In this document: one piece after another, positions 1 to 64,000 of the stretch
Layout of the letters: every line of letters starts with the position of its first letter
Position numbering within the stretch: the first letter of the stretch is position 1
From: Persephonella marina EX-H1
GTDB lineage: Bacteria; Aquificota; Aquificia; Aquificales; Hydrogenothermaceae
Direction of reading: 5' to 3'
Length of the DNA stretch: 64,000 bases
NCBI RefSeq assembly: GCF_000021565.1
Contig: NC_012440.1
Coordinates: forward strand, 1,504,210 to 1,568,209
Translations under genes and position numbers: made by a program
Notes under the pieces: model-generated
Seen by the model: only the letters and a program-made list of their open reading frames with translations
Database searches by the model: none
What the model was told of the DNA's origin: nothing

Positions 1-1
1 A

Positions 2-238
2 CAGTTTTCACCTGATGGAAAGTATGCAGGACCTGTAACATGTGCTGCCTGCCATACGGTCAATAAAAAAGGTGTTCCTGTCCAGCTTGCTGGAACAAAG
101 TATGAGAATGATTACTGGGCTTCTGTTGTTTTGATACATTTTATGAGGGAAGGAGATCAGAAGCTTTCAGTTGAGGAGCTTGTTAAAAAGTATCCATATG
201 AGAGATCTTCAAAGATAGTTAAGGAAGGATGGATGTAA
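2..238 (+). CDS. c-type cytochrome, C-terminal part (5' end outside window)
   Basis: The frame is open from the first bases and ends at TAA 236-238, giving about 78 residues. It contains one CxxCH haem-attachment motif (CAACH, bases 41-55), so the product is probably a periplasmic c-type cytochrome or multihaem fragment that carries electrons. After the motif comes a soluble tail of about 60 residues with no membrane segment. The N-terminus, signal peptide and any further haem sites lie outside the window, so the subfamily cannot be named. A strong intrinsic terminator follows directly, so this is the last gene of its transcript. Confidence 0.75.
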   Translation, partial: QFSPDGKYAGPVTCAACHTVNKKGVPVQLAGTKYENDYWASVVLIHFMREGDQKLSVEELVKKYPYERSSKIVKEGWM

Positions 239-259
239 ATCCTGCCTCAATTTTTCTTT

Positions 260-285
260 CCCCCTCTTATAGAGGGGGCTTTTTT
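260..285 (+). terminator. intrinsic terminator after cytochrome gene
   Basis: An 8-bp perfect GC-rich stem (CCCCCTCT 260-267 with AGAGGGGG 271-278) has a 3-base loop and is followed by C and six T. The T-run lies only on the plus side, so it terminates the cytochrome transcript and not the convergent pgi transcript. Confidence 0.85.
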
Positions 286-1633
286 ACTGTATCTCTATCT
301 TGTATTTTTCCTTGTACAGCTCCTCAAACTCTTCAAGTTTCTGGCTGTAACCTTCTCTTCCCATAAGAGCGTAAGTGAAATTTTTACCTTCCTCAACAGC
401 CGGCTGATCAAAAGGATTTATCTTGTACAGATAACCTGAGAATCCTGTTGCCATCTCGTAAAGGTATATGAGCATCCCTATATTGTATGGTGAGATTTTA
501 TCCATAGATATGGTTATATTTGGAACCTTGCTTTTTATAAGAGCCGCTTTTGTTCCAAGGAGTTCTTTGTTAAGTATCTCGTGTAATGTATGTCCGGATA
601 GGTAATGTATATCCTCCGGGATCTCATCCGGGATCTTAAAATCCTCTGCCCTTCTCTCAACCTGGATGAATGTTATTATCTTGTCTCTCAGACCGTCTCT
701 GTACAGCTGTATCTGTGAATGCTGATCTACAGTTCCAAGAGCCTTTACTGGTGTCTGTCCAAGTCCATCCTTTCCTAAACTCTCAGCCCAGAGCTGTCTG
801 TACCAGTCAACAAATGATGAGAGTTTCTCACTGTATGGCATCATAACTGATATTGTTTTTCCCCTTCTCATATTTGCTATGTAATGTGTTATTGCTATAA
901 GATAGGCAGGATTATGTTCAACATGCTCCTCAATTGAGCATACAAGATCCATCTTTTTAGCACCTTCAAGGAGCTGATCTATATCTATCCCAAGAACAGC
1001 TGCAGGAAATATTCCTACAGGAGATAAAACTGAAAACCTACCTCCAACCTTTGGTGGAACGTGAAGTATCTTTATATTGTTTTCTTCACCAAATCTCTTT
1101 AAAAAACCCTTTTCAGGGTCTGTTGTGAAAACGAGATGCTCATTCCATCTTTCACCTAATCTCTTTTTCAGAATATCAAGAACTATGGCGAAGTTTGCTA
1201 TAGTCTCAACAGTTGAACCTGATTTTGAGACAACATTAAAACATGTTTTCTCAATATCTATAATTTCCAGAATTGAGCTGAACTTGTCTGGATCTACATT
1301 ATCCATTATGAAAAATTTAGGCCTGTCATAGATATTATGATTTATGCTTTTTAAACTCTCAAAAAGCATCTGGGCTCCAAGTGAAGACCCACCAATACCT
1401 ATGAGAACAAAGTAATCAAATCTTTCAGATATCTCTTTTGCGAACTCTTTTATCTCCTGTGTGTCCTGGTATGGAAGCTTTGCGAAGTAAAACTTTCTCT
1501 CCTTTTCCTTCTGTATTCTTGCGTGTGTTTCTATAACAAAATGTCTGAATGACAGTAGCTCCTCCCTTAGTATACCGTCCCTCTCGCCTATAGTTTCAGC
1601 CATAACATTTGTGTAATCTATCCTTATCACCAC
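284..1633 (-). CDS. pgi: glucose-6-phosphate isomerase
   Basis: Cytoplasmic enzyme that interconverts glucose-6-phosphate and fructose-6-phosphate in glycolysis and gluconeogenesis. The 449-residue product has the SIS-fold signatures of the short bacterial PGI type: IGIGGSSLGAQ near residue 78, SKSGST near 137, GGRFSVLSPVG near 195 and DQHSQ near 300. The start is one of two tandem GTG codons (1633 or 1630) just after AAGGGGG. It lies 8 bp downstream of serS on the same strand, so the two are probably co-transcribed. In an autotroph it would mainly serve hexose synthesis, including activated glucose for the glucosylglycerate genes elsewhere in the window (inference). Confidence 0.93.
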   Translation of the reverse strand: MVIRIDYTNVMAETIGERDGILREELLSFRHFVIETHARIQKEKERKFYFAKLPYQDTQEIKEFAKEISERFDYFVLIGIGGSSLGAQMLFESLKSINHNIYDRPKFFIMDNVDPDKFSSILEIIDIEKTCFNVVSKSGSTVETIANFAIVLDILKKRLGERWNEHLVFTTDPEKGFLKRFGEENNIKILHVPPKVGGRFSVLSPVGIFPAAVLGIDIDQLLEGAKKMDLVCSIEEHVEHNPAYLIAITHYIANMRRGKTISVMMPYSEKLSSFVDWYRQLWAESLGKDGLGQTPVKALGTVDQHSQIQLYRDGLRDKIITFIQVERRAEDFKIPDEIPEDIHYLSGHTLHEILNKELLGTKAALIKSKVPNITISMDKISPYNIGMLIYLYEMATGFSGYLYKINPFDQPAVEEGKNFTYALMGREGYSQKLEEFEELYKEKYKIEIQ

Positions 1634-1641
1634 CTGCCCCC

Positions 1642-2910
<1,269 letters not shown>

Positions 2911-3915
2911 CTACTTTGCGTATATATCGTTAAGTTTTTTCTTTATCCTCTCTTTAAGAGGTAGTCCTTTAACAGCCTCTTTCATAAGTGACTGGATATC
3001 CTGCATCTTCCTGAAGTATGTCTCGTAATCAAGCTGATCCTCATACTGGTTTTCAACAACCCTCTCTGCAAACTCAAGGTATAAAACAGCCTGCTGATAC
3101 TCACCTTTACTCATAGCGTCCTTAGCAGCCTCTTCAAGAATCCTCTCATACTCAGGTTCTATCTTAAGGTTGTAGTTTATCTTAAGTCCCTCTACAAAAA
3201 GATCTGCTGATCTTCTTATATCCCCTTCATCAGCCTTTCTTTTTGCTTTCTTAAAGTAAACATTTGCCATATCTGTGAAAAACTTTTTCTCTTCAGGCAT
3301 AAGCATGGCTGCAGACTTCAGATCCTGAAGAGCCTCCTTATACATCTCAAGAGCTTCATAGGCCTTTGCCCTCAGGTAGTATCCATCAACAAGATACTTG
3401 TTTTCACTTAAAGCTTTTGAAAGGTTTTCAATAGCAGCTTTATAGCTTTTTGCATTTAAAAATATCTTTCCAAGGTTGTAGTAATACTTGTAATCTCCAC
3501 CTTCCGTAACATTATTGAGATATTCCATAGCTTTTGAGTCATTTCCCCTCTGGATTTCTATCTGTGCAAGGTAGGAGTACACATCCTTGAAATCCGGATT
3601 GAGCTCAACAACCTTTTTGAAGTCAGCTTCAGCCTCCTTCAGTCTCTCAAAGTAAAGATGAACTTTTCCCCTTTCAAAGTAAGCTTCCCAGTAATCTGGT
3701 TTGAGATTTATAGCCTGAGTAAACTCAGCGATCGCTGTCTCCACAACCTCATCATTAAGATCCTTAACGGCAACTTTCCCCCTCCAGAAGTATACTTCCG
3801 GTATATCTGGATCCTGAACAATAGCATCATCAAGATAAACGATCGCCATCTCATAATTTTCTGTTTTATATGCGTTTATAGCCTGCTGTAGTAAGTTAAA
3901 AGCGTCCGTAGCCAT
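2911..3915 (-). CDS. TPR-repeat protein
   Basis: About 334 residues, built almost entirely of tetratricopeptide repeats (for example AIVYLDDAIVQDPDIPEVYFWRGK and AIAEFTQAINLKPDYWEAYFERG, with A-Y-G-A-P spacing), so probably a cytoplasmic scaffold for protein-protein contacts. I start it at ATG 3915, which has a GGAGGGA site 8 bases upstream; the longer frame to 4011 has none and its extra residues look like translated leader. No signal peptide. The partner is not evident. It is first in a minus-strand run with serS and pgi and is divergent from the TamB-like gene. Confidence 0.8.
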   Translation of the reverse strand: MATDAFNLLQQAINAYKTENYEMAIVYLDDAIVQDPDIPEVYFWRGKVAVKDLNDEVVETAIAEFTQAINLKPDYWEAYFERGKVHLYFERLKEAEADFKKVVELNPDFKDVYSYLAQIEIQRGNDSKAMEYLNNVTEGGDYKYYYNLGKIFLNAKSYKAAIENLSKALSENKYLVDGYYLRAKAYEALEMYKEALQDLKSAAMLMPEEKKFFTDMANVYFKKAKRKADEGDIRRSADLFVEGLKINYNLKIEPEYERILEEAAKDAMSKGEYQQAVLYLEFAERVVENQYEDQLDYETYFRKMQDIQSLMKEAVKGLPLKERIKKKLNDIYAK

Positions 3916-3980
3916 AGCATCTTCCCTCCATTTAAAAACTGGTATAATTTTACTACTAACAGTACTAAATTTAAAATATA

Positions 3981-6900
3981 ATGAAAAATGTATATTTAAA
4001 AATTTTAGCATCTTTTTTTATAGCGATAATCTTTCTATCCATTATTGTTCTAACAGGATATTTCATTATCACAAACTACAGAATATTTTTAAAAAATCTC
4101 GGTATATATGTTCAGGACGACTGTCGTTACAGAAACTCAAAAATAATATGTAGTTATATAGATATCACAGACAGAAAGAGTTTTGATTTCAGACTGAGGA
4201 ATGTTGAGGCCGATCTCTATCTCAGGAATCTTTTCTATGAAAAAAAGGCGATTGATCTTTTTATTGAGCGTTTAGATGGTGAGATCAGTATAACTGGTAA
4301 GAAAAAGAGGAAAGGTTTTAATCTTCTTATACTTGATCTTATCTCAATCTACACCGATATACACCTTGAGGATGGTGAGATAACTATCAAAGGGAATAGG
4401 GATGTAAAGATATCCGGAATTAACTTTTACGAAGAGGATTACAGATTTTTCACTAAAAGACCTGTAAGTATAGATTTTGAAGGTAAGTTAGTTCAGGTTG
4501 AAAAGCTGGAAGGTAAGATAAAAAGGGCTGACAGGATATATATTGACAGACTGAAACTGAGGGAAGATAAAAACTATTTTGATCTTGAGGGGTTTATCCA
4601 TTTTAATGGAGACTTTTTTGTTAAAGGGAAAGGGGTTTTAAGGAATTTCTCCTTTAAAGATCTTTCTGTAAGAAAGATGGACTTAAATCTTAACATATCA
4701 AAGGTTGAGGGGGATATCTCAGGTGTTGTGGATTATAAAACATCCAGGCTTATCTATGGTGATATATCAGCTTCAGAAATAAAAGGTGAGTTGAAGATCA
4801 TATACACAGGTATATTCAGACTGATAAATACATTCTCTTCAGATGATCTGGTTTATAAAGGGTACAGGTTTGAAGATCTTAGTCTTTTATCTGATATAAA
4901 TCTTAAAAGGGAAGGTTTACACTCAAAAAACAGCTTCAGTTCTAAAAGGTTTGTATTCAAGGATTACAGCTTTCACGATATAAGATCTGATTTCTTAGCT
5001 GAAAAGAAAAGAGATTACATATCAGCTGAAGGGGATTTCCATATTGAGAATATCTCCGGATCTTTCGGTTCTAAAATCTCAGATAAAGAGAGAAAGGTAG
5101 ATATTTATATAAAGTATGCAAAGCTTTCTGATATCTTAAAAAAGGCTGACATAAAGGATATAGACGCTGATATTAGTGGTAAGATTGATATAGATCTTTT
5201 AAAAAGATCTTTAGAAACATCAATTGATATTAAGAATGCCTATGTTTACGGTCTTGAGTATGATACCGGAACATTAAACAGCTTTACAGATCTTAATCTT
5301 TCCGTAACAAACCTTGATATTATACTGAACAGAGAAGATGGTTATCTGTATGCTGGGGGGAGTATTAACGGCAGGTATATTGATCTGGAAACACTGTTTG
5401 AGAACCTCAGGCTGAAGGATCTGAAAGTAATCAAAAAGTTGGAAATAAAAGGGGATGTATACGGAAGAGGATCTGTTTACGGAAGTTTAGACAGCCTGAA
5501 GGTTGATATAAATGGTAAGGTAAGGGATTTCTATTACAAAAATATGCATATCCCTCTACTTGAGGCATCATTCTCATACTCTCACAGGGATAAGAATATA
5601 TATATAGGGGCTGACACACCTGATAGATCAATCAGATCTGATATCTCTGTGAATATAAAGCCTTTTAAACTGGATATCGCACTTAATTTTAAAGATGCTG
5701 ATCTGAGATTTACTTCTGATTATCTGAAGGGTATACTCCCTACACTTTTTGAAAGGGTTTACCCCCTGAATGGGACTGGAGAGCTAAAGATAACCGCTGA
5801 TAGAAAAAAATGGGATATTTATATGGATCTTCCGGATGTTGAAGCGTTTGTTGTTGACGCAGGTGATTATGTAAACACAAAAGTTATAGGTGAGATATCA
5901 AAAAAATACAGAAATATAAGTGCGTATATATTCAGAAAGGATTTCTCTCTTAAAGGAAGGAAGATCAGCGATCTTTCAGGAAGCTTCAGTATGATAAATG
6001 AGAAGGGGATGTTTCAGGTAAAGCTTACAGGTCTTGATATTTTAGATTCTTTCAATCTTTTTCTAAATGGAACGTTTGATACAGGGAAAAATGTCATATC
6101 AGGGGATATATTCTCCTCACTTACGAAGGGAGATCTGAGATCTGTTCAGAATCTTAACTTCTATGGTGATTTTAAAAAGGTTTCAGGTGTTTTATTTAAT
6201 GAGATGTATATGAGAGAGAAGAAGTTCTCAGAGAATTTTGTCAGTTACAGCTACCATTTTTCACCTCTGCCAAAGATAGATATATCAGCTGATAAGATCA
6301 GATTTTTTATAAATGATAGGGCAGGTCTTAGGGCTGAAAGTATAAAAGGGGAGATCTATCTTCCAAAAGGAAAGAAAACCCTTGATGGTTTTTTATCAGT
6401 AGAGAGACTTCAGCTGTTCAGAAATAAAGTTCCTGTAACGGGTACTCAGCCTTTCAAAATACGTATAAAAGATGATGTTGTCTATACAAAGAGTATAAAG
6501 TTTGACGGAATGATATCAGGCCTTATAGATATTCTGAGTTACAATTACAGGACTCAAAAGCTTTATCTATCTGCCGAGGGAAGAATTAACAAACAGCTTA
6601 TCTCTGAGGCCATACAGCTTGGATCTGCTGCTGGCTTTATAAACTTTTACGCAGGATATGACGGGAGTATAAAAGATCCTATAGATCAGATAATTCTTAC
6701 ACTGAGATCTGACAACCTCAAGATAAAAACACCATACACAAGAGATCTTATTGAGTTTAAAGAGGTAAAACTTGATCTTTCTGAGGGAAAGCTGGATATA
6801 GATCTGTATGGGGTAACCCCATCAACACTTTTTGGTGAGAGCTTTCTTTCTGTCAAAGGGGAGAGTTTTATTAAGTATCTTAAAAACAGTTATAAGATTG

Positions 6901-7856
6901 ATATAAATATGCTCCCGATAAAATACAGCAATATATTTGTTGGGAATATCAGTTCAAGACTGGATATAACATCCCAAGAGAAGGACAAAACTGTTACACA
7001 GAGTATAAAGGGAGAGGTTTACTTAGGTGGGAGGGTAAGAATAGATCAGTCTGTTATAGACTCCTTCAAAAAGAAAGAACAGAAAAAGATACTTACAGCA
7101 AAAGAGAAGGTTGAGCAGAAACAGATACTCAAGAAGGTTTTACTTGATCTGCATATCTCAACCTACAGTCCTGTATATCTTTATGGAAGATGGGGTAATG
7201 CTTACGGTGAGGGAAGGGTAAGTGTAACAGGAGCTTTATCTTCACCTTTAGTAAACGGTGAGTTTAATATCATCTACGGAAGGATAAACTATATGAAAAA
7301 CAGATACAACATAGATTACGCAAATATAAGTATTATAGATAATGAGGCTTATATAAATGCCCGTCTTTCAACATCTGTTGCGGATACATTTATATTTATA
7401 AATATCTATGGATCCGTCAAAAAACCGAGAATAGATTTCTCATCAAGCCCTCCAAAATCAAGGGACGAGATACTTTCAATACTTCTTCTGAAGGACACAC
7501 CTGCAGCACTTGAGAACATACCTGTGTTCAAAACGATAGGTAAGATAATATACGCACTCATACCTTTCAAGGACACGGAGGGGAAAGGTCTTTTCAATAC
7601 AGGTTTTGAGGTACTCCTTAATCCCCAGTACTCTCCAACACAGGGTATAACAGCATCAATATACGCAAAAAGACCTCTAACAAGAAGGATATATATAGCT
7701 CTTTCAAAACCTCTTACAGAAACACAGGAGTTTCAGGCTTCAGGATGGTATGAGCTTGGTATAAAAATAACAGAGAGAACATCATTCCAGTTCAGAAGTT
7801 TTGAGACTGGAGAAGGGGAGTTTGATATAAACTTCAGCCTACCTTTTGACTTTTAA
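3981..7856 (+). CDS. tamB: TamB-like translocation and assembly module protein (DUF490)
   Basis: 1291-residue inner-membrane-anchored periplasmic protein. It has an N-terminal membrane segment (residues about 8-30), a long stretch of short amphipathic beta strands, and a C-terminal TamB domain (about 950-1291) ending in Phe as outer-membrane-related proteins often do. Family members help assemble outer-membrane proteins or move phospholipids between membranes. The ATG at 3981 lacks a clear ribosome site; a TATAAT at 3943-3948 could be its -10. The 3' end overlaps the convergent amidotransferase gene by 23 bp. No TamA/BamA gene is in the window. Confidence 0.85.
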   Translation: MKNVYLKILASFFIAIIFLSIIVLTGYFIITNYRIFLKNLGIYVQDDCRYRNSKIICSYIDITDRKSFDFRLRNVEADLYLRNLFYEKKAIDLFIERLDGEISITGKKKRKGFNLLILDLISIYTDIHLEDGEITIKGNRDVKISGINFYEEDYRFFTKRPVSIDFEGKLVQVEKLEGKIKRADRIYIDRLKLREDKNYFDLEGFIHFNGDFFVKGKGVLRNFSFKDLSVRKMDLNLNISKVEGDISGVVDYKTSRLIYGDISASEIKGELKIIYTGIFRLINTFSSDDLVYKGYRFEDLSLLSDINLKREGLHSKNSFSSKRFVFKDYSFHDIRSDFLAEKKRDYISAEGDFHIENISGSFGSKISDKERKVDIYIKYAKLSDILKKADIKDIDADISGKIDIDLLKRSLETSIDIKNAYVYGLEYDTGTLNSFTDLNLSVTNLDIILNREDGYLYAGGSINGRYIDLETLFENLRLKDLKVIKKLEIKGDVYGRGSVYGSLDSLKVDINGKVRDFYYKNMHIPLLEASFSYSHRDKNIYIGADTPDRSIRSDISVNIKPFKLDIALNFKDADLRFTSDYLKGILPTLFERVYPLNGTGELKITADRKKWDIYMDLPDVEAFVVDAGDYVNTKVIGEISKKYRNISAYIFRKDFSLKGRKISDLSGSFSMINEKGMFQVKLTGLDILDSFNLFLNGTFDTGKNVISGDIFSSLTKGDLRSVQNLNFYGDFKKVSGVLFNEMYMREKKFSENFVSYSYHFSPLPKIDISADKIRFFINDRAGLRAESIKGEIYLPKGKKTLDGFLSVERLQLFRNKVPVTGTQPFKIRIKDDVVYTKSIKFDGMISGLIDILSYNYRTQKLYLSAEGRINKQLISEAIQLGSAAGFINFYAGYDGSIKDPIDQIILTLRSDNLKIKTPYTRDLIEFKEVKLDLSEGKLDIDLYGVTPSTLFGESFLSVKGESFIKYLKNSYKIDINMLPIKYSNIFVGNISSRLDITSQEKDKTVTQSIKGEVYLGGRVRIDQSVIDSFKKKEQKKILTAKEKVEQKQILKKVLLDLHISTYSPVYLYGRWGNAYGEGRVSVTGALSSPLVNGEFNIIYGRINYMKNRYNIDYANISIIDNEAYINARLSTSVADTFIFINIYGSVKKPRIDFSSSPPKSRDEILSILLLKDTPAALENIPVFKTIGKIIYALIPFKDTEGKGLFNTGFEVLLNPQYSPTQGITASIYAKRPLTRRIYIALSKPLTETQEFQASGWYELGIKITERTSFQFRSFETGEGEFDINFSLPFDF

Positions 7857-8436
7857 AACTCTCTGCAAGCTCCATAAAGTTTTTTAACAGTATCTTACCG
7901 AAGTCTGTAAGTATTGATTCTGGATGAAACTGGACACCCCATATAGGGTATCTCTTATGTTTTATTCCCATAATCTCGTCATCTTCTTTAGTCCATGCAG
8001 TTATCTCAATATCTTCTGGAAGTGTATCTCTATCAATAACAAGGGAGTGGTATCTCACAGCTTTAAAAGGTGAAGGTATACCTTTAAAAAGATCATCACC
8101 GTTGTGGTATATATCAGATGTTTTTCCATGCATTAAACATTTAGCCTTTATTATTTTAGCTCCAAATGCAGCACCTATAGACTGGTGACCTAGGCACACA
8201 CCAAGTATAGGATATCTCCCTTTGTACATCTTTATAACATCAACAGATATTCCAGCTTCATTTGGCGTACATGGACCTGGAGATATAACAATAGCATCAA
8301 TATTCTCTATACTGCCTATATCTTCAGGTCTTATCTCATCATTTCTCTTTACTGTAACGTCAGCTCCAAGTTCAAAAAAGTACTGGACTATGTTGTAGGT
8401 AAATGAGTCGTAATTATCAATCATAAATATCTTCAT
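7834..8436 (-). CDS. trpG: anthranilate/aminodeoxychorismate synthase glutamine amidotransferase subunit
   Basis: About 200-residue class I glutamine amidotransferase that releases ammonia from glutamine for the chorismate-using partner TrpE or PabB. Motifs: DNYDSFTYN at the N-terminus, the nucleophile loop GVCLGHQ (Cys near residue 80), and the catalytic HPES near residue 170. I choose ATG 8436, which has AGGTGG five bases upstream, over an upstream GTG at 8445. The partner gene is not in the window, so whether it serves tryptophan, folate or both (as in many bacteria with one shared copy) is unknown. Confidence 0.9.
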   Translation of the reverse strand: MKIFMIDNYDSFTYNIVQYFFELGADVTVKRNDEIRPEDIGSIENIDAIVISPGPCTPNEAGISVDVIKMYKGRYPILGVCLGHQSIGAAFGAKIIKAKCLMHGKTSDIYHNGDDLFKGIPSPFKAVRYHSLVIDRDTLPEDIEITAWTKEDDEIMGIKHKRYPIWGVQFHPESILTDFGKILLKNFMELAESFKSQKVG

Positions 8437-8579
8437 ATCTTCCACCTAAAAAATTTTTAAGGCTAAATTTAATATACCAAAAATCCTTTACAAATTATGA
8501 AAATATTTTTGTGGGGCAAGAATTAAGGCATCTGTATATGGTAAAATATAGATAAGAAAATATTACAGGAGAGTGTTTT

Positions 8580-11500
8580 ATGTCTGAAATTATCAAACAG
8601 CCAATAGAAGAAGAGGTAAAGTCTGCCTACCTTGATTATGCTATGTCCGTTATTGTAGGCAGAGCTATACCTGACGTCAGGGACGGTCTGAAACCTGTCC
8701 AGAGAAGAATTCTTTATGCTATGAATGAGCTTGGGCTTTATCCAAATAAACCGTATAAAAAGTCTGCGAGAGTGGTGGGTGAGGTCCTCGGGAAATATCA
8801 TCCACACGGTGATACATCTGTTTATGATGCCCTTGTCAGAATGGCTCAGGATTTTACGCTGAGATACCCTCTCATTCAGGGTCAGGGAAACTTCGGTTCT
8901 ATTGATGGTGATCCACCGGCTGCAATGAGATACTGTGTCACAGGGGACACGCTTATAAATACAGACAGAGGTCTTATAAAAATAAAGGATATAGTTCCTG
9001 ATAGCGAGGAGAACTCGGATAATCCAATAAATATAAAGGTTCAGTCTCTTAATAGAAAGATAAACCATTCGGATATGTTTTTTAACAGTGGGAAGCACAA
9101 AACGATAAAACTGGAAACTGAAGAAGGTTACGAGATAGAAGGTAGCTTTAACCACCCTGTTCTCACATGGACCACAGAGAATGGAAAACCAGTTTATAAA
9201 TGGAAAACCTTAGACAGTATTAGAGCAGGTGATTATCTTGTGGTGAGCAGAGAGAATGATATAGACAGCGATCAGGACTTGATCACGGAGGAAGAGGCTG
9301 TTCTACTTGGTTCTCTTGTTTCTGAAGGGTATATATCCGAAAACAGGGCTGGATTTAATAACACAGATGAGGAGTATGCATCTGTTTTTGAAAACGCCTA
9401 TAAAGACATTTATGGAGATACCTTCTGCAGGTATGAGAGAACTTTAAAAAGTGGGAAAACCTTAGTTGAGTACCAGATACACCATAAAGAGATAATCCAG
9501 GATATAAGAGAAAAGGAGTTTGACAAGAAATCTTCAGACAAAGAGATACCTTTTGTTGTTCTTCAGTCATCAAAAAGGGTACAGAGAGCATTTTTAAAAG
9601 CTCTGTTTGAAGGAGACGGAACTGTATATGAAACGGCAAGAGCTGTAAATATCTCTTACTCTTCAAAAAGTAAAAAACTTTTAAAGCAGCTTCAGGTTCT
9701 TCTCCTTAACTTTGGTATCGTATCAAGAATACACAGGGATAAGCAAAATTACAGATTGATCATTTCTGGATACCAGAATATAAAACTATTTAAGGAGAAG
9801 GTTGGTTTCTTAGGTAAAAAGCAGGAAAAACTTATAAAGCTTGTTGAAAAAATTTATAAAAAGGAAACAGCAAACAGCAAAACTGATTTTATACCTTTTA
9901 TCGCTGATTATATAAGGGATAAGTACAGAGGAAAAGGTTTTAATGAGTGGCTTTCAAAACATTCCCTTGACAGATACCATAAGATAGAAAAGTACTGGGA
10001 TACCTTATCAAACATACTTGATGAGGAAGACAGGTCACTTCTTAAAGAGCTTCTTTATAACAGGTACTACTTTGCAAAAGTAAAAACGGTTGAGGAAACA
10101 GGTGAGAAGATCGTTTACTCAATCAGGGTGAAAAGTGACTGTCACTCCTTTGTAGGAAACGGAATTGTTAATCACAACACTGAGGCGCGCCTTACAAAGC
10201 TTGCAATGGAGATGCTCGCCGATATAGACAAAAATACGGTTGATATGAAGGAGAACTTTGATGCTTCATTAATGGAACCGGAGGTTCTCCCAGCTAAATT
10301 CCCCAATCTTATATGTAACGGTGCTTCAGGTATAGCTGTTGGTCTTTCAACAAACATCCCACCTCATAACTTCTCGGAGGTTGCTGAGGCTTTAAAATAC
10401 CTTGCTGAGTTTCCAAATGCTACAGTTGAGGAGCTCTGTCAGTTTATAAAAGGTCCGGACTTTCCTACAGGTGGGATCCTTATAACACCTTTTGAGGAGA
10501 TAGTTAAGATATACACAGACGGAAGAGGATCTGTAACTGTAAAGGGAAAGGCAAGAATAGAAAGACTCCCAGGAAACAGGCACAGGATAATAATCTATGA
10601 GATACCTTATCAGGTAAACAAGGTAGAGCTCATAAAGAGAATAGCTGAGCTTGTTAGAAAGGGACAGGAGAAAGGTATATCAGATCTGAGAGATGAGTCT
10701 GATAGAGATGGAATAAGAATAGTTGTTGAGCTGAAAAGGGAGGCTGATCCTGAAAAAGTTCTTAAAAAACTCTACAGAAGAACACAGCTTCAAAAATCAA
10801 TACCTATAAACCTTACTGTTCTGGTTGGAAAACAGCCTAAAACAGTTGATCTTAAAGGTCTGTTACAGGAGTTTATCAAACACAGGGTTGATGTTATAAC
10901 AAGGAGAACACTTTTTGATCTTGAGAAGGCTGAAAACAGACTCCATATAGTTGAAGGACTTCTTAAAGCTTTAGAAAATGCAGACAGAGTTATAGATATA
11001 GTTAGAAGCTCAAAGGATGTATCATCAGCAAGATCTCAGCTTGTTGAGGAGTTTGAGCTTTCAGATACTCAGGCACAGGCTATACTTGATATGAGACTTT
11101 CAAGATTTACAGCACTTGAAGGGGATAAGCTCTATCAGGAAGCGGATGATCTCAGACTGAAGATAGAGGAATACCAGAGAATACTCTCATCTGAGGAAGA
11201 GAAGATAAGGGTTTTCATAGAGGAGATAGATGAGCTCCTTGAGAAGTTTGGTGATGAGAGAAAAACTGTGATAGTTGAAGAGAAAGAGGCAGGTCTGACA
11301 TTTGAGGAGCATTATATACTGGCTGTACTGAGTAGCGGAAGGATATTAAACAGAAGAATAGATGATGATGCTGATAAAAAAGATATATTCCAGAAGGTTA
11401 TGAATGAGGTTGTATCATCTGTGAAACCTGGTGAAAAGCTTATATCTGTACAGGAGGTTGAGAGCTCTATTCCTATAGCATTTATAACAGATAAAGGTAA

Positions 11501-12233
11501 AGCCTACTGGAGTCTTGTGGCTGATCTTCCAAAGGGAGAAGGAAGGATAAATATTGATGAAGGTGAGATTGTTGGAACAGCTTTCAAAGGTGAAGGAGAG
11601 GAGGACAGGCTGTTTATTCTTACAAAAAATGGAATAATAAAAAGAATGTCCTATGAGGATATATTCTACAAATCACAGAACCACTCTATAATACCTCTTG
11701 CTGAAGATGACTGTGTGGTAACAGCATTTGCAGATGATCATCCTTCCCTGATAGGCGTTTACACAAGAAAAGGGGATCTGCTACTTTTTGAGAGAAATCA
11801 GGTAAGGGTTACAGGTGATAAGGCTAAAGGTGTTGAGGCTATAGATCTGGATGAGGGAGATACTGTAGCAGGAGGATTCCTGATCAACAGTGAAGATCTC
11901 ATTATGACTGTGACCAAAAATGGTTATACTAAACTTGTAAGGAAGGAAGAGTTTTTCACAAAGGAAGGGAAGGTAAAGAAAAGAGCACAGAAAGGTCTTA
12001 TGGCTGTCAAGCTCGGTAAGGATGACTTCCTTTCTGTAGCTGTTCCCGTTGAACTTGATGAGACCGTTTACTTCTCAACAGAAAAGGGGAGAGTTTTAAA
12101 GCTGATTGTTGATCAGAAAAGAATACCTGTTGCAAAAAGAACAGCTATGGGTGATCCTGTTCTAAAGATAGAAGGTGACTATGTGGTAAGGGCTGTTAAG
12201 CCTAAGATAAAATCTGAAGAGAATGACGGTTAG
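8580..12233 (+). CDS. gyrA: DNA gyrase/topoisomerase IIA subunit A, interrupted by an intein
   Basis: 1217-residue precursor. Exteins (residues 1-118 and 534-1217) make an 802-residue GyrA that breaks and rejoins DNA with partner GyrB. Visible: the N-terminal winged-helix core, the catalytic Tyr118 in AAMRY, the coiled-coil gate, and a six-bladed beta-pinwheel C-terminal domain. Residues 119-533 are an intein inserted directly after the catalytic Tyr, so enzyme activity depends on splicing. I find no canonical QRRGGKG-type GyrA box; the closest match is a degenerate KKRAQKG far downstream. ATG 8580 follows AGGAGA. The 3' end overlaps the next small gene by 11 bp. Confidence 0.95.
8934..10178 (+). 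mobile_element. GyrA intein with LAGLIDADG homing endonuclease
   Basis: 415-residue in-frame protein intron. It starts with Cys119 (block [11 protein letters not shown]), has block B with S-F-N-H-P around His192, and ends with block F and the His532-Asn533 pair before Thr534 (HN/T junction). All residues for canonical splicing are present. The middle carries two LAGLIDADG-type motifs ([10 protein letters not shown] about 242-251; [10 protein letters not shown] about 338-347), so it looks like a full homing element and not a mini-intein. The site, between the active-site Tyr and Thr, is the one used by mycobacterial GyrA inteins. Confidence 0.95.
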
Positions 12234-12432
12234 AATCCTTCTTATTTTAGGAATACTTATAGGACTGTATGCGATTTTAAATAATATAGGCGGAGTTATC
12301 TCCGCCTTTAAGATAAGTGATCCTACGCTTTTAACAGCAAAGCTTCTTCAGAGCCTTCTTCCTGTTATTGCAGGAGTTGTCATAGTATGGGTTTCTGCCC
12401 TTAACCTTTACGACATTATTAAAAAGAAGTGA
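12223..12432 (+). CDS. small two-helix membrane protein
   Basis: 69 residues with two predicted membrane helices (about 4-24 and 44-64) joined by a short loop; no recognised family. Its ATG overlaps the gyrA stop region by 11 bp (ATGACGGTTAG), suggesting translational coupling. It ends back to back with the convergent secreted protein gene, with no terminator between them. Function unknown. Confidence 0.6.
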
Positions 12433-12747
12433 TTATTTCTGTTCCTGGAGAAGTTTTCTGTAGAGGGCGTTTCTCTCATTCTCACAGGACTGTATATCCT
12501 TCAGTATCATCTCTTTACACTCTTCATCATCAAAGCAGAAACCGTTGTTTTTGTACTCTGTCAGAAGATTCCAGAGTGCGAGACCTTCACAGTATCTCCA
12601 TTTTTTGTTCAGATCTCCCTTTTTCTCCTCTTTTATACATTTCTCAATCTGTGCAACGTATCTCTCACAGTCCTTTTTTGACATACCTGCGAGAGATGAT
12701 CCAGAGATGAGTAAGATAGCAGACAGGAAAAAAATAAGCTTTTTCAT
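12433..12747 (-). CDS. small Cys-rich exported protein
   Basis: 104 residues. A clear N-terminal signal peptide (MKKLIFFLSAILLISGSSLAG) predicts export to the periplasm. The mature part is helical and charged with six cysteines, including one C-x9-C and one C-x10-C pair, so two helices may be joined by disulfides in a helical hairpin. A ribosome site (GGAGAAGGA) precedes the ATG. No family recognised. It is last in the minus-strand run after the DUF4416 gene, 28 bp downstream. Confidence 0.65.
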   Translation of the reverse strand: MKKLIFFLSAILLISGSSLAGMSKKDCERYVAQIEKCIKEEKKGDLNKKWRYCEGLALWNLLTEYKNNGFCFDDEECKEMILKDIQSCENERNALYRKLLQEQK

Positions 12748-12775
12748 ATCCTTCTCCTTTTTAGAATATTCTAAT

Positions 12776-13282
12776 TTAATTATATACTTTTTTATAAATA
12801 TTTCTAACTTTATTAAAAAAATGTATATGCTCTTTGTAGTCTATGTACGTCCAGAGGAAAGGCTGGAATGAACCGTGATGATACCAAAGTTCAAGCTCAA
12901 CAAATATACCTTCTCCTATGTATACCCTGTTTCCCCTGTATTTAGATGTTGCAACTACAACCTGATCCATATCTATATAAAACGGATCTATATTGACTGT
13001 TCTCTTCCCTTCTATTCTCATATCATCCTCAATCTTCATACTCAGCTTTTTTATATCTCCTATCTCAGATTTATCTATAACTCTGTCTGTGATTATAAAT
13101 ATCTTTCTCAGATCTTTTCCCATCTCTTTCTCATAGTATTTTGAGTATTCAAGACTGAAATGGTCCGTTTTTTCAATGATTTTACCGAAATGATGATTTA
13201 TAGTTTGGAAGGCCTGCTCTAGGAACTCTTTCCGATTCCACATCAAACCAAAACCTAAGAGAGCTTTAATGCTTTTTCTCAC
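12776..13282 (-). CDS. DUF4416 family protein
   Basis: 168 residues matching the DUF4416 pattern: an early AL-G-x-x-[W] segment, a central NIDPFYID motif, then V-VATSKYRGNRVYIGEGIF and a C-terminal FQPFLWTYIDYK. Members are cytoplasmic with no established function. The gene overlaps the 3' end of the fused moaC-mogA gene by 17 bp, so it is probably translated from the same mRNA. There is no membrane segment or signal. The overlap does not by itself prove a link to molybdopterin synthesis. Confidence 0.75.
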   Translation of the reverse strand: MRKSIKALLGFGLMWNRKEFLEQAFQTINHHFGKIIEKTDHFSLEYSKYYEKEMGKDLRKIFIITDRVIDKSEIGDIKKLSMKIEDDMRIEGKRTVNIDPFYIDMDQVVVATSKYRGNRVYIGEGIFVELELWYHHGSFQPFLWTYIDYKEHIHFFNKVRNIYKKVYN

Positions 13283-14186
13283 CTTTTGCCATTCTTATAG
13301 CATGTTTAAGTAGTGGAGCAACAAGTCTTATATTGTCTTTAACACCACCTGTACTTCCTGGAAGGTTTACTATTAAGGTGGCATCACCTATTATCCCGCA
13401 TACTCCCCTTGAGAGTAGAGATTTAGGTGTAAATCTTATCCCAACTATTCTCATAGCCTCTGAGAATCCTATCATCTCTTTTCTTATAACCTCTTTTGTT
13501 GCCTCAGGTGTGACATCCCTTTTACTGAAGCCTGTTCCACCTGTTGTGAATATGATATCAACCCTGTCTGAGAGATCTTTAAGCTCTTTAACTATAAGAT
13601 CCTTATCATCTGGGAGTATCTTGTAGTGAACAACCTCTCCACCAAACTCATTCTGGATGATATCTATAGCTGTTTTTCCGCTTCTATCCTCTGCCTCACC
13701 TTTTGAACATGTATCGCTCAGCGTTATAACAGCACATCTAAGACCTGAGAGATCCTCCTCGTAATCTGATTTTCCTCCTCTCTTTTCAAGGAGCTTTATA
13801 TCACCTATAACCATATTTTTGTCAAACGCTTTAAGCATATCGTAAACATTTAAAAGAGCAGCAGAAACGGCTGTTAGAGCTTCCATCTCAACACCTGTTC
13901 TTCCTATACATTTAACCTCAGCTGTCACATAAACACCATCTTCCTGGAGCTGTGTGTTAACAACAACATGATCTATCATTATGTTATGGCAGAAGGGAAG
14001 TATATCAGCTGTTCTTTTTACACCAAGCATGCCTGCCATCTGTGATGCAGATAAAACATCACCTTTAGGAACCTGATTGTTTTTTATCATCTCAACAGAT
14101 TCTGGACTCAAGTATATCTTTCCTTCAGCTTTAGCTGTTCTTATAGTCTCAAATTTATTTGATACATCAACAGGTCTGAATCCCAT
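13266..14186 (-). CDS. moaC-mogA: fused MoaC-MogA molybdopterin biosynthesis protein
   Basis: 306-residue two-domain protein. Residues 1-145 are MoaC, which works with MoaA to form cyclic pyranopterin monophosphate (ADILPFCHNIMIDHV and IGRTGVEMEALTAVS motifs). Residues about 150-306 are MogA/MoaB, which adenylylates molybdopterin before metal insertion (TTGGTGFSKRDVTPEAT and NLPGSTGGVKDN). The enzymes act at distant steps of the pathway, but MoaC-MoaB fusions are known in other bacteria. ATG 14186 is preceded by GGAGGAAG. No moaA, moeA or moaE lies in the window. Confidence 0.93.
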   Translation of the reverse strand: MGFRPVDVSNKFETIRTAKAEGKIYLSPESVEMIKNNQVPKGDVLSASQMAGMLGVKRTADILPFCHNIMIDHVVVNTQLQEDGVYVTAEVKCIGRTGVEMEALTAVSAALLNVYDMLKAFDKNMVIGDIKLLEKRGGKSDYEEDLSGLRCAVITLSDTCSKGEAEDRSGKTAIDIIQNEFGGEVVHYKILPDDKDLIVKELKDLSDRVDIIFTTGGTGFSKRDVTPEATKEVIRKEMIGFSEAMRIVGIRFTPKSLLSRGVCGIIGDATLIVNLPGSTGGVKDNIRLVAPLLKHAIRMAKGEKKH

Positions 14187-14223
14187 AACTTCCTCCTTCG
14201 TTTTATCAAGTATGACATAACGA

Positions 14224-14751
14224 TCAAATTATACAGTATATATCCTTCAGATTTCTACCTTCCTCTGCCCAGTCAAGACCGTAGCCTATCACAAATTTAT
14301 CTGGAATAACAAACCCTACATAATCGGCATCAAAATCAACCTCTCTTCTCTCCTTCTTATCAAGAAGAACACATGTTTTTAAAACTGATGGCTCCCTCTG
14401 TTTTAATGCTTCAACGAGGGCTTTTAAGGTTCTTCCTGTGTCTATAATATCATCAACAATAAGAACATTTTTACCTCTTATATCCTGTGCAAGGTCTTTA
14501 ACAAATATCACCTCACCTGAGCTTTCCATAGATGTGTTGTAAGATGATACCTGCATAAAGTCTATATACACTTTTCCTTTCAACTCCCTTACAAGATCTG
14601 CCATAAATATGAAAGATCCTTTCAGAATACCTACAACGAGTATATCCTTTCCTTCAAAATCCCTGGATATCCTTTCGGCAAGCTCTTTTACTTTTTCCTT
14701 AATATCCTTTTCCTTTATAAGTACTTCAGCTTTTCTTCCCTTTATCTCCAT
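14224..14751 (-). CDS. hpt: hypoxanthine phosphoribosyltransferase
   Basis: Cytoplasmic purine-salvage enzyme that joins hypoxanthine or guanine to PRPP. Type I phosphoribosyltransferase fold with VGILKGSFIFMADL near residue 40, the PRPP-binding VLIVDDIIDTGRTL near residue 95, and the C-terminal VGFVIPDKFVIGYGLD typical of HPRT. I start at ATG 14751, six bases after GGAG; an ATG 12 bases upstream has no ribosome site. About 175 residues, normal for the family. It follows rimI at short distance on the same strand. Confidence 0.93.
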   Translation of the reverse strand: MEIKGRKAEVLIKEKDIKEKVKELAERISRDFEGKDILVVGILKGSFIFMADLVRELKGKVYIDFMQVSSYNTSMESSGEVIFVKDLAQDIRGKNVLIVDDIIDTGRTLKALVEALKQREPSVLKTCVLLDKKERREVDFDADYVGFVIPDKFVIGYGLDWAEEGRNLKDIYCII

Positions 14752-14779
14752 CTCAAACTCCATTTTTTATAAAAAATTA

Positions 14780-15211
14780 TCATAAATTCAGCTTCATTAA
14801 AAATGCATCCTCACCTGTTGTGTAGTACTTTTCCCTTATACCATACACATAAAAACCAAAATCTGAGTAAAACCTCACTGCCTTTTTGTTACTTTCTGAG
14901 ACCTCAAGGAATACTGAATTAACACCTGAAGAGATACACTCATCTATAAAATCAATGAGAAGTTTTTTGCCTACCCCCCTTCCCTGAAAGTTCTTATCAA
15001 CAGCTATCATAAGAATATGGGCTTCATCATAGATGATCTCACCACTTAGAAAACCGACAATAGTATTGTTCAGAACAGCAACGGTTTTATAACTGAATGG
15101 ATTTGCAGAAAGGATCATACGATCAGACCAGGGATTCTTAAAATTCTGGTGTATTATATCCCTTACTTCATCTAGATCCGATTCTGAAAACTCCCTTATA
15201 TTTATATCCAT
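14780..15211 (-). CDS. rimI: ribosomal-protein-alanine N-acetyltransferase, GNAT family
   Basis: 143-residue GNAT acetyltransferase. The acetyl-CoA loop is seen as QGRGVGKKLL near residue 76, followed by FLEVSESNKKAVRFYSDFGF, the pattern of RimI-type enzymes, which acetylate the N-terminal alanine of ribosomal protein S18. Other GNAT substrates cannot be excluded. Its ATG overlaps the ribBA stop codon by one base (TAATG), so translation is coupled. Confidence 0.82.
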   Translation of the reverse strand: MDINIREFSESDLDEVRDIIHQNFKNPWSDRMILSANPFSYKTVAVLNNTIVGFLSGEIIYDEAHILMIAVDKNFQGRGVGKKLLIDFIDECISSGVNSVFLEVSESNKKAVRFYSDFGFYVYGIREKYYTTGEDAFLMKLNL

Positions 15212-16491
15212 TAACTGTTTTTTGAGTCCATCTCCTCTTTAAGCTGATCAAGGTCTATACTACAGCTCTCACCTTTCAGATCCTCGAATATATGACCTAA
15301 ATGCTCCTTCTTTGCCTTGAGATAATTCTTGTTGTAAGGGTTAGGTTCTATTATCAGAGGTATTCTCTCAACAACCTCAAGACCAAATCCTTCAAGTGCA
15401 ACTATCTTCCTTGGGTTGTTTGTCATAAGTTTCATCTTCCTTACGCCTATATCCAGTAGAATCTGAGCTCCCGTTCCAAAATCTCTAAGATCAGCATTGA
15501 AACCTAACCTGTGGTTTGCCTCAACTGTGTCATATCCTTCTTCCTGAAGTCTGTAAGCTTTAATCTTGTTTATTATTCCTATACCCCTTCCTTCATGACC
15601 TCTCATATAGACAAGAACACCTTTACCTTCAGATGCTATCGTTTTAAGTGCTGCGTGTAACTGTGACTGACAGTCGCATCTCAATGAGCCAAATATATCT
15701 CCTGTAAGACATTCTGAGTGAACCCTTACAAGTGTAGGCTTGTCAGGATCTATATCTCCCATAACTAAAGCCACATGTTCAGATCCATCAAGTGTATTTT
15801 TGTATCCGTATATCTTAAATGTTCCGTATTTAGTTGGTAGATGTGCTTCAGCCTCTCTTACTACAAACTTCTCCCTTTTCAGCCTGTACTGGACTAGATC
15901 TGCTATTGTTATTATCTTAAGATCGTATTTTTTAGCAAACTTTATCAGATCAGGAAGTCTTGCCATAGTACCGTCTTCCTTCATGATCTCACATATAACG
16001 CCTGCCGGATAAAGACCTGCAAGTCTCGCAAGATCAACGGAAGCTTCCGTATGTCCTGTTCTCTCAAGAACACCACCAGGTCTTGCCATCAAAGGGAAAA
16101 CATGACCTGGTCTGACAAAATCCTGAGGTGTTGCATCTGGGCTTACAGCCAGTTTTATAGTTACAGCTCTGTCATAAGCAGATATACCTGTAGTTGTTCC
16201 GTACTTTGGATGGGCATCTATAGAAAGACAGAATGCCGTTCCATTAGGATCAGTATTATTCTGTGTCATAAGTGGTATATCAAGTTCCTCAAGTCTCTCC
16301 CTCAGCATAGATAAACAGATAAGCCCTCTTCCTTCCTTTGCCATAAAGTTTATCGCATCAGGTGTGACCTTCTCTGCAGCCATAACAAGGTCACCTTCAT
16401 TCTCCCTGTTGGGATCGTCAACAACTATCACCATCTTTCCCTGTTTTATATCTTCTATAGCTTCCTCTATACTGTTAAATCTGAACTCCAT
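15211..16491 (-). CDS. ribBA: bifunctional DHBP synthase / GTP cyclohydrolase II
   Basis: Makes both starting compounds of riboflavin. The N-terminal half (about 1-205) is RibB, which forms 3,4-dihydroxy-2-butanone 4-phosphate ([16 protein letters not shown] motif). The C-terminal half (about 206-410) is RibA, with zinc-ligand cysteines in [19 protein letters not shown] and [11 protein letters not shown] tail of about 20 residues follows. ATG 16491 with GAGGTG six bases upstream is preferred to an upstream GTG at 16500 that overlaps the preceding gene. No FMN riboswitch is visible upstream. Confidence 0.95.
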
Positions 16492-16496
16492 CTTTT

Positions 16497-16724
16497 TCAC
16501 CTCAGATGTAATAATTTATCTATCTCTTCTTCAGCCTTTTTTTCATAATCTGTTTCTTCTTCCTGGTTATGTTCTATCTTTTTCTTTACCTCTTTTACTT
16601 TATACTGTATTGTAGATGTTCCGACGACAGCCTGCTGGAAATAGGATGCAACTATAGGAAGAAAATTAACGTATGCGTAAAGGATAAAACCTATAGTCAG
16701 TATCAAAATTGCTATCTTGACCAT
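16497..16724 (-). CDS. small single-pass membrane protein with coiled-coil tail
   Basis: 75 residues: one N-terminal membrane helix (about 3-22) and a charged, probably coiled-coil C-terminal half rich in K and E. No family recognised. It lies directly upstream of ribBA, with its stop within the ribBA ribosome site, so the two are probably co-transcribed. The ATG has a plausible ribosome site (GAGGTG) nearby. Function unknown. Confidence 0.6.
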
Positions 16725-16792
16725 AACAACACCTCAGTATCATCAATCATTTAATAATTAAAGTTATGCTTATACATAAATATTTTCAAATA

Positions 16793-16845
16793 TTAAGAAA
16801 TCTTAACAGAAATTTAATATTTTTTTAAATTTTTAAGGATAGAAT
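16793..16845 (+). promoter_or_regulatory. Pho-box-like tandem repeats and -10 before the porin/pst genes
   Basis: TTAA-containing hexamers start at 16793, 16803, 16814 and 16825 (TTAAGA, TTAACA, TTAATA, TTAAAT), the last three exactly 11 bp apart. PhoB and PhoP bind direct repeats of 11-bp period in place of a -35 element. A TAGAAT at 16840-16845 could be the -10. The AT-richness of the region means chance must be excluded. Confidence 0.5.
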
Positions 16846-16882
16846 CTTTTTCGGAAAATAAAAAAATAATCTGGAGGTTAAG

Positions 16883-18037
16883 ATGAAAAAGGTTTTAATG
16901 TCGGCGCTTTTGATCGGAACATTTTCAGTAGCATCTGCAGGAGAGATCAGTGATCCTGTTGTAAAAAAACTTCTTGAAAAGGGTGTTATAACTGAGCAGG
17001 AAGCTTTAGAGCTTGATAATAAAAAAACAGCTACATTTTCAAAATCTAAAAAGCTCAAGTTTGGTGGTAAGGCTTATATAGGCTACACATTTACAGACAG
17101 AAATAACGGATCAGATTCAGGTTCTTTTGAGGTTAGAAGAGGCTATTTTGTAACAAAGTTTTACTTTAACAAAAAAGATCATGTCAGATTTACATACGAT
17201 ATCTCATGGCAGTATCACAAGGAAAAGGAGTCTGAAGGAAAGGAGATAAGTCTTAAAGTAAAACATCTCTATCTTTATAAGGATATCTCTAAAATAATAC
17301 CTGGAACTGCTTTTGAACTTGGTATAGCACACACACCATGGCTTGATTATGAGGAACATTCTGGCTGGTGGTACAGATCTATTTCAAAAACTTTTTACGA
17401 GGCTTCAGACGGTGCACATCTCCTCCCATCAGCTGATGCAGGTATAGATTTTAAAACAAAATTTGAGTATTTCTCAGCTGAGTACGGACTGTTTGATGGT
17501 GAAGGGTACGATCATATAGGGAGAAGTGACAAAGGTAACAAGCAAAACAGACCTATGATTGAAGGAAGGGTTACATGGCATGTTTTAGGTGGTGGAAAGA
17601 AAAAACCTAAACCTTTAACACAGAGATACGCCAACATATCTGTTCACGCTTTAAACAGCTATAATCATAGAGGTTCTGATAAAGATTTCTCTGTTCTCCA
17701 GCTTCATGCAGTTTACAATCAGCCCTTATTCCTGATAGCCGGACAGTATATAGACGCAAGCTGGGATGATCCTAACGCAAAGGATAATGATGGGAAGGGC
17801 TACTCATTTAACTTTGAGCTGAGACCTTTTATGAAGAACAGAATTGCTCTATTTGGAAGATACGACAGATGGGATGCAAGGGGTAATTCCTATGATAGAA
17901 AGATGTATATTTATGGTGTTGCTTACCATATGAACAAGTATGTTACATGGATAATCAATGGTATAAAAACAGATTACGAAAATGATAATACAAAGGATTA
18001 CACAAAATATATGGTAACAGCAGAATTACACTATTAA
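16883..18037 (+). CDS. phosphate-selective porin (OprO/OprP type)
   Basis: 384 residues with a signal peptide (residues about 1-19, cleaved near SAG) and a beta-barrel body of alternating aromatic strands ending in Tyr (AELHY), as expected of an outer-membrane porin. A short helical segment (VVKKLLEKGVITEQEALEL) precedes the barrel, as in OprP-family proteins. Its place 18 bp before pstS and behind a Pho-box-like element supports phosphate or polyphosphate uptake across the outer membrane. ATG 16883 follows CTGGAGGT. Selectivity itself cannot be read from sequence. Confidence 0.85.
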   Translation: MKKVLMSALLIGTFSVASAGEISDPVVKKLLEKGVITEQEALELDNKKTATFSKSKKLKFGGKAYIGYTFTDRNNGSDSGSFEVRRGYFVTKFYFNKKDHVRFTYDISWQYHKEKESEGKEISLKVKHLYLYKDISKIIPGTAFELGIAHTPWLDYEEHSGWWYRSISKTFYEASDGAHLLPSADAGIDFKTKFEYFSAEYGLFDGEGYDHIGRSDKGNKQNRPMIEGRVTWHVLGGGKKKPKPLTQRYANISVHALNSYNHRGSDKDFSVLQLHAVYNQPLFLIAGQYIDASWDDPNAKDNDGKGYSFNFELRPFMKNRIALFGRYDRWDARGNSYDRKMYIYGVAYHMNKYVTWIINGIKTDYENDNTKDYTKYMVTAELHY

Positions 18038-18055
18038 GAGGCAGGAGGATAAGAG

Positions 18056-19063
18056 ATGAGAAAGTTTTTAACAGGAATGGTCATATCAGGTTTTATAACT
18101 GCTGTTTCTTTTGCAGGTGATGTTATAAACGGGGCAGGTGCTACATTCCCGTATCCTGTTTATGCAGCGTGGGCTTACCAGTACTACAAGGAAACAGGAA
18201 TAAGAGTAAACTACCAGTCTATAGGCTCAGGTGGTGGCGTAAGACAGATAAAAAACAGAACTGTAGATTTTGGAGCATCAGATGCTCCACTTGATCCTAA
18301 AAAGCTTGATGAGTATAAGCTTTACCAGTATCCTGCGATAATAGGTGGTGTTGTTCTTGTTGTTAATATACCGGGTGTCAAGGCAGGACAGTTAAAACTT
18401 GATGGTGATACGGTATGCAGAATATACCTTGGTGATATAAAGTACTGGGATAACGAAAAGATAAAAGGTATGAACCCTTCATTGAAGCTTCCCCACAAAG
18501 AGATAAAGGTTATACACAGATCTGACGGATCTGGAACAACAGCTATATTCACAACATACCTTTCCCAGGTCTGTGATGACTGGAAGAGCAAGGTTGGTGC
18601 AGGTAAAGCTGTTAAATGGCCTGTTGGTATTGGTGGTAAAGGTAACGAAGGGGTTGCCAACTACGTTAAAAGACTTAAGTACTCTATAGGTTATGTTGAG
18701 TTTGCCTACGCAAAACAGAACAGACTGAGATACACAAAGCTTAAAAACTCTGCCGGAAACTTTGTTGAGCCGAGCTTTGATACATTCTCAGCTGCAGGTG
18801 CAACGGCGAATTTTGATCCTGAAAAACATTTTTATCTCTGGATGGTTAACGCACCTGGAAAGAACGCATGGCCTATAGCAGGTGCTTCATTCATACTTCT
18901 CGCAAGGGAAAAAACTGAGAGCAATAAAAAGGTAAATAAATTCTTTGACTGGGCTTTTAAAAATGGTGATGAAACTGCAAAAAGACTTGTTTACGTTCCT
19001 CTACCTGAAGAGCTGAAAAAGAAGATAAGAGAGTACTGGAAGAAACATGGTATAGCCCCATAA
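18056..19063 (+). CDS. pstS: phosphate ABC transporter substrate-binding protein
   Basis: 335-residue periplasmic phosphate-binding protein with a signal peptide (about 1-21). Phosphate-contact motifs are visible: NGAGATFPYPVY at the mature N-terminus, SIGSGGGVRQI near 55, DFGASDAPL near 72 and HRSDGSGTT near 155. Length is typical of PstS. It lies between the porin and pstCAB in the expected order. A strong terminator follows, so pstS (and the porin) is probably made in excess of the membrane subunits. Confidence 0.96.
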   Translation: MRKFLTGMVISGFITAVSFAGDVINGAGATFPYPVYAAWAYQYYKETGIRVNYQSIGSGGGVRQIKNRTVDFGASDAPLDPKKLDEYKLYQYPAIIGGVVLVVNIPGVKAGQLKLDGDTVCRIYLGDIKYWDNEKIKGMNPSLKLPHKEIKVIHRSDGSGTTAIFTTYLSQVCDDWKSKVGAGKAVKWPVGIGGKGNEGVANYVKRLKYSIGYVEFAYAKQNRLRYTKLKNSAGNFVEPSFDTFSAAGATANFDPEKHFYLWMVNAPGKNAWPIAGASFILLAREKTESNKKVNKFFDWAFKNGDETAKRLVYVPLPEELKKKIREYWKKHGIAP

Positions 19064-19086
19064 TCCTGCTGCTGCTGAATCTTCCA

Positions 19087-19110
19087 GAGGGCTTTTTGCC
19101 CTCCTTTTTT
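19087..19110 (+). terminator. intrinsic terminator between pstS and pstC
   Basis: Stem GAGGGC (19087-19092) with GCCCTC (19098-19103), T5 loop, then C and a run of T. It stands inside the pst cluster and would lower readthrough into pstC. A TATAAT follows at 19113-19118, but no matching -35 is found. Confidence 0.8.
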
Positions 19111-19152
19111 GATATAATGAATTAAATACCATCTGAGGGATAAGAAAACGGT

Positions 19153-20094
19153 ATGAAAAAGTTCTTTAAGCTTCCTGCTGCAGATCTGATTTTTGCTGTT
19201 ATATCTTTCTCAGCTGCTTTTACGATCTTTACACTTATCTTCTCAACGATAATAGTTCTTTACAACGAATCATCCCTTGCCATCCATAAGTTTGGTCTTC
19301 TGAATTTTATATTTACTGTTGACTGGGATCCTGTAAGGGAGGTTTTTGGGGCAGCTGCAAGTTTATACGGAACACTTGTAACAACAATACTCGCCCTTTC
19401 TATAGCCATTCCTGTATCTATAGGAATAGCTATATTTCTTACAGAGATATCTCCCCATTTCTTAAAGACACCTATAGGTGTGGCTATAGAGATGCTTGCA
19501 GCTATCCCAAGTATCATCTACGGTATGTGGGGACTTTTCACACTTGCACCTATAATGGCTGAGTATATCGAGCCTGCATTACAGTCTGTATTTGGTGATA
19601 TTCCTGTAATAGGAAAGCTTTTTGAAGGAACACCTATGGGTGTTGATCTTCTCACAGCAAGTATAATTCTGAGTATAATGATAACCCCTTTCATAGCAAG
19701 TATATCAAGGGATTCCTTTAATCTCACACCTGATATTGTTAAGGAGTCTGCCTACGCACTTGGAGCTACAAAATGGGAAGTTATCAAGGATGTAGTTATT
19801 CCTTACTCAAAACTTGGTGTTTATGGTGGTATAGTTCTTGCACTTGGAAGGGCTTTAGGTGAGACTATGGCTGTTGCCTTCGTTCTTGGTAATAAGCACC
19901 AGATAACACCTTCCCTTCTTGATGCAGCTGCAACAATAACAGTAACGCTTGCGAATGAGTTCACGGAGGCTGACTCAGATATATACCTCTCTTCACTGTT
20001 CTATCTTGCCCTCATACTTTTCCTTATGAGTTTTACAATACTTGCTGTTGCTAAATTCTTCCTGCTTAGAGCAGAGAAACATTACCAAAGGTAA
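19153..20094 (+). CDS. pstC: phosphate ABC transporter permease PstC
   Basis: 313-residue inner-membrane permease with about six membrane helices and the binding-protein-dependent transport loop (ESAYALGATKWEVIKDVVIPYSKLGVYGGIVLALGRALGETMAV), which docks on PstB. Pairs with PstA to pass phosphate from PstS into the cell. Six bases separate it from pstA. ATG 19153 is preceded by GAGGGATAAG. An extra exposed loop near residues 45-65 (FTVDWDPVREVFGAAASLYGT) is normal for PstC. Confidence 0.95.
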   Translation: MKKFFKLPAADLIFAVISFSAAFTIFTLIFSTIIVLYNESSLAIHKFGLLNFIFTVDWDPVREVFGAAASLYGTLVTTILALSIAIPVSIGIAIFLTEISPHFLKTPIGVAIEMLAAIPSIIYGMWGLFTLAPIMAEYIEPALQSVFGDIPVIGKLFEGTPMGVDLLTASIILSIMITPFIASISRDSFNLTPDIVKESAYALGATKWEVIKDVVIPYSKLGVYGGIVLALGRALGETMAVAFVLGNKHQITPSLLDAAATITVTLANEFTEADSDIYLSSLFYLALILFLMSFTILAVAKFFLLRAEKHYQR

Positions 20095-20099
20095 AGAAG

Positions 20100-20942
20100 A
20101 TGGATCTAAAAACAAAGAGAAAGATAAAGGGAAATATAGCTCTCTTCCTGTCAACAGCAGCCGCTTTTATGGGCCTTTTCTGGCTTGTTTTTATAATATT
20201 TGATGTTCTCAGACACGGGATCACAGCTATAAACCTTGAGCTTTTCCTTGAAGATCCTGCACCTCCAGGTGTCCCGGGTGGTGGTCTGAGAAATGCGTTT
20301 GTAGGACAGTTTTTGATAACATCCGTCGCAACTGTAATAGGTGTTCCACTTGGTATTCTCGGGGGAACATTTATAGCTGAGTATGCGAGGGGAACCGTTT
20401 TTGCGAAGATAATAAGTATACTTTCGGACATTATGGTCAGTGTTCCTTCTATCGTTGTTGGAACGTTTATATACGCACTTCTTGTTAAGCCTTTCGGTCA
20501 TTTTAGTGGATGGGCTGGAGCTGCAGCACTTGCCTTTATAATGGTTCCTGTTGTTCTCAGGACTACAGAGGATATGCTCAAACTTGTTCCGTGGACTTTA
20601 AGAGAGGCTGCATTTGCCCTTGGTGCTTCTTACTTCAGAGTTATAAAGGATATAGTTTACAGAGCTGCAGCAACAGGAATTCTTACTGGTGTTATACTTG
20701 CTATAGCGAGGATAGCCGGTGAGACAGCTCCCCTTTTATTTACATCATTTAACAACTCTTACTTTACAACAAACATGAATGAGCCTATAGCATCACTCAC
20801 AGTTACTATTTTTAACTATGCTATGGGACCTTATGAGGACTGGCATGAGAAGGCATGGGCTGCTGCTTTTATAATCACAGTTGTTATACTTATAGTCACT
20901 GTAACTTCCCGTATGATTATACACTGGAGGTATAAAGGTTAA
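20100..20942 (+). CDS. pstA: phosphate ABC transporter permease PstA
   Basis: 280-residue partner permease of PstC with six predicted membrane helices and the conserved ATPase-docking loop ([45 protein letters not shown]). The conserved early periplasmic segment ([28 protein letters not shown]) is typical of PstA. Its TAA shares one base with the pstB ATG (TAATG), so the two are translationally coupled. Confidence 0.95.
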
Positions 20943-21709
20943 TGGAAGATAAGATCAAGATAGAGGTAAGAAATTTCTCTTTTTACTACGCAAAATCTGA
21001 TAAACCCGCCCTTAAAAATATAAATATGCCTGTCTATGAGAAGAAGGTTACAGCCCTTATAGGTCCTTCCGGCTGTGGAAAGACGACACTTCTGAGAAGT
21101 TTCAACAGGATGCATGATCTTTACTACGGTAACAGGTATGAAGGTGAGATCATAATGGACGGAAGGAATATACTTTCAGATGATATTGATCTTATAGAGC
21201 TCAGATCAAAGGTTGGGATGGTATTCCAGAAGCCAACACCATTTCCTATGAGCATATTTGACAATGTGGCTTATGGACTTAAACTTAGAGGTATAAAGAA
21301 CAGATCAGAGCTTGAAGCAAGGGTGGAGAAAGCTTTAAAGCAGGCAGCTTTATGGGATGAGGTTAAGGACAGGCTTAAGGACAGTGCTACAGGTCTCTCT
21401 GGAGGACAGCAGCAGAGACTTGTTATAGCGAGAGCTTTAGCTGTAGAACCTGAGGTCCTGCTTTTTGATGAACCAACATCAGCACTTGATCCTATATCTA
21501 CAGGTAAGATTGAAGAGCTTGTTGTTGAGCTTAAAGAGACTGTAACCATAATAATAGTCACACACAATATGCAGCAGGCTGCGAGAGTCTCAGACTACAC
21601 AGCATTTATGTATCTGGGAGAGCTTGTTGAGTTTGACAAAACGGATATCATATTCACTTCACCTAAGAAAAAACTGACAGAAGATTATGTAAGTGGAAGA
21701 TTTGGATAA
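20942..21709 (+). CDS. pstB: phosphate ABC transporter ATP-binding protein
   Basis: 255-residue ABC ATPase that powers PstCA. Walker [10 protein letters not shown] near residue 40, the PstB-specific [10 protein letters not shown] that follows it, Q-loop [16 protein letters not shown], signature LSGGQQQR near 155, Walker [13 protein letters not shown] and the switch His in VTHNMQQA. Length and motifs are diagnostic of PstB. It overlaps pstA by one base and is 15 bp before phoU. Together with PhoU and the kinase it should also signal phosphate status. Confidence 0.97.
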
Positions 21710-21724
21710 TTAAGGGAGGTAGTT

Positions 21725-22387
21725 ATGCTTATAAAACCAAGACTTGAAGAGATAAGGGACAGGCTTATACAGATGGCTGAGATGGCTGATCTTATGATAG
21801 AGAATGCTGTTAAGGCTATCATAGAGCACAACCCTGAGTATCTAAAGGTTGTTGAAGAGCTTGAGCCAAAAGTTGATCAGATGGAGGTTGAGAATGAGAC
21901 TCTTATAATAACAACTATAGCAAGATTCCAGCCAGAGGCAAAATATTTAAGAATCCTTGTTATGGATCTTTTTGTTAACAGGGATATAGAAAGGATAGGT
22001 GATCACGCAGAGAATATAAAGGAACAGGCTGAGAGGATCTTAACAAAACCTAAGCTTAAGGAGTATGTTGATCTTCCTGTTATGACAGAGATAGTTTTAG
22101 GTATGGTCAAGGATGCTGTAAAATCACTTGAAAATCTTGATACAGAGCTTGCAAGGGATGTTATAACAAGGGATGACAGGGTTGATGCACTTCATGAACA
22201 GATCATAAGAGAGATATACACATACATGGTTGAGGATCCTAAGAATATAAAGGTTGGTATAAGGCTTATCACTGTATCATCAAATCTTGAAAGAGTCGCT
22301 GATATAGCAACAAACCTTGCAGAGGAAGTTATATATATGAAAGAAGGTAAGATGCTCAGACATCAGGAATTAGATAAAGATGAATAA
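21725..22387 (+). CDS. phoU: phosphate transport regulator PhoU
   Basis: 220-residue all-helical protein of two repeated three-helix PhoU domains (about 10-95 and 115-205). The metal-binding signatures are present (RDIERIGDHAENIKEQ in the first half, SSNLERVADIATNLAEE in the second). PhoU joins the Pst transporter to the histidine kinase so that signalling is off when phosphate is plentiful. ATG 21725 follows GGGAGG. Its end overlaps the kinase start by 8 bp. Confidence 0.95.
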   Translation: MLIKPRLEEIRDRLIQMAEMADLMIENAVKAIIEHNPEYLKVVEELEPKVDQMEVENETLIITTIARFQPEAKYLRILVMDLFVNRDIERIGDHAENIKEQAERILTKPKLKEYVDLPVMTEIVLGMVKDAVKSLENLDTELARDVITRDDRVDALHEQIIREIYTYMVEDPKNIKVGIRLITVSSNLERVADIATNLAEEVIYMKEGKMLRHQELDKDE

Positions 22388-23399
22388 TAATCAGATAGAT
22401 ACTGAAGTTATCCTTAAGTTTTTAGACTTTCTTAAAGAAGGTGTGATTGTTGTTGATGAAAACCAGAATATTGAGTATATGAACGCTTACGCCAAGGATA
22501 TTCTCAAGAACGATATTAAAGGGATAGACCCTCTGGGAAAGCATTTTTCTGAGGTTATAAAGAATAACTACCTTTACTCAATAATATCCTACAAAAACAA
22601 GAGGGATTTCAAAGAGGAGATAACAATAAATGATGATATATTCCTTATAAGGATGTATCATATAAACAACAAGAAGGTTCTCCATTTTCAGGACATAACA
22701 CTGTTTGAGATATACAAACAGGCAAAGAAGGATTTTGTCTCAAATGTATCACACGAGCTTAAAACACCGATAGCCGTTATGAAAGGTATTGTTGAAACAC
22801 TTGAGCAGGAAGAGGATGTACAGACAATAAGAAAGTTTCTGAATATGGCAAAAAAGAGAATAGATCAGATGGACAGTCTTATTAACGATCTTCTCATTTT
22901 AGCCAAGTTAGAATCAAAGGAAGAGAAACTGAACATAACAAAAGCTGATCTTTCAAGGATAGTGAACTCTATATTTAACGATCTTGAGCATCTATCAAAG
23001 GAGAAAAATATAAAGCTCATAAATGACATACCTGAAGGATTTTTGATAGATGTTGATCAGAAGAAGTTTGATATCCTGTTAAAAAATCTTATAGAGAACG
23101 CTATAAAGTACAACAAGCCTGAAGGTAGCGTTACAGTCTCAGCTGAAAGGAAAGATGGAGAGATCCTGATAAATGTTACAGATACAGGGATAGGAATACC
23201 TAAGGAATCACAGCCTCTCATATTTGAGAGATTTTACAGGGTTGATAAATCAAGAAGCAGAAATGTGGGAGGGACAGGTCTTGGACTGTCAATAGTGAAG
23301 CATATAGCAGAGGCTCACAACGGTAAGGTTGAGGTAAAAAGTGAGCCTAACGTTGGATCAACATTTACAGTAAGGATACCTGAAAGAAGAGATGGCTAA
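22380..23399 (+). CDS. phoR: PhoR-like sensor histidine kinase, no membrane segment
   Basis: 339-residue kinase: a PAS-like sensor (about 15-110), HisKA with phospho-acceptor His125 (NVSHELKTP), and a HATPase domain with N (LIENAIKYN), G1 (DTGIGIP), F (FERFYRVD) and G2 (GGTGLGLSIVK) boxes. Unlike the usual PhoR it has no N-terminal membrane helices, so it should be cytoplasmic and take its input from PhoU and the PAS domain. No response regulator gene adjoins it or appears in the window. It overlaps both neighbours by 8 bp. Confidence 0.88.
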   Translation: MNNNQIDTEVILKFLDFLKEGVIVVDENQNIEYMNAYAKDILKNDIKGIDPLGKHFSEVIKNNYLYSIISYKNKRDFKEEITINDDIFLIRMYHINNKKVLHFQDITLFEIYKQAKKDFVSNVSHELKTPIAVMKGIVETLEQEEDVQTIRKFLNMAKKRIDQMDSLINDLLILAKLESKEEKLNITKADLSRIVNSIFNDLEHLSKEKNIKLINDIPEGFLIDVDQKKFDILLKNLIENAIKYNKPEGSVTVSAERKDGEILINVTDTGIGIPKESQPLIFERFYRVDKSRSRNVGGTGLGLSIVKHIAEAHNGKVEVKSEPNVGSTFTVRIPERRDG

Positions 23400-24210
23400 C
23401 GTGGTCATATTTACAGATCTTGATGGAACTCTTCTGAATCATGAGGACTACTCATTCAAAGATGCCATCCCATCATTAGAGAGGATAAAGAAAAAAGGAA
23501 TTCCTCTTGTTATAGTAACAAGCAAGACAAAAAAGGAGGTTGAACTTATCCAGAAAGAGCTTGGTATAGAAGAGCCCTTCATTGTTGAGAATGGCGCAGC
23601 TGTATTCTTCCCGAAAGGCTACAGAGGTTTCAATATAAGATGTGATCAGGAAAACAGGTACTGCATAATAAAACTCGGAAGGGATTACAGAGAGATAAGG
23701 GATTTTATAGAAAAGATAAAGGACAAATTTAAGATAAAAGGGTTTGGGGATATGACTGTTGAGGAGATAGTGAGGCTTACAGATCTTCCCTATGACAGGG
23801 CAGAGCTTGCAAAGGAGAGGGATTTTACAGAGCCTTTTATCATTGAAGATGAAAAGGATATTAAAGATTTAGAGGAGATAGCAGAAAAAGAAGGTTTTAA
23901 GATAACAAAAGGAGGAAGGTTTTACCATCTCATAGGGAAGGGTCAGGATAAGGGAAGGGCTGTTCAGATAGTAAAAAAGGTATTTGAGGAAAACTATGGT
24001 GAAGTACCACTGACTGTTGGACTTGGGGACAGTAGAAATGATATACCGATGCTAAGGGAAGTTGACATCCCGATTCTGATACCACATATTAATAAAAAGT
24101 ACGAGTCTGTTAATCTTCCCGGCATTATAAAAGCTGAATATCCAGGAAGTAAAGGATGGAACGAGTCTATCTGGAGAATACTTAATGAGATTGAAAGAGG
24201 TTGCTGTTGA
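23392..24210 (+). CDS. gpgP: glucosyl/mannosyl-3-phosphoglycerate phosphatase (HAD)
   Basis: 272-residue HAD-IIB phosphatase that removes phosphate from glucosyl-3-phosphoglycerate (or the mannosyl form) to give the compatible solute glucosylglycerate. Catalytic Asp9 and Asp11 in FTDLDGTLL; motif II in VIVTSKT; motif IV in VGLGDSRNDIPML; the VENGAAVFFP segment is typical of MPGP/GpgP. It overlaps the kinase gene by 8 bp and the glycerate kinase gene by 26 bp. Its assignment to the glucosyl substrate rests on the neighbouring synthase genes. Confidence 0.88.
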   Translation: MANVVIFTDLDGTLLNHEDYSFKDAIPSLERIKKKGIPLVIVTSKTKKEVELIQKELGIEEPFIVENGAAVFFPKGYRGFNIRCDQENRYCIIKLGRDYREIRDFIEKIKDKFKIKGFGDMTVEEIVRLTDLPYDRAELAKERDFTEPFIIEDEKDIKDLEEIAEKEGFKITKGGRFYHLIGKGQDKGRAVQIVKKVFEENYGEVPLTVGLGDSRNDIPMLREVDIPILIPHINKKYESVNLPGIIKAEYPGSKGWNESIWRILNEIERGCC

Positions 24211-25483
24211 GATCTTTCTCAGCTCTATCCGTAGCGTCCATCCTGAGAACATAATTCCCCAGAACCTGTCATTAACAGATAATCTCATTAAAATCAAAGA
24301 TTATGAGTTTCCTTTAGAAGGTGATCTTTACGTATTTGGAAGCGGAAAGGCATCTGTTGAGATGGCAAAAGCTGTAGAAAAGATTCTTGGAGACAGGATA
24401 AAGGAAGGTGTTGTTGTATGTAACTACACAGAAAAGCTGGAAAAGATAGATGTTGTAGAAGGATCACACCCTGTTCCAACTGAGAAAAGTGTTAAAGCCG
24501 GTGAGTTACTCCTTGAGAGGATCTCAGCCCTTAAAGAGAATGACACTTTCATATACCTTCTCTCAGGTGGAAGCTCAGCACTTATTGAAAAACCTATCCC
24601 ACCTGTAACTATTCAGGATCTTCAAAAAACAACACATCTTTTACTTGAAAACAGTATCCCTATAGATGAGATAAATGTTGTGAGAAAACATCTCTCTCTA
24701 ATAAAAGGAGGGAGGCTGGGGGAAAAAACAAAGGGGAGGGGGATTGTTCTTGTTCTATCAGATGTTATAGGTGATGACCTTTTTACAATAGGATCGGCTC
24801 CTCTTTATTACGACAGATCTACCTATGAGGATGCTTATAACATACTGAAAAAGTACAACATCTTTGATAAGATCCCCGATTCTGTTAAAAAGGTTATACA
24901 GGATGGTATCTCAGGTAAGATACCGGACACTCCAAAAAGTGAGAATCCTAATATAAAACATTTCATAATAGGAAGTAACTTTATAGCACTGAATGAGGCA
25001 AAGAGAAAGGCTGAGGAGTCTGGATACAGATCTTACATATTCACATCACTGCTGAAAGGTGAAGCAAGGGAGGTTGCAAAAGTTATAACAGGAATAGGAC
25101 TTGAGATAAAAAGATCAGACAACCCTGTTAAAAAGCCTGTGTGTATCCTTTTCGGTGGTGAAACGACAGTTACCGTAACAGGAAATGGAAAGGGAGGGAG
25201 AAATCAGGAGCTTGTTCTTTCAGCTTTAAAAGAGATAAAGGATACGAATGGGATAGTCTTGCTGAGTGGAGGAACGGATGGGATTGATGGAAATTCTGAT
25301 GCAGCAGGTGCTGTTATAACAGCAGACTCCTACAGAAAGGCTTTATCACTTGATCTGAATATTGATCAGTATCTGGAGAATAACGATTCTTACAGCTTTT
25401 TTAAAAAAACGGGAGATCTGATATTTACAGGAAAAACGGGAACAAATGTTATGGACATTATAGTAATGATAGTAGAGGGTTAA
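24185..25483 (+). CDS. glycerate 2-kinase (GCK/MOFRL family)
   Basis: 432-residue MOFRL-type glycerate kinase. Motifs: GSGKASVEMAKA near 50, LLSGGSSALIEKP near 120, and the C-terminal MOFRL domain with GGETTVTVTGNGKGGRNQEL and LLSGGTDGIDGNSDAAGA. Family members phosphorylate D-glycerate, usually at O2. In this setting it may set the pool of free D-glycerate, the acceptor of the one-step glucosylglycerate route, or recycle glycerate when the solute is broken down (inference). The next gene starts one base after its stop. Confidence 0.87.
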   Translation: MRLKEVAVEIFLSSIRSVHPENIIPQNLSLTDNLIKIKDYEFPLEGDLYVFGSGKASVEMAKAVEKILGDRIKEGVVVCNYTEKLEKIDVVEGSHPVPTEKSVKAGELLLERISALKENDTFIYLLSGGSSALIEKPIPPVTIQDLQKTTHLLLENSIPIDEINVVRKHLSLIKGGRLGEKTKGRGIVLVLSDVIGDDLFTIGSAPLYYDRSTYEDAYNILKKYNIFDKIPDSVKKVIQDGISGKIPDTPKSENPNIKHFIIGSNFIALNEAKRKAEESGYRSYIFTSLLKGEAREVAKVITGIGLEIKRSDNPVKKPVCILFGGETTVTVTGNGKGGRNQELVLSALKEIKDTNGIVLLSGGTDGIDGNSDAAGAVITADSYRKALSLDLNIDQYLENNDSYSFFKKTGDLIFTGKTGTNVMDIIVMIVEG

Positions 25484-25484
25484 G

Positions 25485-26738
25485 ATGATGATAGTTCTGC
25501 CAAATGTAAGATTTTCAACAGCTTTAAGGGAGGATGCGAGAAAGAAGATAGAGAAGATAGGATATGCTGATATAGTTGTTGGTATCCCTTCTTACTACAG
25601 CCAGACAACCATATCACATGTTATTGAGACTGTTGCAAAGGGGCTTGATAGATACTACTCAGACAGAAAGGCGATAATATTCGTCTCTGATGGTGGTTCT
25701 ACAGATGATACAAGGGAAGAGGCGAGGGCTACAGATATAAGTGCGTACAATATAGAGAAGATAGTTTCTATATACAGAGGTATACCAGGTAAGGGATCTG
25801 CCCTGAGAGCTGTTTTTGAGGCTGCTGAGTTTTTAAGGGCTGAGGCTGTTGCAACATTTGATTCTGATCTTAAATCTATAACACCTGAATGGATTAAGAA
25901 TATTCTTGATCCTGTTTTCCAGGGATTTGATTATGTTACACCTTACTACAGAAGGTATAAGTTTGATGGAACAATAACAAACAATATAGCCTATCCTCTA
26001 ATAAGAACACTTTACGGACTTCGTATAAGACAGCCTATAGGTGGTGATTTTGGTATGTCAAGGAAGCTTGTTAAGGACTATCTTGATGAGGATGTGTGGG
26101 AGACAGATGTTGCAAAGTTTGGGATTGATATATGGATGACAACAACAGCTATTGTTAAAGGTTACAGGATATGTCAGGCAAGACTTGGGGCGAAGATACA
26201 TGGGGAGAAAGATCCTGCTAAGGATCTTAGCGGTATGTTCAGGGAGGTTGTTGGAACAACTTACAATCTTATGGAAAAGTATGAGACTTTCTGGAAGAAG
26301 ATAAAGAAATCAAAGGAGGTTCCCGTTTTTGGTGAGTTTGCAGGTGTAGAGCCTGAACCTTTTGAGATAGATCTTGATGAGAGTATAGATTACTTCAAAA
26401 CAGGCTACAGAAATTTTGAAGGGGTCTGGGAAAGAATTCTTGATGAGGAAGATATGAAGGTGATAAAAGATCTTTTCAAGGTTGAGAATAATGAGGAGTT
26501 TGTAATGCCTGTAGAAACATGGGTAAGGATAGTTTACAGGTATGCAAATATATTCCACTCAACTGAAAGGCAGAAATTCAAGGTTTTAAATACTATGATA
26601 CCCCTTTACAACGCCCGTGTTGCTTCTCTTGTTAATGAGCTATCGGATAAATCTGATCAGGAGGCTGAGGAATACTACAACAAACAGGCTGAAGTTTTTG
26701 AGGAAATGAAAGATTATCTGATAAAAATATGGAAATGA
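25485..26738 (+). CDS. ggs: probable glucosylglycerate synthase (GT-A glycosyltransferase)
   Basis: 417-residue soluble GT-A enzyme resembling GT81: SDGGSTDDT near residue 68, GIPGKGSALRA near 99 for nucleotide-sugar binding, the DSD metal motif at 126-128, and YYRRYKFDGTITNNIAYPL with QPIGGDFGMSR, like mycobacterial GpgS. The C-terminal 150 residues are helical. In P. marina an operon-like cluster with gpgS and gpgP also encodes a one-step Ggs that joins ADP-glucose to D-glycerate; this gene fits that role, but sequence alone cannot separate Ggs from GpgS activity. Confidence 0.7.
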   Translation: MMIVLPNVRFSTALREDARKKIEKIGYADIVVGIPSYYSQTTISHVIETVAKGLDRYYSDRKAIIFVSDGGSTDDTREEARATDISAYNIEKIVSIYRGIPGKGSALRAVFEAAEFLRAEAVATFDSDLKSITPEWIKNILDPVFQGFDYVTPYYRRYKFDGTITNNIAYPLIRTLYGLRIRQPIGGDFGMSRKLVKDYLDEDVWETDVAKFGIDIWMTTTAIVKGYRICQARLGAKIHGEKDPAKDLSGMFREVVGTTYNLMEKYETFWKKIKKSKEVPVFGEFAGVEPEPFEIDLDESIDYFKTGYRNFEGVWERILDEEDMKVIKDLFKVENNEEFVMPVETWVRIVYRYANIFHSTERQKFKVLNTMIPLYNARVASLVNELSDKSDQEAEEYYNKQAEVFEEMKDYLIKIWK

Positions 26739-26751
26739 GGGAGGCATTTTC

Positions 26752-27963
26752 ATGGCAGACTTTTTCCAGAATGGTGTTATAACGACTCTTCAGAATTTCA
26801 GAAACAGATCCCTTGAAGAGCTGGAATATGAGCTTGAGCTGTTCTCAAAAAGGAGAAATATGGTTCTTCTGCTACCTGCTCTGTACTCTGAGTTTGAAGG
26901 ACCTGCAATGCCTAAGATAATACAGGAGCTTAAGGATATAAGGTATCTGTATAAGATAGTTCTCTCCCTTGATAGGGCTACTGAGGAGGAGTTTAAAAAG
27001 GTTAAAAAGATAATGTCAGAAATAAATACAGAAGTTAAGGTTATATGGCATGATGGACCGAGGATGCAGAGGTTGTACAGGGAGCTTGAAGAAGCTGGAT
27101 TTAATGTGTCTATACCAGGTAAAGGAAGATCCGTATGGATGAGTCTTGGGTATATACTCTCAGATGCGGACGCATACGCCATAGCCCTTCATGACTGTGA
27201 TATAGTAAATTACAGCAGAGAGCTGCCTGCAAGACTTCTTTACCCCGTTGTTCATCCTGCTTTAGATTTTGAGTTCAGTAAAGGATACTATGCCAGGGTT
27301 ACACATAAGCTTTACGGAAGGGTTACAAGGATATTTTATACACCTTTGATAAGGGCTCTTATAAGGATACTTGGATGTAACAGATTCCTTGTTTATCTTG
27401 ATAGCTTCAGGTATGCCCTCTCAGGTGAGTTTGCATTTATAAGAACACTTGCAAGGGGTATAAGAATATCTCCAACATGGGGTCTTGAGGTGTCTATGCT
27501 GAGTGAGGTTTACCAGAACACATCATTTAACAGGATATGTCAGGTAGAGGTTATGGATACTTATGAACATAAACATCAGAAACTTGTAAAATCAACATCT
27601 GAAGGACTTGTAAAGATGGCAAGTGATATAGCAAAAACTCTTTTCAGAGTTCTTGCACACGATGGTTTTGTTTTTTCTGAGGCGTTTTTCAGAACACTTC
27701 TCACAACATACCTTCAGGAAGCGAGATACGCTATAGAAAAGTACAACGCATTATCCTTGATAAATGGTCTTACGTACGACAGGCATGCAGAGATAGAGGC
27801 TATTGAGGTTTTTGTTGATGCCCTCAAAAAAGCTGAAAAGGAGTTTATAGAAGATCCTATAGGTGTTCCCCTTATGTCAGCATGGGTAAGGGTGAGAGCT
27901 GCACTTCCTGAGATCTCAGACAAACTTATAAGGGCTGTTGAGGAGGACAACTCTGATGATTAG
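26752..27963 (+). CDS. gpgS: probable glucosyl-3-phosphoglycerate synthase
   Basis: 403-residue soluble GT-A glycosyltransferase with GKGRSVWMSLGYILSDADA near 123, the metal-binding DCD at 148-150 (LHDCDIVNY), an acceptor-site region around SGEFAFIRTLARG and a long helical C-terminus. It resembles the cyanobacterial type of GpgS, which transfers glucose from NDP-glucose to 3-phosphoglycerate; the product is dephosphorylated by GpgP. ATG 26752 follows GAGGGAGG. Its stop overlaps the convergent cysteine synthase gene by 4 bp, leaving no room for a terminator. Confidence 0.72.
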   Translation: MADFFQNGVITTLQNFRNRSLEELEYELELFSKRRNMVLLLPALYSEFEGPAMPKIIQELKDIRYLYKIVLSLDRATEEEFKKVKKIMSEINTEVKVIWHDGPRMQRLYRELEEAGFNVSIPGKGRSVWMSLGYILSDADAYAIALHDCDIVNYSRELPARLLYPVVHPALDFEFSKGYYARVTHKLYGRVTRIFYTPLIRALIRILGCNRFLVYLDSFRYALSGEFAFIRTLARGIRISPTWGLEVSMLSEVYQNTSFNRICQVEVMDTYEHKHQKLVKSTSEGLVKMASDIAKTLFRVLAHDGFVFSEAFFRTLLTTYLQEARYAIEKYNALSLINGLTYDRHAEIEAIEVFVDALKKAEKEFIEDPIGVPLMSAWVRVRAALPEISDKLIRAVEEDNSDD

Positions 27964-28907
27964 AACTCCCATAAAGCTGTTGTCAGATATTTTTCTCCAC
28001 CATCCGGACATATAAAAACTATAACACCTTCATCAATCTCTCTTGCAAGCTGGATCGCAGCCTCAAAGGCAGCTCCTGAGGACTGACCTACAAATATGCC
28101 TTCTTTTCTCGCAAGCTCCCTTGCCCTCTCGTATGAGATATCTGTTCCTATAAACATCGTTCTATCAAGTCTGTTCTCATCAAAAATACCTGGTTTTATT
28201 GATGTTTCTATATACTTCAGTCCTTCTATACCGTGGAAAGGGCTGTCAGGCTGGACGCCTATAACCTGAATATCAGGATTGAATATCTTGAGTCTCCTCC
28301 CTGTTCCCATAACCGTTCCACCTGTCCCTATACCTGCAACAAAATGTGTTATTCTACCTTCAGTCTGCTTCCATATCTCGACAGCTGTTGAGTAGTAATG
28401 GGATCTCCAGTTCGCATCGTTATTGTACTGATCAACGTAGAAATATCTGTCAGGATATTTTTCTATAAGCTTTCTTACGTAAATAATAGCCCCATCTGTA
28501 CTCTCAAGAGGGTTTGTGTAATGTATCTTTGCACCGAAGGCCTGTATTATCTTCTTTCTCTCCTCACTTACGTTTGCAGGCATTGCAAGTTCAACTCTGA
28601 AACCGAGAGCTGTTCCTATCATAGCAAGTGCTATCCCTGTGTTACCTGATGTTGCATCAAGGATTATCTTGTCTTTTGTAAGTTTGCCGCTTTTAACAGC
28701 CTCAACAAGCATCCTTGTTGCAGGTCTATCCTTTACAGACCCACCCGGGTTGTAACCTTCAAGTTTTGCGTATATCTCTACATCTTTTTCTTTTATATCT
28801 TCAGGAAGGGAGTTTTCAAGCTTTATTAGAGGTGTGTTACCAACAAGTTCAAGTATTGATCTTCTGGTTTTCCTTATATTCTCATCATGTTCGCCTAATA
28901 TCCACAA
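27960..28907 (-). CDS. cysM: cysteine synthase (CysM/CysK type)
   Basis: 315-residue PLP enzyme of the O-acetylserine sulfhydrylase family, which makes cysteine from acetylserine (or phosphoserine in some CysM) and sulfide or thiosulfate. The PLP lysine lies in NPGGSVKDRPA near residue 60; SGNTGIALA binds substrate; GIGTGGTVMGTGRRLK and the late SSGAA are the phosphate and cofactor loops. The N-terminus of about 16 residues before ILELVGNTPL is slightly long. It stands alone between gpgS (convergent) and ruvA (same strand, 41 bp away). Confidence 0.9.
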   Translation of the reverse strand: MWILGEHDENIRKTRRSILELVGNTPLIKLENSLPEDIKEKDVEIYAKLEGYNPGGSVKDRPATRMLVEAVKSGKLTKDKIILDATSGNTGIALAMIGTALGFRVELAMPANVSEERKKIIQAFGAKIHYTNPLESTDGAIIYVRKLIEKYPDRYFYVDQYNNDANWRSHYYSTAVEIWKQTEGRITHFVAGIGTGGTVMGTGRRLKIFNPDIQVIGVQPDSPFHGIEGLKYIETSIKPGIFDENRLDRTMFIGTDISYERARELARKEGIFVGQSSGAAFEAAIQLAREIDEGVIVFICPDGGEKYLTTALWEF

Positions 28908-28948
28908 TCTTTTTCACCCTGACTGTATTTTATTAAAGTTTAAAAATT

Positions 28949-29488
28949 TTATCCTTTTTCAGCCAGTTTTTGAAGGGCTAATTTTAAAGCCTTTTCTAAA
29001 TTATCGGTCTCTTTCAGAACATCTTTTGCTACAGATAACACCCTTTTTTTATCAAAACCAAGACCTGTAAGTGCATCAACAAGATCCTTTAAAAGCTCAT
29101 TCTCAATAAAATCGAGCTTCCCCTGAAGCTCAAGTACTATCCTCTGGGCTGTTTTCTTACCAACACCCTGTGCTGTTGTTAATGTTGTTATATCACGGTT
29201 TTCAACAATCTCAAAAAATCTCTCAGGACTGAATGATCTTAATATGGAAAGTGCATGTTTAACACCAACACCATTAATACTTAAAAGTCTGTTAAAGATC
29301 TCCCTTTCCTCAGGTGTTTTAAATCCGTAAAGCTCAACCCTGTCGTCCTTTATAAACATCTCTATAAACACAACAGATTGATCCTTAAGATCAGAGGGTG
29401 ATCTGAATCTTAAAGCTACTGTTCCAAGATCAATAATGTAGATATCATCTTTTTTATGTTTTATCTTTCCTTTTAAAAACTCGATCAT
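28949..29488 (-). CDS. ruvA: Holliday junction branch-migration protein RuvA
   Basis: 179 residues: N-terminal OB domain (about 1-62), a helix-hairpin-helix domain with INGVGVKHAL and AQGVGKKTAQRIVLEL (about 70-135), and a short C-terminal domain III for RuvB contact. It binds four-way DNA junctions and loads RuvB. ruvB and ruvC are not adjacent. The gene is divergent from the aldehyde dehydrogenase, with about 70 bp between them. Confidence 0.94.
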   Translation of the reverse strand: MIEFLKGKIKHKKDDIYIIDLGTVALRFRSPSDLKDQSVVFIEMFIKDDRVELYGFKTPEEREIFNRLLSINGVGVKHALSILRSFSPERFFEIVENRDITTLTTAQGVGKKTAQRIVLELQGKLDFIENELLKDLVDALTGLGFDKKRVLSVAKDVLKETDNLEKALKLALQKLAEKG

Positions 29489-29561
29489 AAGAAAACTCCT
29501 GAAAGATATGGTAAATCTATTTTCATGTTAAAATATAATAAAGTAAAGGAGGTTTGAAAAT

Positions 29562-30995
29562 ATGATAGCCCTCCCGATGATCATAGGTGGTCAGAAAGTT
29601 TACAAGGAAGAAAAAATAGATGTTATATATCCATACACACTTGAAAAGGTAGGGGAGGTTCCAAAAGGTTCTCCAGAGGATGTTGAGAAAGCTATAGAAA
29701 AAGCAAAGACAGGTTTAAAGAGACTTAAGGAGCTATCCTCATATGAAAAGTACAAAATCCTTATGAAAGTTGCACAGTTACTTGAGGAGAGAAAGGAAGA
29801 GTTTGCAAAAACTGTTGTTTATGAAGTTGGTAAAACGATAAGGGAAGCAAGAACAGAAGTTGAAAGATGTATAAACACGATAATATTTTCTGCTGAAGAG
29901 GCAAAGAGAATTGAAGGGGAGTATGTTTATGTGGATGCATCTCCGAATGGTAAGGGTAAAAAAGGCTTTTATTTCAGAGAGCCTGCCGGTATCGTTTCTG
30001 CAATAACACCTTTTAACTTCCCTTTGAATCTCACAGCCCACAAGATAGCTCCATCTATAGCTGCAGGATGTCCGTTCATACTTAAGCCGAGTGAGAGAAC
30101 TCCCTTATCTCCCATAATGCTCTGTGAGCTATTCCTTGAGGCAGGTGTTCCTGAGGAGGCTGTTTCGGTAATACCGGGATACGCTGATGTTGGACAGGCT
30201 ATGACAACACATCCTGATGTAAGGGTTGTTTCATTTACAGGAAGTCTTAAGGTTGGTGAGATAATAGCAAAACAGGCTGGACTGAAAAAGATAGTTATGG
30301 AGCTTGGATCTAATTCCGCTGTTGTTGTTGATAGGGACGCAAACCTTGAGCTTGCAGCTAAAAAATCAGTTTTAGGCGGTTTTGCCCTTGCAGGACAGGT
30401 ATGTATATCTGTTCAGAGAGTTCTTGTTCATGAGGATGTTGCAGATAGGTTCCAGAAGTTGCTGAAGGAAGAGGTATCAAAGCTCAAGTTTGGTGATCCA
30501 ATGGATGAGAATACGGATGTTGGACCTGTTATAGCTGTTGATGAGGTTAACAGAATACAGTCATGGATAAAGGAAGCTGTTGAAAAAGGTGCAAAGATTG
30601 AGACAGGCGGTGTTTCATGTGCAGAGGAAAAAACTGTTTTCCAGCCTACAGTTGTTGTTGATGTACCGGAAGAGTCAAAACTCTTCTATGAGGAGGCTTT
30701 TGCACCTGTTGTTACTGTAAAGAGATTCAGGAGTATTGATGAAGCCCTGGAGCTTGTAAACAGATCCAATTACGGTCTTCAGGTTGGTGTGTTTACAAAT
30801 AACATAAAAAATGCATGGAAGTTTATACAGGATGCTGAGGTTGGTGGAGTTATAATAAATGATATACCTACATTCAGAGCAGATAACATGCCTTACGGTG
30901 GTGTGAAAGGAAGCGGTATTGGAAGGGAAGGTCCAAAATTTGCGATAGACGATTATACAGAGATAAAAATGGTGATTTTTGATCTGAATGCATAA
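29562..30995 (+). CDS. NAD(P)-dependent aldehyde dehydrogenase
   Basis: 477-residue aldehyde dehydrogenase. Nucleotide-binding TPFNFPLNLTAHKIAPSIAAG and KPSERTPLS near 150-180, FTGSLKVGEIIA near 225, the general-base Glu in VMELGSNSAVVV near 247 and the catalytic Cys in GQVCISVQR near 281. The profile resembles lactaldehyde/succinate-semialdehyde or non-phosphorylating glyceraldehyde-3-phosphate types; the substrate is not readable. ATG 29562 follows AAGGAGG, with a TATAAT at 29534-29539. An NtrC-like dyad overlaps its last codons. Confidence 0.88.
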   Translation: MIALPMIIGGQKVYKEEKIDVIYPYTLEKVGEVPKGSPEDVEKAIEKAKTGLKRLKELSSYEKYKILMKVAQLLEERKEEFAKTVVYEVGKTIREARTEVERCINTIIFSAEEAKRIEGEYVYVDASPNGKGKKGFYFREPAGIVSAITPFNFPLNLTAHKIAPSIAAGCPFILKPSERTPLSPIMLCELFLEAGVPEEAVSVIPGYADVGQAMTTHPDVRVVSFTGSLKVGEIIAKQAGLKKIVMELGSNSAVVVDRDANLELAAKKSVLGGFALAGQVCISVQRVLVHEDVADRFQKLLKEEVSKLKFGDPMDENTDVGPVIAVDEVNRIQSWIKEAVEKGAKIETGGVSCAEEKTVFQPTVVVDVPEESKLFYEEAFAPVVTVKRFRSIDEALELVNRSNYGLQVGVFTNNIKNAWKFIQDAEVGGVIINDIPTFRADNMPYGGVKGSGIGREGPKFAIDDYTEIKMVIFDLNA

Positions 30996-31005
30996 AAAAT
31001 ATGCA
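30989..31005. promoter_or_regulatory. distal NtrC-like dyad
   Basis: TGCATAAAAAATATGCA: TGCAT-N7-ATGCA, matching the spacing of NtrC sites (TGCAC-N7-GTGCA). Its centre is 31 bp upstream of the second dyad, about three helical turns. It covers the end of the aldehyde dehydrogenase gene. Confidence 0.55.
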
Positions 31006-31019
31006 GTTATACGAATAAT

Positions 31020-31036
31020 TGCACAAAATAAGTGCA
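31020..31036. promoter_or_regulatory. proximal NtrC-like dyad
   Basis: TGCACAAAATAAGTGCA is a 17-bp site matching the enterobacterial NtrC consensus TGCAC-N7-GTGCA. It is centred about 75 bp before the predicted sigma-54 start, a usual enhancer position. Confidence 0.7.
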
Positions 31037-31076
31037 TTGAATACTGGTAGAATAACGATATTACTTTATTTAATAT

Positions 31077-31092
31077 TGGCAGGATATTTGCT
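31077..31092 (+). promoter_or_regulatory. sigma-54 promoter of glnB-glnA
   Basis: TGGCAG-GATAT-TTGCT: the -24 GG and -12 GC are separated by the required 10 bp. Transcription would start near 31103, about 25 bp before the glnB ATG. Confidence 0.8.
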
Positions 31093-31127
31093 TGATTATA
31101 AAATTCAGGAATACTTGGAGGGTGTAA

Positions 31128-31466
<339 letters not shown>

Positions 31467-31497
31467 TTTCATAAAATCAAATCAGGAGGTACTTTAA

Positions 31498-32925
31498 ATG
31501 GCTATGATTCAGTGTCAAACGCCAGATGATGTTTTAAGAGTTATTTCAGAAAAAGGAATTGTTTTTATTGACCTGAAGTTTTCAGATCCTTTTGGACAGT
31601 GGCAACACCTGACAATACCAGCACATGAGTTTTCGGCAGAGAGCTTTGAGAACGGTATTCCTTTTGACGGCTCATCAATAAGAGGCTGGAAGGGAATACA
31701 GGAATCAGACATGCTCCTGATTCCAGATCCAAAATCTGCATTCATAGATCCGTTTATAGAAGAACCTACTATATCACTTGTTTGTGATGTTGAAGACCCT
31801 ATTACAAGAGAGGCTTACAACAGAGATCCAAGACAGATAGCTAAGAAGGCTATTGAGTTCTTAAAGTCAACAGGAATAGGTGATATCGCTTTCTTCGGTC
31901 CTGAGGCTGAGTTCTTCATATTTGACGACATCAAGTTCAGCAACGGTCCAAACCACTCTTACTATGAGATAGACTCAGTTGAGGGCTGGTGGAATACCGG
32001 AAGAGAAGAGATGCCAAACCTCGGGTACAAAACACCTTACAAGAGAGGATACTTCCCTGTTCCACCACTTGACAAGATGTCAGCTATAAGAAGGGATATG
32101 GTTAAAACTCTCGAAGAGGTTGGAATAACAGTTGAGAGGGAACACCACGAGGTTGGTACAGCAGGTCAGGGAGAGATCAACTTCAGATTTGCTGATCTTG
32201 TAACAACAGGTGACAATGTTCTCAAATACAAGTATGTTCTCAGAAATGTTGGATTCAAACACGGAAAATATGTAACATTCCTTCCAAAACCGATAGCCGG
32301 TGATAACGGAACAGGAATGCATATACATTTCTCTATCTGGAAAGGCGGAGAGAACATGTTTGCAGGAGACCAGTATGCTGGTCTTTCAGAGATAGCTCTT
32401 TACGCAATTGGTGGAATCATAAAACACGGAAAAGCTATAGCAGCATTCACAAACCCAACAACAAACTCATACCACAGACTTGTACCTGGATTTGAAGCGC
32501 CTGTAAGACTTGCATACTCTGCAAGAAACAGATCTGCTGCTATCAGAATACCTATGGGCTCAGCTTCACCAAAAGCTAAAAGAATAGAGGTAAGATTCCC
32601 TGATGCATCTTCAAACCCATACCTGGCATTTGTTGCACTTTTAATGGCTGCAATTGATGGTATTGAAAACAAGATACATCCAGGTGAGCCTTTAGATAAG
32701 GATATCTACTCACTCTCACCTGAGGAGCTTGCAAACGTTCCTGAAACACCAGCATCTCTCCAGGAAGCTATTGATGCGTTAAAAGCGGATATGGACTTCC
32801 TCCTGAAGGGTGGTGTTATGGATGAGGACTTCATACAGATGTGGATAGAGACAAAACAGGAAGAGGTTGACGCAATAAGACTCGTTCCACATCCAAAAGA
32901 GTTTGAACTTTACTACGATATCTAA
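31498..32925 (+). CDS. glnA: glutamine synthetase, type I
   Basis: 475-residue dodecameric GS-I that joins ammonia and glutamate. Signatures: the DGSSIRGW substrate loop near 58, EAEFFIFD metal ligands near 137, GTGMHIHFS near 275, and NPTTNSYHRLVPGFEAPV near 322. Tyr404 (DIYSLSPEE) corresponds to the adenylylation site of the GSI-beta group, so covalent control is possible if GlnE exists. ATG 31498 follows AGGAGGT. A strong terminator follows the gene. Confidence 0.97.
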   Translation: MAMIQCQTPDDVLRVISEKGIVFIDLKFSDPFGQWQHLTIPAHEFSAESFENGIPFDGSSIRGWKGIQESDMLLIPDPKSAFIDPFIEEPTISLVCDVEDPITREAYNRDPRQIAKKAIEFLKSTGIGDIAFFGPEAEFFIFDDIKFSNGPNHSYYEIDSVEGWWNTGREEMPNLGYKTPYKRGYFPVPPLDKMSAIRRDMVKTLEEVGITVEREHHEVGTAGQGEINFRFADLVTTGDNVLKYKYVLRNVGFKHGKYVTFLPKPIAGDNGTGMHIHFSIWKGGENMFAGDQYAGLSEIALYAIGGIIKHGKAIAAFTNPTTNSYHRLVPGFEAPVRLAYSARNRSAAIRIPMGSASPKAKRIEVRFPDASSNPYLAFVALLMAAIDGIENKIHPGEPLDKDIYSLSPEELANVPETPASLQEAIDALKADMDFLLKGGVMDEDFIQMWIETKQEEVDAIRLVPHPKEFELYYDI

Positions 32926-32932
32926 GATGTAT

Positions 32933-32953
32933 GCCCCCTTTTGGGGGCTTTTT
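32933..32953 (+). terminator. intrinsic terminator after glnA
   Basis: Stem GCCCCC (32933-32938) with GGGGGC (32943-32948), TTTT loop and T5 tail, 8 bp after the glnA stop. Confidence 0.88.
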
Positions 32954-33015
32954 ATTATAGACAAATTCATTTATAATCTATTATCTATAAAAACCATTTC
33001 ACTAATGGTGTCAGA

Positions 33016-34077
33016 TTGGATGAGAGATCTAAAGCTGCCATAGAGTCGTTCCGTCAGGCAACGGAGCACGATATAACATCTTTTTTAATTCTCGTTTTCA
33101 TAATTCTATTACTTCTATTTCTTATCCTGCTCGGTTTTCATTTTAAAAAGACCATAAAAAACAAACTTATGAAAAGACTGTTCTTAAAAAATCTGAAGGA
33201 GAGGAATATACCTGAAAAGGCAGGAGAGATCATCTGGAAGTATTCCAGGAAGCTCGGTAGAGATCCTTTCCTTGCACTTGAGTTTAAAGCACCATTTGAG
33301 AAGGTTATATCACTGTATGTAGAGGAAAATCCAAATTATGATGAGGAGATGCTAAAAGAGCTGAGAAAGAAGCTCGGTTTTGATATATGTCCGCCTTTTG
33401 TTCCCCTTTCATCAACAAAAGATATAGATATATTCCAGTCAGGAAGAATAAGTACAGATAATAAAGAGGTCTACAACGCTGCTCTTTATGACAAGGATGA
33501 GAAACATATGTACTGGTATCTTATAGATGCCCACACAGATCTCCCACATCTTAAAGGAAAGGTTGTGAAAATAACCCTTTTAAGAAGAGGAGATGCCATT
33601 TATAAAATATCAGGTGTGGTTGAAGACACGTTTGTTGAGCTTGATAAAACTATTCTCAAACTTCCCCACACATTTGATATGGAAAGAATTCAGAGAAGAG
33701 AGCATGCAAGGGTTGATGTTGAGATCCCCGCTGTTGTTGAAAAGATAGAGATACTCCCAAACGAGGTTGAAAAGGTTAAGAGAATAGAAGGTCTTATAGC
33801 TGATATAAGTGTAGGTGGAGCAAGGTTCTGTATCTCAGCAGATAGAAGAACTGAAGCAAATCTCAATATAAATAATGAGGTCAAGCTTATATTCACAGTA
33901 GAAGGGAGAAAGTTAGAGATAAACAGCGTTATCGTAAATATATATGAGAGAAAAACAACAACCTGTTACGGTATCAAATTCAAGAAGATGAACAAGTATG
34001 AGGAAAATATACTTGCAGATTTTATAAAAAAAGAACAGAAAAAACTTATGAAACTCATCCAGATGCAGAGGGGATAA
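33016..34077 (+). CDS. membrane-anchored PilZ (c-di-GMP-binding) protein
   Basis: 353 residues. One membrane helix (about 21-41) anchors a cytoplasmic body of unknown fold (50-220) followed by a PilZ domain (about 225-350). The c-di-GMP motifs are intact: RxxxR at 228-232 (RREHAR) and DxSxxG in DISVGGARF near 265. The layout resembles YcgR-like proteins with an N-terminal accessory domain, so it may tune motility or surface attachment. The likely start is TTG 33016; no strong ribosome site is seen. It is followed by a lipoprotein and a TPR protein on the same strand. Confidence 0.82.
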   Translation: MDERSKAAIESFRQATEHDITSFLILVFIILLLLFLILLGFHFKKTIKNKLMKRLFLKNLKERNIPEKAGEIIWKYSRKLGRDPFLALEFKAPFEKVISLYVEENPNYDEEMLKELRKKLGFDICPPFVPLSSTKDIDIFQSGRISTDNKEVYNAALYDKDEKHMYWYLIDAHTDLPHLKGKVVKITLLRRGDAIYKISGVVEDTFVELDKTILKLPHTFDMERIQRREHARVDVEIPAVVEKIEILPNEVEKVKRIEGLIADISVGGARFCISADRRTEANLNINNEVKLIFTVEGRKLEINSVIVNIYERKTTTCYGIKFKKMNKYEENILADFIKKEQKKLMKLIQMQRG

Positions 34078-34166
34078 TCTGACCGGATTTGCCCATACTC
34101 ACTCAGAACATTATATTTAAAAGTTAAGAGAAAGATACATAAGCTTCTTTAGAGGGGTAGGGAACA

Positions 34167-35126
34167 TTGTTAAATGTGAGAGTTTTTTTATTTTTCCTCA
34201 TTATATCTATCCTTTCCTGCAGTCTTGACTACTCCTCTATGGATGTTGAAGAACTTGAGATTTTATATAAAAAGGAGAATAAAAATGAGGTTCTTCCATA
34301 TCTGTGCAGAAAGTACTACAAGAAGTATCAAAAGGAACTGATAAACAAGGATTATATATTAAATAAAACCCAGGAGTATATGGATAAAACTGTGAATTAC
34401 TGTGCTCTATCCTTCAAGAAGTTAAATGATATCGGTTCAGCCAAGATCCTGGAAGAGCTTTATTTCTCAAATTATGTAAACACTAAAAAGGATTTTTTAT
34501 ACTTTATCTACTGGGCTTATAAGGCGGGAGATAAAGACACACTTGATACATTTATCAAAAAGGACTCTGTGATATTTGCTGTTCTTTTCCATTCAGACAG
34601 GCTTATGAACTATCTTGTGAAGGATATAAATTATATCTCCGACAGGGAGGTTATAAACAGGTTCAAGACAGCATACAGACTTTTAGTTGAGTATCAGAAG
34701 GATATAAAGGATCTTGATAACTCATGGCTTTTCTACACGGATAAGGAGTATATATCAAGATCTTTTTCAGAGCTCACAATAGGTTTTGATCAGCTTATCA
34801 GAGATATGAAATCAAACAGATTCCTGATCTCAGAGATAAGGGATAATCTGTCAAAGTATGAGAAAGCGTACTTTTCAAGCAGAACAGCAAAAAAGTATGT
34901 GGAACTTTTTTACACTCTAAAAGCCTTAATGAGAATAAATCTGGATAACTTTTATATATTTACATTAAAGAAAGAGGATATAAACAGAGGTATAGCCAGA
35001 GCTATGAATGTGAAGGAAAAGGACACAGATATACTTCAGGAGGTACTTCCGGTGATAAAGGAGTTTGTAGAGGAGAAGGATAAATATATAAAAAAATACG
35101 ACGAAATACTTAAAAAGGAAAGTTAG
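34167..35126 (+). CDS. lipoprotein of unknown function
   Basis: 319 residues. A hydrophobic N-terminus ends in a lipobox-like ILSC, so the protein should be lipid-anchored at the periplasmic face. The rest is helical and charged, with no recognised domain. The start is TTG 34167 or GTG 34176; the second gives a signal peptide of more usual length, the first is nearer an AGGG. It precedes the long TPR protein by 5 bp and is probably co-translated. A role in an envelope complex with that protein is inferred from position only. Confidence 0.65.
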   Translation: MLNVRVFLFFLIISILSCSLDYSSMDVEELEILYKKENKNEVLPYLCRKYYKKYQKELINKDYILNKTQEYMDKTVNYCALSFKKLNDIGSAKILEELYFSNYVNTKKDFLYFIYWAYKAGDKDTLDTFIKKDSVIFAVLFHSDRLMNYLVKDINYISDREVINRFKTAYRLLVEYQKDIKDLDNSWLFYTDKEYISRSFSELTIGFDQLIRDMKSNRFLISEIRDNLSKYEKAYFSSRTAKKYVELFYTLKALMRINLDNFYIFTLKKEDINRGIARAMNVKEKDTDILQEVLPVIKEFVEEKDKYIKKYDEILKKES

Positions 35127-35131
35127 AGATT

Positions 35132-37744
35132 ATGGCAAAAAGAAGACTTTCTAAAACAAATATCTTTATCTTGACGCTAATACTGGTAGTTGTTCTTGGG
35201 AATTTTCTTATTCTGACTATAGCAAATGATAAACAGATATACCAGTTATCAAAAGAGCTGGAAACACAGGCAGAAAAGTTTTACCAGAAAAAGGAGTTTG
35301 AAAAATCCCTTGATTTTTACAAAAAGGCTTTAAAGAACTATGAAGACCTTACCATTTACAGATTCTTTGTTAAGGATGATATAGAAAGGGTTAAGAAGAA
35401 ACTTGAGACAGATGAAAATTTCAGGAAGCTGTCACAGGGATACGTTTATTTTAACGGTAAATGGGTAAGTGAGAAGGAGCTGAGAAATCTTCTCAGGGAA
35501 AAGTCAGAGTTGATAAATGATATTCATATAATTCTTAAAACAGCTAAATTTTTCGGTGATATCTCATCACTTGAGAATGATATAAAGGTTTATGAAAGCG
35601 GGCTTGAGCTGATAGAAAAAAGTAAGTTCAGAGAAGATCCTGATGTAAAAAATCTTGAGAACCAGATAACAGAGAAGCTGTATGACCTCTATGTAAAGGC
35701 TGGAAGCAGGTACTACAAACTTGATAATCTTGATAAAACTGTCAGATACTACGAGAAGGCTATCAGAATAAAGGATGATCCTGATCTGAGAAAAAAACTA
35801 TCCCAGATATATATAGAGCTCGCTGAAAGATATATAAATGAGAAAAGGTTTAATGAAGCACTTGATACAGTTCTGAAGGCAAAAAAATTAGGATTTAAAA
35901 CGGATGAGCTTGACAGGAAGATAAAAGATATTGTGGCAAAACTTCATCCTGAAAAGATAAAAGGTGTTGAAGATCCGTCGGTCTATTTCTTCCTGTCAAA
36001 AAAATCATACGAGAGTGGCGATTACGAAAGAGCCGCAGAACTGTGTGAAAAGAGTGTAAACCTCGGCAAGAAAGATAAGGAAAGTCTCCTTCTGTGTGGA
36101 AAGATATATTTCAGCTTAAAAGATTACGAGAGATCACTTGAGTATATAGATAGAATTTCCCAGATGGATGAGGAAACGGAGATATTAAAGGGCATGAATC
36201 TCTTTTATCTGGAAAAGTATGAAGAGGCTTTACCTCTTCTTGAGAGATACTCCAATAAAGAAGATGTGAAAGGTTACCTGTTTGAGATATACAGAAATCT
36301 GGGAGATCTATACTCAAAAGATGATCCTGATAGAGCTCTCTCTTTATTTGAAAAGGCCGCTGCTTTAAAGGAGGATCCAGAGGTTTACAGAAAGATGGCG
36401 GATATCTTTTTTAACAGAAAGGATTTCAAAAACGCCTACAGGTATTATAAAAAGGTTTTATCACTGAATCCGAAGATGAGAAAAGATATTCTGCCAAATT
36501 ATATAAAATCTGTGAAGGTGCTGGCAGAGAGGAACTTCCAGAATAAAAACTACAGAAAGTCTCTTTCATTCTATACAGAGTATCTATCAGTATACCCGAG
36601 GGATGTAAAGATATTAGAAAAGGTTGGCGATATATACAGACTCCTTGGAAATAAGAGAACGGCTATAAGTTACTATGAGAAAGTGATGAAAATTAACAGA
36701 AAGTACTTTGACAGGAATCTGTCCGGAAAACTTTTAGACCTTAGACTTGAGATGGGTGATATATACTTTGCAAACGGTGAGTATGAGAAGGCTATATACC
36801 ATTATAAGAAAGCCCTCGTTTTTTCTGACAGCGAAAAACTTGCTGAGAAACTGGCAAAAGCTTACATAAAGATGGGTGACAGATATCTTAAAAGGAAAAT
36901 TTACGATAAAGCACTTGATTACTATATAAAAGGTATATCGCTTAAGCCATCCCTGGGTGTTAGCATAGAGAAGAATCTTGGTGAGGCTTATATAGGTGTG
37001 GGAGAGATACTGTTTAAGAGAAAGGATTATAGAAAAGCTGTTAAATACTTTAAAAAGGCTGAGAAATTCCTTAAAGATGATTTCAGAATATTTTACTACA
37101 GAGGTCTTTCATACCTTAAGATGAAAGATTATGAGAATGCTATAAAAGATTTAGAAAAAGCTGTATCAAAAAAGGGTGATCTTTATGAGATCAAACTTAA
37201 ACTTGCCAGACTGTATCTCGGTAAAAAGGATACAGGTAATGCAGAAAGGTATATAGACGATCTCATCTCAAAGGGTAAGTTTCTTGACAAGGTTTATATG
37301 ATGAAAGGTGATATATATCTATTAAAAGGTGATACGGAAAATGCATTTGTTTATTACATAAAAGCTGAGGAGAGTGGAAACCACTCTGGGGAGCTTTACT
37401 TTAAGCTTTCAAAGATATATTTCAAAAAAGGAAACAGCCTTAAAACTGTATCTTATGCAACGAAGGCTATAAAAAAAGGATACAGAGATAAGGATGTTTA
37501 CTATCTTAGGGGAATAAGCTATTACAGGCTTAAAGACTACAAAAATGCTATAAAGGATTTTAGCTCTTATATAAAACTTGATCCTGATAATCCTGAGGTT
37601 TACTACCTTAGAGGTAAGCTTTACTACGAACATGGAGATTTTTCAAAAGGGGATTACGGAAGGGCTGTTTCAGACCTTAAAAAAGCTGTTGCACTTGGCC
37701 ATAAAGAAGCGGAAGAGTATCTAAAGAAAATTGAAAATAAGTAA
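35132..37744 (+). CDS. large membrane-anchored TPR protein
   Basis: 870 residues. An N-terminal membrane helix (about 10-31) is followed by an almost continuous array of tetratricopeptide repeats to the C-terminus, for example ALDYYIKGISLKPS, AVKYFKKAEKFLKDD and AIKDFSSYIKLDPDNPEVYYLRG. Some middle repeats are degenerate. The array most likely lies in the periplasm and acts as a scaffold. Very rich in Lys, Tyr and Asp, which suits a thermophile. The preceding lipoprotein gene suggests a shared envelope assembly; no catalytic domain is seen. Confidence 0.8.
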   Translation: MAKRRLSKTNIFILTLILVVVLGNFLILTIANDKQIYQLSKELETQAEKFYQKKEFEKSLDFYKKALKNYEDLTIYRFFVKDDIERVKKKLETDENFRKLSQGYVYFNGKWVSEKELRNLLREKSELINDIHIILKTAKFFGDISSLENDIKVYESGLELIEKSKFREDPDVKNLENQITEKLYDLYVKAGSRYYKLDNLDKTVRYYEKAIRIKDDPDLRKKLSQIYIELAERYINEKRFNEALDTVLKAKKLGFKTDELDRKIKDIVAKLHPEKIKGVEDPSVYFFLSKKSYESGDYERAAELCEKSVNLGKKDKESLLLCGKIYFSLKDYERSLEYIDRISQMDEETEILKGMNLFYLEKYEEALPLLERYSNKEDVKGYLFEIYRNLGDLYSKDDPDRALSLFEKAAALKEDPEVYRKMADIFFNRKDFKNAYRYYKKVLSLNPKMRKDILPNYIKSVKVLAERNFQNKNYRKSLSFYTEYLSVYPRDVKILEKVGDIYRLLGNKRTAISYYEKVMKINRKYFDRNLSGKLLDLRLEMGDIYFANGEYEKAIYHYKKALVFSDSEKLAEKLAKAYIKMGDRYLKRKIYDKALDYYIKGISLKPSLGVSIEKNLGEAYIGVGEILFKRKDYRKAVKYFKKAEKFLKDDFRIFYYRGLSYLKMKDYENAIKDLEKAVSKKGDLYEIKLKLARLYLGKKDTGNAERYIDDLISKGKFLDKVYMMKGDIYLLKGDTENAFVYYIKAEESGNHSGELYFKLSKIYFKKGNSLKTVSYATKAIKKGYRDKDVYYLRGISYYRLKDYKNAIKDFSSYIKLDPDNPEVYYLRGKLYYEHGDFSKGDYGRAVSDLKKAVALGHKEAEEYLKKIENK

Positions 37745-37788
37745 AGATCATTTTATCCTATAATCCTAAAAAATCTCAGGGGAAGCAG

Positions 37789-38454
37789 ATGGAAAAGTAT
37801 CTGATCAATGAACTGAAAAAAGAGGAAGCCTGGAGACTGTTTAAGATAATAGGGGATTTTGTAGATGGATTTGAGGTTATGCCCCAGTTTATTCCCGCTG
37901 TTACATTTTACGGTTCGGCCAGGGTTAAGGAAGGAGATAAGTATTATGAGGCTGCAAGGGAGCTTGCAAAAAAACTTGTAAGTAAAGGCTTCTCCATTAT
38001 AACAGGTGGTGGCCCCGGAATTATGGAAGCTGGAAACAGAGGTGCTAAGGAAGGTGGTGGTAAATCTGTAGGTCTTAATATAAACCTTCCACTTGAGCAG
38101 GAACCAAACCCTTACGCAACTGTAACTATAAACTTCAGATATTTCTTTGCAAGGAAAGTTATGTTCAACAAGTATGCCACAGCCTATGTTCTCTTTCCCG
38201 GTGGTTATGGAACACTTGATGAACTTACAGAGACGCTTGTCCTTATACAGACAAAAAAGGTCAAGCCTTTCCCCGTTATACTTTACGGTTCAGAATACTG
38301 GAACGGTCTTGTTGAATGGATAAAGGATGTTGTTCTTGATAAGGGCTTTATAGATTCTGAGGATTTCAATCTCTTCCAGATCTCGGATGATCTTGACCAG
38401 ATCGTTGATATAATCGTAAGCTTCTATGCACAGCATTATGAATATGAGATTTGA
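37789..38454 (+). CDS. LOG family protein (TIGR00730 type)
   Basis: 221-residue Rossmann-fold protein with the two LOG signatures GGGPGIMEAGNRGA near residue 76 and PGGYGTLDELTE near 138. Plant and some bacterial LOG proteins release cytokinin bases from nucleotides; others are nucleotide 5'-monophosphate nucleosidases. Often misnamed lysine decarboxylase. ATG 37789 follows GGGGAAG. Its 3' end overlaps the start region of the kinase-like gene. Confidence 0.87.
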   Translation: MEKYLINELKKEEAWRLFKIIGDFVDGFEVMPQFIPAVTFYGSARVKEGDKYYEAARELAKKLVSKGFSIITGGGPGIMEAGNRGAKEGGGKSVGLNINLPLEQEPNPYATVTINFRYFFARKVMFNKYATAYVLFPGGYGTLDELTETLVLIQTKKVKPFPVILYGSEYWNGLVEWIKDVVLDKGFIDSEDFNLFQISDDLDQIVDIIVSFYAQHYEYEI

Positions 38455-39040
38455 GGATCTAAAAAAACAGCTGAAAGATCTCCAGAAGATAGGGGAAGGC
38501 TGGAGAGGTGTTGTATATAAAGGTGTTCTTAACGGTAAAGTGGTAGCCGTAAAAGTTCCAAAGGAGCCTATACACAGAAATGCTATTAAAAAAGAGGGGA
38601 GTATACTGAAAGTTGTAAACAAAGAGGGTATCGGTGGAAAACTTATACTTGAGGGGGATGATTTTATAGCATACGAGTTCATAGAAGGAGAGCCTTTAAA
38701 AAAGGTTCTGAACAGAGAAAATGCAAAGATCATATTCAGCCAGCTTCTTGAGCAGGCGAGGAAGCTTGACCTTCTTGGAATAAGCAAGGATGAGATGCAC
38801 AGACCACACACAAATGTTCTTGTTGATAAAAATCTAAATGTACACCTTATAGATTTTGAAAGGGCGAGGAAAACAGAGAATATACAGAATGTTACACAGC
38901 TTGTTCAGTACTTTCTCTCTGAGGGATCAAAATATCTTCCACCGTTTGATAAGGATGAGCTTATAGAAGCTGCAAGGGAGTACAAAAAGGACAGATCAGA
39001 AAAGAACTTTGAGAGAATAAGGAAAATACTGGGTCTGTAA
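38438..39040 (+). CDS. RIO/COG2112-like predicted protein kinase
   Basis: About 200 residues with a compact kinase-like fold: glycine loop IGEGWRGVVYKG, ATP lysine in VAVKVP, hinge YEFIEGEP, catalytic-loop equivalent HRPHTNVLVD and metal-binding LIDFERA (DFE instead of DFG). The catalytic-loop Asp of HRD is replaced by Pro; such RPxxN loops occur in the small COG2112 family, common in archaea. The start is uncertain: ATG codons lie at 38426, 38438 and 38444, none with a strong ribosome site, and all inside the upstream gene. Substrate unknown. Confidence 0.7.
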   Translation: MNMRFEDLKKQLKDLQKIGEGWRGVVYKGVLNGKVVAVKVPKEPIHRNAIKKEGSILKVVNKEGIGGKLILEGDDFIAYEFIEGEPLKKVLNRENAKIIFSQLLEQARKLDLLGISKDEMHRPHTNVLVDKNLNVHLIDFERARKTENIQNVTQLVQYFLSEGSKYLPPFDKDELIEAAREYKKDRSEKNFERIRKILGL

Positions 39041-39041
39041 G

Positions 39042-39644
39042 ATGCTGAAGGTAGGTTTAACAGGTTCTATAGGAACGGGAAAATCAACTGTAGGAAAGAT
39101 ATTCTCTGAGCTTGGAGCTTATGTTATAGATGCTGATAAGGTAGTTCACACCCTTTTAAAAAGGGAAGATATAAAGGAAAAGATAAGGAAAGAGTTTGGT
39201 GATGTTTTTGATAGTAAGGGAGAGATAGACAGAAAGAAGCTTGGAAGTATAGTTTTTAAAGATCCAGAAAAGAAGAAAAAACTTGAGAGTATCATTCATC
39301 CTGAAGTCAGAAAGGAGATAGAGAGGAGTATAAAGAAGATAGAGGATAAGGATCCTGAAAGTATTGTGATTGTAGAGGTTCCCCTTCTTATAGAAACAGG
39401 TTCCTACAGGGATTACGATATTGTTATTCTTGTTTACGCCCCAGAAAAGCTCCAGCTGGAAAGACTTATTAAAAAAGGATTTTCTAAGGATGAAGCACTC
39501 AGGAGGATAAGATCTCAGCTCCCTATTGATGAAAAGATAAAATACGCAGATATTGTTATTTACAACACAGGGGATCTGAAAAGATTAAGAGAAGAGGTTG
39601 AGTCTGTGTACAGGAAACTTAAGGAGAAGGTAAAAAAAGAATGA
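39042..39644 (+). CDS. coaE: dephospho-CoA kinase
   Basis: 200-residue P-loop kinase for the last step of coenzyme A synthesis (phosphorylation of the ribose 3'-OH of dephospho-CoA). Walker A GLTGSIGTGKSTV near residue 5, the family motif YVIDADKVVH near 29, lid-region RLIKKGFSKDEALRRIRSQ near 145 and the late ADIVIYNTG. One base separates it from the kinase-like gene, and it overlaps the following small gene by 4 bp (ATGA). Confidence 0.95.
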   Translation: MLKVGLTGSIGTGKSTVGKIFSELGAYVIDADKVVHTLLKREDIKEKIRKEFGDVFDSKGEIDRKKLGSIVFKDPEKKKKLESIIHPEVRKEIERSIKKIEDKDPESIVIVEVPLLIETGSYRDYDIVILVYAPEKLQLERLIKKGFSKDEALRRIRSQLPIDEKIKYADIVIYNTGDLKRLREEVESVYRKLKEKVKKE

Positions 39645-39904
39645 GAACTATTATACTGCTTCTTACATTTTTGATCTTTTCTCTGTCCTACGGTGTGGAG
39701 ATAAGGTCTGATATAAGGCTGGAGATAATCTCACAGATAAAACTGCTCCAGGAGGAGAAGGAAAAGCTGAAAAAAGATATTCTTAATGCGGACAGTGATG
39801 AGAAGGTTTATATAAGGAAAAAGATAAAGAAGATTGATAAAAAGATAGAAAAACTTAACGATCTACTTGAACATTATGAGAAAAATATTTCTAACGCTGG
39901 TTAG
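39641..39904 (+). CDS. small exported coiled-coil protein
   Basis: 87 residues. The N-terminal hydrophobic segment (about 3-18) looks like a signal peptide cleaved after SYG. The remainder is two Lys/Glu-rich helices likely to form a coiled coil. No family recognised. The ATG overlaps the coaE stop (ATGA), and its 3' end overlaps the cupredoxin gene by 29 bp, so it is locked into the operon. Function unknown. Confidence 0.6.
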   Translation: MRTIILLLTFLIFSLSYGVEIRSDIRLEIISQIKLLQEEKEKLKKDILNADSDEKVYIRKKIKKIDKKIEKLNDLLEHYEKNISNAG

Positions 39905-40259
39905 TTTCTCATTTATATTTCTTACAGGCTGTACAAAAACAGAGGATCAGCCTGATGTTATTGTGGATATAGAAGTATCAAAAGAAGGATATAGGCCTGA
40001 TAAGATATACCTGAACAGAGGTGATGTAGTTCTTTTCAGAGTGAAAGCTGTTGATGAAGGTATAGGTGATGATTACAGTCAGGAGTATTACGGCCACTGT
40101 TTTTATATTCTCCCACCTTATGATGTTATGCTTGAAAATATAAAAAAGGGAGAGACAAAGCAGATAAAGTTAAAGATGATCTATCCAGGAGAGTTTATAT
40201 TTACATGTCCTTACTGCTCAGGAGTTTTCCCAACAAAAGGCACTATATACGTCAGGTAG
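39876..40259 (+). CDS. cupredoxin-like lipoprotein
   Basis: 127 residues. A lipoprotein signal ends at LTGC (Cys near residue 19), followed by a single cupredoxin-type beta-sandwich: DVIVDIEVSKEGYRPDKIYLNRGDVVLFRV is the usual first half, GHCFYI and FTCPYCSGVFPTKGTIYV supply possible metal ligands (His, Cys pair). The Cys-x2-Cys differs from a blue-copper site and partly recalls CuA-type sites. Probably binds copper or acts in electron transfer or copper handling at the envelope. I prefer ATG 39876 over an upstream TTG at 39867. Confidence 0.72.
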   Translation: MRKIFLTLVSFSFIFLTGCTKTEDQPDVIVDIEVSKEGYRPDKIYLNRGDVVLFRVKAVDEGIGDDYSQEYYGHCFYILPPYDVMLENIKKGETKQIKLKMIYPGEFIFTCPYCSGVFPTKGTIYVR

Positions 40260-41403
40260 ATCTTAAAAACATTCTGTAAACAAAAAATCCGAGTAAAGGG
40301 AATATACTGAGTATAAATGTTGCGACCTTATAAGAAAAAGCTTTTTCTCCGAGGACAAAAACAACACCTCCCCATATAAGAGGTGACACTATACTGGCCA
40401 TCCTCTCTGATAATGCCATAAATGCAAACCTTGTGGTTAACTGGTGTTCGGGGGATATTGATATAAGGACAACTCTCATCGTTGTCCAGAGGGATGAGAG
40501 GAGCATACCAAATACTACAGCAACTATATAGATTGTAAACCTGTCTGATAACAGAAGAGCTAAAAATGCCAGAAACCACCCGAGGAACACAAACTGGAAA
40601 AATCTTACAGGTGAGACCTTATGGAGTAAAAATCCTACAGCGGGAGCACAGATGATAGCAAATATACCTGCTAAAGCTATTATGTTTACTATCTGATCCT
40701 GTGAGAAGAGCATTACTTTATTAAGGTAGATGGACATAAATATGATAAGTCCATGGGCTGCATCTGTTAGAAGAAGGACAGCAAGTATAAAAAGAAAAAA
40801 AGGTTTATCTCTGAATATCTCTCTGATATTTATCCTGAAAAACTTTTCTTTCTTCTTTGATCTGACAAAAATAACGGAAGGAATGGCAAAAAATGTGAAA
40901 ATGAATGCTGTTATAAGGAATGTCTGTGACGGACTGTCTGCGAGATAGTTAGATATCAGAAGGCTTACAACACCTCCTATATAGCCTATCCCAACGCCAA
41001 CACCTGAGATAAAACCTCTCTCCTTCTCTGTTGATATGTCGTAGAGCAGTGAGTTATAAAATATAAGACTCTGCTGGTAAAAAAGGTTCATAACAAAGAA
41101 TATTGACAGCGCAGCGATAAGTGAGTCTATAAAGTAAAGTGTGAAAAGGAAGAATATAACAGAAAGAACAGCAAACTTGAAGAAAAGATCTTTGTATCCT
41201 CTCTCATCAGCAAACTTTCCTGTTATTATCCCTAGGAATATTGATATAAAAACAGATAGTGAGTAAACAACTGAGTAATGGTAGGAGCTTCCACCGAGTG
41301 TATTTATGATCCATAATGGGAAAAATACAGATATTATATTTGCTGAGAACACAGTCTCGGCAAAATCAAAAAGAGCCCATGATAGAAAAGGTATCTTTCT
41401 CAT
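40252..41403 (-). CDS. MFS transporter, UMF1/Atg22-like
   Basis: 383-residue membrane protein with about 12 predicted helices. The N-terminal SWALFDFAETVFSANI is like the YDWANSAF start of the UMF1 (Atg22-like) MFS group; GKFADERGYKDL is the loop 2-3 motif. The transported compound is unknown. It overlaps the convergent cupredoxin gene by 8 bp and starts 4 bp inside the end of the rsuA-like gene, so is probably co-translated with it. Confidence 0.8.
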   Translation of the reverse strand: MRKIPFLSWALFDFAETVFSANIISVFFPLWIINTLGGSSYHYSVVYSLSVFISIFLGIITGKFADERGYKDLFFKFAVLSVIFFLFTLYFIDSLIAALSIFFVMNLFYQQSLIFYNSLLYDISTEKERGFISGVGVGIGYIGGVVSLLISNYLADSPSQTFLITAFIFTFFAIPSVIFVRSKKKEKFFRINIREIFRDKPFFLFILAVLLLTDAAHGLIIFMSIYLNKVMLFSQDQIVNIIALAGIFAIICAPAVGFLLHKVSPVRFFQFVFLGWFLAFLALLLSDRFTIYIVAVVFGMLLSSLWTTMRVVLISISPEHQLTTRFAFMALSERMASIVSPLIWGGVVFVLGEKAFSYKVATFILSIFPLLGFFVYRMFLRST

Positions 41404-42131
41404 AGCAGATTTACTGATCTTTTTAGTTTTTCTATCTCCTCATCTGTCAGTTCTCTAAAATCACCTTCCTCAAGATCCTCATCCAGACGTAAAGGTCCAA
41501 TTCTCACCCTTTTAAGATAAAGAACAGGATGACCAAGCTCTTCCATTATCCTTTTTACGATATGGTATTTACCTTCACGTACTGTTATATATATCTCTGA
41601 TCTTTCCTCTGAGGTTGATATGATATTTATTTTGAAGGGTTTTGTTCTGTACTTTTCCTTTTTTAGGACTATACCTTCCTTCTCAAATCTTGAAAGATCA
41701 AGATCTGATATGTCCCCTTTAACTACTGCGTAGTACTCCTTCTCAATCTCCCATTTTGGATGGGCTATTCTGTGTGCAAGCTGACCGTCATCTGTTATTA
41801 TTAAAAGGCCTTCTGTATCAATATCTAACCTTCCTACAGGGAAAAGTTTTTTACTGAATGGGAGATCAGCAAAAAAATCCATAACAGTCGGGTATCTCTC
41901 ATCTTTAACAGCTGTTATATAACCTGAAGGTTTGTTGAACATATAGTAGTGATACTTTCTGTACTTTAAAGGCTCTCCCTCATAATAAACAGTATCTTTT
42001 TCAGGATCTATCTTTGTGTCTGGACTTTTGACGACAGTATTATTAACAGATATAAGACCTTTTTTGATTAACTTTTTTACCTCTTTGCGGCTACCAAGAC
42101 CGAAATCTGCAAGAAATTTATCTAATCTTAT
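41400..42131 (-). CDS. rsuA: RsuA-like rRNA pseudouridine synthase (apparent AUA start)
   Basis: About 243 residues: an N-terminal S4 RNA-binding domain (1-60, RLDKFLADFGLGSRKEV) and the catalytic domain with GRLDIDTEGLLIITDDG, where the first Asp is catalytic. RsuA makes pseudouridine in 16S rRNA; a 23S target (RluB/E/F) is not excluded. The first ATG is at 41942, but that would delete the whole S4 domain. Upstream in frame there is no ATG, GTG or TTG back to the TAG stop; family alignment places the start at ATA 42131-42129, eight bases after GAGG. Confidence 0.82.
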   Translation of the reverse strand: MRLDKFLADFGLGSRKEVKKLIKKGLISVNNTVVKSPDTKIDPEKDTVYYEGEPLKYRKYHYYMFNKPSGYITAVKDERYPTVMDFFADLPFSKKLFPVGRLDIDTEGLLIITDDGQLAHRIAHPKWEIEKEYYAVVKGDISDLDLSRFEKEGIVLKKEKYRTKPFKINIISTSEERSEIYITVREGKYHIVKRIMEELGHPVLYLKRVRIGPLRLDEDLEEGDFRELTDEEIEKLKRSVNLL

Positions 42132-42145
42132 CTTCAGTTCCTCAT

Positions 42146-42173
42146 AAAAAGAGGGGATCTTTCTGTCCCCTCT
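42146..42173 (-). terminator. intrinsic terminator after hup
   Basis: Inverted repeat of 8 bp (AGAGGGGA 42150-42157 with TCCCCTCT 42166-42173 on the plus strand). On the minus strand it is followed by T5. It separates the hup transcript from the rsuA-like gene. Confidence 0.85.
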
Positions 42174-42184
42174 CTATAGGATCT

Positions 42185-42457
42185 TTACTTTACTTTCTCT
42201 TTTAAAGCTTTAGCAGCGTGGAAAGTAACAACCTTTCTTGCAGGTATTGTGATCTCTTCTCCTGTTCTTGGGTTTCTACCTTTTCTTGCTTTTCTTTCTT
42301 TGACGTTGAATACGCCAAGACCTGGGAGAGCTACTCTTTCACCTTTCTCAAGAGCTTCTGTAAGAGCTTTCACGAATGCGTTAACACATCTCTCTGCAGA
42401 TGCTTTTGTCACTCCTGCCTCAGCTGCTACTTTTGCTACGAGTTCTGCTTTTGTCAT
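42185..42457 (-). CDS. hup: HU family DNA-binding protein
   Basis: 90-residue histone-like dimeric nucleoid protein. The HU signature is clear: [45 protein letters not shown] (the DNA-binding arm) and [17 protein letters not shown]. It bends DNA and compacts the chromosome. ATG 42457 follows CAGGAGGG. It is a single-gene transcript with its own strong promoter and terminator. Confidence 0.96.
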
Positions 42458-42538
42458 GGTTGACCCTCCTGTAATTTAATTTTAAAAATACCCCAAAATC
42501 GCAATTTATCTATATCTGGGGCAAAATCTATACTTTAA

Positions 42539-42566
42539 TTTATATTAATAATCTCTTAAAAGTCAA
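42539..42566 (-). promoter_or_regulatory. sigma-70 type promoter of hup
   Basis: On the minus strand TTGACT (42566-42561), 16 bp, TATAAA (42544-42539). The start would fall near 42532, giving a leader of about 75 bases. Five of six -35 bases and five of six -10 bases match consensus. Confidence 0.65.
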
Positions 42567-42607
42567 GGGTTTTGTCTTTATTTTTCAATATTTTTGGCAG
42601 TTTTAAT

Positions 42608-42630
42608 ATAAAATGGGGGTCAGAACCCCC
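42608..42630 (-). terminator. intrinsic terminator after ferredoxin gene
   Basis: GGGGG (42615-42619) pairs with CCCCC (42626-42630) around a six-base loop. On the minus strand the stem is followed by ATTTTATATT. It lies just after the ferredoxin stop. Confidence 0.7.
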
Positions 42631-42638
42631 TGATGGAT

Positions 42639-42872
42639 CTATTCCTCTATAATCTCTGTTACTAAAGCTCCGGAAGGACATTCTTCAGATATCTCAGCAG
42701 CTCTTTCGGCTATCTCACCTTCAATAACAGCACCGTCTCCACCAACATCATCTTTTACTTTAGCTATACCATCCCCCCTGTCTTCGTAAACCTCAGGAAG
42801 CTCATCATAACATAATGCACAGGCTGTGCACAGGTCCTGATCCACTGAAACTTTGACTTTCATCTTACTCAC
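42639..42872 (-). CDS. [4Fe-4S] ferredoxin
   Basis: 77 residues. Cluster ligands are C-x2-C-x2-C (CTACALC, near residue 15) and a distal Cys in ECPSGAL; only four cysteines, so one [4Fe-4S] cluster as in Thermotoga-type monocluster ferredoxins. Strongly acidic. It is a soluble electron carrier. ATG 42872, or the fourth codon (ATG 42863), may start it; GGAGGTGAG lies just upstream. It follows rad50 by 14 bp on the same strand. Confidence 0.92.
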   Translation of the reverse strand: MSKMKVKVSVDQDLCTACALCYDELPEVYEDRGDGIAKVKDDVGGDGAVIEGEIAERAAEISEECPSGALVTEIIEE

Positions 42873-42886
42873 CTCCCAAAGATAAT

Positions 42887-45568
42887 TTAATCTATGCTTT
42901 TTACTGTTCCGCTTTCAACATAGTATATGTTATCAGCAGCATCCTCCACTTCAGTATCGTGTGTTACTATTATAAGCTGTCTTACAAAATTTTTCCTTTT
43001 TAGCTCCAGTAACAGATTTATAAGTTCTGATCTTCTCTGATCATCTAGATGAACTGTAGGTTCGTCAAGAATCAGCACCTCATTCTTTGATGATAAGAAT
43101 CTTCCTATAGCGAGTCTTAAAGCTATACCGAGGGCTGTTCTCTGACCTCCACTTATTGCGTTAACCGGTATAAATCTGTCCTTTTTCTCTAAAGTTGGAA
43201 CTAAAAGTGTTATATCAAAACTTTCCGAGAATCTTACCTGCTGGAAAGGAAAACCGAATATTGAAAATATCTGATTTGTCAGTTTTGGAAGCTCATAAAG
43301 GGCTGTATCTCTTATTATTTTCTGTATTCCGTCGGGTCCTAACGCCTTTTCTATTCTTCTGTATTTTTCAGCCTTTTCCTGATTTATCTGTATATCTTTT
43401 CTAATCTCTTCAGCCTTTTTGATCTCCTTCTCTTTTAAAGATATCTCTGTTTCAAGTTTGGTTATCTCTCTTTCAAGGTCTGATATCCTTTCTGTTAAAC
43501 CCTTAAGCTCCATCTCACTGTTCTCAATCTCAGATCTTATATCTTCCAATCCCTTTTCTATTGTGTTTATATCTTTAACTGATCTTTCAAGCTTATCTTT
43601 TTCCTCAGACAGATTTTTTATCTCGTCTTTTGAGTTTTTTATCTCATCTATCAGCCTGTCTTTCCTCGAGACATACTCTTTTATTGAGAAGTATCTTTCT
43701 ACTTTTTTCTTAAGATCCTTGTACTCCTCTTTTACTTTTTCTGGGTCTTCATTCTTTAGCTTTTTGCTGAGTTCTCTGACTTTAGCTTCCACAGTTTCAA
43801 CTTCCTTTTTTATCTCATCCACATTTATCTTGGAAAGATAACTTTCTGCCTCTTTATACCTGAGATAGTTATTCCTGTTTTCTGTCAGGAATTTTTCTAT
43901 ATCAGATCTTTTATTCTCTATATCCTTCAGATCATTCAGCCTTTTCTGGCTGACAAAAAGTTTTGATCTTATCTTTAGCATCTCTCCTTCAGCTTCTTTA
44001 TGCTTCAGGAAGTACTCTCTGTACTCTGAAAGCTTTTCCTTTATGTATACCTCTCTCTCTAAAAGCTCTGATAACTTTTTCTCCTTCTCTTTCACCTCTC
44101 TGTATCTTTTTCTGAGATACTCAAGTTTCTGGTCTATCTCTTTTACAAGTTCATCCTTAGTATGCTGGTCTAAAGGTCTTTCACATGTAGGACAGCTTCC
44201 TTCAAGGGAGTCTATCTTTTCCCTTTTCTTTTTCAGCTCCTTTCCTTCAGCCTCTATCTCAGCTTTCTCCTTTATCGCCTCCTTAATCTCCTCTTCCAGT
44301 TTTTTTATGTCCTGCTCACAGTTATTGATAAGCTGGTTTATAGCGATTGGGTTGTGTACGAGAACCCTGTAGATCTTTTTATAACCTGTAAGCTCCTTTG
44401 CTATCTCCTGAGCATCTTTCATACTTTCAGAGAGCTTCTTTTTCAGCTCCTCAACCCTTTCTTCAAAACCTTTCAGTTCACCTTTAAGCCTTGATATCTC
44501 ATTTATCTTGTTTTGGATATCCTTTAGCTCTTTCTCTTTCTCCTCGTACTGGTGTGCTATCTTCCCTAATCTTTCCTTCAGTTTTTTTCTCTCTTCAATC
44601 TCGTCTATCTTTTCCTTCAGGGCTTTAAATCTTTCATTCTCCTTTTCTAAATTTCTAAAAAGCTCAATGATCCTTTCTACCTTTTCATATCTTTCAACAA
44701 AAGGTCTGAGTGTACTCAGCTCTTTCTCTTTATTCTTTATATCATCAAGCTCTTCCTGTCTTGTTTTTATGATTCTTTCATGGTTCTTTATCTTTTCCTC
44801 AAGAATACCAATTCTGTGTTTTGTTCTCAGTATCTCTTCTTTTTCTTTTATATACTTTTCAAATCTGTCTTTAAGATAGGATATCTTCTTTTCTATCTCA
44901 TCCTTCTTTTTTTCAATAATCTTTTTATCTTTTTCCTTTTTTCCCTTTTCCTCCTTTAACTTTTCAAGATCCTTCTGGATCTCGTGAATGTCTGGAAGGG
45001 CAGAGCTTATATACTTTATCTGGGATTCTAAAGCTCTTCTCTTTTCAGCTGCATGTTCCGATATTATCTGGTAAAGGGTCATATCAAGTATCTCTTCAAA
45101 AAGTTTAGCCCTTTCCCTGGGCTTCATCTCTATAAGGCTCTCTATATCCCCCTGTCTGATGAGAACAGATGAGAAGAATGTTTTCAGAGTAAGACCTGTC
45201 AGTTTTGGGATCTCCTTTGATATATTTTTCTGGTAGTAAGGAAGGAATCTCTCCCCTCTTTTTTTAAAAACCGTTCCTGATGATACAGCCTTTTTACCTT
45301 TAATAGATACAACCCTTTCTATCCTGTATGTTTCCCCACCTTTTATAAAATCAAGCTCCACCTTCGCTTCGTTCTTTCCCCACTGGACGATATCCTGAAG
45401 GTTTCCCTTTGATGTTTTTCCGTAGAGTGCGTAGGATATACCTTCAATTATTGAGCTTTTACCTGCTCCGTTTTCTCCTATAAATACTGTTATACCTTTA
45501 TCCGGGAAGTTTATCTCAGTTTCTGTATGTGTCAGAAAATTCTTAAGGTATATCCTTTTTAAAATCAT
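42887..45568 (-). CDS. rad50: Rad50/SbcC-like SMC-type ATPase
   Basis: 893 residues: N-terminal Walker A (GENGAGKSSIIEG near 34), long antiparallel coiled coils, a zinc hook CPTC near residue 458, and a C-terminal half with signature SGGQRTALGIALR, Walker B LILDEPTVHLD and the switch His in THDTEVED. Length matches archaeal Rad50 and is shorter than E. coli SbcC. It acts with Mre11/SbcD to process double-strand breaks, but no such nuclease gene is adjacent. Overlaps the upstream thiamine-binding gene by 4 bp. Confidence 0.93.
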   Translation of the reverse strand: MILKRIYLKNFLTHTETEINFPDKGITVFIGENGAGKSSIIEGISYALYGKTSKGNLQDIVQWGKNEAKVELDFIKGGETYRIERVVSIKGKKAVSSGTVFKKRGERFLPYYQKNISKEIPKLTGLTLKTFFSSVLIRQGDIESLIEMKPRERAKLFEEILDMTLYQIISEHAAEKRRALESQIKYISSALPDIHEIQKDLEKLKEEKGKKEKDKKIIEKKKDEIEKKISYLKDRFEKYIKEKEEILRTKHRIGILEEKIKNHERIIKTRQEELDDIKNKEKELSTLRPFVERYEKVERIIELFRNLEKENERFKALKEKIDEIEERKKLKERLGKIAHQYEEKEKELKDIQNKINEISRLKGELKGFEERVEELKKKLSESMKDAQEIAKELTGYKKIYRVLVHNPIAINQLINNCEQDIKKLEEEIKEAIKEKAEIEAEGKELKKKREKIDSLEGSCPTCERPLDQHTKDELVKEIDQKLEYLRKRYREVKEKEKKLSELLEREVYIKEKLSEYREYFLKHKEAEGEMLKIRSKLFVSQKRLNDLKDIENKRSDIEKFLTENRNNYLRYKEAESYLSKINVDEIKKEVETVEAKVRELSKKLKNEDPEKVKEEYKDLKKKVERYFSIKEYVSRKDRLIDEIKNSKDEIKNLSEEKDKLERSVKDINTIEKGLEDIRSEIENSEMELKGLTERISDLEREITKLETEISLKEKEIKKAEEIRKDIQINQEKAEKYRRIEKALGPDGIQKIIRDTALYELPKLTNQIFSIFGFPFQQVRFSESFDITLLVPTLEKKDRFIPVNAISGGQRTALGIALRLAIGRFLSSKNEVLILDEPTVHLDDQRRSELINLLLELKRKNFVRQLIIVTHDTEVEDAADNIYYVESGTVKSID

Positions 45569-45879
45569 TTACTGACCTGTTTTCCAAGCTTTTTCTCAAC
45601 AGACTCTATCTTCTGTTTTAGCCTTCCAGATTTTCCTTTCCTTATATCAAACTTAACTACAGAGTATACCCTGTTACAGTCTTTTTCAAGCTGTTTGTAA
45701 GCCTGATCTATTATCTTTAAGGCCTCTTCCATTGTTTCTACCTCAAAAACCGTTCCCATAGGTGTGAGCTTGTAGTTTACACCGCTTTCATCTATCATCT
45801 TTATTATTCTGCTTACGTAAGGGCTTACGCTCTCACCTTTATCAGTAGGAAACATGGCAAACTCAACAAGTACCGACAT
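45565..45879 (-). CDS. MTH1187/YkoF-type thiamine-binding protein
   Basis: About 104 residues of the MTH1187 family (PF01910): MSVLVEFAMFPTDKGESVSPYVSRIIKMIDESGVNYKLTPMGTVFEVE. Family members are small ferredoxin-fold oligomers; some bind thiamine or hydroxymethylpyrimidine. ATG 45879 has GAGGTG six bases upstream; an in-frame GTG at 45888 is less likely. It overlaps rad50 by 4 bp (ATGA), so the two are co-translated, though no shared role is known. Confidence 0.85.
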   Translation of the reverse strand: MSVLVEFAMFPTDKGESVSPYVSRIIKMIDESGVNYKLTPMGTVFEVETMEEALKIIDQAYKQLEKDCNRVYSVVKFDIRKGKSGRLKQKIESVEKKLGKQVSK

Positions 45880-45951
45880 ATTTCTCACCTCTTTTTTCTA
45901 TAATTTTAACAGAAGGTATATAATTAGTTTAGATTTAATGGAGGAAAAGTT

Positions 45952-47217
45952 TTGATAGTAAAGATAGAGAAGCTTGTTTACGGTGGAAAAGGTATAGGTA
46001 AGTTAGATGGAAGGGTCTGTTTTGTCCCGTTTGTCCTTCCTGATGAAGAGGTTGAGGTTGAGATAAAAAAGGAAAAGAAAAGTTTTATAGAGTGTGAACC
46101 TTTAAGTATTGTTGAAAAAAGTCCTTTCAGGACAGATCCACCATGCAGATATTTCAGGTACTGTGGAGGGTGTGATTACCAGCATATCACCTATGAAAAG
46201 CAGGTTGAGATAAAAGCTGAAATCCTTTTAGAAACATTAAACAGGATAGGCAGGCTAAATATAGACAGGATAGATAAGATATACCCTTCAAAAAAGCCTT
46301 TTAACTACAGAAACAGAACTCAACTGAAGATAAGAGGGGAGAAGATAGGATTTTATATGAGGGAGAGCAGACAGATCATAAATATAGACAGCTGTCTTCT
46401 CCTTAAAGAGGATATTAACGGTATGATTTCAGGTGTGAGGGAGATCTTAAAATTTCTTATTTTTCAGCCTGAGCAGGTACATATATACTCATCATCAGAT
46501 GGGGAAGCTCTTGTTAAGTTTGTTTACCAAAAAAGGGTCAGGAGATTCCCTTTAGGTCTAAAACATCTTAGATCTTTCTTAAGTGAAAAACTAAAAGGTG
46601 CCGGTATATACCACAGAAAGGACGATCTGCTAAAAAGGGATGTACTCCTTGGAGAGAGCTATATTTACGAAGAGTACGGAGGTATAAAGTTCAGGGTCTC
46701 AATGGACTCCTTCTTTCAGGTAAATGTCTACCAGGTTGAAAATCTACTTGATGCTGTCTTACAGAATATTGGAGATCATGAGAAGGCTGTTGATCTTTTC
46801 TGCGGTGTTGGAACTTTAACACTCCCTTCTGCCAGATATATAAAGGAGATATACGGTATTGAGTCAAACCCTTATGCCGTTAATGACGCAAACCACAACA
46901 GAAAGCTTAACAGGATAAAGAATGCTAAATTTTTTAGAATGGATGCAAACAGATCAGGTGGTTTTATAGCTGAGTTAAAGCCAGATCTTGTTATAATTGA
47001 TCCTCCCAGAACGGGAGTTTCAGATGATCTTGTGAGAACATTCCTGGATACAGATTCTATAAAGAGGATAATCTATGTATCATGTAATCCTTCAACACTT
47101 GCAAGGGATCTAGGTTATCTTAAAGAGAGATACTCTGTAGAAAAGGTGTACATGATAGATATGTTCCCACAGACATACCATATAGAGTCTGTTGTGGTAT
47201 TGCAAAAAATGAAATAA
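45952..47217 (+). CDS. TrmA/RumA-like RNA (uracil-5-)-methyltransferase
   Basis: 421 residues. An N-terminal TRAM domain (1-58), a [4Fe-4S] cluster motif (CRYFRYCGGCDYQH near residue 65), then the SAM-dependent methyltransferase: VDLFCGVGTLTLPSA near 282, the VIIDPPRTG loop near 345, and the catalytic Cys in YVSCNPSTLARDL near 371. It makes 5-methyluridine in 23S rRNA (RlmD/RumA type) or tRNA. TTG 45952 is the start, seven bases after GGAGG. Divergent from the rad50 operon. Confidence 0.92.
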   Translation: MIVKIEKLVYGGKGIGKLDGRVCFVPFVLPDEEVEVEIKKEKKSFIECEPLSIVEKSPFRTDPPCRYFRYCGGCDYQHITYEKQVEIKAEILLETLNRIGRLNIDRIDKIYPSKKPFNYRNRTQLKIRGEKIGFYMRESRQIINIDSCLLLKEDINGMISGVREILKFLIFQPEQVHIYSSSDGEALVKFVYQKRVRRFPLGLKHLRSFLSEKLKGAGIYHRKDDLLKRDVLLGESYIYEEYGGIKFRVSMDSFFQVNVYQVENLLDAVLQNIGDHEKAVDLFCGVGTLTLPSARYIKEIYGIESNPYAVNDANHNRKLNRIKNAKFFRMDANRSGGFIAELKPDLVIIDPPRTGVSDDLVRTFLDTDSIKRIIYVSCNPSTLARDLGYLKERYSVEKVYMIDMFPQTYHIESVVVLQKMK

Positions 47218-47316
47218 ATCATAAATTTAGCCGATTATAATTGTGATATACTTAATTAAAATCTCAGAGGTTTTAAAAGTGGAAAAACCTTTTAACTGGA
47301 GAAAGATTAAATAAAA

Positions 47317-48270
47317 ATGGAAGGCAACAGTCCTCCCTTACTTAAGGTGGAAAACCTATCAAAAAAATATCTTATAAAGAAAACTCTTTTTCACAAAGAG
47401 TATTTCACAGCTGTTGACAGGGTCTCTTTTGATATAAATTATGGTGAGATCCTTGGTGTCGTTGGTGAGTCTGGAAGTGGAAAATCAACTATTGGAAAGC
47501 TTGTTCTCAAACTTATCCAGAAGGATGAGGGGAGCATACTTTTTAAGGGTAAAGATATATACAGTATGAACAGAAAGGAGGAAAAGATATTCAGGAAGGA
47601 GAGTTCTGTTGTTTTTCAGGACCCAAGGACATCACTGAATCCAAGACTTACAGTTTATAAGATAATTGAGGAGCCTTTAATAGTTCATGGTGTTGAAAGA
47701 AAAGAGAGGGAAGAGAGGATTATTAAGGCTATAAATGATGCCGGTCTGGATGAGACTTTCTTGAGCAGATACCCTTCAGAGCTTTCAGGGGGACAGAGGC
47801 AGAGAGTTGCTATAGCAAGAGCTATAGTCCTTGATCCTGATCTGATAGTTGCAGATGAACCGACATCTGCACTTGATGTTTCTGTTCAGCTCCAGATAAT
47901 AAAGCTTCTTGAGAAACTTAAAAAACAGAGAAATATAAGTCTTATGTTTATCTCGCACGATCTGAACGTTGTTGGAAATATAGCTGACAGGATCGTTGTT
48001 TTATACAGAGGTAAGATAATGGAAAAGGGAAACACTGCGGATATAATAAAGAATCCTAAACATCCTTACACGAAAATACTTTTTGATAGTCTCCCACCTG
48101 ATCATCCATCACACAGAAAGGATCTTAAAAAGATACCTGAGATAGAAAGGGAGGATATAAAAGGAGGCTGTCTTTTCTACCATAGATGTCCTGTAGCGGA
48201 GGATATATGCAGGAAGGAACCGGATATAAAGAAAATCAATGGAAGGGAGGTCTACTGCCACTTTGTTTGA
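47317..48270 (+). CDS. oligopeptide/dipeptide ABC transporter ATPase (DppF/OppF type)
   Basis: 317-residue ABC ATPase. Walker A GESGSGKSTIGK near 50, Q-loop VFQDPRTSLNPRLTV near 98, signature LSGGQRQRVAIARAI near 155, Walker [15 protein letters not shown] and switch His in FISHDLNVV. The C-terminal cysteine-containing oligo_HPY segment (GGCLFYHRCPVAEDIC) is specific to peptide and nickel transporters. No permease, binding protein or DppD gene is nearby, so its partners are elsewhere. Confidence 0.87.
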   Translation: MEGNSPPLLKVENLSKKYLIKKTLFHKEYFTAVDRVSFDINYGEILGVVGESGSGKSTIGKLVLKLIQKDEGSILFKGKDIYSMNRKEEKIFRKESSVVFQDPRTSLNPRLTVYKIIEEPLIVHGVERKEREERIIKAINDAGLDETFLSRYPSELSGGQRQRVAIARAIVLDPDLIVADEPTSALDVSVQLQIIKLLEKLKKQRNISLMFISHDLNVVGNIADRIVVLYRGKIMEKGNTADIIKNPKHPYTKILFDSLPPDHPSHRKDLKKIPEIEREDIKGGCLFYHRCPVAEDICRKEPDIKKINGREVYCHFV

Positions 48271-49552
48271 AACTGAAGTTCTTATAAGTTTTCTTCTGAT
48301 ATTTATACTCCTTATACTGTCAGCATTCTTTGCAGCCATTGAGTCCTCATTTTTTTCTATGGACTGGCTTAAGATAAAAAGGATGGCAAAGGAGGGTAAT
48401 AAGGCTGCAAAGGTTGCAGATTACATAAGATCAAGGCCAAAGGAGCTTGTAACAACATTCCTTATAGGAAATGAGCTTGTAAATATAACAGCATCTGCGA
48501 TCATGTCAGGTCTTGTTATTGAGCATCTTGGAGAGGCGTACCTTTTTGTTGCTATTATAACAATGACGGTTCTTATACTCACCTTCGGTGAGATAACACC
48601 GAAAACTATAGGTGCTTACTATCCGGAGAGATATGCCCTTTTTGCCTCAAGACCCTTTTACGCATTTTATATAGCTGTAACACCGTTCAGAATAATATTT
48701 ATGAAGTCCGCTGAGTATTTCCTTAAGAAGATGGGTCTTGAGCTTCCCGTTGAGAGTCACAAGCTTTCAGAGGACGATCTCATATCAATTGTAAACATCG
48801 GAACTGAGAAAAAGATATTCACAGAAGAGGAGAAGGAAATTATAGAGGCAACCCTCCAGCTTCATGAGACAGCTGTAAGTGAGATAATGACACCAAGGAG
48901 GGATATATTTGCCATACCTAAAGGGCTTACTGTGAGGGAGGTTCTTGAGCTAATAAAGGAGAAGGATTACAGCAGGATACCCGTTTATGAAGGTAATCTG
49001 GATAACATAATCGGGATACTTTACATAAAGGATATAATCTTCCTTAAGTTTGAGGGTAAGGAAGAGAAGATAGACAGATTTTTGAGAGAACCTTACTTCG
49101 TTCCAGAGTTTACACCTCTTTTAAACCTTATGAAAAAGTTTGAGGAGAAGAAGAATCATATGGCTATTGTTGTTGATGAGCACGGAACTGTGGTGGGGCT
49201 TGTAACATTCCAGGACATTCTTGAGTTCATAGTAGGCGATATTCCTGAGGAGTATGAACCTGAAGAGCCTTTCATAAAACAGATATCCATGAATAAATGG
49301 GAGGTATCTGGAAAAATTGAGGTTGAGATACTTGAAGAGGTTGTGGGTATAAAGCTGCCAGACGATTACGAGTTTGATACTGTAGGTGGTTTTATACTTG
49401 ATGTTTTAAAGAGATTCCCTGAGGAGGGAGAGGAGTTTGTTTACGAGAACTATAAATTCAGGATACTGAAGATGGAAAGTAACCGTATAATCTCCGTTCT
49501 GATAGAGAAACTACCAGAAACTGTTAAAGAGGAAGAGGAAAGTAATGTTTAG
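48239..49552 (+). CDS. CNNM/CBS-domain membrane protein (CorC/HlyC family), copy 1
   Basis: 437 residues: a CNNM (DUF21) domain with four helices (about 15-190), two CBS domains (about 215-335; VSEIMTPRRDIFAI and MAIVVDEHGTVVGLVTFQDILE) and a CorC_HlyC domain (about 350-430; DTVGGFILDVLKRFPEEGE). Relatives take part in magnesium or cobalt efflux and sensing. Start: ATG 48239 overlaps the ABC gene by 32 bp; TTG 48263, 12 bases after GGGAGG, is the alternative. It is followed at once by a paralogue. Confidence 0.87.
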   Translation: MEGRSTATLFETEVLISFLLIFILLILSAFFAAIESSFFSMDWLKIKRMAKEGNKAAKVADYIRSRPKELVTTFLIGNELVNITASAIMSGLVIEHLGEAYLFVAIITMTVLILTFGEITPKTIGAYYPERYALFASRPFYAFYIAVTPFRIIFMKSAEYFLKKMGLELPVESHKLSEDDLISIVNIGTEKKIFTEEEKEIIEATLQLHETAVSEIMTPRRDIFAIPKGLTVREVLELIKEKDYSRIPVYEGNLDNIIGILYIKDIIFLKFEGKEEKIDRFLREPYFVPEFTPLLNLMKKFEEKKNHMAIVVDEHGTVVGLVTFQDILEFIVGDIPEEYEPEEPFIKQISMNKWEVSGKIEVEILEEVVGIKLPDDYEFDTVGGFILDVLKRFPEEGEEFVYENYKFRILKMESNRIISVLIEKLPETVKEEEESNV

Positions 49553-50831
49553 TTATCTTATAGCTATCGCTTTTTTCCTTATTCTTGAGGGTTTTTTCTC
49601 AGGATCTGAGCTTGCCCTTTTCTCTGTTAACAGAACAAGGCTGAAATATCTTGCAAAAAATGGAAATAAAAGGGCAAAAAAGGTTTATACCGCTCTTGAG
49701 AAAAGGTTTGATGAGTATGTAGCAACATGTCTTATAGGGACAACTCTGAGCATTGTTACTATAACAGCTCTTTTTGTGAGCTTCCTTCACGAGTTTTCCA
49801 CAGTAATGCCTCTTATACACTCAAAGGAGGAGCTTTTTGCGGAGGCTATTATCGTTTTTACACTTCTATTTGGTGAGATAATACCTAAAAGTGTTTTCCA
49901 GCATTACGCTGACAGACTTATATTCTTTCTTATACCTGCTATAGAGTTCTTCAGGAAACTGCTCTATCCTTTACTGCTCATAGCAAAGGTTATAACAAGA
50001 GTGGTTTTCTTCATATTCAGACTTGAGGAGAAAAAGGATAAGATACTTACAAGGGAGGAGCTTTTAGATGCTCTCATCTTAGAATCTGAGGGGATAGAGG
50101 AGTTTGAGAAAAAGATCGTTGTAAATGTTCTTATATTTGAGGAGAGAAGGCTGAGTGAGATTGTTGTTCCACTCTCAGATGTTGTTGCTGTAGAGTATTC
50201 ATCAAAGGTTATAGATATAATCCAGACATTTAAGGATACAGGATACTCAAGGATACCTGTTTATAAAAAGAGGATAGACCAGATAACAGGTGTTGTTAGA
50301 TCTTATGATATAGCTGATGCAAAGCCTGATGATCCTATACAGAAGTATGTAAGACCTATAAGGTATGTTCCAGAGTTCACAAGTCTTCCAAATGTTCTTA
50401 AAGGTTTCAAACAGTTTAAGGATCATATGGTTGTTGTTGTTGATGAGAGAGGAGCAACAATGGGGATAATAACCCTTGAGGATGTTCTTGAGGAGATTGT
50501 TGGTGAGATAAGGGATGAGTTCTCAAAAAGGGAAAAGAGAATGATAAAAAGACAGATAAAAGACAAGCTTATAGTTGATGGAAGAATGGAGATAAAGGAG
50601 ATAGAAACACTTGTAGGTGAGAAATTCCCAAAAGGCCCGTACGAGACTGTAGGTGGGCTTATAATATACCATCTTGGAAGAATGCCTAAGAAAAGGGAGA
50701 GGATCGTTATAGGTTCTGTAAGATTTACAGTTTTAAAAACAAATGTTAGAAGAGTTCAGGAAGTTTTAATTGAGAAGATTGAGACTACAAGGAAGAAAGT
50801 GAAATTAAATGGAGCGAGAGACGGGACTTGA
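49545..50831 (+). CDS. CNNM/CBS-domain membrane protein, copy 2
   Basis: 428 residues, same architecture as the preceding gene: CNNM (about 1-180), CBS pair (LSEIVVPLSDVVAVEY and HMVVVVDERGATMGIITLEDVLEEIVGEI) and CorC_HlyC (YETVGGLIIYHLGRMPKKRE). The pair probably arose by duplication and may form a hetero-oligomer. Its ATG overlaps copy 1 by 8 bp. Its last 22 bp lie antisense to the 3' part of the tRNA-Gly gene. Confidence 0.87.
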   Translation: MFSYLIAIAFFLILEGFFSGSELALFSVNRTRLKYLAKNGNKRAKKVYTALEKRFDEYVATCLIGTTLSIVTITALFVSFLHEFSTVMPLIHSKEELFAEAIIVFTLLFGEIIPKSVFQHYADRLIFFLIPAIEFFRKLLYPLLLIAKVITRVVFFIFRLEEKKDKILTREELLDALILESEGIEEFEKKIVVNVLIFEERRLSEIVVPLSDVVAVEYSSKVIDIIQTFKDTGYSRIPVYKKRIDQITGVVRSYDIADAKPDDPIQKYVRPIRYVPEFTSLPNVLKGFKQFKDHMVVVVDERGATMGIITLEDVLEEIVGEIRDEFSKREKRMIKRQIKDKLIVDGRMEIKEIETLVGEKFPKGPYETVGGLIIYHLGRMPKKRERIVIGSVRFTVLKTNVRRVQEVLIEKIETTRKKVKLNGARDGT

Positions 50832-50885
50832 ACCCGCGACCCCTTCCTTGGCAAGGAAGTGCTCTACCAACTGAGCTACTCTCGC
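50810..50885 (-). tRNA. tRNA-Gly (GCC)
   Basis: 76-base cloverleaf on the minus strand. The acceptor stem GCGAGAG pairs with CTCTCGC, discriminator T, and CCA is encoded (50812-50810). D-arm GCTC...GAGC, anticodon stem CTTCC/GGAAG with loop TTGCCAA (anticodon GCC at 50852-50850), and T-arm GCGGG/CCCGT with loop TTCAAGT. It overlaps the 3' end of the plus-strand CNNM gene. Confidence 0.95.
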
Positions 50886-50927
50886 TCATTGTAGGGAAAA
50901 ATATTATATGCATATCATCTTTATCTG

Positions 50928-52115
50928 TCAAGTTTTTTCAGGCATTTTCATTGTGAAGATCATTAGGAGCCATACAAATGTTAAAGCTCCTGTGAAAAGG
51001 AATACCATATCAAACCCATATTTTAAGAGAAATCCACCAACAGCACCTCCTACAAAGGCTCCAAGGAACTGTGATGTATTGAAAACACCTGAAGCTGTCC
51101 CCTTCACATGGGGCTTTGCATATCTGCTCATAAGAGATGGCATTATAGGCTCAAGTATCATAAATCCTGTAAAGTAAACTATTATTGATATCACAGCAGG
51201 AACAAAACTGCTCTCAAACTGTATAAACATACCAAAGGATATTATAAGGACAATAACTCCTAATATCTTTACCTCTTTTATAAGCCCTTTTTTCTCAGCT
51301 ATTATCGTTGTTGGAACCATAAATGTCAGACCTACAAGAAACATAACAAGGTAAACCTTCCAGAGATCCTCAACATCCATAAACTGTTTCAGTATAAGTG
51401 GTGCTGATGTGAAAACAGCTGTAAGACCCATATGGAGAGTGAACATACCGAAGTCCATCTTAAGAAGGTTAGGATCTCTCAGTACTGTTCCAAGATATGA
51501 GCTTGTAAACTCAGCATCATCATGGTGAACCACTCTCTCAGGTCTTGGAAGTCCCCATATTATGTAAGGCAGGGAGAATAAAGCGAGTAAAGCTGTAAAG
51601 AGAAAAACGCCTCCAAGACCAAGATGGGAAGCAAGATAAGGACCTAAAACCATACCGAAGGCAAAGGACATTCCTATTGATGCACCAATCGTTGCCATAG
51701 CTCTCGTTCTTATATTTTCCCTTGTAAGATCAGCTATCAGAGCTATAACAACTGATGATACAGCACCCATACCCTGAAGGAATCTTCCAGCTATTAAAAG
51801 CCATATATCCTCCTGGTAAGATGCGTATGCTGCGAGAACACTTCCAAGAATAAATATAACAGTTGAAAAAATGAGAATAGGTATCCTTCCTATCTTGTCT
51901 GATAGAAGACCGTAAGGAATCTGGAATATAGCCTGTGTAAGTCCGTATGCTCCTATAGCAATACCAACAAGAAATGATGTTGCTCCCGGAAATTTATGTG
52001 CATATATACTCAGAACAGGTAGAACAAGAAAAAGTCCAAGCATTCTGAGGGAGAATATACCTGCAAGTCCGACTGTAGCTTTTTTCTCCTGGTATGTAAA
52101 CTCCTTATCTATCAA
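50928..52115 (-). CDS. MFS transporter (YajR-like)
   Basis: 395 residues with about 12 membrane helices. The MFS loop motif GLLSDKIGRIPIL (about 68-80) and the first-helix GIFSLRMLGLFLVLPVLSIYA resemble YajR-type drug/proton antiporters, but the C-terminal ferredoxin-like domain of YajR is missing. Substrate unknown. ATG 52115 lies just after GGAGGGTC. It is the last gene of the minus-strand run rodZ-ogg-rsmG. Confidence 0.82.
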   Translation of the reverse strand: MIDKEFTYQEKKATVGLAGIFSLRMLGLFLVLPVLSIYAHKFPGATSFLVGIAIGAYGLTQAIFQIPYGLLSDKIGRIPILIFSTVIFILGSVLAAYASYQEDIWLLIAGRFLQGMGAVSSVVIALIADLTRENIRTRAMATIGASIGMSFAFGMVLGPYLASHLGLGGVFLFTALLALFSLPYIIWGLPRPERVVHHDDAEFTSSYLGTVLRDPNLLKMDFGMFTLHMGLTAVFTSAPLILKQFMDVEDLWKVYLVMFLVGLTFMVPTTIIAEKKGLIKEVKILGVIVLIISFGMFIQFESSFVPAVISIIVYFTGFMILEPIMPSLMSRYAKPHVKGTASGVFNTSQFLGAFVGGAVGGFLLKYGFDMVFLFTGALTFVWLLMIFTMKMPEKT

Positions 52116-52161
52116 TCTGACCCTCCTTTTGATTTTCAGATAATATTAGTTCACACTAACC

Positions 52162-52788
52162 TTATCTTGTATGACCATCTTCAGATATTTTCTTAAGGAC
52201 TATATATCTTCTTTCCGGATAACCTTCAAATCTTAGACTGACCGTAAAAGGTCTCAGTTCCTCTTCAACCTTCTTTCCCTTCATAATGATAAGGTATCCT
52301 CCCACCTTGAGGATATCCTTGCCCCATCTCATAACATCAAATGTCTCCCCTGTAGCCCTGCTCAGAACAATATCAAACCTTTCCTCAACCTCTTCAGATC
52401 TTTTACAGATAACTTTGTAATCAACTGATATCTCTTTTTTTAGCATCTCAAGGAATATACATTTCTTGCCTACAGACTCTATAAGGTAAAGATCTATCTT
52501 TTCACCGTAGTATATCTTTACAGGAACTCCTGGAAATCCAGCACCTGCTCCAAGATCTGCAACTTTTTTACCTTCTACATTTATCCCTTCTTTCTCAAAA
52601 AGTTTTACAAGTGTGAGGCTGTCAAAGAAATGTTTTGTTATTATCTCCTCTTTTCTTCTTACAGAGGTTAGATTGTAAACCCTGTTCCATTTTGAGAGCA
52701 TATTAAGGTATATCTCAAACTTTTTAAGCTGATCATCTGATAAAAAGATACCGTTTTTTTCGCAAAGATCCTTCAGTTTTTCTATCAT
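52162..52788 (-). CDS. rsmG: 16S rRNA m7G527 methyltransferase
   Basis: 208-residue SAM methyltransferase that makes m7G at position 527 of 16S rRNA. The N-terminal helix-rich part (LSKWNRVYNLTSVRRKEEIITKHFFDSL) is the family marker, and VADLGAGAGFPGVPVKI near residue 70 is the SAM loop. ATG 52788 overlaps the ogg gene by 4 bp (ATGA), so translation is coupled. The last residues vary from the usual end but length is normal. Confidence 0.94.
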   Translation of the reverse strand: MIEKLKDLCEKNGIFLSDDQLKKFEIYLNMLSKWNRVYNLTSVRRKEEIITKHFFDSLTLVKLFEKEGINVEGKKVADLGAGAGFPGVPVKIYYGEKIDLYLIESVGKKCIFLEMLKKEISVDYKVICKRSEEVEERFDIVLSRATGETFDVMRWGKDILKVGGYLIIMKGKKVEEELRPFTVSLRFEGYPERRYIVLKKISEDGHTR

Positions 52789-53453
52789 TTTAAAACTTTA
52801 CCTGTTTTTATGTAGAATATGTACAGATCAAGTTCTGCAAGTGAAATTCCAAGTTCTCCAGAAAGATCCTCAAGTGCCTCTTCACACTCAAGGTATACCT
52901 TTTTTGTTATTGTCTTCCTTGGTTTTACAATGCCTTTTTCAAATAAAAATCTTGATATATGCCTGTCTATTATGGCTACATCCTCAAAACCTGTATTCCT
53001 TAGAAAATGGCTTGCCTCCTTGTATCCGTAACCGTATATCTCTTTTACAAGTATATCTCTCGCCTCCTTTCCTGATTTTATCTTTACCGCTTTCTCTATA
53101 ATATCCATCTTATCCCTGAGCATCACTATCCTTTCAGCCCTCTGTCTTGCAAATCTGTGACCTTTTTTTCTTATTATCTGAAATAGATCATCTGTGGAAA
53201 GTTTCTTAAATCCTTCTATACCAACTTCTTTCTGGATTTTAATACCGAGTGCTGCTGATGAGTTTGCTGTGAGTATGCAGAATGAAGCCTCTGAGAATAT
53301 ATCAGCCCTGTAAGGATCTATATCTAAGAAAGGTCTGAAATCAAACTCTGTTAAACCCTTTTCCTTTAGATTTCTAAACTGGGCTATTCTTTTATCTACG
53401 TGATCCTTGACGGAATTAACAGCCTCTTTTATCTCATGTAGAGGTGGTATCAA
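52785..53453 (-). CDS. ogg: Ogg2-type 8-oxoguanine DNA glycosylase/lyase
   Basis: 222-residue HhH-GPD base-excision enzyme of the archaeal Ogg2 type: the small N-terminal domain is short, then the HhH with catalytic Lys (EIYGYGYKEASHFLRNTG) and the conserved Asp (DVAIIDRHI). The C-terminus ends in a Lys near the usual position. It removes 8-oxoguanine and cleaves the strand. Ogg2 is mostly archaeal and thermophilic bacterial. It overlaps rodZ-like and rsmG genes by 4 bp each. Confidence 0.9.
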   Translation of the reverse strand: MIPPLHEIKEAVNSVKDHVDKRIAQFRNLKEKGLTEFDFRPFLDIDPYRADIFSEASFCILTANSSAALGIKIQKEVGIEGFKKLSTDDLFQIIRKKGHRFARQRAERIVMLRDKMDIIEKAVKIKSGKEARDILVKEIYGYGYKEASHFLRNTGFEDVAIIDRHISRFLFEKGIVKPRKTITKKVYLECEEALEDLSGELGISLAELDLYIFYIKTGKVLK

Positions 53454-54175
53454 CTCTCCTTTTTCTCCGCTATATTGTAGCCGTTTAAAAATATACCGTC
53501 AGAATCTATAAATATGTTGTGGAGTATCTTCTTGGAGTATGAAAGCTTTACAGGCCTGTTATTGAACATTATAACAAGATCCTTTGGATTTCCTACAGTT
53601 TCTATCTTGATTTTATCTTTGAATGTTATGCTCTTTTTTTCACCTTTTTTCAGTTTTATTATATGCTGAACATTATCAACATAAACTGTGAGCCATACAT
53701 TCCCTGTTGCTTTCAGAGTTACAGATGTTGGTACTGGTCTGTTTTTATTCTGGTATGTATTTTTTTCAGCTGTCTCTTCAATACCTGTGCTGTTTAAGAA
53801 CTCATAGAACTTCTGCGATCTTTCAGATCTGTCAAAACTTGCAGATAGAAGAAAGAATGTAAGTAGGAGTGATGACAGGAATGACAGCTTGAGAAATCTG
53901 AATACAAAACCTTTTCTTTCCTCTTTTTTTTCAACAGATCTTTTTTCTAACTTTTCAACCTGTTCATCAAGATCAAAGGGAACATCTAAATATATGGCTA
54001 TCTGTTTTATAAGAAACCTTGCGTAAGGTTCTTTATTTATATAATCTGGATCTTCCTCAAGCCTCTCTATAATATCAACAGGAATCTTTGTTTTATCTCT
54101 CAATTTCTGGCGTGAGATACCGAGTTCCTCTCTCCTCTCTTTACATCTGCTGGCGATCTCAATTAAGGTTGACAA
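53450..54175 (-). CDS. rodZ: RodZ-like membrane protein with N-terminal HTH
   Basis: 241 residues: a cytoplasmic Xre-like HTH (about 8-70, ISRQKLRDKTKIPVDIIERLEE), one membrane helix (about 93-111), a linker and a periplasmic beta domain (DUF4115-like, about 150-235; ATGNVWLTVYVDNVQHIIKLKKGEKKSI). RodZ joins MreB filaments to the cell-wall machinery and sets cell shape. mreB is not in the window. Probable first gene of the rodZ-ogg-rsmG-MFS run. GTG/ATG start not fully certain. Confidence 0.85.
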   Translation of the reverse strand: MSTLIEIASRCKERREELGISRQKLRDKTKIPVDIIERLEEDPDYINKEPYARFLIKQIAIYLDVPFDLDEQVEKLEKRSVEKKEERKGFVFRFLKLSFLSSLLLTFFLLSASFDRSERSQKFYEFLNSTGIEETAEKNTYQNKNRPVPTSVTLKATGNVWLTVYVDNVQHIIKLKKGEKKSITFKDKIKIETVGNPKDLVIMFNNRPVKLSYSKKILHNIFIDSDGIFLNGYNIAEKKES

Positions 54176-54230
54176 ATCCCCTTCCTTTTCAGGTAGTTAC
54201 AGAATCTATTATAAATAATGTAAAAAAAAT

Positions 54231-55472
54231 TTACAATTTTTTAAGACTTTTTTCTCCTATTTTGGAATACTCCCTTCCAAGTTTCCCACAATGCTCAGCT
54301 CCGTAAATACGGACAGACAGCATACCTGACAGTATCTTCTCCCTGTTTGATATTAACAGCTCTTTTATTTTTTCAGGATCAAAACCCAGGCTTCCATCAG
54401 GGAGTGTATCGCTGTAAAACTCTACATAACTTTCAGCGTCAGGGTTTCCTATAATCAGGTTTGTTGATTCTGAATCTGGAATAAAGTCAGCCTCAAGCTG
54501 TAGCTCAATCTTTGCATCCTGAGGTATGCTGTTATCTGTTATAAAAACAGGATCAGTAAACAATCTCGGCTTTTTTAACGATTCTGCTTCTGGGTTATCA
54601 GTTATCCATATCTGAACATTTCCCTTATTAAGGTTCAGCACTACTTTATCCTCTTCTTCATAAGACCTTGCGACTTTTGCCCTTAAAACACTTTTTAATG
54701 ATGACGAGTATGGAAGGACTCTATGGGGAACAGGCTCTTTATTTACAGTAAGAACAGATCTTATAAGTCTCCATCCTATAAATTTAAATTTATCTTCTTT
54801 AACCTTCAACCCTAAACTTTCTGCAAAAATCCTGATATCTTTTATGAATAAAAGCTCCTCCCTGCTACCTGCTATCCTTCCCCTACCAAATGATACAAGC
54901 TCAGATATGTATCCCTTATCTTTTCTCTGCTGGAAAAGTGCATACATACATCCGCAGTAGTTCTGGTGGTATAACTGGTATTCCTTTGAGAGTCTGTTCA
55001 TATTTTCAACACCACCTTTCTTTCTGAAATCAACAGCTAAAAACTCAAGTCCGTACTTTCTCCCGATACTCTCTCCAACATCCTTTAAAACCTGGAAATC
55101 TTTTTTTGGGCTCATGAGAAGAACTGTTGTAAACTTATTGAAATTAAGTTTTTTAGCCAGCTTTGCTGTCTCTTCAAGTCTAAGATCGTGACAGACAGTG
55201 CATCTTTTTCCCCTTTCAGGCTCATTCTCTAAACCTTTTGTAAGATCTATCCATCTTTCTATATCATAATCTCCTTTTATACACTCAATCCCTAAATCCT
55301 CACATATTCTTAATGTTTCTATCCATCTCAGCTCATACTCCTCTTCAGGATGTATGTTAGGGTCGTAAAAAAATCCTTTTATCTGTGCATCAGGAAAGTC
55401 CATCTTAAGCTTTCTTAAAGCCCATACAGCATCAACACCACAGCATATATGAACGAGAATTTTATCTTCCAT
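54231..55472 (-). CDS. queH: epoxyqueuosine reductase QueH with C-terminal extension
   Basis: About 413 residues. Residues 1-190 are QueH (DUF208): HICCGVDAVWA near residue 8, GFFYDPNIHP, CTVCHDLRLEETA near 93 and NYCGCMYAL near 175 supply the cysteine set for the iron-sulfur and catalytic metal sites. It reduces epoxyqueuosine to queuosine in tRNA. Most QueH proteins end near 190-200 residues; here about 220 residues of unrecognised mixed alpha/beta sequence follow. ATG 55472 has AAGGAG seven bases upstream, preferred to a TTG at 55490. Overlaps the HNH gene by 11 bp. Confidence 0.85.
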   Translation of the reverse strand: MEDKILVHICCGVDAVWALRKLKMDFPDAQIKGFFYDPNIHPEEEYELRWIETLRICEDLGIECIKGDYDIERWIDLTKGLENEPERGKRCTVCHDLRLEETAKLAKKLNFNKFTTVLLMSPKKDFQVLKDVGESIGRKYGLEFLAVDFRKKGGVENMNRLSKEYQLYHQNYCGCMYALFQQRKDKGYISELVSFGRGRIAGSREELLFIKDIRIFAESLGLKVKEDKFKFIGWRLIRSVLTVNKEPVPHRVLPYSSSLKSVLRAKVARSYEEEDKVVLNLNKGNVQIWITDNPEAESLKKPRLFTDPVFITDNSIPQDAKIELQLEADFIPDSESTNLIIGNPDAESYVEFYSDTLPDGSLGFDPEKIKELLISNREKILSGMLSVRIYGAEHCGKLGREYSKIGEKSLKKL

Positions 55473-56049
55473 CTTCAAGCTCCTTCTCAAGTATCTGGAT
55501 TATAAACTCCGTTACACTTTTTCCATTTCTCTCAGCTTCCACCTTTAATCTCTCTTTAAGCTCTGCAGGTATCCTTATAGTTATCTGTGAGAAGTCTGAA
55601 AGTATGTTTGCAACTGTGGAGTAGCTTATCCCTGTTTTTCCTGATATCTCCTTTATTGATAAACCTTCTTCCCTGAGTTTCAATATATCTAAATGTTTTG
55701 ATCTATCAATCCTGTTACCCTTCAGGTAAGGTGTCCATCTAAGGTTATCTGCCCTGTTGTTCTCCCTGTTCCCATCTATATGCTTTACATATCTGTACCC
55801 TTCAGGATTTGGGACAAAGTATTCAGCAACAAGCCTGTGGACAAAGAATACTTTATGTTTTTTACCATCTGAAAGATGAACCTTTATGTATCCCTTTTTG
55901 TCCCTGTAGCCTTTTAATCTCTTTTTTCTGTAGTTCTCAGGCAGAAGACCGTATCTGAGATCCCTGTAAACATAGCCGAGATTTGATATTCCGTAGTTTG
56001 GAAACTCTTTTATTACCTTTATCTCCTCTTCTTCAAATATGTAGCTCAA
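55462..56049 (-). CDS. free-standing HNH homing-type endonuclease with HTH and ribbon-helix-helix tail
   Basis: 195 residues in four parts: NUMOD4-like (8-55, KVIKEFPNYGISNLGYVYR), HNH_3 nuclease (about 70-105, FVHRLVAEYFVPNP and KHIDGNRENNRADNLRW), a helix-turn-helix (about 121-151, ILKLREEGLSIKEISGKTG) and a C-terminal ribbon-helix-helix (about 155-195, ITIRIPAELKERLKVEAER). NUMOD4-HNH-HTH is typical of intron or phage homing endonucleases; the RHH tail is unusual. TTG 56049 is the start, five bases after AGGAGG. It is not inside an intron or intein and precedes queH. Confidence 0.82.
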   Translation of the reverse strand: MSYIFEEEEIKVIKEFPNYGISNLGYVYRDLRYGLLPENYRKKRLKGYRDKKGYIKVHLSDGKKHKVFFVHRLVAEYFVPNPEGYRYVKHIDGNRENNRADNLRWTPYLKGNRIDRSKHLDILKLREEGLSIKEISGKTGISYSTVANILSDFSQITIRIPAELKERLKVEAERNGKSVTEFIIQILEKELEDGR

Positions 56050-56068
56050 GTTATCCTCCTGATGAATG

Positions 56069-56107
56069 CATACATATAATCTATTTCAAAAAATGGATGT
56101 ATGTCAA
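56069..56107 (-). promoter_or_regulatory. candidate HNH-gene promoter inside an inverted repeat
   Basis: Minus strand TTGACA (56107-56102) with TAGATT 18 bases on. The inverted repeat CATACAT (56069-56075) and ATGTATG (56097-56103) brackets the promoter, with one arm overlapping the -35. It could be an operator for the gene's own ribbon-helix-helix domain. Confidence 0.45.
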
Positions 56108-56227
56108 AATCTGTGATCATATATTATATAACTTCAAAAATGCAATATAATGTCAATTATAGATCCTTTTTGAAATATAATAGTATAGAACTTCAATTTA
56201 ACTCATTTTTTTCTTAGGTCCATTATC

Positions 56228-56293
56228 GGAAAAAATATATGGATTTTTTCTGTGAAAAATCTATCAGCTGGAAAAAATATACGGAATTTTTCT
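56228..56293. repeat. two 24-bp self-complementary direct repeats
   Basis: GGAAAAAATATAtGGAtTTTTTC starts at 56228 and a near copy at 56270 (spacing 42 bp, four helical turns). Each is an imperfect palindrome with GAAAAA/TTTTTC arms. Confidence 0.6.
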
Positions 56294-56297
56294 TTTT

Positions 56298-56322
56298 ATA
56301 CATATCCAAATAGAATATGTAT
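56298..56322. repeat. 25-bp dyad upstream of corA
   Basis: ATACATAT (56298-56305) and ATATGTAT (56315-56322) are perfect 8-bp arms around a 9-base centre. The core equals that of the dyad at 56069-56103. Confidence 0.6.
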
Positions 56323-56389
56323 TTTAAGAGTGATCCTTCTGCCGAAAAAGAGTACAATGGGAGAAAAAATAGTAGTATTATAGTTTAGG

Positions 56390-57343
56390 ATGATAAGACT
56401 TTTTGTTAGAGAAGGCTTGAATATAAGGATTGAGATGGTAAAGGATCTCTCCATTCCTTTTGAGAATGTTGAGAATGTTCTCTGGATAGATATGGTCTCC
56501 CCAACAGATCAGGAGATAAAGTGGGTATCAAAGAATTTTGAGGTCAGATTTCCCTCAAAACAGGAGATGGAAGAGATAGAGATATCCTCAAGATACTGGG
56601 AAGATGAGGAGAGTATAACTATTAATGCCTACTTCCTGATAACAGAAAAAGAGCATGCATTTAACGAAACTGTAACATTTATACTGAAAAAACATTTTCT
56701 TGTTACCGTAAGGTACAGGGAGCTTAAAACATTTAACGAGCTTGTTAAAAAGCTTATGATGAACCCGAGATTTTATGAGGACGGGTACTACATACTTGCA
56801 GGTATAATGGAGATAAGAATAGATATAGATGCTGATACTCTTGAGTTTATAACAAGGGAGATATCAAAGCTGAGTAAGATAGTTTTTACAGGTATAGACA
56901 TAACTGAGGAGATTCTTGAGACGATCTCCTACTATGAGGATTTTAATATGACTATAAGGGAGAATATCATAGACAAACAGAGGATACTTTCATCGCTCTT
57001 AAAAAGCTACAAGATACCACAGCCTGTAAGGGAAGAGATAAGAATAATGATAAAGGATATAAACTCACTCATAGATTACACAACATTTAATTTTGAGAGA
57101 CTTGATTATCTGCAGAACACGTTTTTAGGTCTCCTTAATATTGAACAGAACAAGGTCATAAAGATATTCACAATCATGTCAGTTATATTCCTCCCGCCAA
57201 CTCTGATAGCAAGTATATACGGGATGAACTTCAGGTTTATGCCTGAACTACAGTGGGAGTTTGGTTATCCATTTGCTGTATTTCTGATGGTATTCTCTGC
57301 ACTTCTACCTCTATTTATATTCAAGAAGAAAGGTTGGCTTTAA
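56390..57343 (+). CDS. corA: CorA-type magnesium/cobalt transporter
   Basis: 317 residues: a large cytoplasmic N-terminal alpha/beta domain, long stalk helices (about 130-260), and two C-terminal membrane helices. The selectivity motif GMN is present (IYGMNFRF near residue 278) after TM1, and the basic C-terminus FKKKGWL closes the protein. It forms a pentameric channel for Mg2+ or Co2+. The second position after GMN differs from the usual FxxMP[E] only slightly (FRFMPELQW). ATG 56390 has only a weak ribosome site. Confidence 0.92.
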   Translation: MIRLFVREGLNIRIEMVKDLSIPFENVENVLWIDMVSPTDQEIKWVSKNFEVRFPSKQEMEEIEISSRYWEDEESITINAYFLITEKEHAFNETVTFILKKHFLVTVRYRELKTFNELVKKLMMNPRFYEDGYYILAGIMEIRIDIDADTLEFITREISKLSKIVFTGIDITEEILETISYYEDFNMTIRENIIDKQRILSSLLKSYKIPQPVREEIRIMIKDINSLIDYTTFNFERLDYLQNTFLGLLNIEQNKVIKIFTIMSVIFLPPTLIASIYGMNFRFMPELQWEFGYPFAVFLMVFSALLPLFIFKKKGWL

Positions 57344-57391
57344 GATTTTTTTGTTGTATCTTAATCTGTGAGAAAGGATAAGGAGAAAATT

Positions 57392-57751
57392 ATGGCTCAA
57401 CTGACTGAGAAGATAACATCTGACACCGATAAACTTAACGAGAAAAGGATCCTTAACAGCTACTACTCAAAGGAAGATTTCATACTTAACAGGAGAGTTA
57501 CAATACTCTACGGTATAACATTCCTTTTTATATTTCTTTCAGCTGTAATATCTGAGATTTTAAGCCTTATATTCAATGAGGGACTTTTAAGTCCTGTTCA
57601 GGTTGTGTTCCATTCTGTAGCTTTCGTAGGTTACGTGATCACATTTTACTATGTTTATAAAAAGCAGGACTATATAGAGGAAAAAAATACAGAGATATTC
57701 AAGATGCAGGAAAAGATAGAGAAAGAAGAGGCTAAAAATTTCACTGAATAA
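57392..57751 (+). CDS. small two-helix membrane protein
   Basis: 119 residues with a charged N-terminus, two predicted membrane helices (about 41-63 and 75-95) and a Lys/Glu-rich coiled C-terminus. No family recognised. ATG 57392 follows AGGAG by six bases; an upstream GTG (57368) gives an 8-residue extension without a ribosome site. It lies between corA and flgK; a link to either is unproven. Confidence 0.6.
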   Translation: MAQLTEKITSDTDKLNEKRILNSYYSKEDFILNRRVTILYGITFLFIFLSAVISEILSLIFNEGLLSPVQVVFHSVAFVGYVITFYYVYKKQDYIEEKNTEIFKMQEKIEKEEAKNFTE

Positions 57752-57771
57752 TCATTTAGAAAAGCCGATAA
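57745..57771 (+). promoter_or_regulatory. possible sigma-28 promoter of flgK
   Basis: GCCGATAA (57764-57771) is a perfect sigma-28 -10 element. The -35 position at the right distance reads TGAA instead of TAAA, so the match is partial. Confidence 0.55.
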
Positions 57772-57805
57772 TTATCTTATAACAACCTATTTGAGGTGTT
57801 CTGAA

Positions 57806-59263
57806 ATGTCGCTCTTTTACTCCCTTTCCATAGCAGGCCAGTCCCTCTTAACCCACAAAAATGCGATAAACACAACAAACAGCAATATATCAAATGTTTA
57901 TACAGACGGTTACTCAAGGAAGATACCACAGCTCGCAAATATCCCAACAGGTGGCGTTGAGCTAAAGACTGTAGAAAGAGCTTTCAATCAGGCTTATTTC
58001 AACAGGTATGTGAACACAAACAATCTGAAAACAGGTTATGAGAATTACAAGGATATACTTCAGCAGGTAGAGTCTGTTTTTAACGACATACAGGGCTCAG
58101 GTTTTGCTGATGAGCTGAACCAGTTTTTTAACTCATTCAACGATATTGCCGTAAATCCTGATGATATAGCTGCAAGGTATTCAGCTTTATCAAAGGCTGA
58201 AGCTCTTGTAGGAAGGATCAGGAACAGTTATGAAACCTTAACAGATATTAAAGAAAAAACATCACTCTCAATAAGGGACAATCTGAACAGACTTAACGAT
58301 CTTACAGGACAGATAGCAACAGTAAACAAGAATATAAGATTTTACACAGCGGATCCTGCAAAAAGAAATGAGTATCTTGATGAGAGGGACAGGCTTTTAA
58401 AGGAGATATCATCACTTATAGATGTAAAGGTTACATTCAGAGATGACCAGACGGTTGATATATCAACTGTGAAAGGTCACCCACTTGTTATTTTTGACAG
58501 AAATATCCCTCTAACTTACGAGACAGACAGTAACGGTGATCCTGTTATAAGACATGAGGGGACAGATATAACATTTCTGTTTGATAAAGGAAAGATCGGT
58601 GGATATCTTCAGGGTATAAAGAAGATTAATGAAAGTATCAATAAGCTGAACGATTTTACTACAGTACTTGCCATGGTGGTGAACAAACAGCACAGGGCAG
58701 GTTTTGATCTTAACGGAAACACAGGTATAGATTTCTTTACGATAGACCCTTCAAGTAACAAGAATAATCTTGATGCATCAAATATTGTTGTAGGTATTAC
58801 AGATCCTGAAAGTATAGCAGCCGCTTCAGATCCTGCATACACAAACTCAGACAACACTAATATTAAAAAGATAATAGCCCTTAAGGATGACATAACAGGT
58901 GTGCTTACAGCTGCAGAGGAGACAACACTTTCAACAACAGGATCTCTGACAATCGGTGGGATAACTTACACATTAAACAGCTTTGACAGCTACACATTTA
59001 TAAAGAACAAATCATACTCAGAGTTTTACAGCTCAGAGATGATAGCACCTCTTGGATTTGAGATAAACAGGGTAGAAAATCTCTATCAGGAGCAGAACCT
59101 TATTCTTGAGACTGTTGACAGTAAGATGAAGGAGATATCATCTGTAAATCTTGATGAGGAGCTTATTAACCTTACAAAACTTCAGAGAGCCTACGAGGCT
59201 TCAGCAAAGATAATAAATGTTACAGATGAACTTTTACAGACATTACTGGGTCTTGTAAAATAG
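57806..59263 (+). CDS. flgK: flagellar hook-filament junction protein FlgK (HAP1)
   Basis: 485 residues. The N-terminal rod-like motif (LSIAGQSLLTHKNAINTTNSNISNVYTDGYSRK) and the C-terminal DEELINLTKLQRAYEASAKIINVTDELLQTLLGL are the D0/D1 heptad pair of the FlgK family; the middle is variable. It joins the hook to the filament. ATG 57806 follows GAGGTG by seven bases; the longer TTG start at 57791 has none. It precedes flgL and follows a sigma-28-like -10. Confidence 0.94.
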   Translation: MSLFYSLSIAGQSLLTHKNAINTTNSNISNVYTDGYSRKIPQLANIPTGGVELKTVERAFNQAYFNRYVNTNNLKTGYENYKDILQQVESVFNDIQGSGFADELNQFFNSFNDIAVNPDDIAARYSALSKAEALVGRIRNSYETLTDIKEKTSLSIRDNLNRLNDLTGQIATVNKNIRFYTADPAKRNEYLDERDRLLKEISSLIDVKVTFRDDQTVDISTVKGHPLVIFDRNIPLTYETDSNGDPVIRHEGTDITFLFDKGKIGGYLQGIKKINESINKLNDFTTVLAMVVNKQHRAGFDLNGNTGIDFFTIDPSSNKNNLDASNIVVGITDPESIAAASDPAYTNSDNTNIKKIIALKDDITGVLTAAEETTLSTTGSLTIGGITYTLNSFDSYTFIKNKSYSEFYSSEMIAPLGFEINRVENLYQEQNLILETVDSKMKEISSVNLDEELINLTKLQRAYEASAKIINVTDELLQTLLGLVK

Positions 59264-59267
59264 TAGC

Positions 59268-59294
59268 TAAAAAATAAAATTATTATTCCGATAA
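59268..59294 (+). promoter_or_regulatory. sigma-28 promoter of flgL
   Basis: TAAA (59268-59271), 15 bp, TCCGATAA (59287-59294) matches the FliA consensus TAAA-N15-GCCGATAA at all but one base. CCGATA-ATAA-TATCGG (59288-59303) makes the -10 part of a perfect hairpin palindrome. Confidence 0.75.
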
Positions 59295-59328
59295 TAATAT
59301 CGGTTAATAACTGAAGTAGGGTAAAGAG

Positions 59329-60294
59329 ATGAGAATTCCTGATATATCATTTTTTGATACGTTTATAAAATACGACAGGATCAGAGAAAAGGATATAGAG
59401 AGATATACAAAAGAGCTTGCATCAGGAAAAAAACTTCTCTCACCATCTGATAACACTATAGACACTGTCAGATCACTCAGATTTAAAAGACTTAATAATG
59501 ATATTGAGACATACAACAGGAATATAGATCTTGTAAAAGGAACGCTTGATGTTGCAGAGTCAACACTTGGAAATATTGTAAATGCAGGACAGGAAGTGAG
59601 GGTTGAGATTATAAGACTTATGAACACAGGTGTTCTTGATTATGAGGATGCCCAGATACTCAGGGATTATCTCAGCTCACTGAGGGATTACATAATAAAC
59701 CAGGCAAATGTATCTATAGGTGATTCAAGAATCTTCGGTGGTGTTAAATCACAGATAGATCCCTTTGATCCTGTAACAGGTGTTTATCAGGGTGAAACAG
59801 TTGAGACCACAGTTCCTGTAGCAAAAGGTGTTGAGCTGAACACAACATTTAACGGACAGTCATATCTCGGCGTTAATACAAATACAGGAAAGATGGCGAT
59901 GGTAGATGCTATAGATGAGATCATATCAATCATAGACGGAGCTTCAGCATCACCACCAACAAGAAGCCTTGAGGAGATAAACACAGCAACTATAAATGTG
60001 ACAGTTGATGGAAAAAATTACGGAAATGTGACTATTCTTGAAGCCTTTGATATTGGACTTGATAAGGTTATGCAGCAGAGATCAAAAATCGGGGAACAGA
60101 TGGTTATAGCTGATAACCTTAAAGTTCAGAATGATACGATGAGGGTAAACTTCTCTGAACTTATATCCAAGCTTGAGGATGCCGATTATGCCGGTGTGAT
60201 ATCTGAGCTTGAAAAATCTAAGACAGCTTATGAGGCACTTCTTGCATCAATAGCCCAGAACAAGGATCTAAGTCTTCTTAAATTTATAAAATGA
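59329..60294 (+). CDS. flgL: flagellar hook-filament junction protein FlgL (HAP3)
   Basis: 321 residues with flagellin-like terminal domains: MRIPDISFFDTFIKYDRIREKDIERYTKELASGKKLLSPSDN near the start and a C-terminal coiled domain (LESAKTAYEALLASIAQNKDLSLLKFI type). It is the second junction protein between hook and filament, added after FlgK. ATG 59329 follows GTAGGG. The minus-strand fliT-like gene begins its stop at the next base, so the two transcripts converge without a visible terminator. Confidence 0.92.
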   Translation: MRIPDISFFDTFIKYDRIREKDIERYTKELASGKKLLSPSDNTIDTVRSLRFKRLNNDIETYNRNIDLVKGTLDVAESTLGNIVNAGQEVRVEIIRLMNTGVLDYEDAQILRDYLSSLRDYIINQANVSIGDSRIFGGVKSQIDPFDPVTGVYQGETVETTVPVAKGVELNTTFNGQSYLGVNTNTGKMAMVDAIDEIISIIDGASASPPTRSLEEINTATINVTVDGKNYGNVTILEAFDIGLDKVMQQRSKIGEQMVIADNLKVQNDTMRVNFSELISKLEDADYAGVISELEKSKTAYEALLASIAQNKDLSLLKFIK

Positions 60295-60546
60295 TTACTT
60301 GTAATGTTTAACATTTTCCTTTTTTGATATCTTACTGATTATACCCTTCTGTTTCTGGTCTATCATATCTTTTACAGCTTCTATCTTACTCATAATATCA
60401 GGTATATCAGATTTTTCTATACCTTCAAGGGAGAACTCTTTTATCTCTTTGAAATGGATCTCAAGTTTTTCAAAGTCATCGTTCTGTAGGGCTGTAAATA
60501 TGTTGTCAAATATCCTGTCTAACTCTTTGATTCTATCTCTTCCCAT
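60295..60546 (-). CDS. small helical protein in the fliT position
   Basis: 83 residues, all helical and charged. It follows fliD and fliS, the place of FliT, the FliD chaperone and regulator in enterics, but sequence similarity is too weak to claim it. Its start ATG 60546 lies 28 bp inside fliS, with GGAGA 13 bases upstream. It is last in the flagellin/fliD/fliS group and ends one base from flgL. Confidence 0.6.
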   Translation of the reverse strand: MGRDRIKELDRIFDNIFTALQNDDFEKLEIHFKEIKEFSLEGIEKSDIPDIMSKIEAVKDMIDQKQKGIISKISKKENVKHYK

Positions 60547-60887
60547 GCTGATCTTAATGTCTCCAGTATTTCAATAATATCGTTTATAAGTTCTGTATCA
60601 TTTTTTGCGTGTGCCTCAAGAAGCTTGTTGTAGGCGAAGTTATAAAGATCTTTAAGGTTCTTTGCTATCTCTCCACCTTTTTCAAGATCAAGTGCAGCAT
60701 CAAGGGCAAGTATTATATCGGTTGCTTTATGAATATTCTCAACCTTGTCCTTTATCCTGTTATTTTTTATATCCTCAACAGCCTGTTTCAGAGATACTAT
60801 AGCTTTATCGTAAAGCATGATTATCTGTTTTAATGGAGAGGCTGTTTCAATATCAGTTTTTATATAAATATCATATGGATTTGTCAT
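60519..60887 (-). CDS. fliS: flagellin export chaperone FliS
   Basis: 122-residue helical chaperone that binds the flagellin C-terminus and blocks early polymerisation. The family pattern is clear: YDIYIKTDIETASPLKQIIMLYDKAIVSLKQA, and the helix with IILALDAALDLEKGGEIAKNLKDLY. ATG 60887 follows GGAGG. It lies 13 bp after fliD and is probably in one transcript with flaG and fliD. Confidence 0.94.
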   Translation of the reverse strand: MTNPYDIYIKTDIETASPLKQIIMLYDKAIVSLKQAVEDIKNNRIKDKVENIHKATDIILALDAALDLEKGGEIAKNLKDLYNFAYNKLLEAHAKNDTELINDIIEILETLRSAWEEIESKS

Positions 60888-60900
60888 TACTTAAACCTCC

Positions 60901-62229
60901 TTACTGTGTCTGTTGTGTTGTCTGGTTGGTGAAAAGTGAGGAAAGTCTAAGTCTCAGATCTTCCATCTCAGCCATATAAACCTGCAGTGCTATAAACTGT
61001 TTTCTAAGTATCTCTATCTCAGCATCTATTCTCTTCGTGTCTATCTCTATCTTTTTCTCTATAGCCTCAATCTGTCTGTCATACCCTTTTTCTTTAGATT
61101 TTAAAGGTCCGTATGGATCAAGAACAGAGTAAAAGTAATCTCTAAGATTATTATCAAGATCTGATATCTTTGTCTGTACTGTTGAAGGTTCCGTCTGGAG
61201 TTTGTTATCTAACTCTGTGTTATCTATTGATAGATGTCCTGTATCTTTGTCAACATTTATAATGCCAAGCTCCATAAGAGGTGTAAGTCCGTTAAATATC
61301 TGTGATCTTATTGACTGGAGTGTGTAATCCCCAGAAAGAACACCCTCTTTTGATGTGTTTGTCTGGACAAAATCAACTATCTCATTGTATTTGGATATAA
61401 ACTCCTGGAGTTTGTCCTTAAAAGGCTGGTAATCTTTTCCTATAGTCACGTTAACAGGAGATGCTGTCACACTTTTTGCCTCTATAACAACACCTGGAAG
61501 GACTGAGTCAAATGTATTCGTGCTGCTTTCAACGGTAGTTCCGTATATACTTATCTGGGCGTTCTGTGCTGTCTGGACGTTATTAAAACCTCCAAGTGCA
61601 TCTGTTAAACTTCCTGCCCCTGTCAGGGAGTCTGTTATAGTTACGGTGTTACCTGCTCCTGTATCAAGTCCCTTTATCATAAGTCTGTAGTTCACCCCAT
61701 CAAAGAATAAGGACGCTGACAGGTTTGCGTTGTTGCTCTGGAACTGTGTGTTAAGTTTGTCAACTATAGACTGGAGTGAGTCTGTGTTGTCGTAGTTTAT
61801 TGTGTAATCCGTTCCCTGATAGGATACTGTTAATGAACCTGCTGAAAGAGATGTTATAGCAGCATTTTTATCTGCAACGCCTCCACCTGTTAGCCATACA
61901 TCATTTTTTGCAAGCTGGAGAACGGATATATCCAGGTTGCTCTCAGATACCTGTGTTGGATCTGTTATCGTTACGGATAATGCTGTCTCATCTGATATGC
62001 TGACCGACTTTTCAGCAAAAAGTGTAGGAGAAACAAGATCTTCAAAGATACCCTGAAGATCTTTTATAAGTGTTCTGTAGTTTGTTATGGCATCCTTTTT
62101 TGACTGTATATGGGCTTCCCTTTCCTGAAGAAGGAGTATCTGTTGACTTTTTATATACTGAACCTGATCAAGTATCTGTTGGTAATCAAAATTTCCAGCA
62201 AGATTGCTGAAATAGATCTCTCCAGCCAT
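60901..62229 (-). CDS. fliD: flagellar filament cap protein FliD (HAP2)
   Basis: 442 residues. N-terminal FliD_N coiled region (QQILDQVQYIKSQQILLLQEREAHIQSKKDAITNYRTLIKDLQ), a long D2/D3 beta-rich middle, and the C-terminal FliD_C helices with PYGPLKSKEKGYDRQIEAIEKKI and QFIALQVYMAEMEDLRLRL. It caps the growing filament. ATG 62229 has GAGGTG seven bases upstream; the frame is open to 62262. flaG ends 4 bp upstream. Confidence 0.93.
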   Translation of the reverse strand: MAGEIYFSNLAGNFDYQQILDQVQYIKSQQILLLQEREAHIQSKKDAITNYRTLIKDLQGIFEDLVSPTLFAEKSVSISDETALSVTITDPTQVSESNLDISVLQLAKNDVWLTGGGVADKNAAITSLSAGSLTVSYQGTDYTINYDNTDSLQSIVDKLNTQFQSNNANLSASLFFDGVNYRLMIKGLDTGAGNTVTITDSLTGAGSLTDALGGFNNVQTAQNAQISIYGTTVESSTNTFDSVLPGVVIEAKSVTASPVNVTIGKDYQPFKDKLQEFISKYNEIVDFVQTNTSKEGVLSGDYTLQSIRSQIFNGLTPLMELGIINVDKDTGHLSIDNTELDNKLQTEPSTVQTKISDLDNNLRDYFYSVLDPYGPLKSKEKGYDRQIEAIEKKIEIDTKRIDAEIEILRKQFIALQVYMAEMEDLRLRLSSLFTNQTTQQTQ

Positions 62230-62233
62230 AACC

Positions 62234-62596
62234 CTACACCTCTTTCCTGAAAAGCAGGCCAACTAACTCATCAATTCTTTTAGCAAGCTCCAGTAAGTAT
62301 TCTGGTGGTATCTGCCTTACAACCTCATTCGTCTTTTTATCAATAATCTTTATAACAGGTTCCTGAAGATCCTTGTCTATCTCTATTTTCAGATACTTGT
62401 TCATATAATCAAACTTTTCTTTTATACCTTTGAGAAGAGACTCTATCTGGTTTTTATCAAGCTTTTTCAGTTCTTCCTTTAGCTGCTGGTTTATATCGTT
62501 CTGTCTGTTTATCTGACTGTTCTGTGCTTCAACTGATTTTGAACCGCCCTGAACAAGTGTTTTATCAAGCATGTTGTTGATACTTTTTATATCCAT
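62234..62596 (-). CDS. flaG: FlaG family protein
   Basis: 120 residues. The C-terminal half has the FlaG signature (LKIEIDKDLQEPVIKIIDKKTNEVVRQIPPEYLLELAKRIDELVGLLF). FlaG influences filament length in other polar-flagellate bacteria, but its mechanism is unclear. The N-terminus is Gln/Asn-rich and disordered. ATG 62596 follows GGAAGGT by about seven bases; an ATG at 62611 is the alternative. It sits between flagellin and fliD. Confidence 0.9.
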   Translation of the reverse strand: MDIKSINNMLDKTLVQGGSKSVEAQNSQINRQNDINQQLKEELKKLDKNQIESLLKGIKEKFDYMNKYLKIEIDKDLQEPVIKIIDKKTNEVVRQIPPEYLLELAKRIDELVGLLFRKEV

Positions 62597-62622
62597 GGCT
62601 TTACCTTCCATAATTAATTATA

Positions 62623-62641
62623 AGGAGGGAAAGACCCTCCT
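62623..62641 (-). terminator. hairpin after flagellin gene
   Basis: AGGAGGG (62623-62629) and CCCTCCT (62635-62641) form a 7-bp stem with a five-base loop. On the minus strand it is followed by TATAATTAATT, a weak T-tract, so it may terminate partly or protect the flagellin mRNA 3' end. Confidence 0.6.
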
Positions 62642-62656
62642 CTATAAATATAAGAA

Positions 62657-63523
62657 TTATCTGAGTAATTGTAAAACCATCTGTGGAACCTGATTTGCCT
62701 GAGCAAGCATAGCTGTACCAGACTGCATAAGGATCTGGTATTTTGTGAATGCAGACATCTCTTTTGCCATATCCACGTTTCTTATTCTTGATTCCGCTTC
62801 TGATGTGTTTATTCTCTGTGTCTCGTTGTTTGAGATGATCTTCTCAAGCTCAATCTGGTAAGAACCGAGTTTTGCGTTAAGATCATCAACAGCTTTTATA
62901 AGGTTGTCAACAGTCTGAACTGATGTGTTAGCTGCTGTAGATGTTGTAACATCTATTGAGTATGATGAGGCTCCTATCTGGACTGTTGATGCTGCAGTTC
63001 CAGTTGAACCTGCTGTAGCAACAGCCACACCGATTGAGATCTGTAAGTTCTGGTTAGTTCTACCACCGTAATGGATGTTGAAACTTGTAGCAAGAGATGC
63101 CGTACTTGCGAAAAGCTGTATACCGTTGAACTCTGTGTCAGAGAAGATCTTGCTTATAGCATCAACGAGAGAGTTAATATCCTGCTGTATCTGTGCTCTT
63201 GCGTTGGAGTCTAATGTGTTTGATGCCTGGATGACTTTGGCTTTTACATCATTAAGTATGTTGTAAACCTCAGTTAATGATCCCTGTCCTATCTGTGCGA
63301 TACTTACACCATCCTGAGCGTTTCTTGTTCCCTGTTCAAGTGATACAGCATATGTTTTGAGCTGGTCTGCGATATAAAGTCCTGCAGCATCGTCAGCAGC
63401 CCTGTTGATTCTATAACCTGTGGCGAGTCTTTCCAGGGATTTGTTCAGGCTGAACTCTGTTTTCTTCAGGTTGTTTAGTGTGAAATCCGCCTGATAGTTG
63501 TAGTTAATTCTTAAAGCACCCAT
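62657..63523 (-). CDS. fliC: flagellin
   Basis: 288 residues, the filament subunit. Conserved D0/D1 N-terminus (LNKSLERLATGYRINRAADDAAGLYIADQLK) and C-terminus (NVDMAKEMSAFTKYQILMQSGTAMLAQANQVPQMVLQLLR); the variable centre (about residues 140-215) is short and Ala/Ser/Thr-rich. This makes it a small flagellin. ATG 63523 follows GGAGGTAACC. A sigma-28 promoter lies upstream and a hairpin after. Highly expressed by expectation. Confidence 0.96.
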   Translation of the reverse strand: MGALRINYNYQADFTLNNLKKTEFSLNKSLERLATGYRINRAADDAAGLYIADQLKTYAVSLEQGTRNAQDGVSIAQIGQGSLTEVYNILNDVKAKVIQASNTLDSNARAQIQQDINSLVDAISKIFSDTEFNGIQLFASTASLATSFNIHYGGRTNQNLQISIGVAVATAGSTGTAASTVQIGASSYSIDVTTSTAANTSVQTVDNLIKAVDDLNAKLGSYQIELEKIISNNETQRINTSEAESRIRNVDMAKEMSAFTKYQILMQSGTAMLAQANQVPQMVLQLLR

Positions 63524-63561
63524 AACTGGTTACCTCCGATAAAGTGTTTTGTTGATTTCTA

Positions 63562-63588
63562 TTATCGGAGGTGGTTTATAATTTTTTA
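63562..63588 (-). promoter_or_regulatory. sigma-28 promoter of flagellin gene
   Basis: Minus strand TAAA (63588-63585), 15 bp, TCCGATAA (63569-63562), matching the FliA consensus except one base. CTCCGATAA with a reverse copy TTATCGGAG at the ribosome site (63542-63534) forms a 9-bp inverted repeat in the DNA. Confidence 0.85.
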
Positions 63589-63604
63589 GGAAATTTAATA
63601 GTTT

Positions 63605-64000
63605 TTATTTACCGTTGTATATCTGCCTGATCAGACTGCCGTCAAGATAAGGTTTTAAGAGTTTCAGATCGTCTTTTATGGTTAATAAACCATTTAAAGC
63701 CTTTTCCTTCTTCTCCTCAAGCATTCTGTTTCCGGCATCCCCTGAATATATAATTCCAAGCTTGTAAATATACAGAAGTATAGTTTTCATACTTCCTGAA
63801 AGTAAGATGTACGGAACTTCGTACTTTTGATAACTGAGAATGAGATCATAGCCTTCTTTTACAAATTCAACAAGTTTCTCAAAGTTTTCTAAATCTGCCT
63901 CTTTTACATGTGATATAAAACTGTCCAACATATTGATGGAGGTATCAAAAAAGTCTGATCCGTCTGGGTTTATTATGACGCTGTAATCGTCTGAGAAAAG
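63605..64000 (-). CDS. uncharacterised helical protein, 5' end outside window
   Basis: At least 132 residues; the frame stays open to the window edge (reading LFSDDYSVIINPDGSDFFDTSIN before an internal Met at 63931), so the gene starts beyond 64000. The C-terminal part is helical with a hydrophobic stretch (VPYILLSGSMKTILLYIYKLGIIY) that is probably buried and not a full membrane span. Neighbouring genes suggest a flagellar role, but no family is recognised. Confidence 0.6.
   Translation of the reverse strand, partial: LFSDDYSVIINPDGSDFFDTSINMLDSFISHVKEADLENFEKLVEFVKEGYDLILSYQKYEVPYILLSGSMKTILLYIYKLGIIYSGDAGNRMLEEKKEKALNGLLTIKDDLKLLKPYLDGSLIRQIYNGK

Follow-up and report, generated by a model that had tools for sequence, protein, structure and literature searches.

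An HNH homing-endonuclease-like protein with a ribbon-helix-helix tail, encoded beside a dif-like palindrome in Persephonella marina and its relatives, as a candidate exapted DNA-binding regulator

A gene in the genome of Persephonella marina EX-H1 (2 contigs, 1,983,966 bases) was originally predicted to code for a free-standing HNH homing endonuclease with an added C-terminal ribbon-helix-helix (RHH) domain, and the question raised by this locus is whether the product is a DNA-cutting enzyme or a DNA-binding protein that descended from one. The gene lies in a stretch of 64,000 nucleotides, the window, from whose first letter the features collected in Table 1 are numbered. The predicted ORF and its strong ribosome-binding site were found as proposed, and full-length matches of 40-50% identity in several relatives (first search, 61 genomes) rule out a chance ORF. 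An intron-borne HNH gene was considered and dropped, with 0 Rfam introns within the 64-kb window. The neighbouring QueH is 413 aa long, its Pfam match covers residues 5-179 only and about 230 C-terminal residues are without a match; the length of this 413-aa type is kept across the family.

Table 1. Features of the HNH locus in the window
Feature	Position	Strand	Basis or remark
NUMOD4-HNH-HTH-RHH gene (HNH gene), 195 aa, TTG start	55462..56049	minus	ORF call, Pfam
Ribosome-binding site AGGAGG of the HNH gene	56055..56060	minus	
NUMOD4-like region, residues 11-60	55870..56019	minus	Pfam
HNH_3 domain, residues 69-106; retains H90 (I-HmuI H75) and N102 (I-HmuI N87)	55732..55845	minus	Pfam, alignment
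K89-H90; K in place of the I-HmuI metal ligand D74, H90 = general base	55780..55785	minus	alignment
G111-N112; second metal-ligand position (I-HmuI N96 = W+6), here G	55714..55719	minus	alignment, model
HTH, residues 121-154	55588..55689	minus	Pfam
RHH (Arc/CopG/FitA type), residues 155-192	55474..55587	minus	Pfam, Foldseek
queH (PF02677), 11 bp overlap with the HNH gene	54231..55472	minus	
Putative dif (Xer) site, core TATAATTGACATTATA (gene direction)	56140..56167		sole exact copy in the P. marina genome
corA, divergent, across the palindrome from the HNH gene	56390..57343	plus	

The proposed domain reading, NUMOD4-HNH-HTH with an RHH tail, was borne out. The HNH_3 (E 7.7e-10), HTH_23 (E 8e-7) and FitA-like_RHH or RHH_1 (5e-7 and 3.6e-6, respectively) matches of the P. 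marina protein were above the curated cut-offs, while its NUMOD4 match was below (19.5 against 23.4 bits); NUMOD4 was matched in 14 of the 15 orthologs. The AlphaFold model, built with the ortholog alignment, had a mean pLDDT of 87.8, and Foldseek revealed I-HmuI as its best structural match (1u3e, E 3e-8) and a similarity of the tail to Arc-type RHH (1bdv, TM on target 0.76). The modelled tail comprises helices 162-174 and 179-193, RHH-like but without the strand. On the Pfam scores and the superposition on Arc, the tail is predicted to fold as RHH, in line with the original prediction.

RHH_1 was matched in 12 of the 15 orthologs and the RHH was retained in the four (G030, G034, G027 and G062) in which the HTH is deleted; the tail of the gene is shortened in G064, a genome of 55% completeness. 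The RHH was found in none of the 139 NUMOD4/HNH_3 relatives sampled beyond the family, nor among the inspected matches from phage and plasmid collections, and a literature search returned no described fusion uniting HNH, RHH and homing endonuclease, in keeping with the suggestion of a possibly undescribed architecture. Three phage matches extending into the tail region (H13, H18 and H20) were rejected, their tails being HTHs and not RHH. In addition, a conserved frame of about 625 residues, present in many Hydrogenothermaceae genomes, gave a weak match to the RHH section of the profile (e.g. G000:C2:1063749-1063997).

The conserved catalytic residues of I-HmuI are D74, H75 and N96 (PMC12724721), and D40 and N62 of T4 endonuclease VII, the equivalents of D74 and N96, bind metal (PMC6083498). 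Alignment of the 15 orthologs revealed that the first-ligand position is occupied by K, I, V or L and never by D, and the second by K, R or G and never by N. Among 147 other relatives, taken from viral contigs as well as genome contigs, D, N, H or E stood at the first position in 123 and N, H or D at the second in 126; the loss in the orthologs differs from that in these relatives with Fisher p values of about 5e-11 (first) and 1e-11 (second), in a comparison that ignores kinship. Roughly 10-15% of the relatives are without one ligand, and some of those could be active. The AlphaFold model showed no helix between the strand at 103-106 and the helix at 116-127, with pLDDT below 50 for residues 110-114, so that, as judged from this model, the helix of the beta-beta-alpha-metal fold of HNH is absent. 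The protein is very probably catalytically dead, as far as its sequence indicates. Against this, H90, N97, N98 and N102 (the structural Asn) are invariant across the orthologs, and the invariance of H90 and N102 is compatible with a weak or altered nuclease activity.

A NUMOD4-HNH-HTH family of Bacteroidota and Chlorobiota, mostly of about 190-270 aa (motif IHLDYNK..NN...NLKWAT; loci L214, L228, L231, L232, L236, L237, L239 and L242-L251), has no D, N, H or E in front of the catalytic His and in almost all cases lacks the N96 ligand; its sequences are those of what is possibly a second, independent lineage of dead-HNH regulators. An unlinked NUMOD4-HNH protein of genus g4 (G023:C154:1034-1789, locus L025) carries both likely metal ligands (N-H and N96) and is a candidate active relative.

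A profile search identified the HNH gene, full or nearly full and one per genome, in 15 of 136 Aquificota genomes, all of them in the genera g1, g3 and g7 of the Hydrogenothermaceae; most genera of this family are without it. The gene order in g1 and most of g7 is corA, intergenic region, HNH gene, queH, rodZ-like, nth and rsmG, with two additional genes next to corA in G006 and G027 (g7). In g1 and g7 the gene is thus largely fixed at one place without conservation of the nuclease, a situation that the original prediction had named as speaking against it. The position before queH was as described, but the linkage is secondary: the two genes lie on separate contigs in G035, and in g3 (G010 and G017) corA, a small gene and queH directly follow one another, the HNH gene being located elsewhere. 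A functional tie between the HNH gene and queH was consequently discarded.

Pairwise identities of the HNH protein were strongly correlated with those of queH (r = 0.95 over 78 pairs, including the three unlinked genomes), a value raised partly by close pairs. Since the HNH protein identities follow the queH identities even where the genes are unlinked, vertical inheritance is the simplest reading of these sequences. The same-place orthologs and the congruent divergence ruled out a mobile homing endonuclease newly inserted before queH, and the sporadic, mobile distribution expected of I-HmuI-type homing endonucleases was not observed. Omega, estimated by the Nei-Gojobori method on small segments, was 0.05-0.07 for NUMOD4 plus HNH in seven informative pairs, a sign of strong purifying selection and no higher than the 0.06-0.11 of queH; the HTH and RHH were looser, mostly at 0.1-0.3. 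None of the 15 members contains an internal stop, and the invariant columns persist over deep divergence. With both metal ligands lost in 15 of 15 orthologs and the gene vertically inherited, the name homing endonuclease was not upheld, and the protein is not filed as one here, as it departs from the I-HmuI family in both metal ligands and mobility.

Analysis of the upstream regions revealed a palindrome, ATATAATGTCWATTATAT, 38-96 bp upstream of the start codon in all 15 members and over three genomic contexts; the distance between the end of the core and the start codon is 38-55 bp in 14 members and 96 bp in the P. marina window. The sequence ATATAATNNNNATTATAT or a close variant lies upstream of every member and tracks the HNH gene, not queH, through the contexts. 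It was detected in 22 of the 41 genomes scanned, the copy number per genome ranging from zero to two and usually being one; with near matches included, all 15 carriers have it. Single copies also occur in the gene-less genomes G003, G001, G007, G023, G025 and G015, and the centre is often shared (GTCA, GTCT or GTAT). The format is dif-like: about 28 bp, two inverted arms on either side of a short centre and, in essence, a single copy per chromosome. Nearly all genomes encode a single conserved Xer recombinase (e.g. G000:C2:821626-822432), about 300 aa long, that scores under the XerD cut-off, and the Xer/dif system of the family is perhaps of the single-Xer type; in other lineages, dif sites served by one recombinase have inverted arms that are long and unbroken (PMC9765430).

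In G011, which lacks the HNH gene, two dif-like copies 8.25 kb apart surround a phage-like element (L279, 2930-11210), likely an Xer-integrated element in Aquificota; it codes for an RHH repressor, a weak G2P-type replication protein and an M15 endolysin. Comparison of loci L283, L284, L020 and L023 indicated two main neighbourhoods of the dif-like site in the family, one near corA (g1, g7, g2 and G023) and the other near a nucleotidyltransferase gene (g3 and g8). The P. marina copy agrees with the E. coli dif sequence at 13 of 28 positions, which is not significant alone, and the case rests on the family. GC skew in 20-kb samples of three genomes was uninformative as to the replication terminus, and the palindrome lies at 8% to 36% of the chromosome length from dnaA, depending on the genome. 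The palindrome is nevertheless probably the dif site of the Hydrogenothermaceae, for which a literature search returned no published description.

The palindrome was initially read as the operator of an autoregulated HNH gene and not as dif, as the originally suggested self-repression would predict, a reading to which its symmetry, its promoter position, its uniqueness in P. marina and the weak likeness of that copy to E. coli dif all lend themselves, and for which I-TevI is a precedent as an autorepressing homing endonuclease (PMC2988022). Because the site occurs singly, often with the same centre, in six genomes without the gene and as a pair around the G011 element, an operator is unlikely; this reading was abandoned and keeps only a small probability. 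A gene beside dif would also be accounted for if the protein were still an active, free-standing homing endonuclease that targets the dif region, since free-standing homing genes typically adjoin their target (PMC2988022); the constant adjacency in three contexts and the four invariant residues fit this, but the absence of both ligands from every ortholog and of the metal-bearing helix from the model, the divergence congruent with queH and a distribution that is not sporadic within g7 make it improbable.

Integration of mobile elements at dif is known (PMC5357621), and the gene might be a decaying or neutral remnant of such an Xer-integrated element, as the HTH deletions in four members and the short tail in the low-completeness G064 might suggest; no second dif-like copy, which would mark an integrated element, was found flanking the HNH gene, and purifying selection on the NUMOD4-HNH part, together with the uninterrupted frames and invariant columns, largely refutes a remnant, which we regard as very unlikely. 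A dedicated dif-site factor, binding by dif so as to modulate Xer recombination or to protect the site from phages and elements that integrate there, is rather doubtful, although it has more in its favour: adjacency in all members at a near-constant distance and with differing flanking genes, and a gene-less genome, G011, with a phage-like element between two dif-like copies. Speaking against it are the many Hydrogenothermaceae genera without the gene, the orientation of the core relative to the HNH gene, which differs among members, and RHH ribbon residues that vary beside a constant palindrome. At the ribbon base-contact positions the P. marina protein has Q-T-R, as in Arc, whose contacting pattern is Q9, N11 and R13; in the other orthologs I/L-S/T predominates, followed by S, T, E or Y.

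The reading that we favour, by a modest degree of confidence, is an exapted homing endonuclease, vertically inherited and acting as a DNA-binding regulator by the dif-like site or its own start. The ligand loss, the purifying selection, the congruence with queH and the constant palindrome adjacency are seen directly in the sequences, and from them we infer that a former NUMOD4-HNH homing endonuclease would have retained its DNA-binding scaffold but lost cleavage, along with both catalytic metal ligands and the metal-bearing helix, acquired the RHH tail and descended vertically within Persephonella-type Hydrogenothermaceae. The protein would act as a sequence-specific DNA-binding regulator, probably as an RHH-mediated dimer, and its most likely target would be the short stretch from the dif-like site to its own start codon, through which it could control its own operon (which in most species includes queH), the occupancy of the dif-like site, or both. 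Direct recognition of the palindrome by the RHH is not favoured, because the ribbon residues differ among relatives that share a constant palindrome, and the RHH may serve dimerisation only. Autorepression is possible; no conserved upstream operator apart from the palindrome was found among the members. A role at dif has its appeal, since the gene stayed with the dif-like site when its surroundings were rearranged, yet it is absent from most related genera; the stronger statement, that an Aquificota lineage turned a homing endonuclease into a resident dif-locus protein regulating Xer recombination or excluding dif-integrating phages, is put forward as a speculative possibility.

If the exaptation is true, a selfish DNA-cutting gene has become a resident DNA-binding protein, an HNH counterpart of WhiA, with an RHH module that was not seen in the sampled NUMOD4/HNH_3 relatives. 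The analysis also proposes a dif site for the Hydrogenothermaceae and links a putatively domesticated nuclease to it, and the like metal-site loss in the Bacteroidota family suggests that annotations as "HNH endonuclease" conceal several dead, regulatory lineages.

Among known systems, the IMEX dif-integrating elements (PMC5357621, PMC9765430) resemble the HNH gene in being tied to dif, here a putative one, but the HNH gene has one dif-like copy, no recombination module and no flanking repeat. The C-terminal 38 residues match RHH_1 and FitA-like_RHH and superpose on Arc, as in the repressors and antitoxins Arc, Mnt, FitA and CopG, in contrast to which the RHH is fused to a NUMOD4-HNH scaffold and no toxin partner was seen adjoining the gene. 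I-TevI offers a parallel as a homing endonuclease able to occupy its own promoter (PMC2988022), but it is an active GIY-YIG nuclease, while the protein described here is of the HNH type and its operator is only putative. The phage homing endonucleases of the I-HmuI/NUMOD4-HNH_3 group (PF13392, PF07463, phrog_59 and phrog_959) share the fold and the order NUMOD4-HNH-HTH, and I-HmuI also the general base His and the structural Asn; unlike in I-HmuI, D74 and N96 are replaced, the helix is missing from the model and an RHH tail is added, and the gene is chromosomal, apparently vertically inherited and situated beside a dif-like site. WhiA, a transcription factor derived from a LAGLIDADG homing endonuclease (PMC3781837, PMC11701221), has an unrelated nuclease fold and is widespread and experimentally tested, whereas the HNH protein is confined to one bacterial family and known from sequence. 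Both combine a homing-endonuclease scaffold with a DNA-binding domain in a host-kept regulator, a role that is presumed for the HNH protein, and the WhiA-like trait of exaptation, loss of catalytic residues together with purifying selection on the scaffold, was found in the HNH protein as well.
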